Origin: Atopsyche davidsoni
Taxonomy: Eukaryota; Arthropoda; Insecta; Trichoptera; Hydrobiosidae
Direction: 5' to 3'
Assembly: GCA_022113835.1 (NCBI GenBank)
Contig: JAILWY010000024.1
Span: forward strand, 3,166,501 to 3,230,500
Length of the DNA: 64,000 nucleotides
Below are positions 1 to 64,000 of this stretch, piece by piece. The position numbers were made by a program, and so were the translations under genes. Position 1 is the first letter of the stretch. Each line of letters opens with the position of its first letter. The notes beneath the pieces were generated by a model, which was not told the origin of the DNA, ran no database searches, and saw nothing but the letters and a program-made list of their open reading frames with translations.

Positions 1-164
1 ACACCTGCGAGCTTTTTCGCGCGCTATTGAAAAAATATTATAAAAATGGCTTTAAATTTCGTTAAACTCTAGTTTTTTTTTTACCGAAATACAGCTTTTT
101 TCGTAAATAGTAAACGTGTACCCCCACATTACGGAAGAGGATTTCAAAATCTTTCGTCATGCCT
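1..164. repeat. Dispersed repeat, copy 1 (second copy at 34,285-34,442)
   Basis: The window opens inside a sequence that recurs almost unchanged, in the same orientation, at 34,285-34,442. Both copies start with ACACCTGCGAGCTTTTTCGC and run to TTTCGTCATGCC, differing by a few substitutions and a shorter T run in copy 2. After this point the two loci diverge. The unit may be the untranslated flank of the Tigger-like relic that follows, but only this copy lies beside such coding remains. Its left end is outside the window. Confidence 0.8.
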
Positions 165-367
165 ATTATGGCACGTTTTCGATATACGGCCTAAAATGTT
201 TCGCTATAACGGCCAAAAAACTTTTTTTCGATGTTATTTTGTTTACGAGCGTTATTCAGTGTGTGCTCATAGAGCGGCCGGTTTAGACTTGTCTGCGAGT
301 GTTGTGTGTACATATGTATTACTGATTGTTACACATTAACTGGAAAAATAGGAAATAATTAGGGCCA

Positions 368-580
368 TTGGGGATGCCAATGAGTCAAATGATTATCCAG
401 GAAAAAGCTTTAAGTATTTTCGAAAATTTGAAGAATGGAGATACCGATGAATCTGCTGAAGATGTCGCATTCCAAGCGAGCCGAGGATGGTTTGAAAAAT
501 TGAACCTGAACAAGTGCTTAACGGAGACGAAACAGGGCTCTATTGGAACTCCGAAAACCTAACATCACTCGTTTCGACGG
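368..580 (+). pseudogene. Tigger/pogo-like (CENP-B-type HTH) transposase relic
   Basis: The frame from 368 reads MSQMIIQEKALSIFENLK and then ASRGWFEKLN, the second half of the CENP-B-type helix-turn-helix typical of Tigger/pogo transposases. At about 515 the reading shifts: in another frame 523-575 encodes GDETGLYWNSENLTS, which resembles the first catalytic Asp motif (DETGL-W; Asp codon 526-528) of the same family. In an intact transposase these motifs are separated by many residues, so the middle has been deleted and the frame broken. The rest of the DDE domain is absent. This is a dead fragment. Confidence is good for the family and low for the exact subfamily. Confidence 0.7.
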
Positions 581-1084
581 GTTTCGGGTTCGGGTGTCGG
601 GGCACGCATCGGAACGAGCGCCGGTGCACCCCCGAGTGGGAAAAAGAGAACCGCAGTCAAAATAGGAAAAGTTGAAGTCGGCGGGGGGGGGGGGGGGGGG
701 GGAGTGGGGATGGGGGATGAGGGAGGGGGAGGGTGGCCCGGGAGATGGGGCCCTGCGCCAGGCGCGCGCGCACCCGGGCGCCGCGCCTGCGCCCCCCGCC
801 CCCGCTCAGTGCGGTGCCGCCATCCCGACGGCGAGGATCTGCCCTCCACGCTGCCGAAAACCGCGTCCGAATCGGCCCCGCGTCTCCGGAGACAGCGCCG
901 ACGGAGTCGCCCCGGGAAGAGGGCGCAGCCCCGCGCTCTTGCAGCTCCGCCGCGCCGCCCGCCCGGCCTCTCCACACTCTCCACACTCTCCGCACTCTCC
1001 GCGCTCTCCGCACTCTCCACAGGTGCCAGGTGCCAGCCGCCAGCCGCCAGCCCCAGCCGGGACTCCCCGGCCTGGACGTGAGTA
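565..1084 (+). promoter_or_regulatory. CpG-rich island, candidate promoter or non-coding first exon
   Basis: About 500 bases of strongly GC- and CpG-rich sequence stand out from AT-rich surroundings. They include a run of about 20 G at 683-702 and a 9-bp minisatellite at 970-1,020. The island ends in CTGGAC|GTGAGTACC, a near-consensus 5' splice site with GT at 1,078-1,079. Long frames here, such as one of 304 codons on the minus strand, are low-complexity by-products of GC richness. A TATA-less promoter with a 5'UTR exon is a reasonable reading, and the next acceptor on this strand with supporting evidence is at 39,988. No direct evidence links the two. Confidence 0.35.
970..1020. repeat. 9-bp minisatellite
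   Basis: Five and a half copies of a 9-base unit of the form TCC(A/G)C(A/G)CTC run through this segment inside the GC-rich island. A second short cluster, GCCAGCC repeats, follows at 1,030-1,062. Read on the minus strand the minisatellite gives an artificial Glu-Ser-Ala repeat frame. Confidence 0.85.
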
Positions 1085-1639
1085 CCACCGCCACCGCCAC
1101 CCCCTCCAGCCTGACAGCGCGCCTCAATCCCGGCTTAATATTTAATGCGTTGCAGCATCCGCATTTTGCGCAATCCGCGACGGTCGCGTGTCCCGTCCCG
1201 GCCGGCGACTGCGGCAGGCGATGCACTCTCTCTCCGGCGCCGGCGGACTCTTTGTTTGGTGTTCGGGAAACGTGCCGCACTCTTCCCCCCGAGTCCCCGT
1301 CGAGTGCGTCTCTGCACGATTTCGAGGCGAACGTTTGTTTTGAAACACGCTCGGGTGGTATTATTCCCTGCGAATAATTTGCATAACTGATTTTTGCCCG
1401 CCCGCGATACTGAGATCTCATATTTTGACTCGTGACCTTTTGGGCTGGCAGAAGCCTCGCCGTCCCCGAAATGTTTTTTTTTTTGCCGGAGATACCCAAT
1501 GCGGCACAGAGTCCGAAAATAAACTGCGCTCTTTCCATTAATAATAATAATTCGCACCGTGTACCGGGCATTTAATTTTTTTTTTTTTAATAAGATTTTG
1601 TTTTTGTTTTTTTTTATATTCGGTCTACTCGAATGCGGT

Positions 1640-2095
1640 GAAATCTTGCAACGATAATTTTATGATAACGTTTGCAATAATAATAACACTGAGATGTCGA
1701 GCGTTCACGATACCGATCGCTTCCCGCGATCTTTGTTACAAATGTGATAGTGATATTCTAAAAGTGACAACGATACGAAATATATAATTTTTTGAGGTAA
1801 CAATTAATAGTCTATTGAATTTTCTTTAACAATGATCTTTACTGCTCATTAGACGTTTTCTTTGTACTTGTTTTGGAAGAATTCTTCGCTGAATGCGGTG
1901 CAAAATTTCAACATACTTAAAACCATCAGAGCTTTAAAATTCATTCAAAGAATATTCATACTAAAAAAAAAACTTTTTTGAACTCACTGATCGCTGTTTT
2001 ATGTGTATATATATAATATGGTTTTTCTAGATTTTTCTACTTAGAATAAGACGCAACGTTCCTAAAAAAATAATCTACAAATAATGAATAATTTT
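1640..2095. other. AT-rich stretch without recognisable features
   Basis: No gene, RNA or clear repeat is visible. The composition is AT-rich with short homopolymers, as in insect introns. Confidence 0.5.
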
Positions 2096-2099
2096 TTGA

Positions 2100-2290
2100 A
2101 GTCAGAGGAGGTTGGTGGCCATTTCACTGAACATGTCTCCATATTTCGCTTGTAGCTTGTGCATGGCTGCCATTCTGTACCCTGAGTGTATGTAATGGAG
2201 TGATTGTAGAAGAATGTGTCCTGAGAAGGAATATCAGATCTCAATGCCAGAACATTGCAAGGAAAGGATTTGATGTATTGATAACGCATT
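2100..2290 (-). pseudogene. Non-LTR retrotransposon 3' tail, decayed
   Basis: Read on the minus strand, the block just right of 2,105 matches the 3' end of the non-LTR family seen at 8,553, 21,585, 27,325 and 58,900: a CTCC-ending segment meaning roughly 'MVANLL' (GAGGTTGGTGGCCATTTCAC on the + strand). On the + strand, 2,156-2,200 (CTTGTGCATGGCTGCCATTC) also recurs near 21,449. No readable coding sequence remains. The assignment rests on shared short blocks only. Confidence 0.35.
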
Positions 2291-2299
2291 ACACTTAAA

Positions 2300-3915
2300 T
2301 AATTTTTGTTGCATGTAAATATTTATTAAATATATTTAAACACCCTGCGTATAATGCGCTACAACGAAATTATGTTTTCTGACAACTTTTCTAGATCAAA
2401 TTAAGTATGGTCTTTATTTAAAGTAATTTTTCTATTTAAATCATTTTCACGCTTCAGAAAAAAAAGGTGTTAGTTTTTAAAAACCCATATGTGTATCCAC
2501 AATATTATTTACTATATATAATGGCGTGCGGTCCGTACAGACCATGAAGCATTGCTTGCCTTGAAATATACGTTAGCACACAAATTTACGATACGATATA
2601 TTCGTGGTGATATCTTTTGCGATAATTATTATGCAATAAATAATTTACCTGCTTTACTAGGCTTATTTATATTCAGGAAGCAAAACAGTTTTTTGACTTG
2701 ATTTTGTTCTCACCCTACGTCCCTGTATTAATATGACACTAATATTAATGAACGATATAAATATATTAAAAGAATATCGCTATGAAGCCTCTAGTTCAAA
2801 GTTTGATATCTTTTGAGGCATCCTGTATGTATATCCGGGTATACAGTATGAGTTCTGCGTACTGTTACAAGGCCATTGAAGATACGAGCTCGCATATTAA
2901 ATAAGTTCAAACACGAGTTTAAAACCTCATCGCTTTTTGTATCGGAATATATTGGAAGCAGTCGTCCATTAAAGTTTATTCCCGCTAAGAAAAGAACATC
3001 TATAAAAAAACTAATATACAATTTTCGCGGAACAAAATTTATACTCGCGTTAAAAAAAATTCCGGCTTATTTTCCCGCTACGTGAAAAGTTTTTCCGACT
3101 TTGGAGCGATCGGTTCAACGTATTCGTGTTTGATCAACTCTCCGTGTTGACGGAGTCGTCGCAAACAAAGTTGTAGCCACCTGTTCGGGGAGACGTTGGG
3201 TTCTGCTCCATCTACGTGATGCCAGCTTGCGATTGGTTCAACGCATTCATCGTTGATCAACTCTTCCGGTTGACGAAAGACGTTGGACCCTGCTCGACCT
3301 CCCTAACACCACGTTTTGATCGTGCTTGATCAACTCTCCGGGATGACGGTGAACAATGTAGTGGCCACCCGCTTGGAAAGATAAGGATATAATTAAGTGA
3401 TTATTTTGTTTTTTCAACTCAATTATAAAATTTTAAACAGAATACGTTCATTTTATTTTTGATTCAGTCACCCCTTTCTTGATAAGTTTCACACAAAATT
3501 AATTTTAAGATCAATCTCAGAAAGCTCCACCAATAAATAAAGTAATTAAAATATATTTTTAATCTCGCTCGGGTGTAAGCCGATTATAAGGGTGCTCCAT
3601 TGTGTGTATGTGTGTGAAAAGTATTTTCCCCATTTAAATAGCTTAAAACCGGGAAATCCCCGTATTTTCACGCGGCCCGCGTCTATTCAGCAAACTACCC
3701 ATGAGAGCGCCCCTCGCCTAAAAACGATTAAAAAAAAAACTGCGCTTGGGCCAGCAACTTGCCTAACTGCTCGACTGCGTCATAAGCTTAAAACCCATTG
3801 GCTGCATGGAATATTCAGTTTTACGTCCAACCGAACATTTGGTTATTTCTGAATTACAATAGGATCTAATTTAAAACGACCTGTTAACGTGTTTGAATAT
3901 ACAATAAAAGATTTA
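2300..3915. other. AT-rich stretch, no gene recognised
   Basis: Sequence from 3,090 to 3,370 contains loosely repeated phrases (GATCAACTCT, GTTGACG, GACGTTGG) about 130 bases apart, suggesting an old duplicated unit. Otherwise nothing can be assigned. Open frames here, up to 89 codons, show no family motifs. Confidence 0.4.
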
Positions 3916-3919
3916 AAAA

Positions 3920-4625
3920 ATCAACCTAGCCTAACTGAAACTCATAAATGGGTTTAAATATACCCTAAGAGTTAGAATCTTCTAATGAAGTATTTAAGAT
4001 AAATGATTAATTATGCTTGATTGAATCTAAAACAACGACATGGTGGCAGTGTAATAAGCTATACAACTGAAGTAATGTTACCTATTTATAGATAAAAGCA
4101 TAGTAAATACACGACCTAACCCAACCTTATATTTGAATGGGCTTAAGTTAACACTAATAGTAAGATTATGCAAAAAAATATCAAAGATAATTGATTGCTT
4201 ATGCTTGACTGTACCTAAAACAATGAATTAACGTAATATGTTCCTATATTCTATAAAAACATAACTTTTACACGACCTAATCCAACCTAACTTATGAGTG
4301 GGCCTAAATATATACCAGGAGCCTTAAAAAGCCTTTTAAAAAAATGTATTTAGATAATTGAATGTTAATGCTTGACTTAGCCTTAAACAAGTTATATAAT
4401 GACTTTATATTAAGTTACACATCTATTTTCTTAATTAACTATTTATGGATAAAGACGTAATCTATGAGTGAGCCTAAATATTTACCAGTAATAAACCACT
4501 TCATTTGAATTTAATTAAGGATTGTACCCATAGACAGCCACTTGTCTATGGTTCAGTGCTTCTAAAACAATGGTGAAGGTTGACTTTGTATTGAGTTATA
4601 TATCTAACTAACTATTTTACTATTG
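3920..4625. repeat. Degenerate tandem repeat, period about 170-185 bp, about 4 units
   Basis: Four diverged units can be aligned by the recurring block CTAAAACAA (near 4,027, 4,212, 4,381 and 4,562), preceded by TTAATGCTTGACT-like sequence and followed by TATTTATxGATAAA. A second marker, CACGACCTAAYCCAACCT, recurs at 4,112 and 4,271. Unit spacing is 185, about 170 and 181 bases. The units are strongly diverged, so this is an old satellite fragment. Confidence 0.65.
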
Positions 4626-5394
4626 AATTTTTAAATATTAAATTTATCATTAGAAATTGTGGTCTAGTCGCTTTCTTGCTCATTATTTTTTTTAGTAGAA
4701 AAATAATTGGTAACAACACAAATAAAGTCAACACAAACCACCATTGACTAAATTGAACATGATTACAGCAGTTTAGGATTCACTTCCCAGGAGGGCTCTC
4801 TAATCACTTAGCCATCAAGTTAACCGGTATTTTATAAATATTAAGTAAGATATGAATACATTTTTTTTCTTAATTGCTTCATATGTAATTGAACACACGC
4901 CGATATTTACAAAATAAAAAAAAACGTATATTGTCTTTAAGGCTGTTGAATGGATTTACAATTGATGAATGAAAAAATATTTATTTTCCTTTCTTTCAAT
5001 TTTGCTAACTTCTCTGCGCGCCACCGGAGCTTAGTACTTATAAATAATTTATATAAATCTAGAAATATTACGCTATGCAAATTCGCGGTTTTGGCATACA
5101 CGCCGAGAAATTTAAATTCACTCAGCTTTCACTTACTTACCGGTTTAGATTGGACGGAGATTTAAATATTTCAATGATAATTCATCGATTCAACGGCCAT
5201 AAATCAAAGATCAATTTTATTTATTATTTCCGCTGGCAACATTATCGGGCTGCAGAAACTCGATTGCACCGAAGTTTGAGCCGGGGGAGTCCCGGAATTC
5301 GCCTTTCAGCAGCCTGCGAGAGGGATGTTTCAATTAAACGCTAAATCTGATTACGGGCCGAGAGAGACTCGCCCCGGCCAAATTGGCATGGAGG

Positions 5395-6215
5395 AGATTT
5401 TATTTAATATAATTCAGGCTGTATTATAAGACGGGGAAGTTTGTGTATTTCAAGAAATATATATCCGAGTCAAAAAGGGTTAAAGTAGCATCAGTTAAAG
5501 CTGTGAAGTTATTCACGAAATTTTATTTGATCTTTATTATATGTCATGGGGGAAATTTTATTTAATGTAATTCAGGTTGTATTATAAGATGGGGAAGTTT
5601 GTGTATTTCAAGAAATATATATCTGTGTAAAAAAAGGTCAAAGTAGCGTCAGTTGAAGTAACTATGAAGTTATTTATATTTTAAAATATTAAATCTTTAT
5701 TATGAGACGGGGAAATTTTTTATATTTATTAGTTTTTGTCTAGTAATTAGCAAAAGTTAAAACTGTGATGTTTTTAAAAAATATATTTAGTAAGTATTTT
5801 GCCGAGTCAAAACAGAGCTAAAATAGCGATAGTCAAAGTAAGTGTAAATTAATTTTATTTTATACTATTCAATTTGTATCAAAAGATTTATTAAGATTAT
5901 TTTAAGTAATGTGTTTCCCGATTAAATTAAAGTTAAAGTAGCGGTTTTTTTTAGGTATAAATAAATATATATTTATTCGTGAGACGAGGAAGTTTGTGTA
6001 TTTTTGAAAAGAGTTAAGTAGCGACAGTTAAAATGAAATTGGATCTTTACTTATTTCAGAACATATATTGCCAAGGTAGAGCCATTCAAAGATACGATGT
6101 TTATAATACAATTTAATTTGATATTATTTCGTTTATATTAGAGGACAAATTATTTTTCATAATTTTGTATTTTTGCCATAGGGCTAAAGTAGCGACAGTT
6201 AAAGTAAAGAAGGCG
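5395..6215. repeat. Degenerate tandem repeat marked by TAAAGTAGCGACAGTTAAAG
   Basis: Six occurrences of a TAAAGTAGC-AGT-AAAG core lie at about 5,481, 5,639, 5,819, 5,934, 6,014 and 6,185. A second marker, GACGGGGAAGTTTGTGTATT, occurs at about 5,431, 5,588, 5,706 and 5,984. The first two units (5,395-5,555 and 5,556-5,700) are close to each other; later ones are shortened and diverged. No coding capacity is visible. Confidence 0.7.
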
Positions 6216-6689
6216 TAAATGATATCTCATTTATAGTACTATTATTCAAGCTAAAACCAACAGAGATACTGAGATTGGAAAGTAAATTAACCTACAATCA
6301 TTTCGTACGTATTCATTCGCCATTCGACTTAATAAACGTCTAACTCAGGCATCTCGGGAAGATCCTTTCAAGTAAATGGGGGCTGCTGGCAAAACGTCAA
6401 GTTTGACGAAAAGATACGATAGGGTGTGTGCAAGGGTTGCCCGATCGTGGGGTGCGGGGCATTTGTTAAAATCACACCCCGGGCGCGCGATTCTGATGTC
6501 TGATAATACAAGCGATAATCCTCTGTTTAAACAAATTAATCACAGATGACGTCAATCACAAACGGTTCAAAATTTCAAAATTCTCTCGGGTTGCCGGCCC
6601 GGGGCGACTTCCCGGGACCGCGGCTTCCCAAACGCCGTTACGCGGCATGATTTGAATACACCACTTATTACTACCATTATTTAGATGTA

Positions 6690-6830
6690 TTTAAACAGTA
6701 TTGTATCAAAGCTTTGTATTTGATTGTCACGTCTGATTGAATAATCTGACCAATAAGATAAAAGCAAATTGTGATTTTTTTCATCGTTTTAGTTTCATTC
6801 GAACATGTGATATCACACCAGTTTATAAAA
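6690..6830. repeat. Short dispersed repeat, copy 1 (copy 2 at 7,480-7,600)
   Basis: The segment shares with 7,480-7,600 the order AGTATTGT, TTTGATTGTCAC or TATGATTTTCAC, CAATCTGACCAATA, AAATTGTGAT and TTTCATTC. The two copies are direct and diverged. The hAT-type terminus at 7,118-7,132 lies between them, so both may belong to one decayed non-autonomous DNA transposon or to two insertions. Confidence 0.5.
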
Positions 6831-7117
6831 AAGTCCAACGAATAACGATTTAAACCATTGAACGAAAAATTTATTCTTGCTTCTTGTATTCAAATCTTTA
6901 TGCGTTCAAAGTCCCACCGCCATTTTGTCTATTTGGTTTTTAGTAGTAAGTTAAATTATATACTTAAAATGCCAGACAGTGATTTTTCCACACAATTGAG
7001 ATTTGATAAGAAGATTCGTCAGTTCAGATCACAATTAACATTTTAATTCATTTACCCGCAGAACATTTGTAATAATAATATACATAATTTTTTTCGAGAA
7101 GGGAACCCCTTCGAAAA

Positions 7118-7132
7118 GGTTGAGAGCCGCTG
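7118..7132. mobile_element. hAT-type terminal inverted repeat, orphan end
   Basis: GGTTGAGAGCCGCTG is the reverse complement of CAGCGGCTCTCAACC, the classic CAG-GGTTCTCAACC end of hAT superfamily elements. It is preceded by the usual subterminal CCTTCGAAAA. The element would extend to the left, with GCCTAATC (7,133-7,140) as the expected 8-bp target duplication, but I could not find the matching left end. Confidence 0.45.
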
Positions 7133-7479
7133 GCCTAATCGTTTTCTCCAATATTTACGATAGGCCCGTAAATTATTATACCCACCGGCAGGAGCGCAAA
7201 CATTTGTCTTCATCTCGCGCTAAAAACCCAGCATTTCGTCGTCCGAGTTGATTTACCGGCCCGACCTTATTGACGGACATTTTTTCGGGAATATTTCTAA
7301 TTTTGTTTCCTGGCAACACTGATCCGCTCGCGCTCCCAACGGCCGCTCGGCAACAGCTGTTCCGATAACAGATTGGCACGACTTCATTTGCACTATATAT
7401 CTATGTAAAATCATGTCGAAGCGATTTTTTTTTTTAAATAATACAAAAAAAATGTTACAAACTGTAAAAATTTAAAAAA

Positions 7480-7600
7480 AAGTATTGTCTATGATTTTCA
7501 CAGTTGATTGTTTATGATTTCTTTCACGAACAATCTGACCAATACCATAGATGAAAATTGTGATGTTTTTGTTTCATTCTAGTAATATGGATTTTAAAAG
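7480..7600. repeat. Short dispersed repeat, copy 2
   Basis: Diverged direct copy of 6,690-6,830, recognised by the shared block CAATCTGACCAATA followed within 15-20 bases by AAATTGTGAT and TTTCATTC. No coding sequence. Confidence 0.5.
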
Positions 7601-8552
7601 CAGTGTATATAACAGACATCCGTGCTATATATATTGTGCTCACTTATGATAATTTCTAAATAATGCTTTGTCTATGGAAAACTGATTAAAATTTAAAAAA
7701 AATTCTTGTATTTGACCATTAAGATCAAAATCTAAATAATATATTTTATTATAGTAAAACCAAGGTAAGATTTGAATCTCAACCCACGTGTTTCGTCCAC
7801 TACTACGCCATAATATAAACAGTAATTAACATATGTGTAAGCAATACAAATCGATATATGCCTATTAATTACACTATCACATCCAAGATTTCAGATATGT
7901 CAACTCACATATTTTTTTTAGTATACATTTTCTCATATAATTTTCACACAATTCAATTATTGCACGAGGGTAAGATTTTTACTCAAAATATAGTCGCACC
8001 GGTAAAGAAATATTCGATTGAGATGTTTTTTAATTTTAACGGAGGGATTCCGTGCAAGGGGCCAATAAAAATTTCCAAGGAAATATTCTCGTTGCTGCCT
8101 TATTCAATACATTTTCACCTTTTCCCGGGACTCCCCGCCGCTCGGCGCTGTTCCTAATGACTTTGTAAGAGAGGACTGCCGCGGAATTGTTTTCTCAGAA
8201 ACTTTTCCACTGAAAAAACGACAATAAACGTCGTATTTTATTTACAGACCAAATGTCCAAGTACTTATTGAAAAGCAACGTGTCGATTGCAGCGGTTTTC
8301 CCTCTAATGACCGTTAAGGGGGGACGTTCTGACTTGGGTCGACTGAGTGTGGAGTTTTATATATATTATAAACAAGCAACGTATTAATTATTTTTTTAAA
8401 TCGATTTACGCAGATTATCCATGTTTTTGGTGTGGCAATGAATAGTGGTTTTCCGTGTGAATAAATTAACAATTTAGTAATGATGATTCACACTAGATTG
8501 GCATCTTCTATATATATATATGGTTTTATGAAAAAAAAAATTTAAGTACAAA

Positions 8553-9215
8553 TAAGAAAGTCTTGCACAGAATGCGCTAAGAAAAAATGAGCTCCTGACG
8601 ATGGTGAAGAGCGTGAGGTTTCCTGTTTAGGCCATATTTTCAGAAATACGAAGTATAGTGTTCGATATAGATCGGCTACCGCCATTTTTGGGTTTGAACT
8701 GTCATTTTATGAACAGGCAGGGAAAGGGGGGGGGGAGTTCCTTGGTGTATAAAAACACGCGAGCAAGCTCGACCTCTCTCTCTCTGTTCCAGCGTGGCAG
8801 CGGACTGCTACGGTTCTTAGATCAGCTAGTAGGGACAGTGTAATTTAAAGTTAATAAATTGACTTAAAAATGAGAGTCCATCTTTCATTGAAGAAGAGAA
8901 GCATGGAACCCTCAAGATAACGACCAGTAAAACGGTCGAGAGTACGGCTCGTGTCCTCAACGCACGTGTGGTATCCATACGAGCTCGATGCTCTCAGCGT
9001 GGATGCATCAGAGGACGAGTCGGTACATATAGCTTACTGCAGCTAATGCATCCAGGGAAAAATCCAGAAGAGTGGAGAAAGTTAACATGGATGCAGAGTT
9101 TGCAACAGCAGCTGGAAGTCGAGAGTACAGCTGAACAAATAACGCAGATATAGAAATATGTTCAGTGAGATTGTCATCAACCTCCTCTGAGGAGAAAATG
9201 TTTTTAAAAAAAATC
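8553..9215 (+). pseudogene. Non-LTR retrotransposon ORF2 tail, split by a solo LTR
   Basis: Before the insertion, 8,553-8,658 encodes a broken version of VLHRMR, NELLTMVK and an IFSEIRSI-like stretch. After it, 9,033-9,160 gives LLQLMHPGKNPEEWRKLTWM and SLQQQLEVEST, followed by the tail CCTCCTCTGAGGAG. These match in order the C-terminal portion beyond the reverse transcriptase domain found in copies at 27,325 and 58,900 (KYSILQLIVQG...). Multiple stops and the insertion make it non-functional. The family is RTE- or Jockey-like by its post-RT sequence; the exact clade is uncertain. Confidence 0.7.
8659..9027 (+). mobile_element. Solo LTR (369 bp) with 5-bp target duplication
   Basis: The element begins TGTTCG and ends GGTACA (TGT...ACA, the standard LTR ends) and is flanked by direct repeats TATAG at 8,654-8,658 and 9,028-9,032. 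Removing it with one TATAG restores the sequence AAGTATAGCTTACTGCAGCT, which aligns with AAATATAGCATCCTCCAGCT in other copies of the host retrotransposon, so the empty site is known. Inside are a TATA box (TATAAAAA, 8,748-8,755), a CT-rich initiator-like tract, and a poly(A) signal AATAAA (8,853-8,858), in the order expected for U3-R-U5. A 5-bp duplication fits Gypsy or Bel/Pao elements. No internal coding region is present, so LTR-LTR recombination removed it. Confidence 0.85.
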
Positions 9216-9219
9216 TCGT

Positions 9220-11995
9220 TGTATTGTTACACGTGAAAAATGTGAATTTATCGCACATTTAATAATGATCATCAATGTCTATCAGGGGTGGCAGTCCCGG
9301 AGTTGGCGGCTCCTCCCCCGCATCGATCGGCGCCTCTATTTTTGTTTCCCCGGTATATTTATATTTACACTCCGGGTCATATCGTATCGGCGGCGATACG
9401 TTACGCGGCGGGCACTCACGTTATGGATAACGTTATTTAATATTTCCATAATGTGCTCGAGAAATTTGTCGGCTCCCAGCGCGGATTTGGTTCCGGATAC
9501 CGTTAGGGATGGATCTCTCACAATTTTATGTGTTTTTTTTTTGTGTTGGGTTCTTTTATGCGATATTTGTCTCCCCGTTCACGGGCTCCCCTTCATACAT
9601 TCTTTATTTTTTATCTTTTTCATATTTTTCCTCGTGCCTAAAGACGGCGATCATTTGATTCGTTTATTTTTTTATTAATTTTATAAAAATTTTTATATTT
9701 TTTATAAAATATGTATAAATTTAATCTTCACTTAGTAGTGCTTTGTACGCATCCAAACCGTCTATGTTCATATTAATATTGTTTTTAACCAAGTGCAATA
9801 AGTTTGGCAGCCTTAACGGGCTCTACTCGGCCGCGGGGGGGGGTGGAAGGGTGGAGATTGGTGTTGTGCTCGCGGCAGGGCACACGGTCTTTAGTGAATA
9901 TTACAGCTGTTGGCCATTGGGAGTACAATCGAGTAATGAATGCTCGGAATAATCGAGCACTTGCAATAATCGAATCGTTCGGAGTAACGAATCAAACGAA
10001 TGAGAATTTACGAACGAATTAATTGAACCCTCAATATAGCACATTCGGATAATCGAGTATATCTGATAAAATAATAATTATATTTCCGCTTAGGTCGTTG
10101 ATTATTTGCTGATGATTCGGTTGTTTTTTTTAATATTTACAATACTCAATTCGGGCTATCGCTAGAGTGAATGAAGGCTGCGCCCCTCGGCTGGGTAATT
10201 GTGATGATTGCGAATGGGATACGTCGCAAGTGGTGCTGGGCGTGGTGGTTCAGGCTATACAATGCGACAGGGTCGCCAGGAATGAGACGCTTTTTATTGT
10301 ATTCTAGCTATCAACGAGAGACATCCCCTACCAGATAAACTGAGTTAGTAGTCCCAACAACCAGATCTTGAAGAGTTGGGGATGAAAAGCATAACAGAGA
10401 ATTACGGTTGTAATGAATACAATTGAATTGAATGATGTGTAGTTGTATGCTTGCAAGCTGTGTCAACTGTGCTCACCCAAGAAGCTTCAAGGGTCACAAT
10501 TGGAGTAGGTTTGCTTATAGAGACAACATGATCTAACAAGCTAAAATTTTGTTTAACTCGCGTGAAATTAGACGGGAGTTTCCCGAAATTTAAAAACATG
10601 ACTCTCATCTGCAAGTATCCAAGTACCAAAAACCTACTGAGCACAGTCTAAGGTCGAGAGCAACGGCTTCATTATATCCAAGACGAAGTCTTCACACACT
10701 TAAAGCTTAATTTTCAGGACTCGTCTTCGCTTTGTAGCGATCTCACAATGAAACCATTCGTCTGCTTTTCAGGCTTGCGTAATTCGATAATGGCCTCGCA
10801 GAACGAGCATCCGGCAGCTACGCCGACAATTGGATGGTAATTCATAATTTATTCGGCTGAATCCAATTTTCGTTTCCCTCGCAGACATTAGGAAAAATAT
10901 AATTAGCAATTATAAGCAGACATTGATCCGGGAATATATAATTGTATGAAGTGGATTGATCTTGGATTTCAGTGAACTGTACATTTTTGATGGAAAATTT
11001 TCAGGGAAAAAATGATTAAAATTGTACGAACTAATTATTTATATCACTGATTATTCAATTCTAGCTGGTAAGCTTCTTTCTTCTCCAAGTGCCTCTCCTA
11101 AGCCCGTCTAACTAACTCGGCTGTTCTGAATTCCAGACACTAGCGTTAATTCCGCATCCGCTTCAAATCTCTCCTTCAATGGTTATTTTTTCTTCGATTT
11201 TCCTGGAAAATCAGCTGCAGTAGGCTTAATTTATAATTTCGAGAAATATGGACAGAATAATTATCGTTAAGAATTAAGAAAAGTGCATAAAAAATTACAG
11301 CATTTATTTTGAAAATTAACAAATTAACGTATACTGTACTTTGATTAAGAATTAGAGATAAAAAAATAGATAGTATGAATTATGTTCTCAGTTATTTTAG
11401 TTAATTCAAATTTTAGCTGAAGGTTCAACAAAAATGTACGAAAATATCTTAACTAATAATGTTAGAGGCATTTATTTATCGATTCAGAGCTATGATAAAA
11501 ATATACCAAAGAGGAATTTCATTTTTAAAATATTGCGAATATCTTGCGGAAATGATTTTTTACATTTAACATGTAAATAGATCAAAGGATATTATATTAT
11601 ATTCCAGCTACAAATATATCATATCAAAGGTCTTCGAGCTTCAATATTGTATGTTTTGATAAAAATGTGAATGTGTGTCGAAATAAAAATGAATTTCTAA
11701 ATTTATTTAGCTTATGCTAAACTTTGTCGAACAATTTTTTTGTTGGTAAAATTGTAATCACTATTCAACATAATCAGTCTAAATTAAACTGATTCTAAAC
11801 AATCATTGAGAGACATAACTCTGCTTTGTAATTCGCGTTCTTAGGCCAGCACAATAAATTAACTATTCATATTACTAAATAAAATTCAACACATTGTTAA
11901 AGGACTTCAGGGCGGTGTCTTCTATTTAATTTATTCTCTACAATAATTGTTTTCATATTACACCGATAATTTAAGTTATTATTGTACTGTGCCTT
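9220..11995. other. Long stretch without a recognised gene
   Basis: The open frames here (up to 137 codons at 9,265-9,678) have no family motifs, and their composition matches surrounding non-coding sequence. A piece at 10,430-10,540, read on the minus strand (VTLEASWVSTVD), weakly resembles 23,860-23,900 (PVLTLEA), hinting at a shared old repeat. AATCAGCTGCAGTAGGCT at about 11,209 recurs at about 35,637. Several short clusters of TAATTA-type sites lie at 10,840-10,930. Confidence 0.4.
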
Positions 11996-12004
11996 CACGA
12001 TGAC

Positions 12005-12280
12005 TTCTTTTTCTAATGCCTCTCCCTATAGGAGGTTGGTGACTATTTCATCGAAAATATTTCTATTCAGCGAATTCAGCTGTACTTTCGACTGTTAGTT
12101 TTTTCCGTGTAGGATGCCATATTTATTTTATGCTTCATTATCAACGTCAGGAGTGGCACATTCTGTTAACCCGTGGTATTTTAATAATTCTTCCATAATC
12201 CCACATAGCAGACGCCTTAATTTTTCGCACCGTAGCTGTCTTTAGTGTCCATGCCTCAACTCCATAAATTTTTCAATGTT
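12005..12280 (-). pseudogene. Non-LTR retrotransposon ORF2 tail relic (antisense)
   Basis: On the minus strand, from about 12,270 downward, the sequence reads YGVEAWTLKTATV, then lysine-rich coding matter, then a WIM/WHPTR-like stretch and the family's 3' phrase at 12,030-12,050 (CATCGAAATAGTCACCAACC in antisense). The GVEAWTL motif is the post-reverse-transcriptase 'LLYGVEAWTL' block also seen at 54,760-55,960. Frames are broken and part is missing. Confidence 0.6.
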
Positions 12281-12796
12281 ATAATTTGCTACTTGTTGTT
12301 TCAATTCAAGATGACTCACATCGATTGCATAACACAAAACGTACTTAAATTTTACTAAATAAAATCCAAGAAATTTTCAAAGGACATCTGGCTCGGGTCT
12401 TGCGTTTTATTTATACAACATTACGTCCGAGATGTAGACGTCCGTTTTAAACAAAACAATTTAAATTGTTACAACGTTATGGGCCCACGATAACTAACAA
12501 TGATTACGTTAGGCCGTATTCCGGCTGGCACAAACACTGTAATAGAATTTTCACGCGTCCCGGCGCCGGCGGTCACACGGGGTGCCTGCACTGGGCGTTT
12601 GACGCAACCCGAAGCCCCCCCCCCTCTGGCCCCCTCTGGCCCCCTTCTCGCCCCCGCCTACCCCCACCCTTGGGCACCCCCCCCCCTCGGGTGCGACCCA
12701 CCCCTAATTTAGCGCCGCCCGACAGGCGCAGGGCGCTCCCTGTAATGAATTTATACCCCGTTAATTTTTACTTGTGCCCGGTGTTTGTTGCTCAAA

Positions 12797-12817
12797 ATAT
12801 ATATATATATATATATA
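12797..12817. repeat. (AT)n microsatellite
   Basis: About ten AT dinucleotides without interruption. Confidence 0.9.
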
Positions 12818-12977
12818 AATGTATGTAAATACTGATTCCTGGTTGGGGGCTGCCTCGCGTCAAAAATCATCGAAGATGTCGATCAAAGTCGAAATATTCT
12901 TTTGAAAAAAAAAAATAAAATAAAACACGCTTTTTAGAGCATATACTATACTATTACTATTATTTAAAAAAAAAAAA

Positions 12978-13322
12978 TATCCAGATGGGACTAAAATCGC
13001 TTCACTTGTTATTTTGTTCAAAAAGTCCAGTGCTTGCAAATCACTAAATATTGGTTGGCCTGGGCACATTGGTTCACATGTAGAGTATGATTGTTAAAAA
13101 ATCTCGATTAATGTTAGTACAAGGGTCAGTACACCGGCCATGTAAGCCAGGGGATGTGGGTTCAAATCCCACACAAATCACGATGATATTTTTTTGAGAA
13201 TTTTTTTAATCATCTTGTTTGTGTAAACTAATGTGCCTAATCATATTAGTAATAATATAATGAACACGTAATGGGTAATAAATACGCATCTGATTGACGT
13301 TCAATCCAAAAAATAGACATAC
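12978..13322 (+). mobile_element. tRNA-bearing TIR element, copy A
   Basis: This is one of six copies of a repeat family in the window. It begins with ATCCAGATGGGACTAAAATC and contains GCAAATCACTAAATATTGGT and GGCCTGGGCACATTGGTTCA, then a tRNA-like module (13,111-13,180) with a B box GGGTTCAAATCCC. It ends in the 49-base right terminus 13,274-13,322 (GGTAATAAATACGCATCTGA ... AATAGACATAC). That terminus is the inverted complement of the left terminus seen in copy B (23,468-23,515). The left terminus is missing here. The tRNA-like part could drive RNA polymerase III transcription; no protein is encoded. Confidence 0.7.
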
Positions 13323-13332
13323 GAATATAATG

Positions 13333-13718
13333 CTAAAAAAATCGCGTTAAGTGAAATTCGCGTATATCGCGGTTTACGATTAAACATACATACATAGTCA
13401 AAATTTAATACAAAAAAATACGAATCATTTGAATCAATCACTTTAATTCTAAGAACACTTTATGCAGTATTACATGTTATTTTTACTGAAAAATACATGT
13501 ATTGTCTTTTGGGTAGCGTTTCTTTTACGTTCTTTAAAATACGTTCATAACACCCAACGCTGTTTTTAATTGTTAAGAGAAATCAATGACTACATTATGT
13601 TCATACACATTCTTAAAATAAGAAATTCGCGTAATGCGAGGCATTTTAACGCGAAATTTGAAATTCGCGTTATAGTGAAACCGCGCATAACGGGGTCGCG
13701 TAAAGCGGGGTATTACTG
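13333..13718. mobile_element. Tigger/pogo-type MITE, 5'-truncated copy
   Basis: This is nearly identical to the complete element at 49,381-49,772. It keeps the interior (AAATCGCGTTAAGTGAAATT) and the right terminal repeat ending GGGGTATTACTG at 13,718, followed by TA. The left terminal repeat is lost, and the copy starts directly after the right end of tRNA-bearing element copy A. A 67-codon frame at 13,570 is shared with the other copy only because the DNA is homologous. Confidence 0.75.
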
Positions 13719-13799
13719 TATATTATATATCACGCGGTTTAATTTTGATAGTATAAATGTATTCTTTCAGTAATTTAACCAAAGAGACGTTTCCGATAC

Positions 13800-15065
13800 G
13801 CGACGCTGTTTTGTGTTCATTTCGGTAAATGAAATCGAACAACAGAAATAAAAAATAAAAAAAAATACAAAACAAAACTCGCGACTGGAGATTCATTGTG
13901 AGGTATTTTTAGAAATGGTTACATGTAAATATTTGTAAACATCTGCAAATAAGGAACGAAGTACTCGTTGTTTGTATTGCATAATTTATGTGGAAGAATA
14001 ATTAACCGCCATTTTGTTTTGTTCATAATTTTTTTTTGCTTTTGTTTTGTCATGTGGCAACATCGATCTATGACCACATTAATTATAGTTGGGCCTCTTT
14101 TTAGATTGGACCTGTCCTAGAAATATCTCTTCAGAGCGCGCAACCAACTCGGCGACTCATAATTACAATTGAATATTATGCCGGCACCAGATATTTAATT
14201 GCTTGGATATTTTCATAATTGAGAGGAGCACAAATAACGGATTTAGATAAGTAGTATTATTTGATTGGAAACCCAATACTTGAATGTTTAATTATTGGTA
14301 GGAAAAGATGTCATGGTTGAGTTTGCATATAAATAAAATTATAATATCAACAAATTCACGTTTGTAAAGATATCGACGCAATTTCGAAATTACGCCGTCT
14401 TATGTTTGCGTTTCCTTTTTTTCTATTGTTCACTTAGTTTGAAATTAAAATTAAACGTACAATTTGCCCAACGGCTCGGACAGTCCAGAGGGTCGGCGGA
14501 CAATGGAAAAAAATATCCTTTTGCGGGCATTACGCGGAATAGATGGGCTCCGCTTGTGCAAGCTCGCCCGGCCAATGCGCGTATAATTTCACCGAATCGA
14601 TAATTATAAATGCCACAAACTTTTCGCACTACCCGATTGTGTTTATTAGGCCCTGTGGGCGGTGGTGGTGTGGTGGCGCTTGTCTGGTCCTGAGGCTTAC
14701 ACGCGCAGGTGGTGCCGCCAGAGCTACAGACGCCGGTTCGCGTCCATTGTTAATACGCATATATTGCTTCCATTAGAGTCGGTGATATTCAGTGTGTTGG
14801 TGCGGTTGCCGGTTCATTAAAACCGCCGCACTTTGAGCCCGGCTCAAGTCGTAATCCCGCTCTGTGAAGTGGCCGGCGGAGAGGGCGGGGGTGAACGCCC
14901 TTCAGCCCCTCGCCGGTTCACTGTCAATAGCGCGACAAATCAGCCGAACTGAGAACGCATTGTTCCGGAGCGACCCTGAATTAGCCTTGCGACTGTATTA
15001 TCTTTATTCCGCGAGCGGGACACGTCCGTGTTCTGATAATCCGAAGTTTTGAAATATGCTTTGTG
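13800..15065. other. No gene recognised; patches of GC-richer sequence
   Basis: AT-rich DNA alternates with GC-richer blocks at 14,480-14,600 and 14,650-15,050. Homeodomain-type AATTA motifs occur around 14,160-14,220 and 14,600. Open frames up to 77 codons lack recognisable motifs. The GC-richer blocks could be conserved regulatory DNA, which cannot be told from one sequence. Confidence 0.35.
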
Positions 15066-15070
15066 AAATA

Positions 15071-16244
15071 CGAGGGCGGTCCGAGAAGTACTTAGCCTAC
15101 AAAATAAAAACGAAAAATAGTCTCCTTTTAGCTCGATTCACTTGACCCAGCGATGCTCCAACTTCTTTAACCCATCGGAAAAATACGTTTTCTCGTGGTC
15201 TGGAAAGTAGACCTCCGTGGCGGCGATGACCTCCTCATTCGACATAAATTTCTGCCCGGCGAGTGACTTTTTCAAGTTTCAAGTGGATTGGGGAGCAGTT
15301 CGTAGTGCGATTCGAGCGATTTGGCCGTGGCGACGGCGGAGGTGTGAGCCGGTGCGTTGTCACGGTGGAAGAGCACTTTTTTCTTCGCCAATCGGCCCAA
15401 TAATTCGGCATAGTAGAGCCCATCGTAGTTCCATAGTTTCGCTCTTCTCCAGGTAGTCAATGTAGATCACACCTTGTGAATCCCAGAAAACGGTGGCCAC
15501 CACCTTTCCGGCCGATAGGACAGCTTTCGCCTTCTTCGGAGCACGTTCGCCGGGTGAAGTCCACTGTTTCGACTGCTCCTTGGTCTCTGATGTATACCAG
15601 TGGATCCATGTTTCGTCGACGGTCGCGAAACGACGCAGAAACTCCTTCGGATTGCGCTTAAACAGCGTCAAACACTGCTCCGAAGTGGTCTCACGGTTGC
15701 GCTTGCTGTCCGGAGTGAACAAACGCGGCACCCATCGCGCCGACAGCTTTCTCATGCCCAAAATTTCATGCAAGGTATGACCCACGTGGTCTTTACTATT
15801 TCAGCTATCTCGCGCATCTTCAATCGGCGATCTGCCAATACGAGATCGTGGATTTTTGTCACGTTATCCTCCGTGGTAGCCATTTTCGGATCTCCTGGGC
15901 GTGGCTCATCAAAAACCGACGTGCGACCACGTTGAAACTCGTTAAACCAATTTTTGACGGTCGCCATCGAAGGAGAAGAGTCACGGTACACAGTATCCAA
16001 GCGCTCTTTGATTTCCCTTCCAAAAACAAGAATCGAATCACCGACCGATATTGCTCTTTTCCCATTTTTCTAAAATACGCGTTCACGTCCGCTTTCACAC
16101 GCGGTCAAAACAAAACTACGAGTTCGATTCGGCTGAAATTTTGACAGTAGCCGTCTACGAGAATGTACTACACGATAGTGCATTGATACTTGCGATACTA
16201 GCACCATCGGGCGGTGAGGCTAAGTACTTATCGGACCGCCCTTG
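15071..16244 (-). mobile_element. Mariner element with both TIRs and TA duplication, inactive
   Basis: Left end CGAGGGCGGTCCGAGAAGTA (15,071 on) and right end TACTTATCGGACCGCCCTTG (to 16,244) are imperfect inverted repeats of about 28 bases with two mismatches. Both are flanked by TA (15,069-15,070 and 16,245-16,246), the mariner target duplication. Total length is 1,174 bp, somewhat shorter than the usual 1.25-1.35 kb, in line with internal deletions. The transposase reads right to left. Confidence 0.9.
15100..16065 (-). pseudogene. Mariner DD34D transposase pseudogene
   Basis: Starting at 16,065 (MGKEQYRSVIRFLFLEGKSK, helix-turn-helix), the protein continues in a second frame with SMATVKNWFNEFQRG and FDEPRPGDPKMATTEDNV. 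A third frame (15,785-15,360) gives GMRKLSARWVPRLFT and the first catalytic Asp in TVDETWIHWY, and a fourth (around 15,400-15,272) gives the second Asp in LFHRDNAPAHTS. There are at least three frameshifts. After YELLPNP the reading jumps to KKSLAGQKF, so the 'YSPDLAP-D' block with the third catalytic Asp is deleted. A TGA at 15,138-15,140 interrupts HRWVK before the usual KGD ending. It encodes no active transposase. Confidence 0.88.
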
Positions 16245-16670
16245 TATGTATCAATGACGTATGAAGCCAAATACAGAACACATTTTTATTTAATGCATTC
16301 TCGGTGATTTATACTACTCTTAAAGAATACTGTGATTTAACGGCGATCCCCGTGCGTGAGGCTGAAGGCTGGCGGGGTGGTTTAGCGGAGTGTAACTTGC
16401 GGCTTAGGGCGGATTTCCTCAGTTACACACGCGACACCCCTAACGCGCTATTAACCTATCAAGATGTGTTGCCCATCAATTTGCAAGCGACAACACACGG
16501 GCAGCTCGATTGCCCGGGCCGCTCGCTACTCCGGCACTTCCGGCTGGCGGGCGTGTCGCTCTATATCTCGACATCCTACTAAAAATAGCAAAACAAAGTA
16601 TTTATTTCATACCTACTGCAGAAGACTCGGAAAGACATTAAAATTTAAAGTCTAAGACCAGAGTTGGCGA

Positions 16671-16790
16671 TTATCTCACTGAGCATATACGCTGAGCCAG
16701 TGTCCATGGTTTTCTTAGAGAGAATAGTTGCTGTCCCCAGGTTCTTCTACACCGCAGTTTTATATTTGAAGGAAACGTCTGCGTTTAGAT
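16671..16790 (-). pseudogene. Non-LTR retrotransposon 3' fragment
   Basis: This is homologous, in opposite orientation, to 21,590-21,715. The shared blocks in order are ACTGAGCATATA, GCTGAG, CATGGTTTTCTTAG and CTTCTACACCGCAGTTTT. The left edge (GAGTTGGCGATTATCTCACT) corresponds to the end of the retrotransposon tail family. A 202-codon frame covering 16,664-17,272 runs through this and unrelated GC-rich sequence and is not considered a gene. Confidence 0.5.
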
Positions 16791-17440
16791 CTGATACTCT
16801 TTTAAGGTGCAAAGCGCTCCACAAGTCCACTACTCCATTGTCGATCCTTTACACACGCTCAGGGCAGCCATGCACAGGCAACAGAACGGGGAGAGCGGGG
16901 AATTCTTACAGTGTGATCAGTGTGGCTGTTAGTCTCCTGTGCTTGAGCGTCTTCCGTTCGTGGGTTGATAAAAAAATATGGAGATGCGGCGTGAATTGCT
17001 TTGCGCACGTGCGCAGGCGGGCGACCGCAGATCCCGGGTGGAATTGTCGCCCTTTACAGGTGTACACGTCAGGGAGGGGAGCCCGCACGTGCGGAGCCCC
17101 CCCCCCTCTCCCCTCTGTCTGGCTGCACCTGATAAAGCTCCCCCCCCCAACCCCCCTCCTCCCGGCTATTGCCGCAGGCGAACCTGAAGCTAATATTCCC
17201 TGCATATACAGGTCGGTTCATTCGCAGCCACCCTGTATACACTCGAGACGGCATTTAATAAAAAATATATGACAAAATATACAACGTACTATATATCCAC
17301 GATAGACTAATTTTATTTGATATACTCCAGATTTTAATACCATATAATTGAATTGCTAGGATATTCAGTCCGACGAAGACGTTATCCCACAACCAATGGG
17401 TTGAAATCAAATACACAATCGATACAATATTATTTAATAA

Positions 17441-17592
17441 TTATTTGTTAGGTGTACTGAGACTTGCCAAGAAGTATGTACGCTTTTGATTATTCAATAA
17501 CCTGTATATTTTTATTTTTAAGATTATCGAGTCACAAAAAACCTGTGAAAATAAGGTTTCGAAGCCGCGCCCCAACGCCATCGATTCGACCA
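17441..17592 (-). mobile_element. tRNA-like short repeat (SINE-like), copy 1
   Basis: On the minus strand this reads GGTCGAATCGATGGCGTTGG, then GCGCGGCTTCGAAACC with a B-box-like GGCTTCGAA, then ACAGGTTTTTTGTGACTCGA, and ends in GGCAAGTCTCAGTACACC. The same order occurs on the + strand at 57,057-57,270. The tRNA relation is suggested only by the B-box-like core and its position; no clear A box or cloverleaf is seen. Confidence 0.5.
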
Positions 17593-18962
17593 CCATGGTT
17601 CTGTTACTAATTAATTTTTAAGGATTTGTCTTTCAATATGTATTTAATTGATTGATTTACACACAAACGTGTCGTCCATGTTATTTAAATGCTTTCACAA
17701 TGCAAAATGCAGTTATTGTACTTTTTTGAGTCAATTACGTTTAAAAATCGTAAATATTAACCGGCAACATTAGTTCTGCACTTGCATATAACTATTTGAG
17801 TTTTCGCTCAGTTATATGTGAGATGGGTGGGATTATATCCAAAGCGAAAGCAGTGCAATTCTTGTCTGTTACTCAGCATTTTTTAAATTGATTTTATATA
17901 CACAAATTGGTTGGAAAGTGTATTCCAAGGTATAATATAAAATCACGATAATCATATTAAACTCTAGAGATTATTGCCATTATGAACAACAATGTTATAC
18001 AACTTTTAACTACTTGCTAGTATAAAACAAGAACACTGAACAGGAGACATCCGAAAACAGATACTCTGAAAACAAAGAATGAGTAATCATGAATACGTGT
18101 AGCATGCTGCATGATCAAAATTGCCAATCAAAGATTGAATACCTCCAAAGGCAATTGCGGTGTGTTCGACGTTTTCAGCATTTGCTTTGTTGTGTGCAGT
18201 GTGGCGTATTCACCCCTTCAGGGCCTAGTACGTTTCTTAATACAAGCCATTTGAAACGAAGGAAAAGCCGACGTCTGAAAAAAAAACAGTGAACCTTAGA
18301 AACTCTTGTGATATTTTGCACGAACGCACGTGCTAACTTAATTACTGTGCGAAAATTCCAGGGTGTCAATTCATTTATGAATCCCCCCAGCAACAACATT
18401 CCAACCCGCCTACTGTCGTTAGTTACCTTGTAAAAAGAATCCACGATCACAACAGAAAATACACCCAGAAACAACCCTTACCCGCGTATTGTTGTTACAA
18501 CTCCCGGTCGCGGATACAATCTCGTTTATAAATACTCGCGTGGATCGATGGGTCTCGATAGATTGGGTAGTACGTACATTGCATATCGGTACATAAAATA
18601 TCCCGGAAGCCGGGGTCTAACAAGCCCGTATCCGGCGCAGATCTGAACAGCTTCCCCTGTCTCGCTTATCGGATCCGGATGTTCATATTACCCCTCTCGC
18701 AAGCACCCCGCCCCCGCCCCCGACCCCCCGACCGCCGCATCTACCCTGTTAATAAGCGGGGTCGTGCATCGTGGTCAATTATTGAGCACAGTACACTTGT
18801 GTAGATCAAAATAATATATTCACAGTTAGAGATTATTTCAGTTTTTTTTTAAAAATATATTAAAGCCTTTGTAGCATTTATCCACGTCCCTTCATATTGC
18901 GTTTTGGGGATGTTGGGATAAGATGGAGTTGTGGGTGTTACTCTAATTCTTGATGATAACTT

Positions 18963-19258
18963 AGCTTTGAATCAACCCAGCTCCTAACGGGTCATGAAGT
19001 GATGAGAAGTTATCTCCGCAGGTTCCATTTGACACATGCCCTTGTGATGATATTACTCCACAAACAGTGATCCACCTTGTGGGTTCGTGCCCCATCTTTG
19101 GTCTTCAGAGACACCAACTGGAAAACCAATGCCGACAGGAGGGCCTGTGCCTGGATGACCTGAAGTCAGTGGCGAGACACCCACAGTTGATAAAGTCACT
19201 GGATGGCTTCTTGAAGTGTGTCATCGGAACCACAAAGATGATAAACCAGGGGGTGTAG
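18963..19258 (+). pseudogene. Non-LTR retrotransposon C-terminal fragment with CCHC knuckle
   Basis: One frame reads ESTQLLTGHEVMRSYLRRFH, the conserved 'TQ-LTGHG-F-SYL' block. After a +1 shift the next frame reads TCPCDDITPQTVIHLVGSCP, a C-x-C...H-x4-C zinc knuckle as found at the C terminus of many insect non-LTR retrotransposons. It continues as LQRHQLENQ...LIKSLDGFLKCV and stops at 19,258. This ordering is typical of R1/I/Jockey-type ORF2 ends. It belongs to a different family from the KYSILQLIVQG copies. The frameshift and absence of the RT domain show it is a relic. Confidence 0.7.
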
Positions 19259-19269
19259 CTTCAGTCACT

Positions 19270-21430
19270 CCCATATAAAGCACAATTTCGATTGACTAGT
19301 TTGGAAAGTTTCCCCAAATTGTGATGACAAACCTTGTACATAACAAGCAAGGTACCTATTAAAAAAAAAAAAATTCTTGATGATATCAATCGTACTGTAA
19401 CAGGTCGGGTCCACAATTAAAAGAGTATTTATATCAATACAATATTTATATTAACATGGTGTCGAAAACTGTCTCCCGAGGACTCCGATCGCTGGTCGCC
19501 TTTTATGATCCAAAAGACTACGAATCGTCCTTTGGGGCATGGCTTCGCGATGCATCTAGAAGCTTCTAGAACGTTCGTGAGCTTCCATTGATCCTATTTT
19601 GTTTGCTAGCGTTCTGTAGTCTTCGTTTTTATTATTACTGCTAAAACGTAACACTACGTTAGAAGTCGCGCTGATGCCTTGAACTTCTCGCCTTTCGGCA
19701 GGATTACTAGGTAGAAAAATATAACCACAGTTTTTGGTTACCATGTCTACGCAGCTTAGCGAAAATTTTAAACTTGCAATACACGTGAATTATATTAAAA
19801 CAAAATATAACGAGACCGGAATACGGTCTTCCCTGCTCGGCGCCCCCCGTCTGGTGCAGCCGCCGCAGGGTTCCCCCTTGTCCGCAAATTATCAGCAAAC
19901 TATCCAGTCCGTCCCCCCCACTCTCCCCCTTTCATCCAACTATGCGGAGTTCGAGTCTCCGCCGCGCATAGTTTGGTCCGCCGTACAAATTGATTAAAAC
20001 ACGTTTAGTACTTTCATATTTCCCCGTATCGATCTTCATACCAACTTAATATATTCAAGGGTTTAGTTTGCTTAAAATTAATTCCATGAATAGGCGAGCG
20101 TGTTTTGCACAGTTGTACATTGTTGCCTATTTAGCAGTGATTAGTGTAATATTTATTGCAGTTTAATTTCAATAGTTGTATTATAAAACGCAGTTTTTTA
20201 TTTAGCAACTAGGTTTCGCACCTGCATATAACGATTCAAATTCTTGTTGAGCTACGATCTGCTATCGCAAACTAGGCTCTTCTGCACTCACTCAGGTGCA
20301 GATGTACTATAGTGGAATTGGTAACAATACATTTGGTCACGGTAGCCGTGGAAAATATAACGTTGAAAAATGAAAATGAAAACTTTTGCAACGGAAAGCT
20401 CATCGTGTGTTTATTTTTAAAATAAAATTGAATCTGTGAAGGCTTCAATTCGGTAAGAGATTACATTTCTAAAACTCCCCAGGGCGGTGTGTTCTTTTAG
20501 TGCCTTTGAAATGTTTAAAGCACCTTTTGCGTCAGACGGTTGTGAAGAAACCTTTTGATGTGTATTCCCCACGTACCTTCAGCAGTTTACTCAAACAACA
20601 AACAGAAACACGCGAAACAAAACAAGGATCAATCCACACTCTCAATATGTGTCGTAAGACGGTCTCAATCGCAAGATTTAAAACGGCAGTTTGTATGGCG
20701 ATTGCCGTACCTGACCCTCAACGCCGAGCTCGAAAGCCAAGCAGAATCAATGATATAAACTACATTTTTAATATGTGAAAACAAAACCAAACCAATCCAC
20801 ATTTTCAATACGTTAGTGAAGTACAAAAATAGACGTTTGCATTGCGAAAAGTGTACCTGACCTTCACAAGAGAGTCAAAATATGTAAGGTACATTTGCCA
20901 TATTTAAAATTCTAGATGCAATCGTTCGCAAGGTACAAAAACAGCTGTTTTATAATATTTGAATGGTTTACTTGCCACGAGCATAACTTTAGTCCGAAAT
21001 TCTCGAATTTCGGTCAACCCAAGATTAACGTCACCTGTAATGTTTTATTTTAAAAATAAAAAATATATTAACCACCCAACAAACGGCCGTTAAAATGATC
21101 AACCTTTAACGAAAAAAATATACACAAAAAAAAAAAAAACACAGGCACCGATCGCGGTTTCGGTTAAAAAAAATAAAAACAAATATTCCTCCGCGGATAA
21201 AAATAACCGCCCCCATTGTTACTGGAAAGGCTATATCATAAATAAAAAAATACAGCACCCATCGGTAATATAATGAAATAAATTTGACATTTATTTCTCG
21301 TTGTCGCAGACTCAGGTGGACGACCCCTGCCCAACAGGGGGCTCAGAAAAGATGTATCTCTAACTATTCCATAATTCAGGTGGAAACAGTCATAAATTGA
21401 TATTTTTCATTTTTATTAGCAGCCTCCCCG
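19270..21430. other. No gene recognised
   Basis: This is AT-rich sequence with scattered short frames. Between 20,590 and 20,960 there are loosely repeated phrases (AATCCACA-TCTCAATA, GTACCTGACC, CAAGGTACA) spaced about 150-170 bases, suggesting a very old tandem unit. A GC-rich patch at 19,820-19,980 carries an 87-codon frame without motifs. Confidence 0.35.
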
Positions 21431-21446
21431 CTCTCACAATTCTGTT

Positions 21447-21720
21447 GCTTGTGCGTGGCTGCTATTTTGTACCCTGTACGTGTGTAAAAGATCGGTAACG
21501 GGGTAGTGGACTTGGAATATACTCTGGAATTACCTTGTCTAAGTAGCGGGGGGTCCTGCTATTATTTCTGTAGTTTGTTATATTGCTATTGGGCAGCAGC
21601 AATATGCAAAAAACTGCGGTGTAGAAGTTTTTTCCCTAAGAAAACCATGAAGCTCAGCATGAGTATATGCTCAGTGGGATGGTCGCCAACCTCTTCTGAG
21701 GGGAGGCACTCTATAAAGAA
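21447..21720 (+). pseudogene. Non-LTR retrotransposon 3' fragment
   Basis: CTTGTGCGTGGCTGCTATTT (about 21,449) matches a block near 2,156, and 21,590-21,715 matches 16,671-16,790 in reverse. The right end, GGGATGGTCGCCAACCTCTT followed by CTGAGGGGAGGCACTC, is the family's 3' end (compare ATGGTCACCAACCTCCTATG at 27,488 with GAGGAGAGGCAT after it). Frames are broken. Confidence 0.5.
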
Positions 21721-22014
21721 GAAGTAGGCTTCGTAGCACCTCTAGATTTCAACATTGCTTGTGTAAACATTTAAAACCCGTCATGCCATGGTATTTGAAG
21801 TATTCTCCCATAAAGCCACATTTCAAAGGATCGGATACAAAGTGAATGCACCATTGTTTCGAGACAGGTTCGCGTGCAGTCGCTCCGGCCTCGCCCCAGA
21901 GGTGGCTCCGGTATTATGACATGATTTGCAGGTTAAAAATACACCGAACGTCTTCAGATTTGTTCGCTTCCCTTTTGTGGGATTTTTCGCTTTTTTTGCG
22001 CGCGAGGGATGACG

Positions 22015-22185
22015 CCTCCCCCCCCCACTCTCCACCCCACTCTCCCCCCACACCCCCGCGGCAGTCGAGTGCTTTTTTTTCCGTTTGAATACTGAATTGT
22101 AGTTTTTGCGCTTCGCTTCTTCTTCTTCTTCAGCGCTGAAATAAAATACAGAGATAAGTTTTCAGGCGGCGGGGGGGGGGGGGGG
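22015..22185. repeat. C-rich and CTT low-complexity tract with poly-G
   Basis: A C/CTC-rich tract (22,015-22,060), a CTT run (22,118-22,131) and about 16 G (22,170-22,185) lie within 170 bases. There is no sign of a gene. Confidence 0.8.
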
Positions 22186-22189
22186 TGAG

Positions 22190-23085
22190 GAATTAAATAA
22201 TAAAAGAAGATTTACAGCTACGTAGATTGTGTTTTTGAGGCATTTTTTTTTAAAGTCAATTAGTGAAAATTTTCAATACTTTTTTTGAGAGTCCGTTTTT
22301 CAACGCTATCTTGATATCTTCTTGGTATTAAGAGTTAACTGTTTTTATCTACTTTACATATAAATGCAATAATCTCTCCGCGTTAGACCGATTTCATTTG
22401 TAATACTCTGTTTTTACTGACAAGCATTACTTTTGTTTGTATATGTTCATTGAATGGCTGTGCGATATTCAAGCAAAATGCGGTATTTTTATTTTAAATA
22501 AAAAAAAAAAAAACTGTAAAAAATTTAATCCTTAAATTTTTTTTTAGCGCTCGGTGTTAAAAATTAAAAAAAAGGATATAAATGAATTTCTTTCATAATG
22601 TTAAATCTCCTCAGGCGGCGGGGTGCGCACCCCCGCGGCAGTTATTAATGGTCGCCCTGTATCTTCGCCGTGCATTTCATTTAATTAGAGCCGGCCAAGC
22701 CAGTCGGGGGATGAAAGGGTTGCGCGCGTATTTCTTCGAATCTTTGTCTTTTTGATGTGCAGAAAAAATAATAATAAAAAAAAAAATACACAAAGGGACC
22801 CTTTGTCCGAAGAAATTGAGGAAAACGTTCCGAGGAAGTGCGGCGACTCTCGGATCCGCAAATGAGATATGAAATATTCATATTGTTATGAAATATTACT
22901 TCGCTTATCTTTATTTAATATTAAAGACCGAGTGCAAATAATACGCTATAAACAAAGCATTGTGAAAATACACCGATGACATTAAAAAACCACATTGCAG
23001 ACACATTGAGACATTAAATAAATATTTATTTCTGTTTCTTTAAATAAAATATATCATAACGTAATTTTACCATGCAATTTCACTA
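22190..23085. other. AT-rich stretch without recognisable features
   Basis: Homopolymer-rich, with one GC-richer segment at 22,610-22,720. No family motifs in any frame. Confidence 0.4.
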
Positions 23086-23515
23086 AAAATATTTTTACTA
23101 TAAATATTATATACTAATATAATTAAGCACATTAGTTCACACATAGATGATGATTTAAAGAATTTCTCAGAAAAATATCATCGTGATTTGTGTGGGATTT
23201 GAACCCACATCCCCAGGCTTACATGGCCGGTGTACTAACCCTGGTACTAACGAACCACATCAATCAATCAAGAATTTTTAACAATCATACTCTACATATG
23301 AACCAATGTGCCCAGGCCAACCAATATTTAGTGATTTGCAAGCACTGGACTTTTTAATCAAAGTAACAAGTGAAGCGTTTTTAATCCAATCTAGATATTA
23401 TTTTTAAAATCTATTCATTTAGCCAAGACGCGCTTATTATATTAATACATAATTTAAATCTGTAAAAGGTAATAAATACGTATTTGATTGACGTTCATTC
23501 CAAAAATAGACATAC
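23086..23515 (-). mobile_element. tRNA-bearing TIR element, copy B (left terminus preserved)
   Basis: In element orientation (right to left) this starts with the 48-base left terminus (23,515 to 23,468). It then has TTAGCCAAGACGCG in antisense at 23,419-23,432, the internal blocks GCAAATCACTAAATATTGGT and GGCCTGGGCACATTGGTTCA, the tRNA-like module (23,257-23,184, B box GGGTTCAAATCCC), and the tail with CTGAGAAATTCTTTAAATCA. The left terminus GTATGTCTATTTTTGGAATG matches the inverted complement of copy A's right terminus, defining the family's inverted repeats. Its own right terminus is lost. Confidence 0.7.
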
Positions 23516-23839
23516 ATAATAATATTAAATTTTTACTATGCGACCTTCATATATGCTTGCATAGGTCGCATGGCACTAGTCGTGGAGCTAAATCGACTCG
23601 AACTTATGTAATCTTAACACCTGTAGTATATTATACATGCTCGACATATGTACAAATATTATCGCTACAGATTCGCCACCCCTCTCTGAAGGGGTGGCCC
23701 CCCGGTCATTTATTTAGGGCCACCCCCCACACCCCCAGGACTCGCCCCCGCCGCCGTCAAGTTTTATCGGCATAGTTTTGCTGTCATGAATAACCCGGTC
23801 TGGACTTTGTAAATATTTTGGTATTTTTTTTTTACTTTG

Positions 23840-24235
23840 CTTTCGACAGTCCGGAGCGAAGTTCCTGTCCTCACACTAGAAGCCCGTTTTCTCGATGTTT
23901 GTGAGCACTGGGTAATCCCAAACAAGTTACACAGTATTCAATATATCATTTCTCAAGGTGCTTCCAAGTCTAGTTATAAACTCTTTGATTCCCTTCTTAG
24001 ACGATTTGGTTTCATGGGTGCTTGAAGTTCTCTGTCCTCTGAAGTTTTCGTCCCCGCGCTGGGACCATCTTCGGCGATTTATCCCTGAAGATATCCAAAG
24101 CCCCCCAAAGGACCGAAACGTCGTAGGGCAGAAAACTTGAAGCAGCTCACCACCCATGAAACCAAAGCGTCGAATGACAACGGCTGCCAAAACTTACGGA
24201 AATATATTGTTGGAAGAAACTTCTCAGTTTGAATA
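23840..24235 (+). mobile_element. Old repeat with 21-bp inverted repeat and hammerhead-like core
   Basis: The segment carries an inverted repeat (24,000-24,020 and 24,151-24,171, 20 of 21 bases paired, core TTTGGTTTCATGGGTG). Between the arms is CTGAAGATATCC ... GGACCGAAACGTCG (24,085-24,123), which resembles a hammerhead ribozyme core (CUGANGA, stem II, GAAA). Such motifs are known from Penelope-like and other retroelements. Weakly coding phrases around it (DIQSPPKDRNVVGQKT, KPKRRMTTAAKTYGN) look like transposon remains, but I cannot name the family. Confidence 0.4.
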
Positions 24236-24239
24236 AAAA

Positions 24240-26285
24240 AAATCTTTTCCTACCGAAAGAGCACGTAAGTGAAGATATTTATTTAAATTGTCGCTTACAA
24301 CGTCTTGTTCCCGCAGCGCGTCGCCATAAGTTAGCCATATTTTTCCATTCCGCTGCATGTATCGGACGTGCCATGAATACAGAGGCACGCGAGGGATGTA
24401 TTTCATGCAGTTTACTTTTATTAAAAATGTTATTTGAATCTTGTATTTGTCGCTAGCAAAAATGTTCTCCCTGCGCCGCCCTTTGAATGCAGAATCCAGA
24501 GGCGTTTTTTATATTTAAAAAAATATTTCTTTATTATTAAATTTATTTCAGATTTGCTTACTTTTATATTTGTTTGTTATGAATCGAATTGACATCTCCT
24601 CGAGGGTGACTAAAGTCACCTTTTGTAATTTACTTCTTGAACTTTTGAAAGTAATTTTTGATTCTTATAACCTTCTTTCGTCGTTTCAATAATTCAACCA
24701 TTTGAGTTGTAACCTTCTATAACAAATGTACCAGCTTAATAAATATAATAATTAACGATAAATTTCACCGGTCTTTTCAGTCGGTAATCTACTCTTATTA
24801 TCTACTATTTTAGTTTCTATTGAAAAAAAAAATGTGTTCATATTGAATTGAATGTACTAATTGTATTTATAAAATTAAAATATGATTTTATCTTAGATTT
24901 AATAAAGGTTATTTAAAAAAGATTCAATTATTTGAAAATGGGTGATTAGGGGAAAAAATTCGGGCAAATGGCAATCTTAAGTGCGGATAATAGTCTACTA
25001 CCCCTATATAGTTTTACAGTAAATGAACTGAACGCACAGTCCAAAGCTCAGCTGACCATAGACTGGGGGATGATAGATATACATTGGAAAAACAAACATT
25101 GCAATAGTTTTTTAGTCAAAATTAAAATATATATATAAATATATTATGCCCATAGGCGACTATTGTTTCTTGGGTGTTGAGCCGCTTGAAATTTTCACTC
25201 TTCCGAAGTTTTGGTTTTCAGTTTCAGCACGAAGACCTGAACACTAAAGTTTTTTTTATTTAACGAGATTGTAATAAAAACGAAATAGGAACTACAAAAC
25301 TATTTTTCTAAAACGTTTTTTTTTCTCTTTGAAATGTTGTTGAGCGAAGGGCGTGTTATACGACTACCGTGTTATAGAAATTCTGTTGCAATTTTAGCTC
25401 CGCGCTATATGAAAACCGTTAACTGTATTTTTATGATCCAGAGATTTTCATAACGAAGTTTCAACTCAAACTGTTTGAGTAAGTATGTTGTTAGATATGT
25501 TATATTTAATAATATTTACAGAGCTGCATTTCTTGGTCTCTTGACAGCTTTCGGTCGTCAGCCGGTTCACGGCCGGCTTTAGGCGAGCTCGCACGAGGTG
25601 CCCTGCGCCCTTCTAAAAATACCCTTCCCACCCCCGAGCCGCGCTGGCCTCCAGCCAACGAGCAGTTGACTGTCTCCCCGGGGGAGGGATATCTCCGGAT
25701 TCTTTCAGGATCTCCGCCATTTTGCGCCCCGCGGCTCCCTCCCCGCATCTGCATGGGCCGCTCCTCACTTCAGACCATTCATTTCCCGTAGCAAAAATGT
25801 ATTTCACTTTAAAATAAATATTATTTTATTATTTTATGCAAAAATACTTTTCCGGTGCATCGTTCTTGTTGATTGACTTATTTTTTATTTATAACCATCT
25901 CTGACTTTCTTTGTCAAAATGATGTCTCTTTATGTTAAATCAACGCTATCACATTAACACCATACGTTTCATGGTTACTGAGTTTTTTTATTACAAATAT
26001 CTGGAAACACCCTGAGGTTCAAACCATAGTATCCGAGGACACGGGTGTACGCTGGGGGCGAGGGTGCAGGGGTTTAGAGGAAGCTGGAGCCCTGCCAAGC
26101 GGCTTTACTCTGGCCGAGGTCCCGAGCCCGTCCATACGTTTCTATTATTAATAGTAAACATAACATGTAAGAACATCTCTTAACATAATTGCTTAAACAG
26201 GAAAGCATTTGATGGAATTTGCGTCTGTGTTGGACATAAAATGTCTTCTGCGTTTTATTCTGCGCCAGTGGCTGGAAGTCGGGAG
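24240..26285. other. No gene recognised
   Basis: Long AT-rich stretch with one GC-rich patch at 25,540-25,760. Near 25,340-25,420, CGTGTTATACGACTACCGTG and CCGCGCTATATGAAAACCG look like a decayed Tigger-type terminal region, but no paired end was found. Short frames lack motifs. Confidence 0.35.
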
Positions 26286-26299
26286 TGCAGCCGACTTAC

Positions 26300-26580
26300 A
26301 ATCTCTCAGGCAATACATGAATATCGTGACGATACACGGATATCGTGACGATAAACGCGACGCGTTTTCGGACTGAAACCATTCATCAAATCATTTTCCC
26401 CTTCCTCGAAATTGGCCAAGTGTAGCCCAGCCAAGCGTGACGTGAAGAACGCGTGATAGTCGGAAGAGATCAGGTCTGGTGAATACGGCGGGTGCGCTAG
26501 CAGATCCCATTTCAGCGTTTTGATGGCGTCCTGGACGATGGCACGGAGCATCGTCGTATAGTAGTCTTAGTTGCATATAA
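26300..26580 (-). pseudogene. Mariner transposase C-terminal fragment
   Basis: From 26,576 downward one frame gives RLLYDDAPCH (second catalytic Asp context). After a frameshift the next gives AIVQDAIKTLKWDLLAHPPY, then SPDLISSDYHAFF (third catalytic Asp), then GLHLANFEEGENDLMNGF. This is the standard mariner 'TLKW--L-HPPYSPDL-PSDYH-F' block. It is unrelated in sequence to the element at 15,071, which lacks exactly this block. No terminal repeats were seen, so it is an isolated scrap. Confidence 0.8.
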
Positions 26581-27324
26581 TATATATAAATTGTGAAATA
26601 ATTTGAGAAAGGGACGTTCGCCGTTCGTCACTGCCGTTTTGAAAGCTTGCTAAGGGCCTAAAAGCAGATTATCAAAAGCGATAAATATTTATTAAACGCA
26701 ATAAAAATGCTTTTATCTCTCCGAGCTCAGCAGGTCCGACCGACGCCGTCTTCAGATCCGCCGAGGATATTAAAAAAGAAACCTTTTGTAATTTAATTCA
26801 CTTTTTATTCTTCTCCGTTAGTAAACAAAAACAAAAAGAGCCGGAATAAAAAAAAAATAACACCCGGAAGTGCGTTGTTTCGTTTTGAAATTGTAACTCG
26901 GAATGCTCGTTTGGGAGAATTTAAAATTGGAACACGTCAGTTATTGTTTGAATTTTAAATTTAGAATTCGGAACGCATCAACGAGTTTCAAATTTAAGCG
27001 ATCCTTCCTGTTCGGCGATGTAACAATTTGGATTGTTTGAATATGTGAAATATTCAGTTTTCACGGCATTTATCGACGTATTTGAACGATCTTTTGAATA
27101 AAATGCTTTAGTGATTATTTAGGCATTATCAAACTGAGCTTTTACGCCAGTAAAAAAATATAATGTGGAAAAAATAACTAGAATATTTTATTAAAAATAT
27201 TGATTACTGCCAAATCAATGAAAACAACAATGATTAATTCAATCTTTCTAGAATTTTAGAAAGATTGAATTACAAAACAAGACACATATCTACCATGAAT
27301 TTTTTAAATTTTACACAGTGTAAA

Positions 27325-27535
27325 TGTTTCCATTTTGGCCACATATTTCGTAACAATAAATATAGCATCCTCCAATTGATTGTCCAAGGATGTTCACGTG
27401 GATGCGGAATTTGCGCCAGCGGCTGGAGATCAGAAGTGCGGCCAAATTGGTGAGACTGTCCCAGGATATGGATATGTTCGATGAAATGGTCACCAACCTC
27501 CTATGAGGAGAGGCATCAGAACAAGATGCAGTATC
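27325..27535 (+). pseudogene. Non-LTR retrotransposon ORF2 tail relic
   Basis: It reads FGHIFRNNKYSILQLIVQG, then skips the linker present in the copy at 58,900 and resumes as CASGWRSEVRPNW. It ends with the family 3' phrase ATGGTCACCAACCTCCTATG. The skipped part shows an internal deletion. No RT domain is present. Confidence 0.75.
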
Positions 27536-27539
27536 GACA

Positions 27540-27960
27540 GTGCAGAAAAAGCTTTGTTTTCCTTGTGGGCGTTGAACGCCGCTCGGCCTCTGCTCGTGTT
27601 TACACGCCATAATTTTGGAAAAGGATCGCATAAGTTATTCGAATAAGGCCGCAGATAAGCGAGGGGGAGATAGAGCTGCGGCCGGACGCTATATCCGGAG
27701 CGGCCCGGGACCATAAATATCGGAAAAGCCATTTGTACCGCCGCCTCGCCGGGGCCCCGGGGGTGGCGCGCCGAAAAAACTGCATTAAATAAATAAACAG
27801 GGATTGCTCGTCTATGGCCGGCCGCTGATGTTTATTGTCTATGGCCGCGGGGACTCCCGCCGAGAGACCGTTGCTTTCTTTGAGCGCGGTTTTTTTAATC
27901 TTCATAATTAGGGCGAGGGCGGGGGCCGTTTTCAACCCTCAACGGGCGAGCTCTGAAAAA
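27540..27960. other. GC-richer block without recognised gene
   Basis: A GC-richer block follows the retrotransposon tail directly. The minus-strand frames of 111 and 80 codons show no family motif. It may be regulatory DNA or chance. Confidence 0.3.
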
Positions 27961-28085
27961 CTTATTAAATTAAATTAAATTGAACTGTCAGCTATTTCTC
28001 TGATCTCAGCATTAGACATTATGGCAACACTTCAATTTTAATAATTAAATCAATTAGCGAAATGTCATTTTATGTTTCTTACGTG

Positions 28086-28090
<5 letters not shown>

Positions 28091-28123
<33 letters not shown>
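28091..28123. repeat. (AT)n microsatellite
   Basis: About 16 AT dinucleotides next to the right terminus of tRNA-bearing element copy C. Confidence 0.9.
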
Positions 28124-28125
<2 letters not shown>

Positions 28126-28138
28126 TTAATATATATAT

Positions 28139-28338
28139 CTGTCTATTTTGTGGATCGAACGTCAATCAAGTGCGTTTTAAGTAATTACCTTTACATGCTT
28201 ATATTACTTACTAATATGATTAGGCATATTTTTTCACGTATTGAAAATGATTCAAAGAAACTCTCAGAAAAATATTATCGTGACTTGTGTAGGATTTGAA
28301 CCTACATCTCCAAGCTTAAATGACCGGTGTACTAACAA
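28139..28338 (-). mobile_element. tRNA-bearing TIR element, copy C (right half)
   Basis: On the minus strand this runs from inside the tRNA-like module (28,338) through B box GGTTCAAATCC and the tail to the 49-base right terminus (28,189-28,141). It lacks the left half. It shares private variants with copy D (CTTGGAGATGTAGGTTCAAA; TTTGAATCATTTTCAATACG) not seen in copies A, B, E or F. Confidence 0.7.
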
Positions 28339-28360
28339 TTATTATAAATTTTTTTTTGGA

Positions 28361-28668
28361 ATAATATCCAGATGGGATTAAAATCGCTTCACTTGTTACT
28401 TTGGTTTAAAAGTCCAGTGCTTGCAAATCACTAAATATTGATCGGCCTGGGCACATTGGTTCGTGTGTAGATTATGATTGTTAGAAATTCTCGATTAACA
28501 GAGGTGACTCGTTAGTACAAGGGTCAGTACACCGGCCATGTAAGCTTGGAGATGTAGGTTCAAATCCTACACAAGTCACGATGATATTTTTCTGAGAGTT
28601 TCTTTGAATCATTTTCAATACGTGAAAAAATATGCCTTGTCATATTAGTAAGTGATATATATTTAAAA
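28361..28668 (+). mobile_element. tRNA-bearing TIR element, copy D
   Basis: Starts with ATAATATCCAGATGGGATTA and contains the internal blocks, tRNA-like module (28,505-28,578, GGTTCAAATCC) and tail, ending near 28,668 without the right terminus. It stands head-to-head with copy C so that the two form a large palindrome with the left half of D in the loop. Confidence 0.7.
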
Positions 28669-28679
28669 ACTAGATAAGC

Positions 28680-30460
28680 ACTTTTTATTAATTTAATAAA
28701 TAACTTGAATTTTAGTATATTTGCGTACAAGTGCAAATTAGTTTACAAAAAGAGATTATTTCAAGTTGTAATCATTCAATCACATTTGTATGCTTGGACT
28801 TTATCGCCAATGGGTTTAGGTAAGGTTATGAACAATAAACTTATTATCAGCAATGATTAGATTTATACACTTACAATGCAACACAGAAAGAGATTAGCTC
28901 AGGTTATAAGCTGCCACAGCTGATTCAGAATTCAGTGTAGAAAAAAGTTTAGCAATGGCCACCTGGGCTTTATAAAGGAAATCTTTCTTACTTCACGGTT
29001 GCAGGACCTCTTTTGTTCGTGTTTATCCGCGACGGAGAAATATCGACCGTTTTTATTGCTTATCCGTACTTATAGCAGCGCGTTACCTTAGTGATGGGAT
29101 ATTTGTCGTAAACTTCGATTATGCTCTAGTATAAATATACCTGGATGTGCGCTCGGCCGCAGGGGTGGCACGGGAAAAATACAGTTAATTAAATCTATCA
29201 GGTTTTCTTTAGATCTTTTACATAGGCTTTTAATAAATTTGAAGTCGATATTCGGCCGATTTATGAATGGGTGTATAACATAACACGAACCGTCGGCACA
29301 AGGGTAGAGCTGACAGGTCTACCTGTTGCCGCTTATGAACCTCCGGTGCACGGTTGTGTTCCCGACTCCAATCGAGTTATCCTCTCCACACCGCAGTCTA
29401 AATGGAGATATACACGAAGTTAGAGCCGTCAGCGTGGTTGTTTCCTCGCCGTCAAGTGTATAACTCGATATCAATATCATGCTGATAAATTTACGGGGCA
29501 TGAAAAAGTTCAGGACTGTTATGTTATATTGAATGTGTTCTTGTGTACTAAGCTGCGTTTGTTATTTTGATCTCAACCTTTCAGGCCAAAAAAACTTGCC
29601 ATGATACGCCACAGTTTCATCATATTGGTTATTTTTATAGGACAGAGATTTTATGGTTTAAATAAGGCATTCTTTCATGCTCAGGGTGCGCGTTAAATTC
29701 TAATATAAGGGTAGTATACGAGTCCTCCATATCCGCACTGGGAGTTGCTCCTTCGATTAACGAAATCTCGGATAAATTACTCAAAACACGTGTTCGCTGG
29801 CTTCTCTTTGCTGTCGTCTAGTGACCAGACATGAGTTTATTTTTACAATAAATATTTAAAACAATAATTATTGGAAGCAATAGCTCGTCATTCCATGCAG
29901 GTAGTATTGCAGTTTTAACCAGTCTGTCGTGATTCATTGAAGAAAAAAAAAAGCTTAGCTCAACGACAAAAGTTCATTGCGCATCTCTGGTAGGCATCGG
30001 GATATTCGTAGACTAGAAAAGAAACGAAATATATTTATTAATTACGCCCATAAATCTCTTAAAAAAACCCCAGAGACAAAAATAGGAAAGAAGTTTTTCT
30101 ACTTCCTGTAGTTGTAAGAACAACATACGCTAGCAAAGGCCGCGCAAAACTCTCCTAATATATCGCTATTGTAAGAAAGTACCTGCGCGCTCCTACATCA
30201 TCCGGATTCAATCCACCGCTGGATACGCGACTCGCTCTTGTTTATCTGCAATGGCTATTTATTTATAATGGGTTCTGGAAAATGAACAAAAACATGCGAT
30301 GCTCGCATCACTCCTTATTCACTTAGTGCATCCAATATAAAAAATACATTAATTCGGTTATCCAAAAGTGACCCGGAGATTGAAGCTACTTAGTTACTTT
30401 TTTTTTTATTTCGACTAGCGAGCTCATGGGGTTTAATCGATGTTCTAAAATGTTCTCGCA
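28680..30460. other. No gene recognised
   Basis: AT-rich sequence with short frames only and no transposon motifs. GC-richer parts at 29,130-29,170 and 29,290-29,470 show no coding signature. Confidence 0.35.
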
Positions 30461-30529
30461 ATCAAAATCTCTTCAGCTGATGCTTCCATCTGTGAAATAA
30501 TAATTTTCAGTAGGTATTAGCAATTTCCG

Positions 30530-30830
30530 CCTTCGTTTTCGCGGTGGGGGGGGGGGGGGGGGAGGGGGGGACAATTGCACCGCGGGGAGGCCCCGGCGCG
30601 GCGGCTGGGCGACTTCCGGTCGCGGTGGTGTTTTTAAGGCTCCGCAAATTGGGTAAATATGGACGAGCGAGCAAATGTTTTCCCGCAAAGCGCCATCCCC
30701 TCCGCCGCCCGCTACCCCCGGGCGAGATGCGACAAAAAAAAAACAACCAGGAAGTAAAACAGAAGCCGTAAACTCGCCCCCCCCCCCCTTCCCGGCTGGA
30801 GGTGAGCGCCCAGAAAATAGACACGGCTGA
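30530..30830. other. GC-rich island with poly-G and C-rich tracts
   Basis: Contains about 25 nearly uninterrupted G (30,546-30,570) and a C tract at 30,778-30,788, with high CpG content between. Several overlapping frames on both strands (up to 147 codons) are low in complexity and share no motifs. It could be an unassigned promoter or exon; nothing decides it. Confidence 0.3.
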
Positions 30831-31929
30831 TATGACGAATCGAACAATCGATGAATTCGGATGAACGAATGCGTTTATCGTGGAAGGGATATGTGTAAAA
30901 GACAACCATGAAGTAAAAAAACAAAACCTTGAAACTCTCCGTTTGACCACAAGGAATGTGTATTCAGAAAATTGTAATAGCCAGGTAGGCGTTACGTGTT
31001 ATGGACAAATTCGGATAAACGAACGAAATTTGATAAAAGTAATAATGCACAAATAATTATATAAATTAAGAAATTAATTAATTAATGAAATAGGATGGAC
31101 GCAGGATCTTCTAATTGGATCTAGAGGCAATGTAAAATAAGGGTTGCATATTCCCACACAACGTGTTTTTCTTGCAGTTTTTTTTTTTAAATATTTTCTA
31201 TACTGTTATTTTACGTTGCGACGGTGCCTTTTTATAAAATAAGCTTCGTACTGCCAAAATATGTTCAGTATCATTATTAATAAACTAGAAATGTAGCCCG
31301 TCACAGGATGACGTATTCGATGAACGATGCAATAGTGTTTGAACATATGTTTGGCTGAATACTCGAATAGCTGTGTACTCGAATTTGAAGAAGACGCTGC
31401 TCACGTTTTCCTTCCAATTCATTGCTTGACATTTGTGTCACATTTCGTGTCACAAACAACGCATCACTTTCACTGACTGTTCTTTATTTGAAAAATTCTA
31501 AATTTGAAGTTCTCGCGGTGAACAACAGAATCCTATAATTCTCGCTAAAGCATATTTTATAGTTTTATTCAATGAGTTTATGAATGAAAATATTATCCCG
31601 TCGTCTTGAAATTCGCCACATAACTGCGGAAAAACTTACTGAACTTTCATGCAAAAAATCAGCGTTGTATCTTTTAAGATATTCTATAGAGAACCGAAAA
31701 ATGAAACATACATACACACAATGGATATTATTATTATAGATTATCTATGTTTACATGTAAGAATAATAGTAAACACAATAATAACTCATTATGTTAAATT
31801 TTTCACTTCAAAAAAATGTCTGTAGTGTATTTAAATCTAATAAAATTTTTAAAAAATTCAAAAAATTGAAATTAAAATATTTGAAGTATTTTATAAATTC
31901 AGAATATTTCAAATATTAAAAAATAATTT

Positions 31930-32012
31930 AAAAATAGTTTTAAATGTGGCCCGCGGAGTTGCGATGCATTTCCAAAGTGGCCCCTTAGGATTATTTGGGT
32001 TGGCCACCCCTG
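31930..32012. mobile_element. hAT-type element terminus (right end)
   Basis: GGTTGGCCACCCCTG (31,998-32,012) is the reverse complement of CAGGGGTGGCCAACC, a common hAT end. It is preceded by the typical subterminal TGTGGCCCGCGG (about 31,945) and AAGTGGCCCCTTAGG. The expected 8-bp target copy on this side is TTATAAGC (32,013-32,020). No partner end was found, so it is a fragment. Confidence 0.55.
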
Positions 32013-32499
32013 TTATAAGCAGTAAAGAGCAATGAGACACAAAATTGGACAGGTTAAGTAATTTATAATGTCTAATGCATAAACTCGAATGAATTAGAAT
32101 TTGAGATCTTATTATGAAGGAGTAATCTCTTTATTCGCAGAGAGCCATGAAGTAAAAGACGGTAAATAGGGAAGACTTTAATGGATCGTAAGAGAGAAAT
32201 GAAGGCATTACTTCACAGGAAGATCGCGATCTTAAGTTGGCTCGAGCCTCTTTATTAGAGCTCTCAGACAGTGCCTTCCCGTGTACCGTTGACTTTGTAT
32301 TTATTTAAAAATTAAAACTATTGTATATATTTATATAAATTTTGTTTTCATGGGTTCATACGAGCACAAAAGTGTGAGATTGAAATCCGGTTTACAAAAT
32401 ACAAAACAATGTCGCATTCTCTTTCCTGGCAAGCGGATTCGAAACGATGCGATGCATATGAAGCTTTTTTAATGTTGAGAATATATATATAGTTGGATT

Positions 32500-33110
32500 C
32501 TCTCGTCGATTCGAGTATGTACATAGTAGGGCGAGCCATCGACAGGGCCGCCCCCGGAGCTCCGGAGCCCCCGCCAGGGTCGGCGTCGTAATATCCCATC
32601 GGCCGTTACGGGCGACTTTACGAGCGCCTCGCCGTGTAAGAGGCCAGGAGGCTTTTTTTACGAGCCGAAGCCTCCCGCGGACGCACTGGTGAGCCAATAA
32701 AATCGCTATTTATATTTTCATTATTACCCCGGAGGTGTGCACACTCTGTATGGAAAGTTGCGCGATGAAAATTACGCCCGGCGACAAGAGTACTCGGGGA
32801 TATTTACGGCCATCAGCCCCCGCCGCGCCCGTCGCCAGGCCGGGCGAATAACATATAAGAAAAATATATCCCTTTAACTGTACTTTCTGCGGGATACGTG
32901 CCGTTTGTGTGGTTAATAACAAGGTATACCCCGGGTTCAAGCCAGGTTCAAGCCAGGTTCGTGAATATTTGTCGCGGATAAATTGAATGCAGTAAACAAC
33001 GGCGGCAGACTTCTCCCGAAGTGGCTACAGCGCACTCCGAGTGGTACGCTTGTTCTCTTGCCGTAACTCTGCTCTTTTATTACCTTATAGGTCAGGTACA
33101 GTACACGCTA
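32500..33110. other. GC-richer non-coding block
   Basis: The block is GC-richer than its neighbours (32,530-32,700 and 32,770-32,960). Frames of 101 and 76 codons on the minus strand show no family motifs. It could be conserved regulatory DNA of a long intron. Confidence 0.25.
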
Positions 33111-33120
33111 TACTATTATT

Positions 33121-33470
33121 TAGCCAAGACGAAAAATAGACATATGTATATGATGGTGCGCGTCTTGGCTAAATTAATAGAAAAATAATATCCAGATGGG
33201 ATTAAAATCGCTTCACTTGTTACTTTATTTGAAAAGTCCAGTACTTGCAAATCACTAAATATTGGTTGGCCTGGGCACATTGGTTCATATGTAGAGTATG
33301 ATTATTAAGAAATTCTCGATTAATGGATGTGATTCGTTAGTACAAGGGTTAGTACACCGGCCATGTAAGCCAGGGGATGTGGGTTCAAATCCTACACAAA
33401 TCACGATGATATTTTTCTGAGAATATCTTTGATCATCTTCTATATGTGAACTAATGTGCCCTTTTTGATA
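33121..33470 (+). mobile_element. tRNA-bearing TIR element, copy E, with a 51-bp palindromic front
   Basis: The body from 33,184 (ATATCCAGATGGGATTAAAA) carries the shared internal blocks and the tRNA-like module (33,329-33,404). In front is a perfect 11-base inverted repeat, TAGCCAAGACG (33,121-33,131) and CGTCTTGGCTA (33,161-33,171), enclosing AAAATAGACATATG, a fragment of the terminal repeat sequence. Copy B carries the inner arm at the corresponding place. The right terminus is missing. Confidence 0.7.
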
Positions 33471-34177
33471 TATCGTAAATCTTATGAACCCTGTACGGAT
33501 GAAAAATGCAAAAAAATGTAAATTATGACTATCTGTTACAAAAACTTGCAGTTTTTCATTGTCTTACCAAATCAAATGCTTTGCACTTGCACGAATGACA
33601 AGTTAAACTCGAAATTTCAAACAAAGTTTTTTTATTTGTTTAAACTACCATACTTTGATTTTTCAAACACCACATGCAACAATATGGTGAATTCAGATCC
33701 AGTCGCGTGCCCGCCGTGAATATTATATCCGCGAGCTTCCATATTGGATTCCCCGTCTCCTGGGGTGATTGAGTTGGCGCCTCCGCTGCAGCTTTCGGGG
33801 AATCCAATTCTGGAAATCGGCACGGAGACGCCGTCGCATCCAGATTCTGTGCCGAGAGCACTTGATGCGATTTATTTCATATTTCTTCAGGGATTCCTCC
33901 CAAGCAAAGTACAGCCAGACACATGCCATTGTAAATCATATTTAATTATCGAGAAACTACAGTGATATATCGTCTTTTTCCATCGTTTAATCAATTGGCG
34001 TGACGACAGTATCAAATAATCAAAGAAAAAATTATTTTATGGGAAAATACATATTAAAAGGATTTAAAAGACTAATTTAGTTTTATTTAAAAATCTGAGA
34101 TTAATAAGATTTTCAATAAATTAAAAGACTAAAATACTGCAATCGGCCATTTTGACTGAAACACCAATGACAGCGCA

Positions 34178-34270
34178 TGACGTCACGCCTCAATATACAA
34201 CTCAAATTGTAAACAAACTTCGATGCAAACACAATGCCATGCATGACAGTTGAGATGAGGCGTGACGTCA
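34178..34270. repeat. Inverted repeat with TGACGTCA in each arm
   Basis: TGACGTCACGCCTCA (34,178-34,192) and TGAGGCGTGACGTCA (34,256-34,270) are perfect inverted repeats of 15 bases around a 63-base centre. Each arm includes the cAMP-response-element palindrome TGACGTCA. The structure abuts the dispersed repeat at 34,285 and may be part of the same transposon. Confidence 0.75.
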
Positions 34271-34284
34271 GAGCGGACGCCATG

Positions 34285-34442
34285 ACACCTGCGAGCTTTT
34301 TCGCGCGCTATCGAAAAAATATTATAAAAATGGCATTAAACTTCGTTAAACTCTAGTTTATTACCGAAATAAAGTTTTTTTCGTAAATAGTAAACGTGTA
34401 CCCTCATTACGGAAGAGGATTTCAAAATCTTTCGTCATGCCA
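34285..34442. repeat. Dispersed repeat, copy 2
   Basis: Same sequence and orientation as 1-164, with few differences. No Tigger-like coding sequence follows it here. Confidence 0.8.
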
Positions 34443-34944
34443 ATTGTGTTTTCTGCCCGTCGAGGCACTCTCGATTGAATTATTGAATGCTTCAAATGAA
34501 CCTTCATATATGCTACAGTTAATATATCAAAAAAATATATATTAATGCTTCCTCACATGGGTAATAAAAAGCCTACCTTTTTGGTAATTCGGGTAGTTTT
34601 TAAAGACTTGTGTGGATATGTAAATAATTGAACTTATCTCGACCGCTCTTAAAGCGCGCGTCAAAAATAACACAGCAACCCTCTTCCCCGGCAGCTCGAA
34701 AATTACAACCCCCCCCCATTCGGTAAATATGTTTTCCTCGTCCTAAACAACCCCTTTCAGCGTGTGTACTCCAGTATTAGGCAAAGTTAGCTCCGTTATT
34801 TAATTACCTTCGACTGGACCAAGGCCAGGATTACATTTCACCAATTTAACGTACAACAGATCCACGGCAAAGTTCGCAGCTCGCTTCGCTCATCGATAGC
34901 TTCAAAGTTTAGGTGGTTCGCCGTCTAGTTATTATTAACACTTC

Positions 34945-34992
34945 AGCCAGCGGTCGGGGTGTTTCGGTCTCGGTACTGAGGCCATCTTTATA
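34945..34992 (-). ncRNA. Decayed hammerhead-like motif
   Basis: On the minus strand, AAGATGGCCTC, a six-base loop AGTACC, then GAGACCGAAAC. The GGCCTC and GAGACC segments pair at five of six positions and are followed by the invariant-type GAAAC. The expected CUGANGA core is only partly kept (TAAAGA). It has the same overall layout as 24,085 and 54,061. Activity is unlikely. Confidence 0.25.
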
Positions 34993-36469
34993 TCATTTCC
35001 AGAAGTAAATACGCTGATTATGCCGTGTGGGAAAGCTACTGAAAGCTTTCGTTCAAAAGCTCACACTACCGACTTTACTGTGTTAAAAATATGACCGCGT
35101 CCTTGTCTGCTGATTGTTTCTGTTTGACTTTACTTGTATTATGACGTGTACGCATTGATACCTGTGTCACCTGCTGCGTGTTTAGTGTTTTTTTTACAGC
35201 TTTTACGTTTTCCTTTATTTTTCATTTAGGCGGTGATAGAAAAGGAGTGCTGAAAAAACGCGAATTTCGCTGCGATCTTGGATCGGAAATATTCAGAGGT
35301 ACAAACCGGGCGTTAGGGTATTTATTTAATTAACTTAACTCGAATAATCCAAGTGTGCTCCCGGGACCGCCCCCCCCCCTCTCCCCTCGAACCTCCGCCA
35401 AACACGGGTTACTCCAATTAATTATATTATTTATATTAGTTGTTGATATTTTAGGAAATCTCTCCCCGAGGGAGAGCACTTGGAGCGGAATTATCATCCA
35501 GTTGAAGTAACACACAACATGTGTTCGCAATTGGTTTTTTGGCAGATAAATACTTGGGACTCGCGCGACTTTGTTAATGTACAAAAATATTTTTTTTTAA
35601 TATAAATATTCTTCTCACTCTCGTTAGTCTGTAAAATCAGCTGCAGTAGGCTGTATTTGATATTTCACCAATCTCCTCTGAGAATAGTTTGATTGAACTC
35701 GGCGAAGGCTGAAATCAATGTATCACCATTGAATTGAATATTTTTTTAAATCAATAAATTCGCATTTTTCAGTGTAAGGTTATGTGTAGCAAATAGTATA
35801 TTTATTTAATTGATCAAGTCTTTTTTTTTTGCAGTAGTTAAAATACTTTTAAAACTTCAAATACTTCATGCATGTATTCTTGAGTTTAAAAAAGTTAAAA
35901 AAAAAATTAACGTCTATTTAACTAAGCGAAGACGCAAATTCACCAATTGTTATGATTTTAATAAATAGTATAATTTAATATATATTCAGCGCTGTGCAGT
36001 TCATACAAGGAATAAAGCATTGCTTGCCCTAAAATAAATATAAAGCAATTAAAACGCACCAGTTGTTGCATTTTTCAGTGAGGTAATTACAGTTGATTGT
36101 TCAATTAGTAGTCTACTGTAAACACCCCTTTATATTGAAGGCTCTCAGGGAAGCCGTTTAAAAGTTTCGCGAGTATTTATTCCACTTGCTTGCTCTCGTG
36201 TCACACATCACAAACAACTTAGTATCATCAACTTAGTATGTATATTTCCTACACATGTACACACACACGCACACACACATTTTAAGGAATGTTAAATATA
36301 TATTTACATATAATAATTATCATTGTGAACAAATTAAACAATTTTCAGTTTAAAAGATGACGAGCGGTGCATTATTTGCTAACCAGACTGCACGCCGCTA
36401 CAATGCAGTAATACTTTCCCTCGCGGTTAAATATCGATAAATAATTTATCGCAGGCAATTTTGAGGCAA

Positions 36470-36615
36470 ACTGCGTTCACAATTAATTATATTAATGAGA
36501 CTTTAATGGGTTTTGAAATAAATGATTGAATTAGTTAATTACGGCCGGCTTCACGGGCTAATGACCGTCATGGTGCCGCTGAATGCTAATTATTGTATAC
36601 GAAGCTGCTTTTTTC
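36470..36615. promoter_or_regulatory. Candidate regulatory block with homeodomain-type sites
   Basis: Several TAATTA or ATTAAT cores (for example CAATTAATTATATTAATGAG at 36,480 and GAATTAGTTAATTACGG at 36,530) lie next to a GC-richer segment, GGCTTCACGGGCTAATGACC. Dense TAATTA cores are expected in homeodomain-controlled enhancers, but also occur by chance in AT-rich DNA. Confidence 0.25.
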
Positions 36616-36659
36616 GAAGGAACGAAGCAGTTTCAATTTAATATTATTTTTGTATACAT

Positions 36660-36850
36660 TATTTCAATTATTTAAAAATGATTAAAGAAACTCTCAAGAA
36701 AATATTATCGTGATTTGTGTGGGATTCGAACCCACATCCCCAAGCTTACATGGCCGGTGTATTACCAATTATACCAACGAATCACTAGGTACTTGGCAAG
36801 AATTTTTAACTATCATATCCTATAAGTGAAACAATGTACTTATTATGCCA
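36660..36850 (-). mobile_element. tRNA-bearing TIR element, copy F
   Basis: On the minus strand, 36,785-36,710 is the tRNA-like module, followed by CGATAATATTTTCTTGAGAG and the family tail to about 36,660. Upstream, TTCATTTATAGGATATGATA is a diverged version of the block preceding the module in other copies. Both termini are missing. This copy has the best tRNA-like sequence. Confidence 0.6.
36712..36783 (-). tRNA. tRNA-Thr(UGU)-like sequence inside a repeat, probably not a functional tRNA gene
   Basis: The minus strand folds as a cloverleaf. The acceptor GATTCGT pairs with ACAAATC except for one mismatch, D stem GTAT pairs with ATAC around loop AATTGGTA, and T stem GTGGG pairs with CCCAC around TTCGAAT. 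The A-box-like TGGTATAATTGG and the B box GGTTCGAATCC are good. The anticodon loop CATGTAA would give UGU (threonine), but its stem CCGGC/GCTTG has poor pairs. Because five related copies sit in transposons in this window, this is best read as a repeat-borne tRNA derivative. Confidence 0.4.
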
Positions 36851-37220
36851 ATTAAATATTTAAAAAAATGTATTCAATTATCAATCAATAAAAAACCTGT
36901 ATAAGCAAAATCGTACTTCCTGTGAGACGGTCTTCACAAAAATCAATAATATATTTCGCATTTTTGTTTTGTATTATGACTAGTTTCGTCAGCTTACCAC
37001 GTTGGTATTTTTAAACAAAGTTGTGATTTGTGAATTGTAAGTAAGTAAAAGATAAATTGTTTATTAGAGAAAGATAGATCTAGTAATCAATATCTCTCTT
37101 TTTATCAATTAGCCTCTCGGTTGAACAAAAATCTTTTGTTACCACTTCGCACTCCGTAACACTACAGAAATCTCAAGGTCATATAGTGTCTTGAATGTTG
37201 TGATTATTTTTTTTTTAATT

Positions 37221-38880
37221 TTCGCACCCAGTATATTAAATATAAAGACGTAAGAAACCGCGTCGCAGGAAAAATCTTAAGCAACCCGGTTTTGCTGAAA
37301 TTAGTAGCTTCGGACGCCCTCGGCAGATTAGGGCGACGCCAGGATAATGGGAGGGATTCCTGGAGACGTCACTTAGTCGCCGGGCCAGTGCACAGCCATG
37401 CAGGCCATCCGTCTTCCCAGTCTCCAGCGCCCCGGGGAAACAATCACCCCCCCCGACCCCCGGAGCCTTCGGGCTTCTCGGGGAGGGATACATGCCTCGC
37501 ATTACGTTTACGTCATGCTTACGTCTTTATGCGGTTCCACCGATGCTAATTTTCACCGACCGAAAGAAAAAAAAAAACGCTTTTTCCAAATATGTGAGAT
37601 ATTAATTTTTTCACTGATTTTATGCTAACGCGCATGTCGCATGTCGTCAATTAGTAGTGACGTGAAATTAATACCGAAATCGGACATATTCTCCGTAACT
37701 TTTTTCATGTTTAAGCTTTAAGCGTTAAAAATACTGTGCTACGCATAAAAATCAGTTTTCGTCGTTTTATATGAAAAAAATAATAACAAATAGGGTCAAT
37801 AATTAAAAAAAAAAAAAAAACAATATATATATATTTATACGATTTTAAGGCTTTATTGTACCTGTTGATGTTGTGAAATCAAACTTATACGGAATTTTCA
37901 GGTTAGCATAAAAAATGATGATTCATGCTGACTGAAATTTTTTATCTTATAATGTAATTACTTTTAGAAAACACTTATAATTCTGTCAGATTTTTTTAGC
38001 GGAAATATACATGCATACGAATAATTGTGATTTATCATAAAAAAAATAATAATTTACATTTACCTTGATTACTTAATTTCACCTCCACAGGTTTATGTGC
38101 GCTGTACGCGTGAAAAGACAAATAAAACGCAATAGATTGTAAATTATATGCCAGTTTCTTTACCGTATCAAAATTTCACAAAACACACACCGACTTGACT
38201 TTCCCCTGTAGTCGCGGCGCGCCACCGATGTTTACTTGTCGAAAAATCTACAGAGCGTAATAATATACAGGGCGGTCCATTTATAGGTTCAGGTGCTGTT
38301 TATGTGAATAAATTAAGCGGGTTTTTGCGTAAATTTGAATAAAAAAAGCCTCCCCCGGCAGTGTCTCGCTGTATCTGGATGGAGTCGGAGGTCGTTAGCC
38401 TTAATTTGCGACTCGGCACTTAGTCTCCGGACTCGAAGAATTGCGACGCGGAGTGTGAAGAGACAGATTTAAGAAGAGAAATCATCTCGTCTTTGTGATT
38501 CTACAAGCTCACACTTTTTTATGATATCTACCAGCCTTTGATAATCTAAACGTGGGGGGTTTTTAGCACCGTTTCTGTTGAGCAGGTGGCCGCAAGTAGA
38601 GGATTGAATAATATAGTTGTTGATTCAGCATATTATATAGCTATTTAAAACTTTGGATATCACAACATTTTTGACTCGTTTATATATATATATATATATA
38701 TATGAAAATAAAAATTTAATCATTGTTAAAAACACACTCTTGCTACCGATAACGCTTGACATGCTTTCGCCACCTTTCAACCTGAAGCGTCGAAATATAT
38801 TCCATATTAGTATGAGAAATTAATATTCCTTTCTTATGTCGATATGGATTTTATAATCAATTTAAAGTTTATCGCCGTTT
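37221..38880. other. No gene recognised; includes low-complexity runs
   Basis: A GC-richer segment (37,260-37,550) is bracketed by AAAGACGTAAG (37,243) and CTTACGTCTTT (37,518), an 11-base inverted repeat that may mark an old DNA element. A 16-A run lies near 37,805 and an (AT)n run at 38,682-38,703. Around 38,270, TACAGGGCGGTCCATTTATA resembles one end of a CAGGGTG-type MITE without partner. Confidence 0.35.
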
Positions 38881-38885
38881 CATGC

Positions 38886-39064
38886 TATACAGGGTGTGTA
38901 ACGCAAGCAATCTTGCTCCCCCCTTTCGTGCGAAACTTTTTAATAAAGACTCGAAACTTCGCCGAGGAGCTCCGCGGGGATGACGTCACATCCATTGTGC
39001 GCGCTCCCGAAGCAGAAAATTATTCCGCAGGAACGCCGGCTCACACAATACACCACCCTGTATA
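38886..39064. mobile_element. Small MITE with TATACAGGGTG ends
   Basis: TATACAGGGTG (38,886-38,896) and CACCCTGTATA (39,054-39,064) are perfect inverted repeats at the ends of a 179-bp GC-richer unit containing TGACGTCA at 38,981-38,988. CAGGGTG...CACCCTG ends with TA next to them are common in insect Tc1/mariner-derived MITEs. A 75-codon frame across it is not meaningful. Confidence 0.6.
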
Positions 39065-39427
39065 TAAATAATATATCCATCCATATGGAGATTGCCCAAG
39101 TTTTGAAAGTTGAATTCATTTTTTGAATTTTTTTTTCGCATTTTTGAGCTCTAGATAAACTTTTCGTATGATCATTTCTGACGACAAGTGCAATGCAATA
39201 GCAGTATCTCTCGCCCTACAAATAAATGCATTGTAAATATATATATATATACTTAAAAAATAAAATACGACGAGCATCTGAATATCATCTCGTGTAATAG
39301 ACTTTGGAAGGAAAAATATCAGTGATAAAAAAAAACGCACGCAAACGCCATCATCACGTTTTCAAATTCGAATTCATTCAACGTTCCGTTCTAAAATCAA
39401 ACATTATTCCGGCCGCGCCCCTCCCCT

Positions 39428-39720
39428 CCCCCCCCCCCCCCCCCCGCCCCGCGCTGCGGTGCCCCCGGCTTGATTCCTCGTTTAAAACACTTGAAGATGA
39501 CGGCGGGGCGCGGAGAGTGCGGGGAGAGGGGGGGGGGGCGTAATGAACTCTTCATCCGCTGCAAATTTGAATTATAGCCGTTTCCCGTTCCGGCGACTCT
39601 TCCGGGACATGTTTTCAAATTTGGAATTCCATTTGACTTGTCCTTGGTTTTTTTTTTTTTTTAAATTCTCCGATTAATCAGATGCGATCGCTTTCTGCAG
39701 AACCCCCCCCCCCCCCCCCC
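39428..39720. repeat. Two poly-C tracts
   Basis: C runs at 39,428-39,445 and 39,703-39,720 flank a GC-rich patch with a G run at 39,531-39,538. Homopolymers of this length are prone to sequencing error. Confidence 0.85.
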
Positions 39721-39960
39721 TCATTGGGCATTAAGATTATTACTGTTGAACATTCAATAAATCGCATTTTTGCCAATTATTTTATACTTTATTTATTGTA
39801 TGCATGCCAGTCTTGACTATAGGGCCAAGTAATACCTTTCATGATTTAACCGATATAGTACGATGACGACAGGTGACCGGGATCGATAGTAACTCGACTG
39901 AACAATAAGATGTGATCTCCGACTGCCTGAAGAAAATATTTTTTCAATTCAGTTATTGTC

Positions 39961-39989
39961 CATTAACGTGAGCTTTTTTTTGTTTTCAG
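39961..39989 (+). promoter_or_regulatory. 3' splice site (acceptor) before the array exon
   Basis: CATTAAC (39,961-39,967) resembles a branch site. It is followed by CTTTTTTTTGTTTTCAG with AG at 39,988-39,989, a strong polypyrimidine tract and acceptor with no AG in between. The next base begins the GC-rich exon that holds the start codon at 40,168. Confidence 0.65.
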
Positions 39990-40251
39990 GTGTCTGAATC
40001 GACGAGGATATTTTTCAAGGGCAATTGAAGAGTGCGCGCGAGCCGAGTGCCAGATTGGGAACCGGAAGTGCGAGCCGAGTCGGTTTCGTGGGCGGCGACG
40101 GCGGCAGCGGGCGGGGGCGCGATGAGCGCGGCATGAGGCACGCGGCGGGGCGGCGCCGCTAGGGCGCATGTCCCAGGCCAGGCGGCTGGTGCAGGCGCTG
40201 AGGGGGCGCGCCTCCTGCGCCAGCCTCGTCAACGCCTCGGACCACCACAAG
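39990..40251 (+). CDS. Predicted exon with start codon; N-terminal 28 codons at 40,168-40,251 of an unidentified protein
   Basis: Between the acceptor at 39,988 and a GTAACC donor at 40,252 lies a 262-base GC-rich exon. Two short upstream frames (40,122-40,136 and 40,133-40,162) precede the ATG at 40,168. An in-frame stop at 40,123-40,125 excludes an earlier start. The coding part is exactly 28 codons, MSQARRLVQALR...SLVNASDHHK, ending in phase 0 with AAG just before GT. Read on, the intron gives Val-Thr-stop. I do not recognise the protein; an Arg/Ala-rich start is compatible with many cytoplasmic or membrane-associated proteins. The exon's 3' part is unit 1 of the 51-unit array, so equivalent start and donor pairs recur every 178 bases. 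Exon status is inferred from splice signals and has no transcript support here. Confidence 0.5.
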
Positions 40252-43200
40252 GTAACCTAATCTACTCTGACTAGACGCCACACTACTCGCGATGCCGCCC
40301 TGAGCGCGGCATGAGGCACGCGGCGGGGCGGCGCCGCTAGGGCGCATGTCCCAGGCCAGGCGGCTGGTGCAGGCGCTGAGGGGGCGCGCCTCCTGCGCCA
40401 GCCTCGTCAACGCCTCGGACCACCACAAGGTAACCTAATCTACTCTGACTAGACGCCACACTACTCGCGATGCCGCCCTGAGCGCGGCATGAGGCACGCG
40501 GCGGGGCGGCGCCGCTAGGGCGCATGTCCCAGGCCAGGCGGCTGGTGCAGGCGCTGAGGGGGCGCGCCTCCTGCGCCAGCCTCGTCAACGCCTCGGACCA
40601 CCACAAGGTAACCTAATCTACTCTGACTAGACGCCACACTACTCGCGATGCCGCCCTGAGCGCGGCATGAGGCACGCGGCGGGGCGGCGCCGCTAGGGCG
40701 CATGTCCCAGGCCAGGCGGCTGGTGCAGGCGCTGAGGGGGCGCGCCTCCTGCGCCAGCCTCGTCAACGCCTCGGACCACCACAAGGTAACCTAATCTACT
40801 CTGACTAGACGCCACACTACTCGCGATGCCGCCCTGAGCGCGGCATGAGGCACGCGGCGGGGCGGCGCCGCTAGGGCGCATGTCCCAGGCCAGGCGGCTG
40901 GTGCAGGCGCTGAGGGGGCGCGCCTCCTGCGCCAGCCTCGTCAACGCCTCGGACCACCACAAGGTAACCTAATCTACTCTGACTAGACGCCACACTACTC
41001 GCGATGCCGCCCTGAGCGCGGCATGAGGCACGCGGCGGGGCGGCGCCGCTAGGGCGCATGTCCCAGGCCAGGCGGCTGGTGCAGGCGCTGAGGGGGCGCG
41101 CCTCCTGCGCCAGCCTCGTCAACGCCTCGGACCACCACAAGGTAACCTAATCTACTCTGACTAGACGCCACACTACTCGCGATGCCGCCCTGAGCGCGGC
41201 ATGAGGCACGCGGCGGGGCGGCGCCGCTAGGGCGCATGTCCCAGGCCAGGCGGCTGGTGCAGGCGCTGAGGGGGCGCGCCTCCTGCGCCAGCCTCGTCAA
41301 CGCCTCGGACCACCACAAGGTAACCTAATCTACTCTGACTAGACGCCACACTACTCGCGATGCCGCCCTGAGCGCGGCATGAGGCACGCGGCGGGGCGGC
41401 GCCGCTAGGGCGCATGTCCCAGGCCAGGCGGCTGGTGCAGGCGCTGAGGGGGCGCGCCTCCTGCGCCAGCCTCGTCAACGCCTCGGACCACCACAAGGTA
41501 ACCTAATCTACTCTGACTAGACGCCACACTACTCGCGATGCCGCCCTGAGCGCGGCATGAGGCACGCGGCGGGGCGGCGCCGCTAGGGCGCATGTCCCAG
41601 GCCAGGCGGCTGGTGCAGGCGCTGAGGGGGCGCGCCTCCTGCGCCAGCCTCGTCAACGCCTCGGACCACCACAAGGTAACCTAATCTACTCTGACTAGAC
41701 GCCACACTACTCGCGATGCCGCCCTGAGCGCGGCATGAGGCACGCGGCGGGGCGGCGCCGCTAGGGCGCATGTCCCAGGCCAGGCGGCTGGTGCAGGCGC
41801 TGAGGGGGCGCGCCTCCTGCGCCAGCCTCGTCAACGCCTCGGACCACCACAAGGTAACCTAATCTACTCTGACTAGACGCCACACTACTCGCGATGCCGC
41901 CCTGAGCGCGGCATGAGGCACGCGGCGGGGCGGCGCCGCTAGGGCGCATGTCCCAGGCCAGGCGGCTGGTGCAGGCGCTGAGGGGGCGCGCCTCCTGCGC
42001 CAGCCTCGTCAACGCCTCGGACCACCACAAGGTAACCTAATCTACTCTGACTAGACGCCACACTACTCGCGATGCCGCCCTGAGCGCGGCATGAGGCACG
42101 CGGCGGGGCGGCGCCGCTAGGGCGCATGTCCCAGGCCAGGCGGCTGGTGCAGGCGCTGAGGGGGCGCGCCTCCTGCGCCAGCCTCGTCAACGCCTCGGAC
42201 CACCACAAGGTAACCTAATCTACTCTGACTAGACGCCACACTACTCGCGATGCCGCCCTGAGCGCGGCATGAGGCACGCGGCGGGGCGGCGCCGCTAGGG
42301 CGCATGTCCCAGGCCAGGCGGCTGGTGCAGGCGCTGAGGGGGCGCGCCTCCTGCGCCAGCCTCGTCAACGCCTCGGACCACCACAAGGTAACCTAATCTA
42401 CTCTGACTAGACGCCACACTACTCGCGATGCCGCCCTGAGCGCGGCATGAGGCACGCGGCGGGGCGGCGCCGCTAGGGCGCATGTCCCAGGCCAGGCGGC
42501 TGGTGCAGGCGCTGAGGGGGCGCGCCTCCTGCGCCAGCCTCGTCAACGCCTCGGACCACCACAAGGTAACCTAATCTACTCTGACTAGACGCCACACTAC
42601 TCGCGATGCCGCCCTGAGCGCGGCATGAGGCACGCGGCGGGGCGGCGCCGCTAGGGCGCATGTCCCAGGCCAGGCGGCTGGTGCAGGCGCTGAGGGGGCG
42701 CGCCTCCTGCGCCAGCCTCGTCAACGCCTCGGACCACCACAAGGTAACCTAATCTACTCTGACTAGACGCCACACTACTCGCGATGCCGCCCTGAGCGCG
42801 GCATGAGGCACGCGGCGGGGCGGCGCCGCTAGGGCGCATGTCCCAGGCCAGGCGGCTGGTGCAGGCGCTGAGGGGGCGCGCCTCCTGCGCCAGCCTCGTC
42901 AACGCCTCGGACCACCACAAGGTAACCTAATCTACTCTGACTAGACGCCACACTACTCGCGATGCCGCCCTGAGCGCGGCATGAGGCACGCGGCGGGGCG
43001 GCGCCGCTAGGGCGCATGTCCCAGGCCAGGCGGCTGGTGCAGGCGCTGAGGGGGCGCGCCTCCTGCGCCAGCCTCGTCAACGCCTCGGACCACCACAAGG
43101 TAACCTAATCTACTCTGACTAGACGCCACACTACTCGCGATGCCGCCCTGAGCGCGGCATGAGGCACGCGGCGGGGCGGCGCCGCTAGGGCGCATGTCCC

Positions 43201-46200
43201 AGGCCAGGCGGCTGGTGCAGGCGCTGAGGGGGCGCGCCTCCTGCGCCAGCCTCGTCAACGCCTCGGACCACCACAAGGTAACCTAATCTACTCTGACTAG
43301 ACGCCACACTACTCGCGATGCCGCCCTGAGCGCGGCATGAGGCACGCGGCGGGGCGGCGCCGCTAGGGCGCATGTCCCAGGCCAGGCGGCTGGTGCAGGC
43401 GCTGAGGGGGCGCGCCTCCTGCGCCAGCCTCGTCAACGCCTCGGACCACCACAAGGTAACCTAATCTACTCTGACTAGACGCCACACTACTCGCGATGCC
43501 GCCCTGAGCGCGGCATGAGGCACGCGGCGGGGCGGCGCCGCTAGGGCGCATGTCCCAGGCCAGGCGGCTGGTGCAGGCGCTGAGGGGGCGCGCCTCCTGC
43601 GCCAGCCTCGTCAACGCCTCGGACCACCACAAGGTAACCTAATCTACTCTGACTAGACGCCACACTACTCGCGATGCCGCCCTGAGCGCGGCATGAGGCA
43701 CGCGGCGGGGCGGCGCCGCTAGGGCGCATGTCCCAGGCCAGGCGGCTGGTGCAGGCGCTGAGGGGGCGCGCCTCCTGCGCCAGCCTCGTCAACGCCTCGG
43801 ACCACCACAAGGTAACCTAATCTACTCTGACTAGACGCCACACTACTCGCGATGCCGCCCTGAGCGCGGCATGAGGCACGCGGCGGGGCGGCGCCGCTAG
43901 GGCGCATGTCCCAGGCCAGGCGGCTGGTGCAGGCGCTGAGGGGGCGCGCCTCCTGCGCCAGCCTCGTCAACGCCTCGGACCACCACAAGGTAACCTAATC
44001 TACTCTGACTAGACGCCACACTACTCGCGATGCCGCCCTGAGCGCGGCATGAGGCACGCGGCGGGGCGGCGCCGCTAGGGCGCATGTCCCAGGCCAGGCG
44101 GCTGGTGCAGGCGCTGAGGGGGCGCGCCTCCTGCGCCAGCCTCGTCAACGCCTCGGACCACCACAAGGTAACCTAATCTACTCTGACTAGACGCCACACT
44201 ACTCGCGATGCCGCCCTGAGCGCGGCATGAGGCACGCGGCGGGGCGGCGCCGCTAGGGCGCATGTCCCAGGCCAGGCGGCTGGTGCAGGCGCTGAGGGGG
44301 CGCGCCTCCTGCGCCAGCCTCGTCAACGCCTCGGACCACCACAAGGTAACCTAATCTACTCTGACTAGACGCCACACTACTCGCGATGCCGCCCTGAGCG
44401 CGGCATGAGGCACGCGGCGGGGCGGCGCCGCTAGGGCGCATGTCCCAGGCCAGGCGGCTGGTGCAGGCGCTGAGGGGGCGCGCCTCCTGCGCCAGCCTCG
44501 TCAACGCCTCGGACCACCACAAGGTAACCTAATCTACTCTGACTAGACGCCACACTACTCGCGATGCCGCCCTGAGCGCGGCATGAGGCACGCGGCGGGG
44601 CGGCGCCGCTAGGGCGCATGTCCCAGGCCAGGCGGCTGGTGCAGGCGCTGAGGGGGCGCGCCTCCTGCGCCAGCCTCGTCAACGCCTCGGACCACCACAA
44701 GGTAACCTAATCTACTCTGACTAGACGCCACACTACTCGCGATGCCGCCCTGAGCGCGGCATGAGGCACGCGGCGGGGCGGCGCCGCTAGGGCGCATGTC
44801 CCAGGCCAGGCGGCTGGTGCAGGCGCTGAGGGGGCGCGCCTCCTGCGCCAGCCTCGTCAACGCCTCGGACCACCACAAGGTAACCTAATCTACTCTGACT
44901 AGACGCCACACTACTCGCGATGCCGCCCTGAGCGCGGCATGAGGCACGCGGCGGGGCGGCGCCGCTAGGGCGCATGTCCCAGGCCAGGCGGCTGGTGCAG
45001 GCGCTGAGGGGGCGCGCCTCCTGCGCCAGCCTCGTCAACGCCTCGGACCACCACAAGGTAACCTAATCTACTCTGACTAGACGCCACACTACTCGCGATG
45101 CCGCCCTGAGCGCGGCATGAGGCACGCGGCGGGGCGGCGCCGCTAGGGCGCATGTCCCAGGCCAGGCGGCTGGTGCAGGCGCTGAGGGGGCGCGCCTCCT
45201 GCGCCAGCCTCGTCAACGCCTCGGACCACCACAAGGTAACCTAATCTACTCTGACTAGACGCCACACTACTCGCGATGCCGCCCTGAGCGCGGCATGAGG
45301 CACGCGGCGGGGCGGCGCCGCTAGGGCGCATGTCCCAGGCCAGGCGGCTGGTGCAGGCGCTGAGGGGGCGCGCCTCCTGCGCCAGCCTCGTCAACGCCTC
45401 GGACCACCACAAGGTAACCTAATCTACTCTGACTAGACGCCACACTACTCGCGATGCCGCCCTGAGCGCGGCATGAGGCACGCGGCGGGGCGGCGCCGCT
45501 AGGGCGCATGTCCCAGGCCAGGCGGCTGGTGCAGGCGCTGAGGGGGCGCGCCTCCTGCGCCAGCCTCGTCAACGCCTCGGACCACCACAAGGTAACCTAA
45601 TCTACTCTGACTAGACGCCACACTACTCGCGATGCCGCCCTGAGCGCGGCATGAGGCACGCGGCGGGGCGGCGCCGCTAGGGCGCATGTCCCAGGCCAGG
45701 CGGCTGGTGCAGGCGCTGAGGGGGCGCGCCTCCTGCGCCAGCCTCGTCAACGCCTCGGACCACCACAAGGTAACCTAATCTACTCTGACTAGACGCCACA
45801 CTACTCGCGATGCCGCCCTGAGCGCGGCATGAGGCACGCGGCGGGGCGGCGCCGCTAGGGCGCATGTCCCAGGCCAGGCGGCTGGTGCAGGCGCTGAGGG
45901 GGCGCGCCTCCTGCGCCAGCCTCGTCAACGCCTCGGACCACCACAAGGTAACCTAATCTACTCTGACTAGACGCCACACTACTCGCGATGCCGCCCTGAG
46001 CGCGGCATGAGGCACGCGGCGGGGCGGCGCCGCTAGGGCGCATGTCCCAGGCCAGGCGGCTGGTGCAGGCGCTGAGGGGGCGCGCCTCCTGCGCCAGCCT
46101 CGTCAACGCCTCGGACCACCACAAGGTAACCTAATCTACTCTGACTAGACGCCACACTACTCGCGATGCCGCCCTGAGCGCGGCATGAGGCACGCGGCGG

Positions 46201-49200
46201 GGCGGCGCCGCTAGGGCGCATGTCCCAGGCCAGGCGGCTGGTGCAGGCGCTGAGGGGGCGCGCCTCCTGCGCCAGCCTCGTCAACGCCTCGGACCACCAC
46301 AAGGTAACCTAATCTACTCTGACTAGACGCCACACTACTCGCGATGCCGCCCTGAGCGCGGCATGAGGCACGCGGCGGGGCGGCGCCGCTAGGGCGCATG
46401 TCCCAGGCCAGGCGGCTGGTGCAGGCGCTGAGGGGGCGCGCCTCCTGCGCCAGCCTCGTCAACGCCTCGGACCACCACAAGGTAACCTAATCTACTCTGA
46501 CTAGACGCCACACTACTCGCGATGCCGCCCTGAGCGCGGCATGAGGCACGCGGCGGGGCGGCGCCGCTAGGGCGCATGTCCCAGGCCAGGCGGCTGGTGC
46601 AGGCGCTGAGGGGGCGCGCCTCCTGCGCCAGCCTCGTCAACGCCTCGGACCACCACAAGGTAACCTAATCTACTCTGACTAGACGCCACACTACTCGCGA
46701 TGCCGCCCTGAGCGCGGCATGAGGCACGCGGCGGGGCGGCGCCGCTAGGGCGCATGTCCCAGGCCAGGCGGCTGGTGCAGGCGCTGAGGGGGCGCGCCTC
46801 CTGCGCCAGCCTCGTCAACGCCTCGGACCACCACAAGGTAACCTAATCTACTCTGACTAGACGCCACACTACTCGCGATGCCGCCCTGAGCGCGGCATGA
46901 GGCACGCGGCGGGGCGGCGCCGCTAGGGCGCATGTCCCAGGCCAGGCGGCTGGTGCAGGCGCTGAGGGGGCGCGCCTCCTGCGCCAGCCTCGTCAACGCC
47001 TCGGACCACCACAAGGTAACCTAATCTACTCTGACTAGACGCCACACTACTCGCGATGCCGCCCTGAGCGCGGCATGAGGCACGCGGCGGGGCGGCGCCG
47101 CTAGGGCGCATGTCCCAGGCCAGGCGGCTGGTGCAGGCGCTGAGGGGGCGCGCCTCCTGCGCCAGCCTCGTCAACGCCTCGGACCACCACAAGGTAACCT
47201 AATCTACTCTGACTAGACGCCACACTACTCGCGATGCCGCCCTGAGCGCGGCATGAGGCACGCGGCGGGGCGGCGCCGCTAGGGCGCATGTCCCAGGCCA
47301 GGCGGCTGGTGCAGGCGCTGAGGGGGCGCGCCTCCTGCGCCAGCCTCGTCAACGCCTCGGACCACCACAAGGTAACCTAATCTACTCTGACTAGACGCCA
47401 CACTACTCGCGATGCCGCCCTGAGCGCGGCATGAGGCACGCGGCGGGGCGGCGCCGCTAGGGCGCATGTCCCAGGCCAGGCGGCTGGTGCAGGCGCTGAG
47501 GGGGCGCGCCTCCTGCGCCAGCCTCGTCAACGCCTCGGACCACCACAAGGTAACCTAATCTACTCTGACTAGACGCCACACTACTCGCGATGCCGCCCTG
47601 AGCGCGGCATGAGGCACGCGGCGGGGCGGCGCCGCTAGGGCGCATGTCCCAGGCCAGGCGGCTGGTGCAGGCGCTGAGGGGGCGCGCCTCCTGCGCCAGC
47701 CTCGTCAACGCCTCGGACCACCACAAGGTAACCTAATCTACTCTGACTAGACGCCACACTACTCGCGATGCCGCCCTGAGCGCGGCATGAGGCACGCGGC
47801 GGGGCGGCGCCGCTAGGGCGCATGTCCCAGGCCAGGCGGCTGGTGCAGGCGCTGAGGGGGCGCGCCTCCTGCGCCAGCCTCGTCAACGCCTCGGACCACC
47901 ACAAGGTAACCTAATCTACTCTGACTAGACGCCACACTACTCGCGATGCCGCCCTGAGCGCGGCATGAGGCACGCGGCGGGGCGGCGCCGCTAGGGCGCA
48001 TGTCCCAGGCCAGGCGGCTGGTGCAGGCGCTGAGGGGGCGCGCCTCCTGCGCCAGCCTCGTCAACGCCTCGGACCACCACAAGGTAACCTAATCTACTCT
48101 GACTAGACGCCACACTACTCGCGATGCCGCCCTGAGCGCGGCATGAGGCACGCGGCGGGGCGGCGCCGCTAGGGCGCATGTCCCAGGCCAGGCGGCTGGT
48201 GCAGGCGCTGAGGGGGCGCGCCTCCTGCGCCAGCCTCGTCAACGCCTCGGACCACCACAAGGTAACCTAATCTACTCTGACTAGACGCCACACTACTCGC
48301 GATGCCGCCCTGAGCGCGGCATGAGGCACGCGGCGGGGCGGCGCCGCTAGGGCGCATGTCCCAGGCCAGGCGGCTGGTGCAGGCGCTGAGGGGGCGCGCC
48401 TCCTGCGCCAGCCTCGTCAACGCCTCGGACCACCACAAGGTAACCTAATCTACTCTGACTAGACGCCACACTACTCGCGATGCCGCCCTGAGCGCGGCAT
48501 GAGGCACGCGGCGGGGCGGCGCCGCTAGGGCGCATGTCCCAGGCCAGGCGGCTGGTGCAGGCGCTGAGGGGGCGCGCCTCCTGCGCCAGCCTCGTCAACG
48601 CCTCGGACCACCACAAGGTAACCTAATCTACTCTGACTAGACGCCACACTACTCGCGATGCCGCCCTGAGCGCGGCATGAGGCACGCGGCGGGGCGGCGC
48701 CGCTAGGGCGCATGTCCCAGGCCAGGCGGCTGGTGCAGGCGCTGAGGGGGCGCGCCTCCTGCGCCAGCCTCGTCAACGCCTCGGACCACCACAAGGTAAC
48801 CTAATCTACTCTGACTAGACGCCACACTACTCGCGATGCCGCCCTGAGCGCGGCATGAGGCACGCGGCGGGGCGGCGCCGCTAGGGCGCATGTCCCAGGC
48901 CAGGCGGCTGGTGCAGGCGCTGAGGGGGCGCGCCTCCTGCGCCAGCCTCGTCAACGCCTCGGACCACCACAAGGTAACCTAATCTACTCTGACTAGACGC
49001 CACACTACTCGCGATGCCGCCCTGAGCGCGGCATGAGGCACGCGGCGGGGCGGCGCCGCTAGGGCGCATGTCCCAGGCCAGGCGGCTGGTGCAGGCGCTG
49101 AGGGGGCGCGCCTCCTGCGCCAGCCTCGTCAACGCCTCGGACCACCACAAGGTAACCTAATCTACTCTGACTAGACGCCACACTACTCGCGATGCCGCCC

Positions 49201-49204
49201 TGAG
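40123..49204 (+). repeat. Tandem array: 51 identical 178-bp units, each with start codon, 28 codons and 5' splice site
   Basis: Units start with TGAGCGCGGCATGAGG at 40,123, 40,301, 40,479 and so on to 49,023; 51 x 178 = 9,078 bases reach 49,200, and a final TGAG occupies 49,201-49,204. Each unit holds 45 bases of 5' leader, 84 coding bases (ATG at unit position 46) and 49 bases of intron (GTAACCTAATC...GATGCCGCCC). I see no variant among the units. Because 178 is not a multiple of three, frame rotates between units and no long frame exists on the + strand. The recurring 89-codon minus-strand frame, which ends once per pair of units, is a by-product. The left edge (GGGCGCGA|TGAG) and right edge (TGAG|AGCTGC) show the ancestral single copy. 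Confidence 0.98.
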
Positions 49205-49378
49205 AGCTGCAGTGAGGCTTATTCGTGATAGGCCACGCTGTGACGTCATTGCATGCTGTTTCTCAAGTATCATACGAATTATACATCCCTTTGATACTAT
49301 TCGTGCTAGTCGTGCTGTTTTTACTGCCCTTGCACCAGTAGGATGTATGATCCTCACGATACGCCAAGATAGGCCAAC
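49205..49378. other. Unique sequence between array and MITE
   Basis: Presumed intron. It contains TGACGTCA at 49,241-49,248 and loosely mirrored phrases (ATACGAATTATACATCCC and GGATGTATGATCC). No coding sequence is supported. Confidence 0.4.
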
Positions 49379-49380
49379 TA

Positions 49381-49769
49381 CAGTAATACCCTGCTTTACA
49401 CGAGGGATACGTTCCGGTAAAAATCGCGATAAGTGAAATTCGCATATATCGGGGTTTACGATTAAACATACATACATAGTCAAAACTTAATACATATAAA
49501 TACGAATCATTGTATGCAGTATTTCATGTTATTTTTTACTGAAAAATACATTTATTGTCTTTTGGGTAGCGTTTCTTTTACGTTCTTGTAAAATACGTTC
49601 ATAACACCCAACGCTGTTTTTAATTGTTAAGAGAAATCAATGAGTACATTATGTTCATACACATTCTTAAAATAAGAAATTCGCGTAATGCGAGGCATTT
49701 TAACGCGAAATTTGAAATTCGCGTTATAGTGAAACAGCGCATAACGGGGTCGCGTAAAGCGGGGTATTA

Positions 49770-49772
<3 letters not shown>
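49381..49772. mobile_element. Tigger/pogo-type MITE, complete (392 bp)
   Basis: Left end CAGTAATACCCTGCTTTACA and right end TAAAGCGGGGTATTACTG form inverted repeats of about 22 bases with two mismatches. The unit is flanked by TA (49,379-49,380 and 49,773-49,774). CAGT-ends with 'ATACCCCGCTTTACGCG' and a TA target are characteristic of pogo/Tigger-derived MITEs, mobilised in trans by a Tigger transposase. It has no coding capacity. It is a near twin of 13,333-13,718, showing recent activity of the family. Confidence 0.8.

Positions 49773-49837
<65 letters not shown>
49773..49837. repeat. (TA)n microsatellite
   Basis: About 32 TA dinucleotides directly adjoining the MITE's right end, probably grown from its TA target duplication. 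Confidence 0.95.
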
Positions 49838-49841
<4 letters not shown>

Positions 49842-50279
49842 TTATAGTTATTTTAGTCCCATATTTTCATATCTGAGTGTAAATATAGTTTTTGTATAGT
49901 AAGTAAATCACCCGGTTCTCGGAACCTTCAAATGACGATGACACCTGATAGAAAGGGTTGTCGCACCCCTTCCGCCACATTGAAGTGCATCTGTCAGCGG
50001 TAAAGCTCTGTCACCACATATATCTTGCTACAGAACCAGTCGGGATGAAACTGAAATGACGGAGGGTGGCTGAGGGGTTGGAGGGTGATCGAAGTGAATT
50101 TTCAGACGAATATATATGTGCGTGGGGATGTTTGCAGGGCTCGCACGAGCTGGAAGAGATATCGGTGGTCAGCGGGGCTGTTAGCACTGCCCCCAACGGA
50201 CCCGGGTTCACATCTGGTAAGTCAATTTTTAATTTTGTCTCTCAAATAAACTCCTCGTTTGTGTATCCGTTGTATTGAT

Positions 50280-53200
50280 ATTCTTACGGTTCTCAACTGC
50301 ATTTTTGTAAATAAATATATATTGCGTTATCATACCTTGCATACCTTAATTGATTTTATTTGAGTATACGTTTTGACTATGCATATATATTTAATTTAAA
50401 TATTTACGAAAAAAACAATATATATATTTAAATATATTGTTATATGTTTTAGGGTATGGATTGCTCCAGAATTGAGAGTATTTCGTCCAATCAATTAGGC
50501 TTATTGTTCCCTGTCATTGTTTAAGGACAGTGTAACGCAATATTGATGGATGGGGCCGGCTACGGTTACCGAGTTAAAGTTGCGAAGACTCCCCCCCTAA
50601 CATTATTATCCCGCCGAATCCGCCGACTTGGGAAGTGAAATATCGTCCGCTTATCCGGCGAGGATTTATCAACAATGAAATGTCGGGCGCGCCGCCGTGC
50701 AACGGCCCGCCGGGGAAAATTGATATTGTTCAAGTTTTCAACGGTGTCAGATGACACGCCACGTTTTTGAAGCAGAGTTTGCAAATACTTTAAAATGAAT
50801 TTACAATGTTTATATACAGTAATAGTAGTTGTTCAGAACGTACAAGTATATTCTTCACATCTCGTACCCATGTAGAGTAAACTTTATTGCGTTGAGTGAA
50901 TGTATTTAGATAAATGGATCGAAATAATAATTAGGTTGTACGTCCAGTAATTAAAAGTCAATTTATGAAAATTCGATTATAAACGGAATTATTATTGTCG
51001 TTGAGGTTGTTATCAAAATGATGTTGTATGGCCATCACTTCTTTTTATCGCTGGGTTCGGTTGAAGCCTTTCGCTCCTGACCTTCCGCGACGATAACGAG
51101 ATCCCCTCCGCGGTGAGTGCCCTAGGTTTGAGGGTTGGGAGTACGTTCTTCCGGCTCCGAGTACCCCCGCGCCCTCGAGGGGTTCTCACGCTGAGTGGGA
51201 GGTACGTAGATAATTTTATGCAGAATTGTACAACAGGTGATGCGCCGCAGACTGAAATAAACATTAAATAAGTCAGGAGGATCAAGTTCTAATACATTTT
51301 CATTGCTATTCTGTGCATGAGCCTCCCTCGTATGTGACGTAGTCGACCCATGGTGTTTTGAGAATTCCCCCTATAAAGCCACATGCCAAAGGCCTCGACT
51401 TTTCGCTTCTACTCTATAAATAAGAACTGAGACAGCGTAGCGAGTCAACTCAAACATCACTAAAAGCATGTACAGCACGGAGACTTGATGTTTCAAACGA
51501 CTATATTACATGTATTTTTTTACATCTGAAGGGTGACGTCATATTTCACGGAGTTACTGAAATAATGACGTAGGGGTTGCGCGTCACAACCAGATGAATA
51601 CGTTCTTCGTCCCTGGCGGGGCCCCTGCTCCAGCAGCGGGCCAGTCGACACGTGGTACGCTTTACGGCCTGCACGTGTTTCGAATGCTTACACCCCGCGT
51701 GTCTTCCCTTACAATTCGAGGGGTGATAATGACCGTTTTATTTTTTAGTTCACGATTTTTCTGTAAAATATTTCAAACCTTATTTTTATTATTACGCTGC
51801 ATGAAACATTACGCAATCGATACGGTGCGGCGTGATTTGACGCTTCGTATATATTATAAAAGAAAAATCATAACACCGAAAACACCCTAGAGATTCTCGA
51901 CGGAGGCCTCGACATAAAAAAATCATTTGATTATAATAAAATATGTGAAAGGTAACATTTGTAAAATAGTAGCAAAAATATATATATTTTAAAATCATAA
52001 ACGGAAACACAGCGTTTTGTTTATAAAAATAGCTTTGAAAATATATTCGAATTCACAGTTGAAAGGACACGCTATGTATCGGAATGAAAGTGGAAACTTT
52101 ACACTGCCGCTGTAGCAAAAGGGCAAGACTCAGCGAGGCGACGAACCTTTTCAAAAACTAGCGGACAAAGCGCCATCTCGCGGAACAAAACTACATCATT
52201 AGTATGTCACCAATACGGATGATTATTTAAAACCCTCAACTGCATACTGGGACAGATCGGTAACAAACCTCAAAACTTTTTTTTAAACCCCAAAAAAACT
52301 TATAGGATCAACCATTTCGTTTTGTGACTGTTATGTTGGACCTGACTAACTAATTTAAATCAAGTTTTTAGCACTAACAGCCATAGAATAGGCACAAACC
52401 GTATTAGATGATGACATTTGCCAACTGAGCGAAAACGTGATTTAAGTATAAGCTATTGGAACACATTTTTTTAGATCTTTTTTCTACGTCAAAAATATAT
52501 TTTAAATTTCAAAGTAAGTTATTTTCATAATCAATTAAAGTTATTAAGGTTAATGATATTATTTATCATGATTTGAATAAAACGTGGCGGTGTGACTCGT
52601 AGCAGCTTCGCTTCGCTAAAAAAATGTAATTTCACTTGAATTTGCACGTTGATATGTAGGAAATAATTTAATTATACACGCTGCGAGCCAAAAACAAATA
52701 TTGCTTGGACCAATTATAGCAGCGGTAACGGAAATGACAGAAAACTTGCACCAGTTAAATTATTTTCTTCAAAGATTTCACTTTTCTCTCAAACTGGTGT
52801 CGATAAATTATTTTTCAATACCTTTTGAGTCACCCGAATAAGAAAATTAATTGCTCATAACATTAAAACCTCATAGCTGATAACCATGCATGCAAGACTG
52901 TTAAGCGATTAGACTTGAAGTGAATTAATCATTAACATCCGAAGAGCTAAGATTTTAGTAACCTGAGAATTTATAGTTTATAGCCGAGAACGAGATGATC
53001 GCGAGGTTTTAGGTACCACAGGTTTTGAAGCACTGTGTATACAGAGATCTTGACTTTACGCCACTGAGACGAGCGATTACAGTCTATGTATTTACGTACA
53101 ATTTGCTTTACGATCCCCTTTCGCTGCTAATTGTTATGGCGCTCTTCCGCGGGGCTGGCGCGGCTTTATGGGCGGTTTAATCACCTGCAGGATAGAAGCC

Positions 53201-53430
53201 TCGCTGACGCTGCGTTGTATAAAATAATGCGATACCGTTATGGAATTTTTGCACGCTGCTGGACCGACAAGCCGGTTGCCGTGCGTTTTCAAGTCGGACA
53301 ATGAACTTCATTTGATATAATACCAAAAAAAATATTTTTGAGGTTTTCCTGTCTCTACTCCTTGTCTCGTGACAGTAGAAACAAAACTTATATTTTTCAC
53401 AGAGCGTCGGCTGTATGCGACGGCGTAACT
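50280..53430. other. No gene recognised
   Basis: Presumed intronic sequence with AT-rich and GC-richer patches (50,560-50,720; 51,050-51,200; 51,600-51,720). Frames up to 98 codons carry no motifs. TGACGTCA occurs at 51,534-51,541. Confidence 0.35.
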
Positions 53431-53439
53431 ATTCCGAGA

Positions 53440-53610
53440 GGCTCGGGCAGCGATGGATATTATTAATTCTACAAATAGCGAAGGCAATATCGCAGAGTAG
53501 CCGGCGCTACCCGATTAATTGATAATTAGTTAATGGGCGATGCTAATTCGATTCGGCTCAACAATCGATCATTCTCACGTGTGGAGCGTGAGGCGCGCGC
53601 CTGTAACGGC
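53440..53610. promoter_or_regulatory. Candidate regulatory block with homeodomain-type sites
   Basis: The phrase CCCGATTAATTGATAATTAG, then TTAATGGGCGATGCTAATTC and ACAATCGATCATTC, holds several TAAT cores next to GC-richer flanks. This is the texture of insect developmental enhancers, but there is no independent support. Confidence 0.25.
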
Positions 53611-54060
53611 CCGTCCGGTAATCACTCTTCGTGCAACGGAACTGGAACATCAATCAATGGATAATGGAAATCATGGAATTAACACGCTTTATTATTGATG
53701 TACTTTTTTTTTTTTTTTTAACAATTTCGTAAAATGTCCGTGGCGCTTGTGAAAATGACCGGTCTGGAAATGGGACAAAAATAATTCAAAATATATAAAC
53801 TAGCATGAATAGCACTTTTTGGTGTCATAGCACTAATGGCACAAATTAATGCCGTGCTTTCGTGTTCGTGATTTTCATGATACTGCTGCTATTTAAGCAG
53901 GAAAAACACAAATAGTACGGAGCAGTGATGTTCCAAGTACGTGAAACGTCACGTAACACGTCTCCGTGCTTGTGGAAAATATTAAAATGGAATTCCCCCC
54001 CAGTACTCTCTGTCAAAGATATTGATGCATGACTAAACTTTTCAGTTTCTCATCAGTCAT

Positions 54061-54090
54061 CTGATGATGACCCGGTCATTGGGTCGAAAC
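54061..54090 (+). ncRNA. Hammerhead-ribozyme-like core
   Basis: CTGATGA (54,061-54,067), one extra T, GACCC (54,069-54,073), loop GGTCATT, GGGTC (54,081-54,085) and GAAAC (54,086-54,090). This is the hammerhead order: CUGANGA, a five-pair stem II, GAAA. A minimal stem III (AC/GT around TA) and a cleavage-type T follow, and CAT/ATG could begin stem I. The extra T between CUGAUGA and stem II departs from the consensus. CATCAG...CTGATG (54,051-54,066) can also form a competing hairpin. Known hammerheads of this kind occur in Penelope-like retroelements. Confidence 0.35.
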
Positions 54091-54375
54091 TAGTTATGCA
54101 AATAATTTCAATAAACTCAAAAGCGAAGACAAAAATACAAAGTTACTTTTTATAATTATAATAATAATAATGGATCTTCACCATTCAAATGCCTTGTCCT
54201 GCAACAAGACAAAAAAGATATTGAGAACTCATTTCTATACCGGGCGTCCAGCGAGTTCGACTGGCGCAAATCGCGTATTCACGATATAATAAAAAGGCAT
54301 TGGAAGAAGGAAGCTAACATGGGTGCGGCACCCGATGAAGAGATAAACAGTCCGGAGAGTCACGGCCCGCGAGAG

Positions 54376-54625
54376 GCACACTCATTCAAACATCCCAGCT
54401 GATGGCGCGGCGCAACGCCCTGCTGCGCTCCCCCCCTCCCCCGCCTCCTGGGTGCGGGGGTTCATTGATTCCGCCCCGCCTGGGGGTGGTGGTGGGGGTG
54501 GGGGTGGGGGTGGAGATGGAGGTGGGGGTGGGGGTGGATGACGTCACGCGGCGAGTGCACGCGGCCGGCGGAGCGCGTGATGGCCGCCTTTGTTTGCCGG
54601 GCCCGTCCACCTGGAATTGTCGCCC
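54376..54625. other. GC-rich island with G-rich minisatellite and TGACGTCA
   Basis: 54,481-54,538 is a run of GGGGGTGG-type repeats with G-quadruplex potential, followed by TGACGTCACGCGG at 54,539 and a CpG-rich stretch to 54,620. Frames of 103 codons (+) and 74 codons (-) across it are low in complexity. A promoter or untranslated exon is possible. Confidence 0.35.
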
Positions 54626-54759
54626 GCTCGCTTTGAGGGTGTTTCATTTTCATTTTGCATATGCTTTTGATATTCTGCTAGCAAATATAATGGTTTTCAT
54701 AATGACATTATAGTGAGAAATTAAAAAAAAACTTATGTTGTTGTGTTGTCTGCTCAATA

Positions 54760-55960
54760 ACAAAGCAGTGGAGAGAGTTAAAAGATTTGGGTATTTGGAC
54801 AGCTGGTCAGGAAATTAATGTGAGAATTGAACATTTGGTGAAGGCACAGCACAGTGCTTATGTTTTAAAAAATAATTTCATGCCCCTTGGTTTCAGAAAT
54901 AAACCACATTGCGTATTTTTAAGGGTGTCATAAATATGGATGTCAGCAGAGAGTTGATTGACAACTTCAATATAAACATCTGATCACGAAATCAAAGTGA
55001 GGATTAAGACAGCACGCAGTACGTTTTATATTTTTTAAGTACTATGCTCAAGAGATATAACCCTGAAATCTCGCTGGAGGTTTACCAAATGTTATACCGT
55101 CTCAGTTCTCCTTTACGGAGTCATGGAAACTCGAGACAGCTACTATGCGAAGAATTGAGGCGGAAGAAATGTGGCAGTATAGGAAAATCCTGATACCATG
55201 GATTGACCGCGTCACAAATCAAAAAGTCTAGCACAGAAATCTCGCTGGATATTCACCAAATGTTATGCCGTCTCAGTTCTCCTTTACGAAGTCGTGGACA
55301 CTCGAGACAGCTACTATGCAAAGAATTGAGGCGGAATAAATGTGGCAGTATAGGAAAATCCTGATACCATGGATTGACCGCGTCACAAATCAAAAAGTCT
55401 AGCACAGAAATCTCGCTGGATATTCACCAAATGTTATGCCGTCTCAGTTCTCCTTTACGAAGTCGTGGACACTCGAGACAGCTACTATGCAAAGAATTGA
55501 GGCGGAATAAATGTGGCAGTATAGGAAAATCCTGATACCATGGATTGACCGCGTCACAAATCAAAAAGTCTTGCACAGAAATCTCGCTGGATATTCACCG
55601 AATGTTATGCCGTCTCAGTTCTCCTTTACGGAGTCGTAGACACCCGAGACAGCTAATATGCAAATAATAGAGGCAGAAGTATGGCTGTATACGTTGAACG
55701 CGTCACAAATGAAAAAGTCTTGCACAGAGTGCGCAAATAAATGGAATTTATGACGTTGGTAAAGAAGCGGAAGGCCTTCTATTTTGGCAATAAATATAGC
55801 ATCCTCCAGATGATTGTCCAAAGAAATCGGGGAAAAAAGGGGCGTCGGTAGGAGGAAATTTACGTGGATGCGGAATTTGCGACAGTGGCTGGATGTCGAA
55901 AGCACAGCCGAATTGAGACTACCCTAACCTTCTATGAGGAATGGCACTAGAAAAAGACAA
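54760..55960 (+). pseudogene. Non-LTR retrotransposon ORF2 C-terminal relic
   Basis: 54,770-54,830 resembles the 'RVKRFGYLDSW' block downstream of the RT palm. 55,067-55,735 repeats a segment reading WTLETATMQRIEAE-MWQYRK and ILIPWIDRVTNQKV, which is the post-RT 'LLYG-EAWTL...RIEAFEMW...R-LRI-W-DRVTN-EVL' block of RTE/Jockey-like insect elements. 55,780-55,930 gives KYSILQMIVQR and the family tail. Stops, frame breaks and the tandem repeat make it inactive. Confidence 0.8.
55067..55735 (+). repeat. 171-bp tandem repeat (4 units) inside the retrotransposon relic
   Basis: AATCTCGCTGGA starts units at 55,067, 55,238, 55,409 and 55,580, exactly 171 bases apart. Units 2 and 3 are almost identical, unit 1 is slightly diverged, and unit 4 is diverged and shortened. 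As 171 is a multiple of three, the reading frame is the same in each. The unit is the WTLETATM-to-DRVTNQKV segment. Confidence 0.92.
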
Positions 55961-56119
55961 ATCTATTCTTTAGTAATGTTCATTTGTTTCTTTAGTTCAT
56001 TTTTATATAGAAAAAACGATAGTCATTTAAATATATCTAATATGTTTTTTTGTATGGAGGAGGGTGTGTGCAGCGAAAATTGACAACTCCCCCTGCGTTG
56101 GATATTATTTATTTTCATA

Positions 56120-56300
56120 AAATATTTTCCGCATATTTACGTTATACAAAAACGGCCTGCCGTTAATTATGCCTCTACTTCTAATTAAAATCGGCCGCAA
56201 CACGCGCGTAGTTTTTAATTAAACTAATAAGCAAATAATTAATTACGGTGTCATATAATTGTATGTAATTAAACGGGAGGTTTGAAGTTATTAATTGCGT
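56120..56300. promoter_or_regulatory. Candidate regulatory block, dense TAATTA sites
   Basis: Within about 150 bases there are at least five TAATTA or TTAATTA cores (GTTAATTATGCC, TCTAATTAAAATC, TTTTTAATTAAAC, AATAATTAATTACGG, ATGTAATTAAACGG), interspersed with GC-rich CGGCCGCAACACGCGCG. Homeodomain factors bind TAATTA. The mixture is more enhancer-like than the surrounding sequence. Confidence 0.3.
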
Positions 56301-57056
56301 ACTAAATCACACATTTGATATTTTTGGACAGAGAGTACTTTGTGCAATTCCATTATGATATCCAACACGCTTTTATTCGAGGATACTGGTTTCACCAACA
56401 TGCTTGGTTGGCATCCGCAGGCAGTTTCGGCATGCCAAGAATGTTGGAATGTAAAACGAATTGGAATAACACCAAGAAATTTTTATTTAAATCATGTATT
56501 TTTTAAACGTATTTCGTATGTCAAATTATTAAAATTATCATTGTTTCTTGTAATTTTTTTTAATTATAAATTCTCGTCGACACCACGGATGACACGCATA
56601 TTTTATTTGTATATTAATATATAATTTAAATTACTGTCTTCTTTTCAAAATGAAGCGAGCTATATCTCAGCAAGATGTACAAAGTCATCTGTTAAACTAG
56701 GTCTGCATAAACCACGGCTTTGTGATGTCACAATCTATGCTAAACTTTGTCTACGTCAAACTAGACGTCATAGTCGCGACTTACCCCACTTTTCACCAGT
56801 GGCGTACGGTCCATTCTGACTAGAAACCATCGCTGCTCTATAATATATTATATATCAAATGCTTCTCTGCCCTCATCTGATGTCTTAAAATTCTCGTCTG
56901 ACGGCAGAATGGCTGTTCATTTGAATAGTTTACCTGACGACATTGCCATTTTTGCCAACAAATGCAATGTATTATTAAATCCTTGCTCGATTTTTACTAA
57001 TAAATATTAATAACCTACTAATGATTGCAAGCTACAAATATTGCATATAATGATGT

Positions 57057-57270
57057 AATGGTAATGGTCTAATCGATGGCTTAAGGGCGCGGCTTCGAAC
57101 CCTTATTTTCATAGGTTTTTTGCGACTCGATTATATTAAAAATAAAAATAAACAGGTAATCAAGTAATCAAAGGCTTCTATACATCTTTGGAATATATTT
57201 TTTTTTGGCAAGACTAGTTTGGCAAACAACTTTGCATAGCGTGGCAGGTCTCGGTACACCTAACAAATAA
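57057..57270 (+). mobile_element. tRNA-like short repeat (SINE-like), copy 2
   Basis: Same family as 17,592-17,441: GGTCTAATCGATGGCTTAAG, GGGCGCGGCTTCGAACCC (B-box-like), ATAGGTTTTTTGCGACTCGA, and at the right GGCAGGTCTCGGTACACC then TAACAAATAAA. About 60 bases are inserted relative to copy 1 around 57,190-57,245. Confidence 0.5.
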
Positions 57271-57659
57271 ATATGGGCATAAAATAATATTATTCTCGCA
57301 AGTCGGGGGCGGTCTTCGGGACGGAAATAAATTCATCACGAGCCGGAAACGCGATATTGTCAGAAAGTTTTTCCAGGTTTTTTTTTTTCAGTTTTTTTTC
57401 AATCAGGTAATTGGAAGCGAGTCAAAAACACGCCCCGTCGTCAGAACCCTTTTTATTTCAATTCCGATAATTAACAAGCGAAAACATAAAATTAGCACAA
57501 TCTGAATATTTTCACGAAGCCCGCGTGATTTCGGTAAATAAATTTAGTATTTTTTTTATTTATTAATTAATCAATAATTTCACATTTTTAACTCCTCCAG
57601 GTTTATTATGTATTCAATACAAATACATTCTTAACAGTTAGGTTATGTTATGATTTCCG

Positions 57660-57990
57660 GCTGTTACTCTCGAGTTCTCAATAAATGGCAAAAAAATGCA
57701 ATAAAAGGTTAAGTTAGGTTATGTTTCTCAGATGGAATTTAAACGCCTTGGAATCTCGATAAAGGTCAAGAAAAATAACTTAAGGTTGTGGTATGCAAAG
57801 TTATGCCTCCTTATTGTAAAATATCGAGCATAAAGATATGTTAGACGAGGTTTTGTATCCAAATTGTACGTGCGTCATACAGGCTTAAAAAATTTACTAG
57901 ATAAGGTTTAGTAAGATAAGGGATAGTTTGCTAGAGGATCTCGATAAATGTCATAAAAAAGTCAAGCAGAATTAGTTGTTGTTTTTCAGT
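57660..57990. repeat. Degenerate tandem phrases
   Basis: TCTC(G/A)ATAAA-GTCA-AAAAA phrases at about 57,677, 57,752 and 57,938 are each followed by AGGTTA/AAGGTT-like sequence, suggesting an old satellite-like unit. Weak. Confidence 0.35.
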
Positions 57991-58495
57991 TTCAGTTAAG
58001 GGTCTAGGTCCCATAATCGAGTTTTTTGATCATTTTCTCGTACCTATTGCAAAAAATAGACTGCACCAATCAAAAAAATTCAAATGCAAAAAGTTAGATA
58101 CATCTCTTCTTCCAAAACAATAATTTTTTTATTTCTTATAAATTTACTTTTAATATGATAAAAATGTGATGATTCCGATTGAAGTGTCGGAATTTGGAGT
58201 TTCGTTATGCACCTGTTCCAAGAATCTTAAACATTTAAGAGTCCTTTTTTCGACTGGAATTAAAAGATTATTAATTTGAAAATTAAAAAATAAAAATCCT
58301 TAACAAACTTTGGTTTTGAAAAGTCGTCATTTTATCTAATTTTTTAACATCTTCAATATTCTATATATAATCTACCCTGATAATGGACGTTACATATAAT
58401 TTATAGTTTTCTCAATACTTTGTAAAAAAAAATCAACTTTCGACATAGAAAAATTTAAATAGGCAATTTAAAGGCTGGAAGCAATTGCCTTAAGG

Positions 58496-58514
58496 GTTAG
58501 GTTAGGTTAGGTTA
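58496..58514 (+). repeat. Short interstitial TTAGG run
   Basis: Four units of TTAGG (the insect telomere repeat), the first as TTAGGG. It is far too short to be a telomere and could be chance or a repair scar. Confidence 0.6.
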
Positions 58515-58899
58515 AAGTTAAAAAAAAAAAGCAGTATAAACTGTGTGAATACAGAGTGACCGTCGACCCCGGCGGCACTTCCCGTGCATGCTCGTCGCGG
58601 AGGACTCTCGCTTTGGCCGAGCCGCTTGAGTGACGCAAGACACGGGCTCTGTCTCAAAGCAACCCTCTCCGAAGTGTGTCAAGTGAGGGGTCGCATCTCG
58701 CAACTGCACACCCCTCGCACCCCACGCCCAGGGGCGGGGGTGATCAACCCTCCCCCTCCCCCCTCCACTCCTCCGTCATCAATCGCCTCTTATTGAGATT
58801 GTTACTTGCACATCGACAAAGGAGTCTCCGGTTCACTTGATTCAGTCAATTGCGCTTAGGTATGAATTGTCTCCAAGTTCACAAGAATCACGAGTAACC

Positions 58900-59310
58900 A
58901 TGGTTATGATTACGTGTGGACAACACAGTAAAGGTTTAGGTATTTGGGCACTCGCTAGAGATTCATCAAGTGTTATGTCGTCTCGTGGACACTCAAGGCA
59001 GCGAATTGAGGGGGCAGAAATGTGGCTGTATATGATACTGTGGGTTGCACAGAATGCGAAAAGAAATGGATCTCTTGACGTCGGTAAAGAAGCAGAACGT
59101 CTCTTATTTTGTCCACATATTTCGTTACAATAAATATAGCATCCTCCAGCTGATTGTCCAAGGAAAAATCGAAGGGAAAAGGGGCACTGGAAGGAGGAAG
59201 CTTAGTGGCTGGAGATCGGAAGTGCGGCCGAATTGATGAGACTGGCCCAGGATAGAGCTATGTTTGATCAAGAGATGAGAGGCATCAGAAGAAAAAGAAG
59301 TATGTCCTCA
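58900..59310 (+). pseudogene. Non-LTR retrotransposon ORF2 tail relic
   Basis: It reads in pieces: SSRGHSRQRIEGAEMWLYMI (post-RT block), then a frame change to LHRMRKEMDLLTSVKKQNVS, YFVHIFRYNKYSILQLIVQG, KIEGKRGTGRRKLSGW and RSEVRPN. The 3' end is GAGATGAGAGGCATCAGAAG. This is the best preserved tail of the family in the window and served as reference for the copies at 8,553, 27,325 and 55,780. It has no RT domain. Confidence 0.8.
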
Positions 59311-59319
59311 GAGCATTTT

Positions 59320-60515
59320 TTCGAGACAGTGTAGTTCGATCCCACACTTCCGCAGCAGCACGCTGGTGTACTCGTACATGAATTATCTTACACAATTGCG
59401 TATAAATATTAAAATTTTGTCACTGTGATTCACGATAGTCAAGAAGGTGAAATTTTTCTTTAGCTTAATCGCGAATCTTAAGTTACTTAGCAGTTGCTTA
59501 ACAGATATGGTGGAGTGTTCGAATGCTTGTTAACAATGATAATGCCAATTAATATGCTGGTAATAACCCCCCCCCCCCCCGCGATCGTTAGATTGTCAAC
59601 GTTTGATAAACCCCATTAGGAGGCTAGCTTTTAATAAAATAAGGGTGGAATTTGATTTCTGACAAATTGCCCTCCGCGCTGTACTACAGGGCGGCGCGCG
59701 GGATTGAGTTATTTGGAAAAAGTTTTATTTAATAAATTCAAATCACACGCTCGGCGGACCCCGCCCCTGGAGGCGGTCCGGAATATTTAATCGAGTCGGA
59801 TTCGCCGTGCGCCTCGCACTCCGGGATTAGTGGGTTTGAATCCGTCCCGTTGAAATTATTTTATTTTTTATTCTTAAAGCGGCCGGTTTCAAAGTGGATT
59901 ATTGCCGTGCCGTGTCCGAGCTTTTGAGTGGCAGGGAACACAGGCCCAGAGTCGACTGGCCAGATAGAGGAGACGGCGAGTGTTTCCGAGTGTTGACCCA
60001 TCACTGGTGCGCTGTACATATTTATTACGTAATCGTTAGAATATACATTTTGGGCTTGCAAGTTCGTGTGTCTCGTCTTAGTTCGTAACATAAAACTATA
60101 CATATATTATAACAACAAAAAATTACATATCGAGTTGATTTGGCCCATCCAGTATGGACCGCCGCGCGTTCCCAGCTCGAGTGGGCTTGTTTATGATAGT
60201 GGAAGACGTACAGTGTGGCCATAACTCAGGGGCCGCGCCACACCCGTGTGTTTATATTTAACCCTTCGTAATTGCAGTTTTAGTGCTGATTAAATTTGCC
60301 GAAATTAACGGAGTTTGATCTCGTACAGGAGAGCATGTTGTGGCGCCGAGGGTTTTAGTTTCGCGCAGCGGCCCCCGTCACATTCCCGAGCACGGACCCC
60401 TTTTGTGAATATTTTTGAAGATCTTCAACGGAGCATCCATCACCTTTAACATGACAGGCTCGTGTGCAACTCCATGAATTGAAATTGCTCATGGATTGCA
60501 CATTATATATATATC
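59320..60515. other. No gene recognised; GC-richer blocks
   Basis: A C12 run lies at 59,569-59,580. GC-richer blocks at 59,680-59,850, 60,200-60,240 and 60,340-60,400 carry frames without motifs. GGGTTTGAATCC at about 59,832 looks like a tRNA B box, but no cloverleaf forms around it. Confidence 0.35.
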
Positions 60516-60518
60516 ATA

Positions 60519-61444
60519 GGGTGTTTTTTATAGAGGTATAGAACATTGAAATGGAATAAAACAAAGATAATTTTTTTAAATTGACATGAAATTAACTTTA
60601 TTCGAAAGATAATTTTTTGGCATTATAATTTAAATATGATTTCTGGCATATGACCGCCACGGCTGGCTCGGACGTAGTCTAGTCTGGAGGTCCAATTCTC
60701 GATAACTTTTTCCAACATTTGTGGCCGCATATCGGCAATAACGCGGCGAATGTTGTCCTCCAAGTGGTCAATCGTTTTGGGCTTATCGGCGTAGACTAGC
60801 GACTTCACATATCCCCACAGAAAATAGTCTAGCGGTGTTAAATCGCACGATCTTGGAGGCCAATTAACGGGTCCGAAACGTGAAACTATGCGGTTACCAA
60901 ACGTTTCCTTCAATAATGCAATTGTGGCACGAGCTGTGTGACATGTTGCGCCGTCTTGTTGAAACCACAGCTCCTGCACATCATGGTTGTTCAATTGATG
61001 AACGAAAAGTCAGTAATCATGGCTCTATAGCGGTCACCATTGACCGTAACGGCCTGACCAGCATCGTCTTTAAATAAGTACGGAACAATGATTCCACCAG
61101 CCCATAAAGCACACCAAACAGTCAGTTTTTCTGGATGTAACGGTGTCTCAACATACACTTGAGGATTATCATCACTCCAAATACGGCAGTTTTGTTTATT
61201 GACGTATCCATTCAACCAAAAGTGAGCTTCATCGCTAAACAAAATTCGCTTATGAAAATCGGGATCAACGGCAATCTTGTTTTGGGCCCATTCACCAAAT
61301 CTGCGCCTTGCTAGGTGATCGTGTGGCTTCAATTCTTGAAATGCCAAACCAAACTAAACATAAATCCCTTGACAGCTGACAAAATGGCCGCCAGTTAAAA
61401 CAGTGTTGCCAACTTAAAGTTCTATACCTCTATAAAAAACACAA
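60519..61444 (-). mobile_element. DD41D-type Tc1/mariner element, 5'-deleted, with perfect TIRs
   Basis: The 24-base termini 60,521-60,544 (GTGTTTTTTATAGAGGTATA...) and 61,419-61,442 are perfect inverted complements. With two extra bases on each side they are bounded by TA (60,517-60,518 and 61,445-61,446), as expected for Tc1/mariner insertion. At about 926 bp the element is several hundred bases short: the transposase part starts in the linker before the catalytic domain only about 70 bases inside the right TIR. It is therefore an internally deleted copy. Confidence 0.88.
60623..61347 (-). pseudogene. Truncated, frameshifted DD41D transposase
   Basis: The first frame (61,347-60,991) reads MAFQELKPHDHLARRRFGEW, then RILFSDEAHFWLNGYVNKQN with the first catalytic Asp, and ends after GDRYRAMITDF. 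The second frame (60,994-60,623) reads VQELWFQQDGATCHTARA with the second Asp and RSCDLTPLDYFLWGYVKS with the third, ending MPEIIFKL. There are 41 residues between the second and third Asp, giving DD41D, the signature of the rosa-type group rather than DD34D mariner or DD34E Tc1. The N-terminal DNA-binding helices (about 100 residues) are missing, and the frames are shifted near 60,995. The catalytic residues themselves are intact. Confidence 0.85.
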
Positions 61445-61449
61445 TATAT

Positions 61450-61900
61450 GTATAATATCAATCGAATATTGATTGCCCGTGGAATATTATTTATTTTATA
61501 AGCGAGGTCGCCCGGGCCGCAGTTGGAGCGCCTCCGGGACTGTTTGGATAAGATAAAACGGTGTTCTCTCATTAACCTCCGAGCGGGGAGCCAGGGGGAC
61601 TGGATATCAAATCCGTTTAAAAACTTACGCACAGTCGAGCCGGGCGATTTGCGCCGTCTTCGGGCCCCGGCCGTGATTCATTTGAGTGCCTACCCTTAGG
61701 ATTAAGGGAGGATAACGCGATTCCGCTAACATTTCGGCAAACATCCGTGTTATGTTCGTTCGATCCTGCCGGTTCGTGAACTTTACCGGCGAATAAATTG
61801 TCGAGTAAATGTCAGCCTGCCACGAGTGACGTTGCAGCTATTTATTTTCAATGCTTAGTATAGCCAATTCCTTGAGAATTAATGGTGATATGAACTAACG
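61450..61900. other. GC-richer non-coding block
   Basis: A non-repetitive, GC-richer block follows the transposon, with GATAAG-type (about 61,548) and TTAATTA-type sites. The 72-codon minus-strand frame has no motif. Possible regulatory DNA; not decidable. Confidence 0.25.
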
Positions 61901-62074
61901 AAGCCAACCATGTCACGAAAATCGGACAAAACATTTTTCAGCAATCGCCCGCAGCGATACAACCTGCAACCGATTTGCAATTAGCATATAGCGTCCCTTT
62001 ATTGTAGGTGTTTTTTTGTTGTTGTTTAGACTTATATTAACAAACCAATAGAAGACGCTATTGGCTATCAATAC

Positions 62075-62079
<5 letters not shown>

Positions 62080-62135
<56 letters not shown>
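62080..62135. repeat. (AT)n microsatellite
   Basis: Some 25 AT dinucleotides with one interruption near the left. Confidence 0.95.
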
Positions 62136-62138
<3 letters not shown>

Positions 62139-62599
62139 ACAGCTAAAATATAATAATCCCTGGTGTTGACAGTTCTTGTAATGTCAAATGGACAGTATTT
62201 ATTCCCAAAGCTCAAAAATGTCCGATTTTCAACAACAGGTCTTCTATACGTAAAAAAATCCGAACACATCAAAAGAAAACACAAAAATATCGCGCACGGA
62301 GAAAAATTATATTCGAAAATTTTAAAATCTTTTCAACCAAAGGGATGAAATTGCTAATTGAAGGGTTGTTCCAGAGGGCCGGCCTTTTTGCGAATACAAT
62401 GTTTTTTTTTGCGCTGAAAATATGCTTTCCGAATAACGGGGCCGTGAGTTGTGCGTATGTGCCCCGTTTAAATTATGGCGCACTAGCTGGCCGCGCGCGG
62501 AGCATCTGCTCTTTGTCAAATGGTTTTTTTTTTTTTTTTTTGTGCTTTGCAGCCACTCGTTCACCCGAGGGAGTCGATTCTCATTCATTCGCCATTTTA

Positions 62600-62790
62600 A
62601 ACGCTTTAGTAATGATTTTCCAAATGGCTTATAAAAGCGTTTAAACCAATTTTCATAGGTGGCTTTCGATGGTGCATGTTCTCCTCAAGCAAACCACGTG
62701 CTTCAACTGCATTTAATTTCAAGTCAAAGTAGAAAAGAAAAGCTTCTTGAAAGTGCTGTTTGACATCTTCATTGTTAGAAAAAAATATTA
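62600..62790 (-). pseudogene. Mariner transposase N-terminal (HTH) relic
   Basis: On the minus strand one frame gives FQEAFLFYFDLKLNAVEARG and LLEE, the first helix block ('LLF-F-LK-NA-EAHR-L') of a mariner DNA-binding domain. After a frameshift another frame gives HAPSKATYENWFKRFYK, the second block ('YG--APS--TCE-WF-RFK'). Nothing of the catalytic domain follows. GTTAGCGCCATCTATGTGTG at 62,892 resembles mariner-flanking sequence, but no terminal repeats could be paired. Confidence 0.6.
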
Positions 62791-62899
62791 TTGCGTTGCG
62801 ATATGTGTTGGTATTATAACTGCTTATTGTTGATAGATGTCTCAGCTTTAAAAAAAAAATAAGTTTAGACATGTATGTTGACTACATGTGTCGTTAGCG

Positions 62900-64000
62900 C
62901 CATCTATGTGTGAAATCTAAAAATCATGTATTATTGTATATGGTGAAAGTTATGAGCATGGTGGTTAAAATTAAGCTACAGCCAAGGAGTTATTTATCCG
63001 AGACTTCGTTCCTGGAGGCTTGGGATATGGCAATGTCGTTTTCTTAAACAAACATTCAATGAAAATGCAACGAAATATGAATGGCGTCACACGCGACTGA
63101 GAGCTTTTAAATACACGTTGTTACCCGTAGACAATCCCGAGGCTGGGCTTCCTCAATGAATTTATTCTGTAACAATAAAACCCAGCGCGGTAGCGAGTTA
63201 CGTGGAGCTTTGTACCTGATCTCTTGCGGGGAGCTTGTGTGGATTGTGTTTTTATTGTACCACTGATCGGGCTTACGGCGCGGGTAATCCCCGGTTCGAC
63301 GTACGGGGCATCCCCCGAGACCGGCTCGGTTGTTTTCAAATTATTATTTTCAATTTCGTATCGGAATTAAAACGGACGTGGGAGTTATTGCCGCTGCCTT
63401 GATTTTGATTAAAACCGATTGTTTAACGATTTTCGAAGCTAACGTATAAGCGATTGTTTCCACGACAGGTAAATTTTATATGTACTATATATTTAACCAT
63501 CAAACATAAATAAGCGCTTTAGCCAATCACTCAAACGAAACCCTTGAAGGACGATACCGATCTACTAGGTTTTTATTTTTGTTATTATAAATTGTCCAGT
63601 TTTTTTTATTAATTGTGTAACTGTGTTTTGGATTTGAACGATTAAAATTGACACATAATTTAACACATATTTATGGCGTTAAGCACTTAAGCATGGCAGG
63701 TATCTACTAGATTATGTTAATTTAGGTAACACGGCGGAAGAGAGCGTTTAAGTAGAAATCGATGGTGCTATAATACACACCAAAGCGGTAATAATAATCT
63801 GGAATTAAAATCTAATTACAAACACAATTAAAAGTGAATTAAGAGGCAGTCAGCTAATAATTAAAAAGTGTTCAGACTTATATATATTTATATAAGCAAT
63901 TTAAAAACCATTGATCAAACTTTGAATATTCAAATCAAATATCCAACGCGTTTTTTATGTTTATGTGCATCGATTTAAAAGGTTTTTCTTTAATTGTTTT
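62900..64000. other. No gene recognised
   Basis: AT-rich sequence with a GC-richer block at 63,130-63,320, in which a 72-codon minus-strand frame shows no motif. The remainder is intron-like. Confidence 0.4.

Follow-up and report, generated by a model that had tools for sequence, protein, structure and literature searches.

The window analysed here, a 64,000-nt stretch at positions 3166501–3230500 of contig C24 in the caddisfly assembly, contains an array in which an ATG, 27 further codons and a potential 5' splice site recur unchanged in tandem. This raises the question of whether a gene's own first coding exon has been amplified in place and, if so, which of its copies would be spliced into the mRNA.

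Structure and uniqueness of the array

Unit-by-unit comparison from window position 40123 gave a 178-bp unit in 51 identical head-to-tail copies (51/51), with the period kept over 9078 bp plus four extra bases, TGAG (Table 1). The array is thus confirmed as a real sequence feature of the assembly, as described in an earlier note on this DNA. Tandem Repeats Finder delimited it at 40123–49218, with a degenerate tail. Each unit consisted of 45 bp of leader, 28 codons counted from and including the ATG, and the first 49 bp of intron 1, including GTAACC. The coding stretch ended in phase 0 directly before GTAACC in every unit, again as the note had stated. The GC content of the unit was 70%, compared with 39% in the remaining window.

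Table 1. Features of the array and of its host gene, in window-based coordinates
Feature	Position	Strand	Details
Array	40123–49204	+	51 identical 178-bp units and TGAG
Leader and first coding exon, copy 1	39990–40251	+	262 nt; acceptor 39989/39990 (score 9.5), ATG 40168, donor 40252
Short upstream frame MSAA*	40122–40136	+	copy 1 only, spans the left boundary; MPP* from copy 2 onward
Short upstream frame MRHAAGRRR*	40133–40162	+	in each unit
Coding exon E1, copy 1 (exon 1)	40168–40251	+	MSQARRLVQALRGRASCASLVNASDHHK; ends in phase 0
5' splice site GTAACC and first 49 bp of intron 1	40252–40300	+	present in each unit; donor score 3.1
Copy 51, last whole unit	49023–49200	+	ATG at 49068, donor at 49152, by arithmetic from the period
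TGAG	49201–49204	+	4-bp microhomology common to both ends of the duplicated segment
Exon 2	50138–50216	+	GSHELEEISVVSGAVSTAPNGPGFTS; 79 nt, starts in phase 0, ends in phase 1, donor GTAAGT
Exon 3	80229–80340
Exon 4	84471–84655
Exon 5	84778–85275
Exon 6	88503–88646
Exon 7	97806–97998
Exon 8	98228–98328
Exon 9	98440–98577

A genome-wide satellite would occur at several places. Searching the whole assembly (370.7 Mb, 80 contigs) with the unit returned 26 tiled matches, all inside the array; repeat counts from this DNA search are lower bounds, and absence of a match is no proof of rarity. In the surrounding 264 kb, surveyed for periods up to 500, the next longest arrays with a period of at least 30 were four of 84-bp period (1.5–2.0 kb), followed by one of 614 bp. 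Four 10-kb samples from other contigs held no array of period at least 20 longer than 72 bp. The estimate of background array frequency is based on these 264 kb and 40 kb. The GC fraction of the four samples was 0.29–0.33, versus 0.31–0.43 in most of the array contig that was seen.

An assembly or library artefact could in principle have turned one or a few real copies into 51, through amplification, consensus polishing or a mis-resolved repeat. The exact identity of all copies would fit such an origin, as would an assembly that is not fully clean, with one COX1 type on four contigs and a second type on another. Against it, the array sits in a 9-Mb contig between two unique flanks, a length of 9.1 kb lies within the reach of single long reads, and no similar array was found in the surrounding 264 kb or in the four samples from elsewhere. 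We consider an artefact unlikely, if still to be reckoned with.

The four contigs carrying the first mitochondrial COX1 type (C46, C54, C61 and C75) had equal search scores, and the three that were seen measured 28–36 kb. The COX1 of C46 was 90% identical to that of Psilochorema bidens, a member of a hydrobiosid caddisfly genus, and 88% identical to that of Apsilochorema hwangi. A different insect COX1 was located on contig C33, possibly from prey or contamination, which suggests that the assembly includes DNA of a second insect. The array contig (C24) was taken as the caddisfly's on the evidence of RRRSTY and GEAPLL-type motifs near exons 3–4 of the array gene, which were found in 32 of the 33 listed lepidopteran homologues and in none of the 87 others. 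Trichoptera and Lepidoptera are sister orders (superorder Amphiesmenoptera in a taxonomy look-up), and Lepidoptera-type motifs therefore fit a caddisfly gene. A candidate cassette exon with SGEAPLL was observed at about 80640–80853 (window-based), its motif type showing the same distribution.

Several other elements were seen in the neighbourhood. A MITE-like element of 392 bp (49381–49772), with terminal inverted repeats CAGTAATACCC.../...GGGTATTACTG, lay 176 bp downstream of the array and adjoined a TA repeat. A 171-bp unit at 55065–55678 was present in 3.6 copies that were 95% alike. Broken frames on the minus strand at 15360–16069 and 60623–61353 have the appearance of mariner-type transposases, and exon-like peptides at about 123.9–130.7 kb (window-based), which we take to resemble anoctamin, would belong to the next gene downstream. 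Zinc-finger frames at about 171–206 kb (window-based) contained the four 84-bp-repeat arrays (17.6–23.5 copies, three seen translated); with their similar upstream exons, they are apparently tandem gene copies.

The host gene and its first coding exon

An exon scan of the window alone gave no rows at strict thresholds and 18 at looser ones, none of them convincing. After extension by 150 kb downstream, the same kind of scan revealed the exons of a channel gene that continues past the window. Nine exons joined into one open frame, with fitting phases at all junctions (Table 1). Intron 1, which would hold most of the array, measured 9886 nt, and 30,012 nt separated exon 2 from exon 3. The gene model contained the Pfam domains Ion_trans (PF00520, 8.4e-28) and cNMP_binding (PF00027, 2.7e-18) in that frame. 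Exon 5 compared with the PDB matched CNGA3 best (4.8e-43), followed by other A-type subunits; CNGB1 matched at 7.6e-27. A protein search with residues 110–400 yielded 1053 homologues, and the 120 listed were all from insects, with 91–96% identity. The names of these 120 were mostly alpha-3, with one "subunit A" and some labelled beta or HCN through automatic naming. These data identify an insect cyclic-nucleotide-gated (CNG) channel, and the one-exon PDB match and the homologue names point to the A type (CNGA).

The N-terminus was compared with those of the same 120 listed homologues. The sequence M[S/T]x(1-3)[K/R]RL[V/M] began 76 of them, and in 73 of these 76 a HELDEI-type motif (HEL[D/E]EI) came soon after the start. 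E1 and exon 2 together carry both motifs in this order. A profile was built from 40 distinct N-termini among the 76 and searched against 2452 six-frame peptides of the window (at least 15 residues, identical ones collapsed, so that the 51 copies counted as one). E1 ranked first (1.8e-5) and exon 2 second (4.5e-4), with the next peptide at 0.18. A single-sequence protein search with residues 1–110 gave no match at E ≤ 0.01 among 924 candidates, so the N-terminal homology is carried by the profile test together with position. The PDB, searched with the 54 residues of E1 and exon 2, returned weak matches only (best 0.4). When 12 of the 120 homologues were aligned with these 54 residues, 14 proved invariant, of which those past residue 50 may be alignment chance.

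The frame and phases through exon 2, with the first rank of E1 in the profile search, are taken to show that the repeated coding stretch is the true and conserved first coding exon of a CNG channel gene, probably of subunit A, and that it lies in its native place. The earlier note had claimed that a gene's first coding exon and donor were amplified, and this held. It had also proposed looking for insect proteins that begin with this sequence; by homology such proteins exist, though the direct search found none.

Origin of the array and fate of its copies

The array would have begun with the tandem duplication of a 178-bp segment whose ends share 4 bp of microhomology, and would then have expanded recently. 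Expansion could have proceeded by unequal exchange, by template switching or by rolling-circle copying of a small circle. The breakpoint match including TGAG was equalled by 4 of 10000 random positions and by 2 of 145 positions starting with TGAG. Past TGAG, similarity was at chance level (418/10000 controls; 606/5000 GC-rich controls), and the idea that imperfect repeats of 17–18 bp flanked the duplicated segment was dropped because their match beyond TGAG did not exceed chance. Folding of the strand as a cause found no support (DNA fold z-score −0.31).

The absence of any difference over 9078 bp places the last homogenisation at most roughly 66,000–157,000 generations ago (95% bound; mutation rates of 5.0e-9 to 2.1e-9). 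Perfect identity points to very recent or ongoing amplification, which would be traceable in populations. A microDNA-type circle is a possible amplification template. MicroDNA, or small eccDNA, is described as unique genic sequence with microhomology at the junction, a description that the exonic 178-bp unit with its 4-bp microhomology fits in size, genic origin and microhomology. The size class is reported as 200–1000 bp (PMC8599734) or 100–400 bp (PMC5587290).

Splice sites were scored with a crude home-made matrix. The acceptor of the leader, with a long T tract, scored higher than 99.97% of the plus-strand AG sites in the window (Table 1), which bears out the note's view that the first copy is joined to a believable acceptor and 5' leader. 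The array donor was moderate (C at +5, 96.9th percentile among GT sites). Within the unit, the best acceptor scored 1.8 (position 102) and another cryptic one 0.6, versus 9.5 for the leader acceptor. The acceptor of exon 2 scored −0.4, below both cryptic ones, so the score alone cannot dismiss array-internal acceptors. Besides the 28-codon frame, each copy contained two further short ATG-led frames.

The consequences of donor choice were computed for k = 1, 2, 3, 10 and 51. Use of donor k gives an exon of 262+178(k−1) nt in which the one productive ATG is the last of 3k, after 3k−1 others. Donor 1 yields the 262-nt exon with three ATGs, two of which open short upstream frames; at donor 51, 152 ATGs precede the productive one. 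An unspliced copy translates to ...HHK-V-T-stop, ending two codons past the donor, and 178 is not a multiple of 3.

We consider it probable that the amplification was recent and intragenic, that copy 1 is used and that intron 1 now holds 50 decoy donors. Copy 1 would remain the working exon in the pre-mRNA because no other copy adjoins the leader, and because its exon of 262 nt carries just two short upstream frames. The intron of about 9.9 kb would enclose copies 2–51, whose 5' splice sites would be decoys with no good acceptor. If a later donor were used, the exon would lengthen by 178 nt for each copy and 3k−1 ATGs would come ahead of the productive start, and such mRNA would be poorly translated or decayed. 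We would expect the array to be neutral for channel output, or to lower it mildly, to a degree that may rise with copy number.

The array could also be silent ballast, with the gene expressed from other first exons and E1 no longer needed. The 120 listed homologues include 33, sorted by name, from Lepidoptera, sister order to the caddisflies; not one of these started with an E1-type MSxAKRLV exon, and 11 other listed proteins also started differently. Alternative first exons may therefore exist and E1 may be dispensable; the long gap between exons 2 and 3 would leave room for them. Against this, conserved residues and the reading frame are kept in E1 and exon 2, and the lepidopteran pattern may reflect loss, a different first exon or merely an annotation gap. 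We regard silent ballast as quite unlikely.

The earlier note itself proposed 51 equivalent donors and starts, any of which could be used to give a family of mRNAs encoding the same protein. The ATG and donor are indeed the same in each unit, and donors close to exon 2 would make for a short intron, of 986 nt in the case of copy 51. Equivalence nevertheless does not follow: the leader with its acceptor directly adjoins copy 1 and no other, the ATG load and exon length grow with k as computed above, and every unspliced copy stops after V-T. In a comparable human repeat, discussed below, the donor of the second unit takes about 2%. The copies are therefore not equivalent, and use of any donor at will is very unlikely.

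Repeated inclusion of parts of the unit was judged highly improbable. The unit has weak AG acceptors at positions 55 and 73, each falling between two codons of the MSQ frame. They would define internal exons of 75 and 57 nt, which, spliced repeatedly in frame, would build a repeated basic N-terminus. Their scores (−0.7 and −0.9) are near that of the exon 2 acceptor. Their pyrimidine tracts are poor, however, and the cryptic acceptor with the highest score (position 102) would break the frame. The N-terminal motif did not occur twice in the first 400 residues of any of the 120 listed homologues, and no precedent was found in the open-access literature searched. If such splicing did occur, one gene would produce CNG subunits whose basic N-terminus varies in repeat number, as set by an array able to change length within few generations.

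A short exon with a donor in a homogenised tandem array also recalls spliced-leader RNA genes, but a donor array for trans-splicing is hardly credible: at 39500–50500 no Rfam family matched up to E = 1 except a weak, sub-threshold mir-297 match over the TA repeat at 49770–49840, the unit has neither a spliced-leader RNA match nor a Sm-site-like T run after the donor, and E1 encodes the N-terminus of the very gene that follows it. Equally little remains of an ordinary satellite with a chance reading frame, to which tandem arrangement and high GC content might point, since the unit was found at a single location and the profile and phases make its frame the first exon of the channel; in this, too, the earlier note was right.

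Comparison with known systems

The locus offers a natural experiment on the choice of splice sites, in which a single leader is followed by 51 identical donors, one every 178 bp, and then by one acceptor. Learning whether the splicing stays with copy 1 would put exon-definition, first-come and distance models to a direct test, and would do so in a conserved channel gene. A first coding exon, start codon included, became the unit of a tandem array while the remaining gene keeps its frame.

Insect CNG subunit A genes, most of them named "CNG alpha-3-like" and including Drosophila CNGA, are homologous to the array gene in both the channel core and the N-terminus. At the protein level, their N-terminal motif never occurs more than once in any of the 120 listed. 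Drosophila CNGA is reported to be required for the larval hypoxia escape response (PMC9075734). One may speculate from this role that altered channel output could matter for stream-living larvae.

The closest relative in arrangement is the VNTR in intron 18 of human ABCA7, a tandem repeat that starts exactly at the 5' splice site of its exon (PMC5954066). As reported there, the reference allele has 23.7 units and the largest allele measures 10,678 bp, so that the range of array sizes is alike, and the units likewise carry a GT donor. Tandem units that each contain an exon's 5' splice site are thus common to both loci. The ABCA7 unit, as described in that report, differs in being intronic, 25 bp long and slightly variable between units, without a start codon or coding exon; it follows the internal exon 18 and not a first coding exon, and its length varies between people. 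The donor of the second unit accounted for 2 ± 1% across the tissues tested, whatever the repeat length (PMC5954066). Skipping of the downstream exon amounted to 12% in cell lines, where it increased with repeat length, against 29% in hippocampus and 45% in cortex area BA10 (PMC5954066). By analogy, the array might also cause exon 2 to be skipped; since exon 2 is 79 nt long, this would shift the frame.

The earlier note knew of no described locus of this kind, which stands in part. In the open-access literature searched we found no publication in which a first coding exon and its donor had been amplified in tandem, but a repeat starting at a splice donor has been described in ABCA7. The protocadherin and UGT1A clusters resemble the array in having several tandem first exons before shared downstream exons; their copies have diverged and possess their own promoters, whereas the array copies are identical, with 45 bp of leader per unit. 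A tandem repeat that includes a splice donor is of a known kind, and a first coding exon and start codon inside the unit set this one apart.
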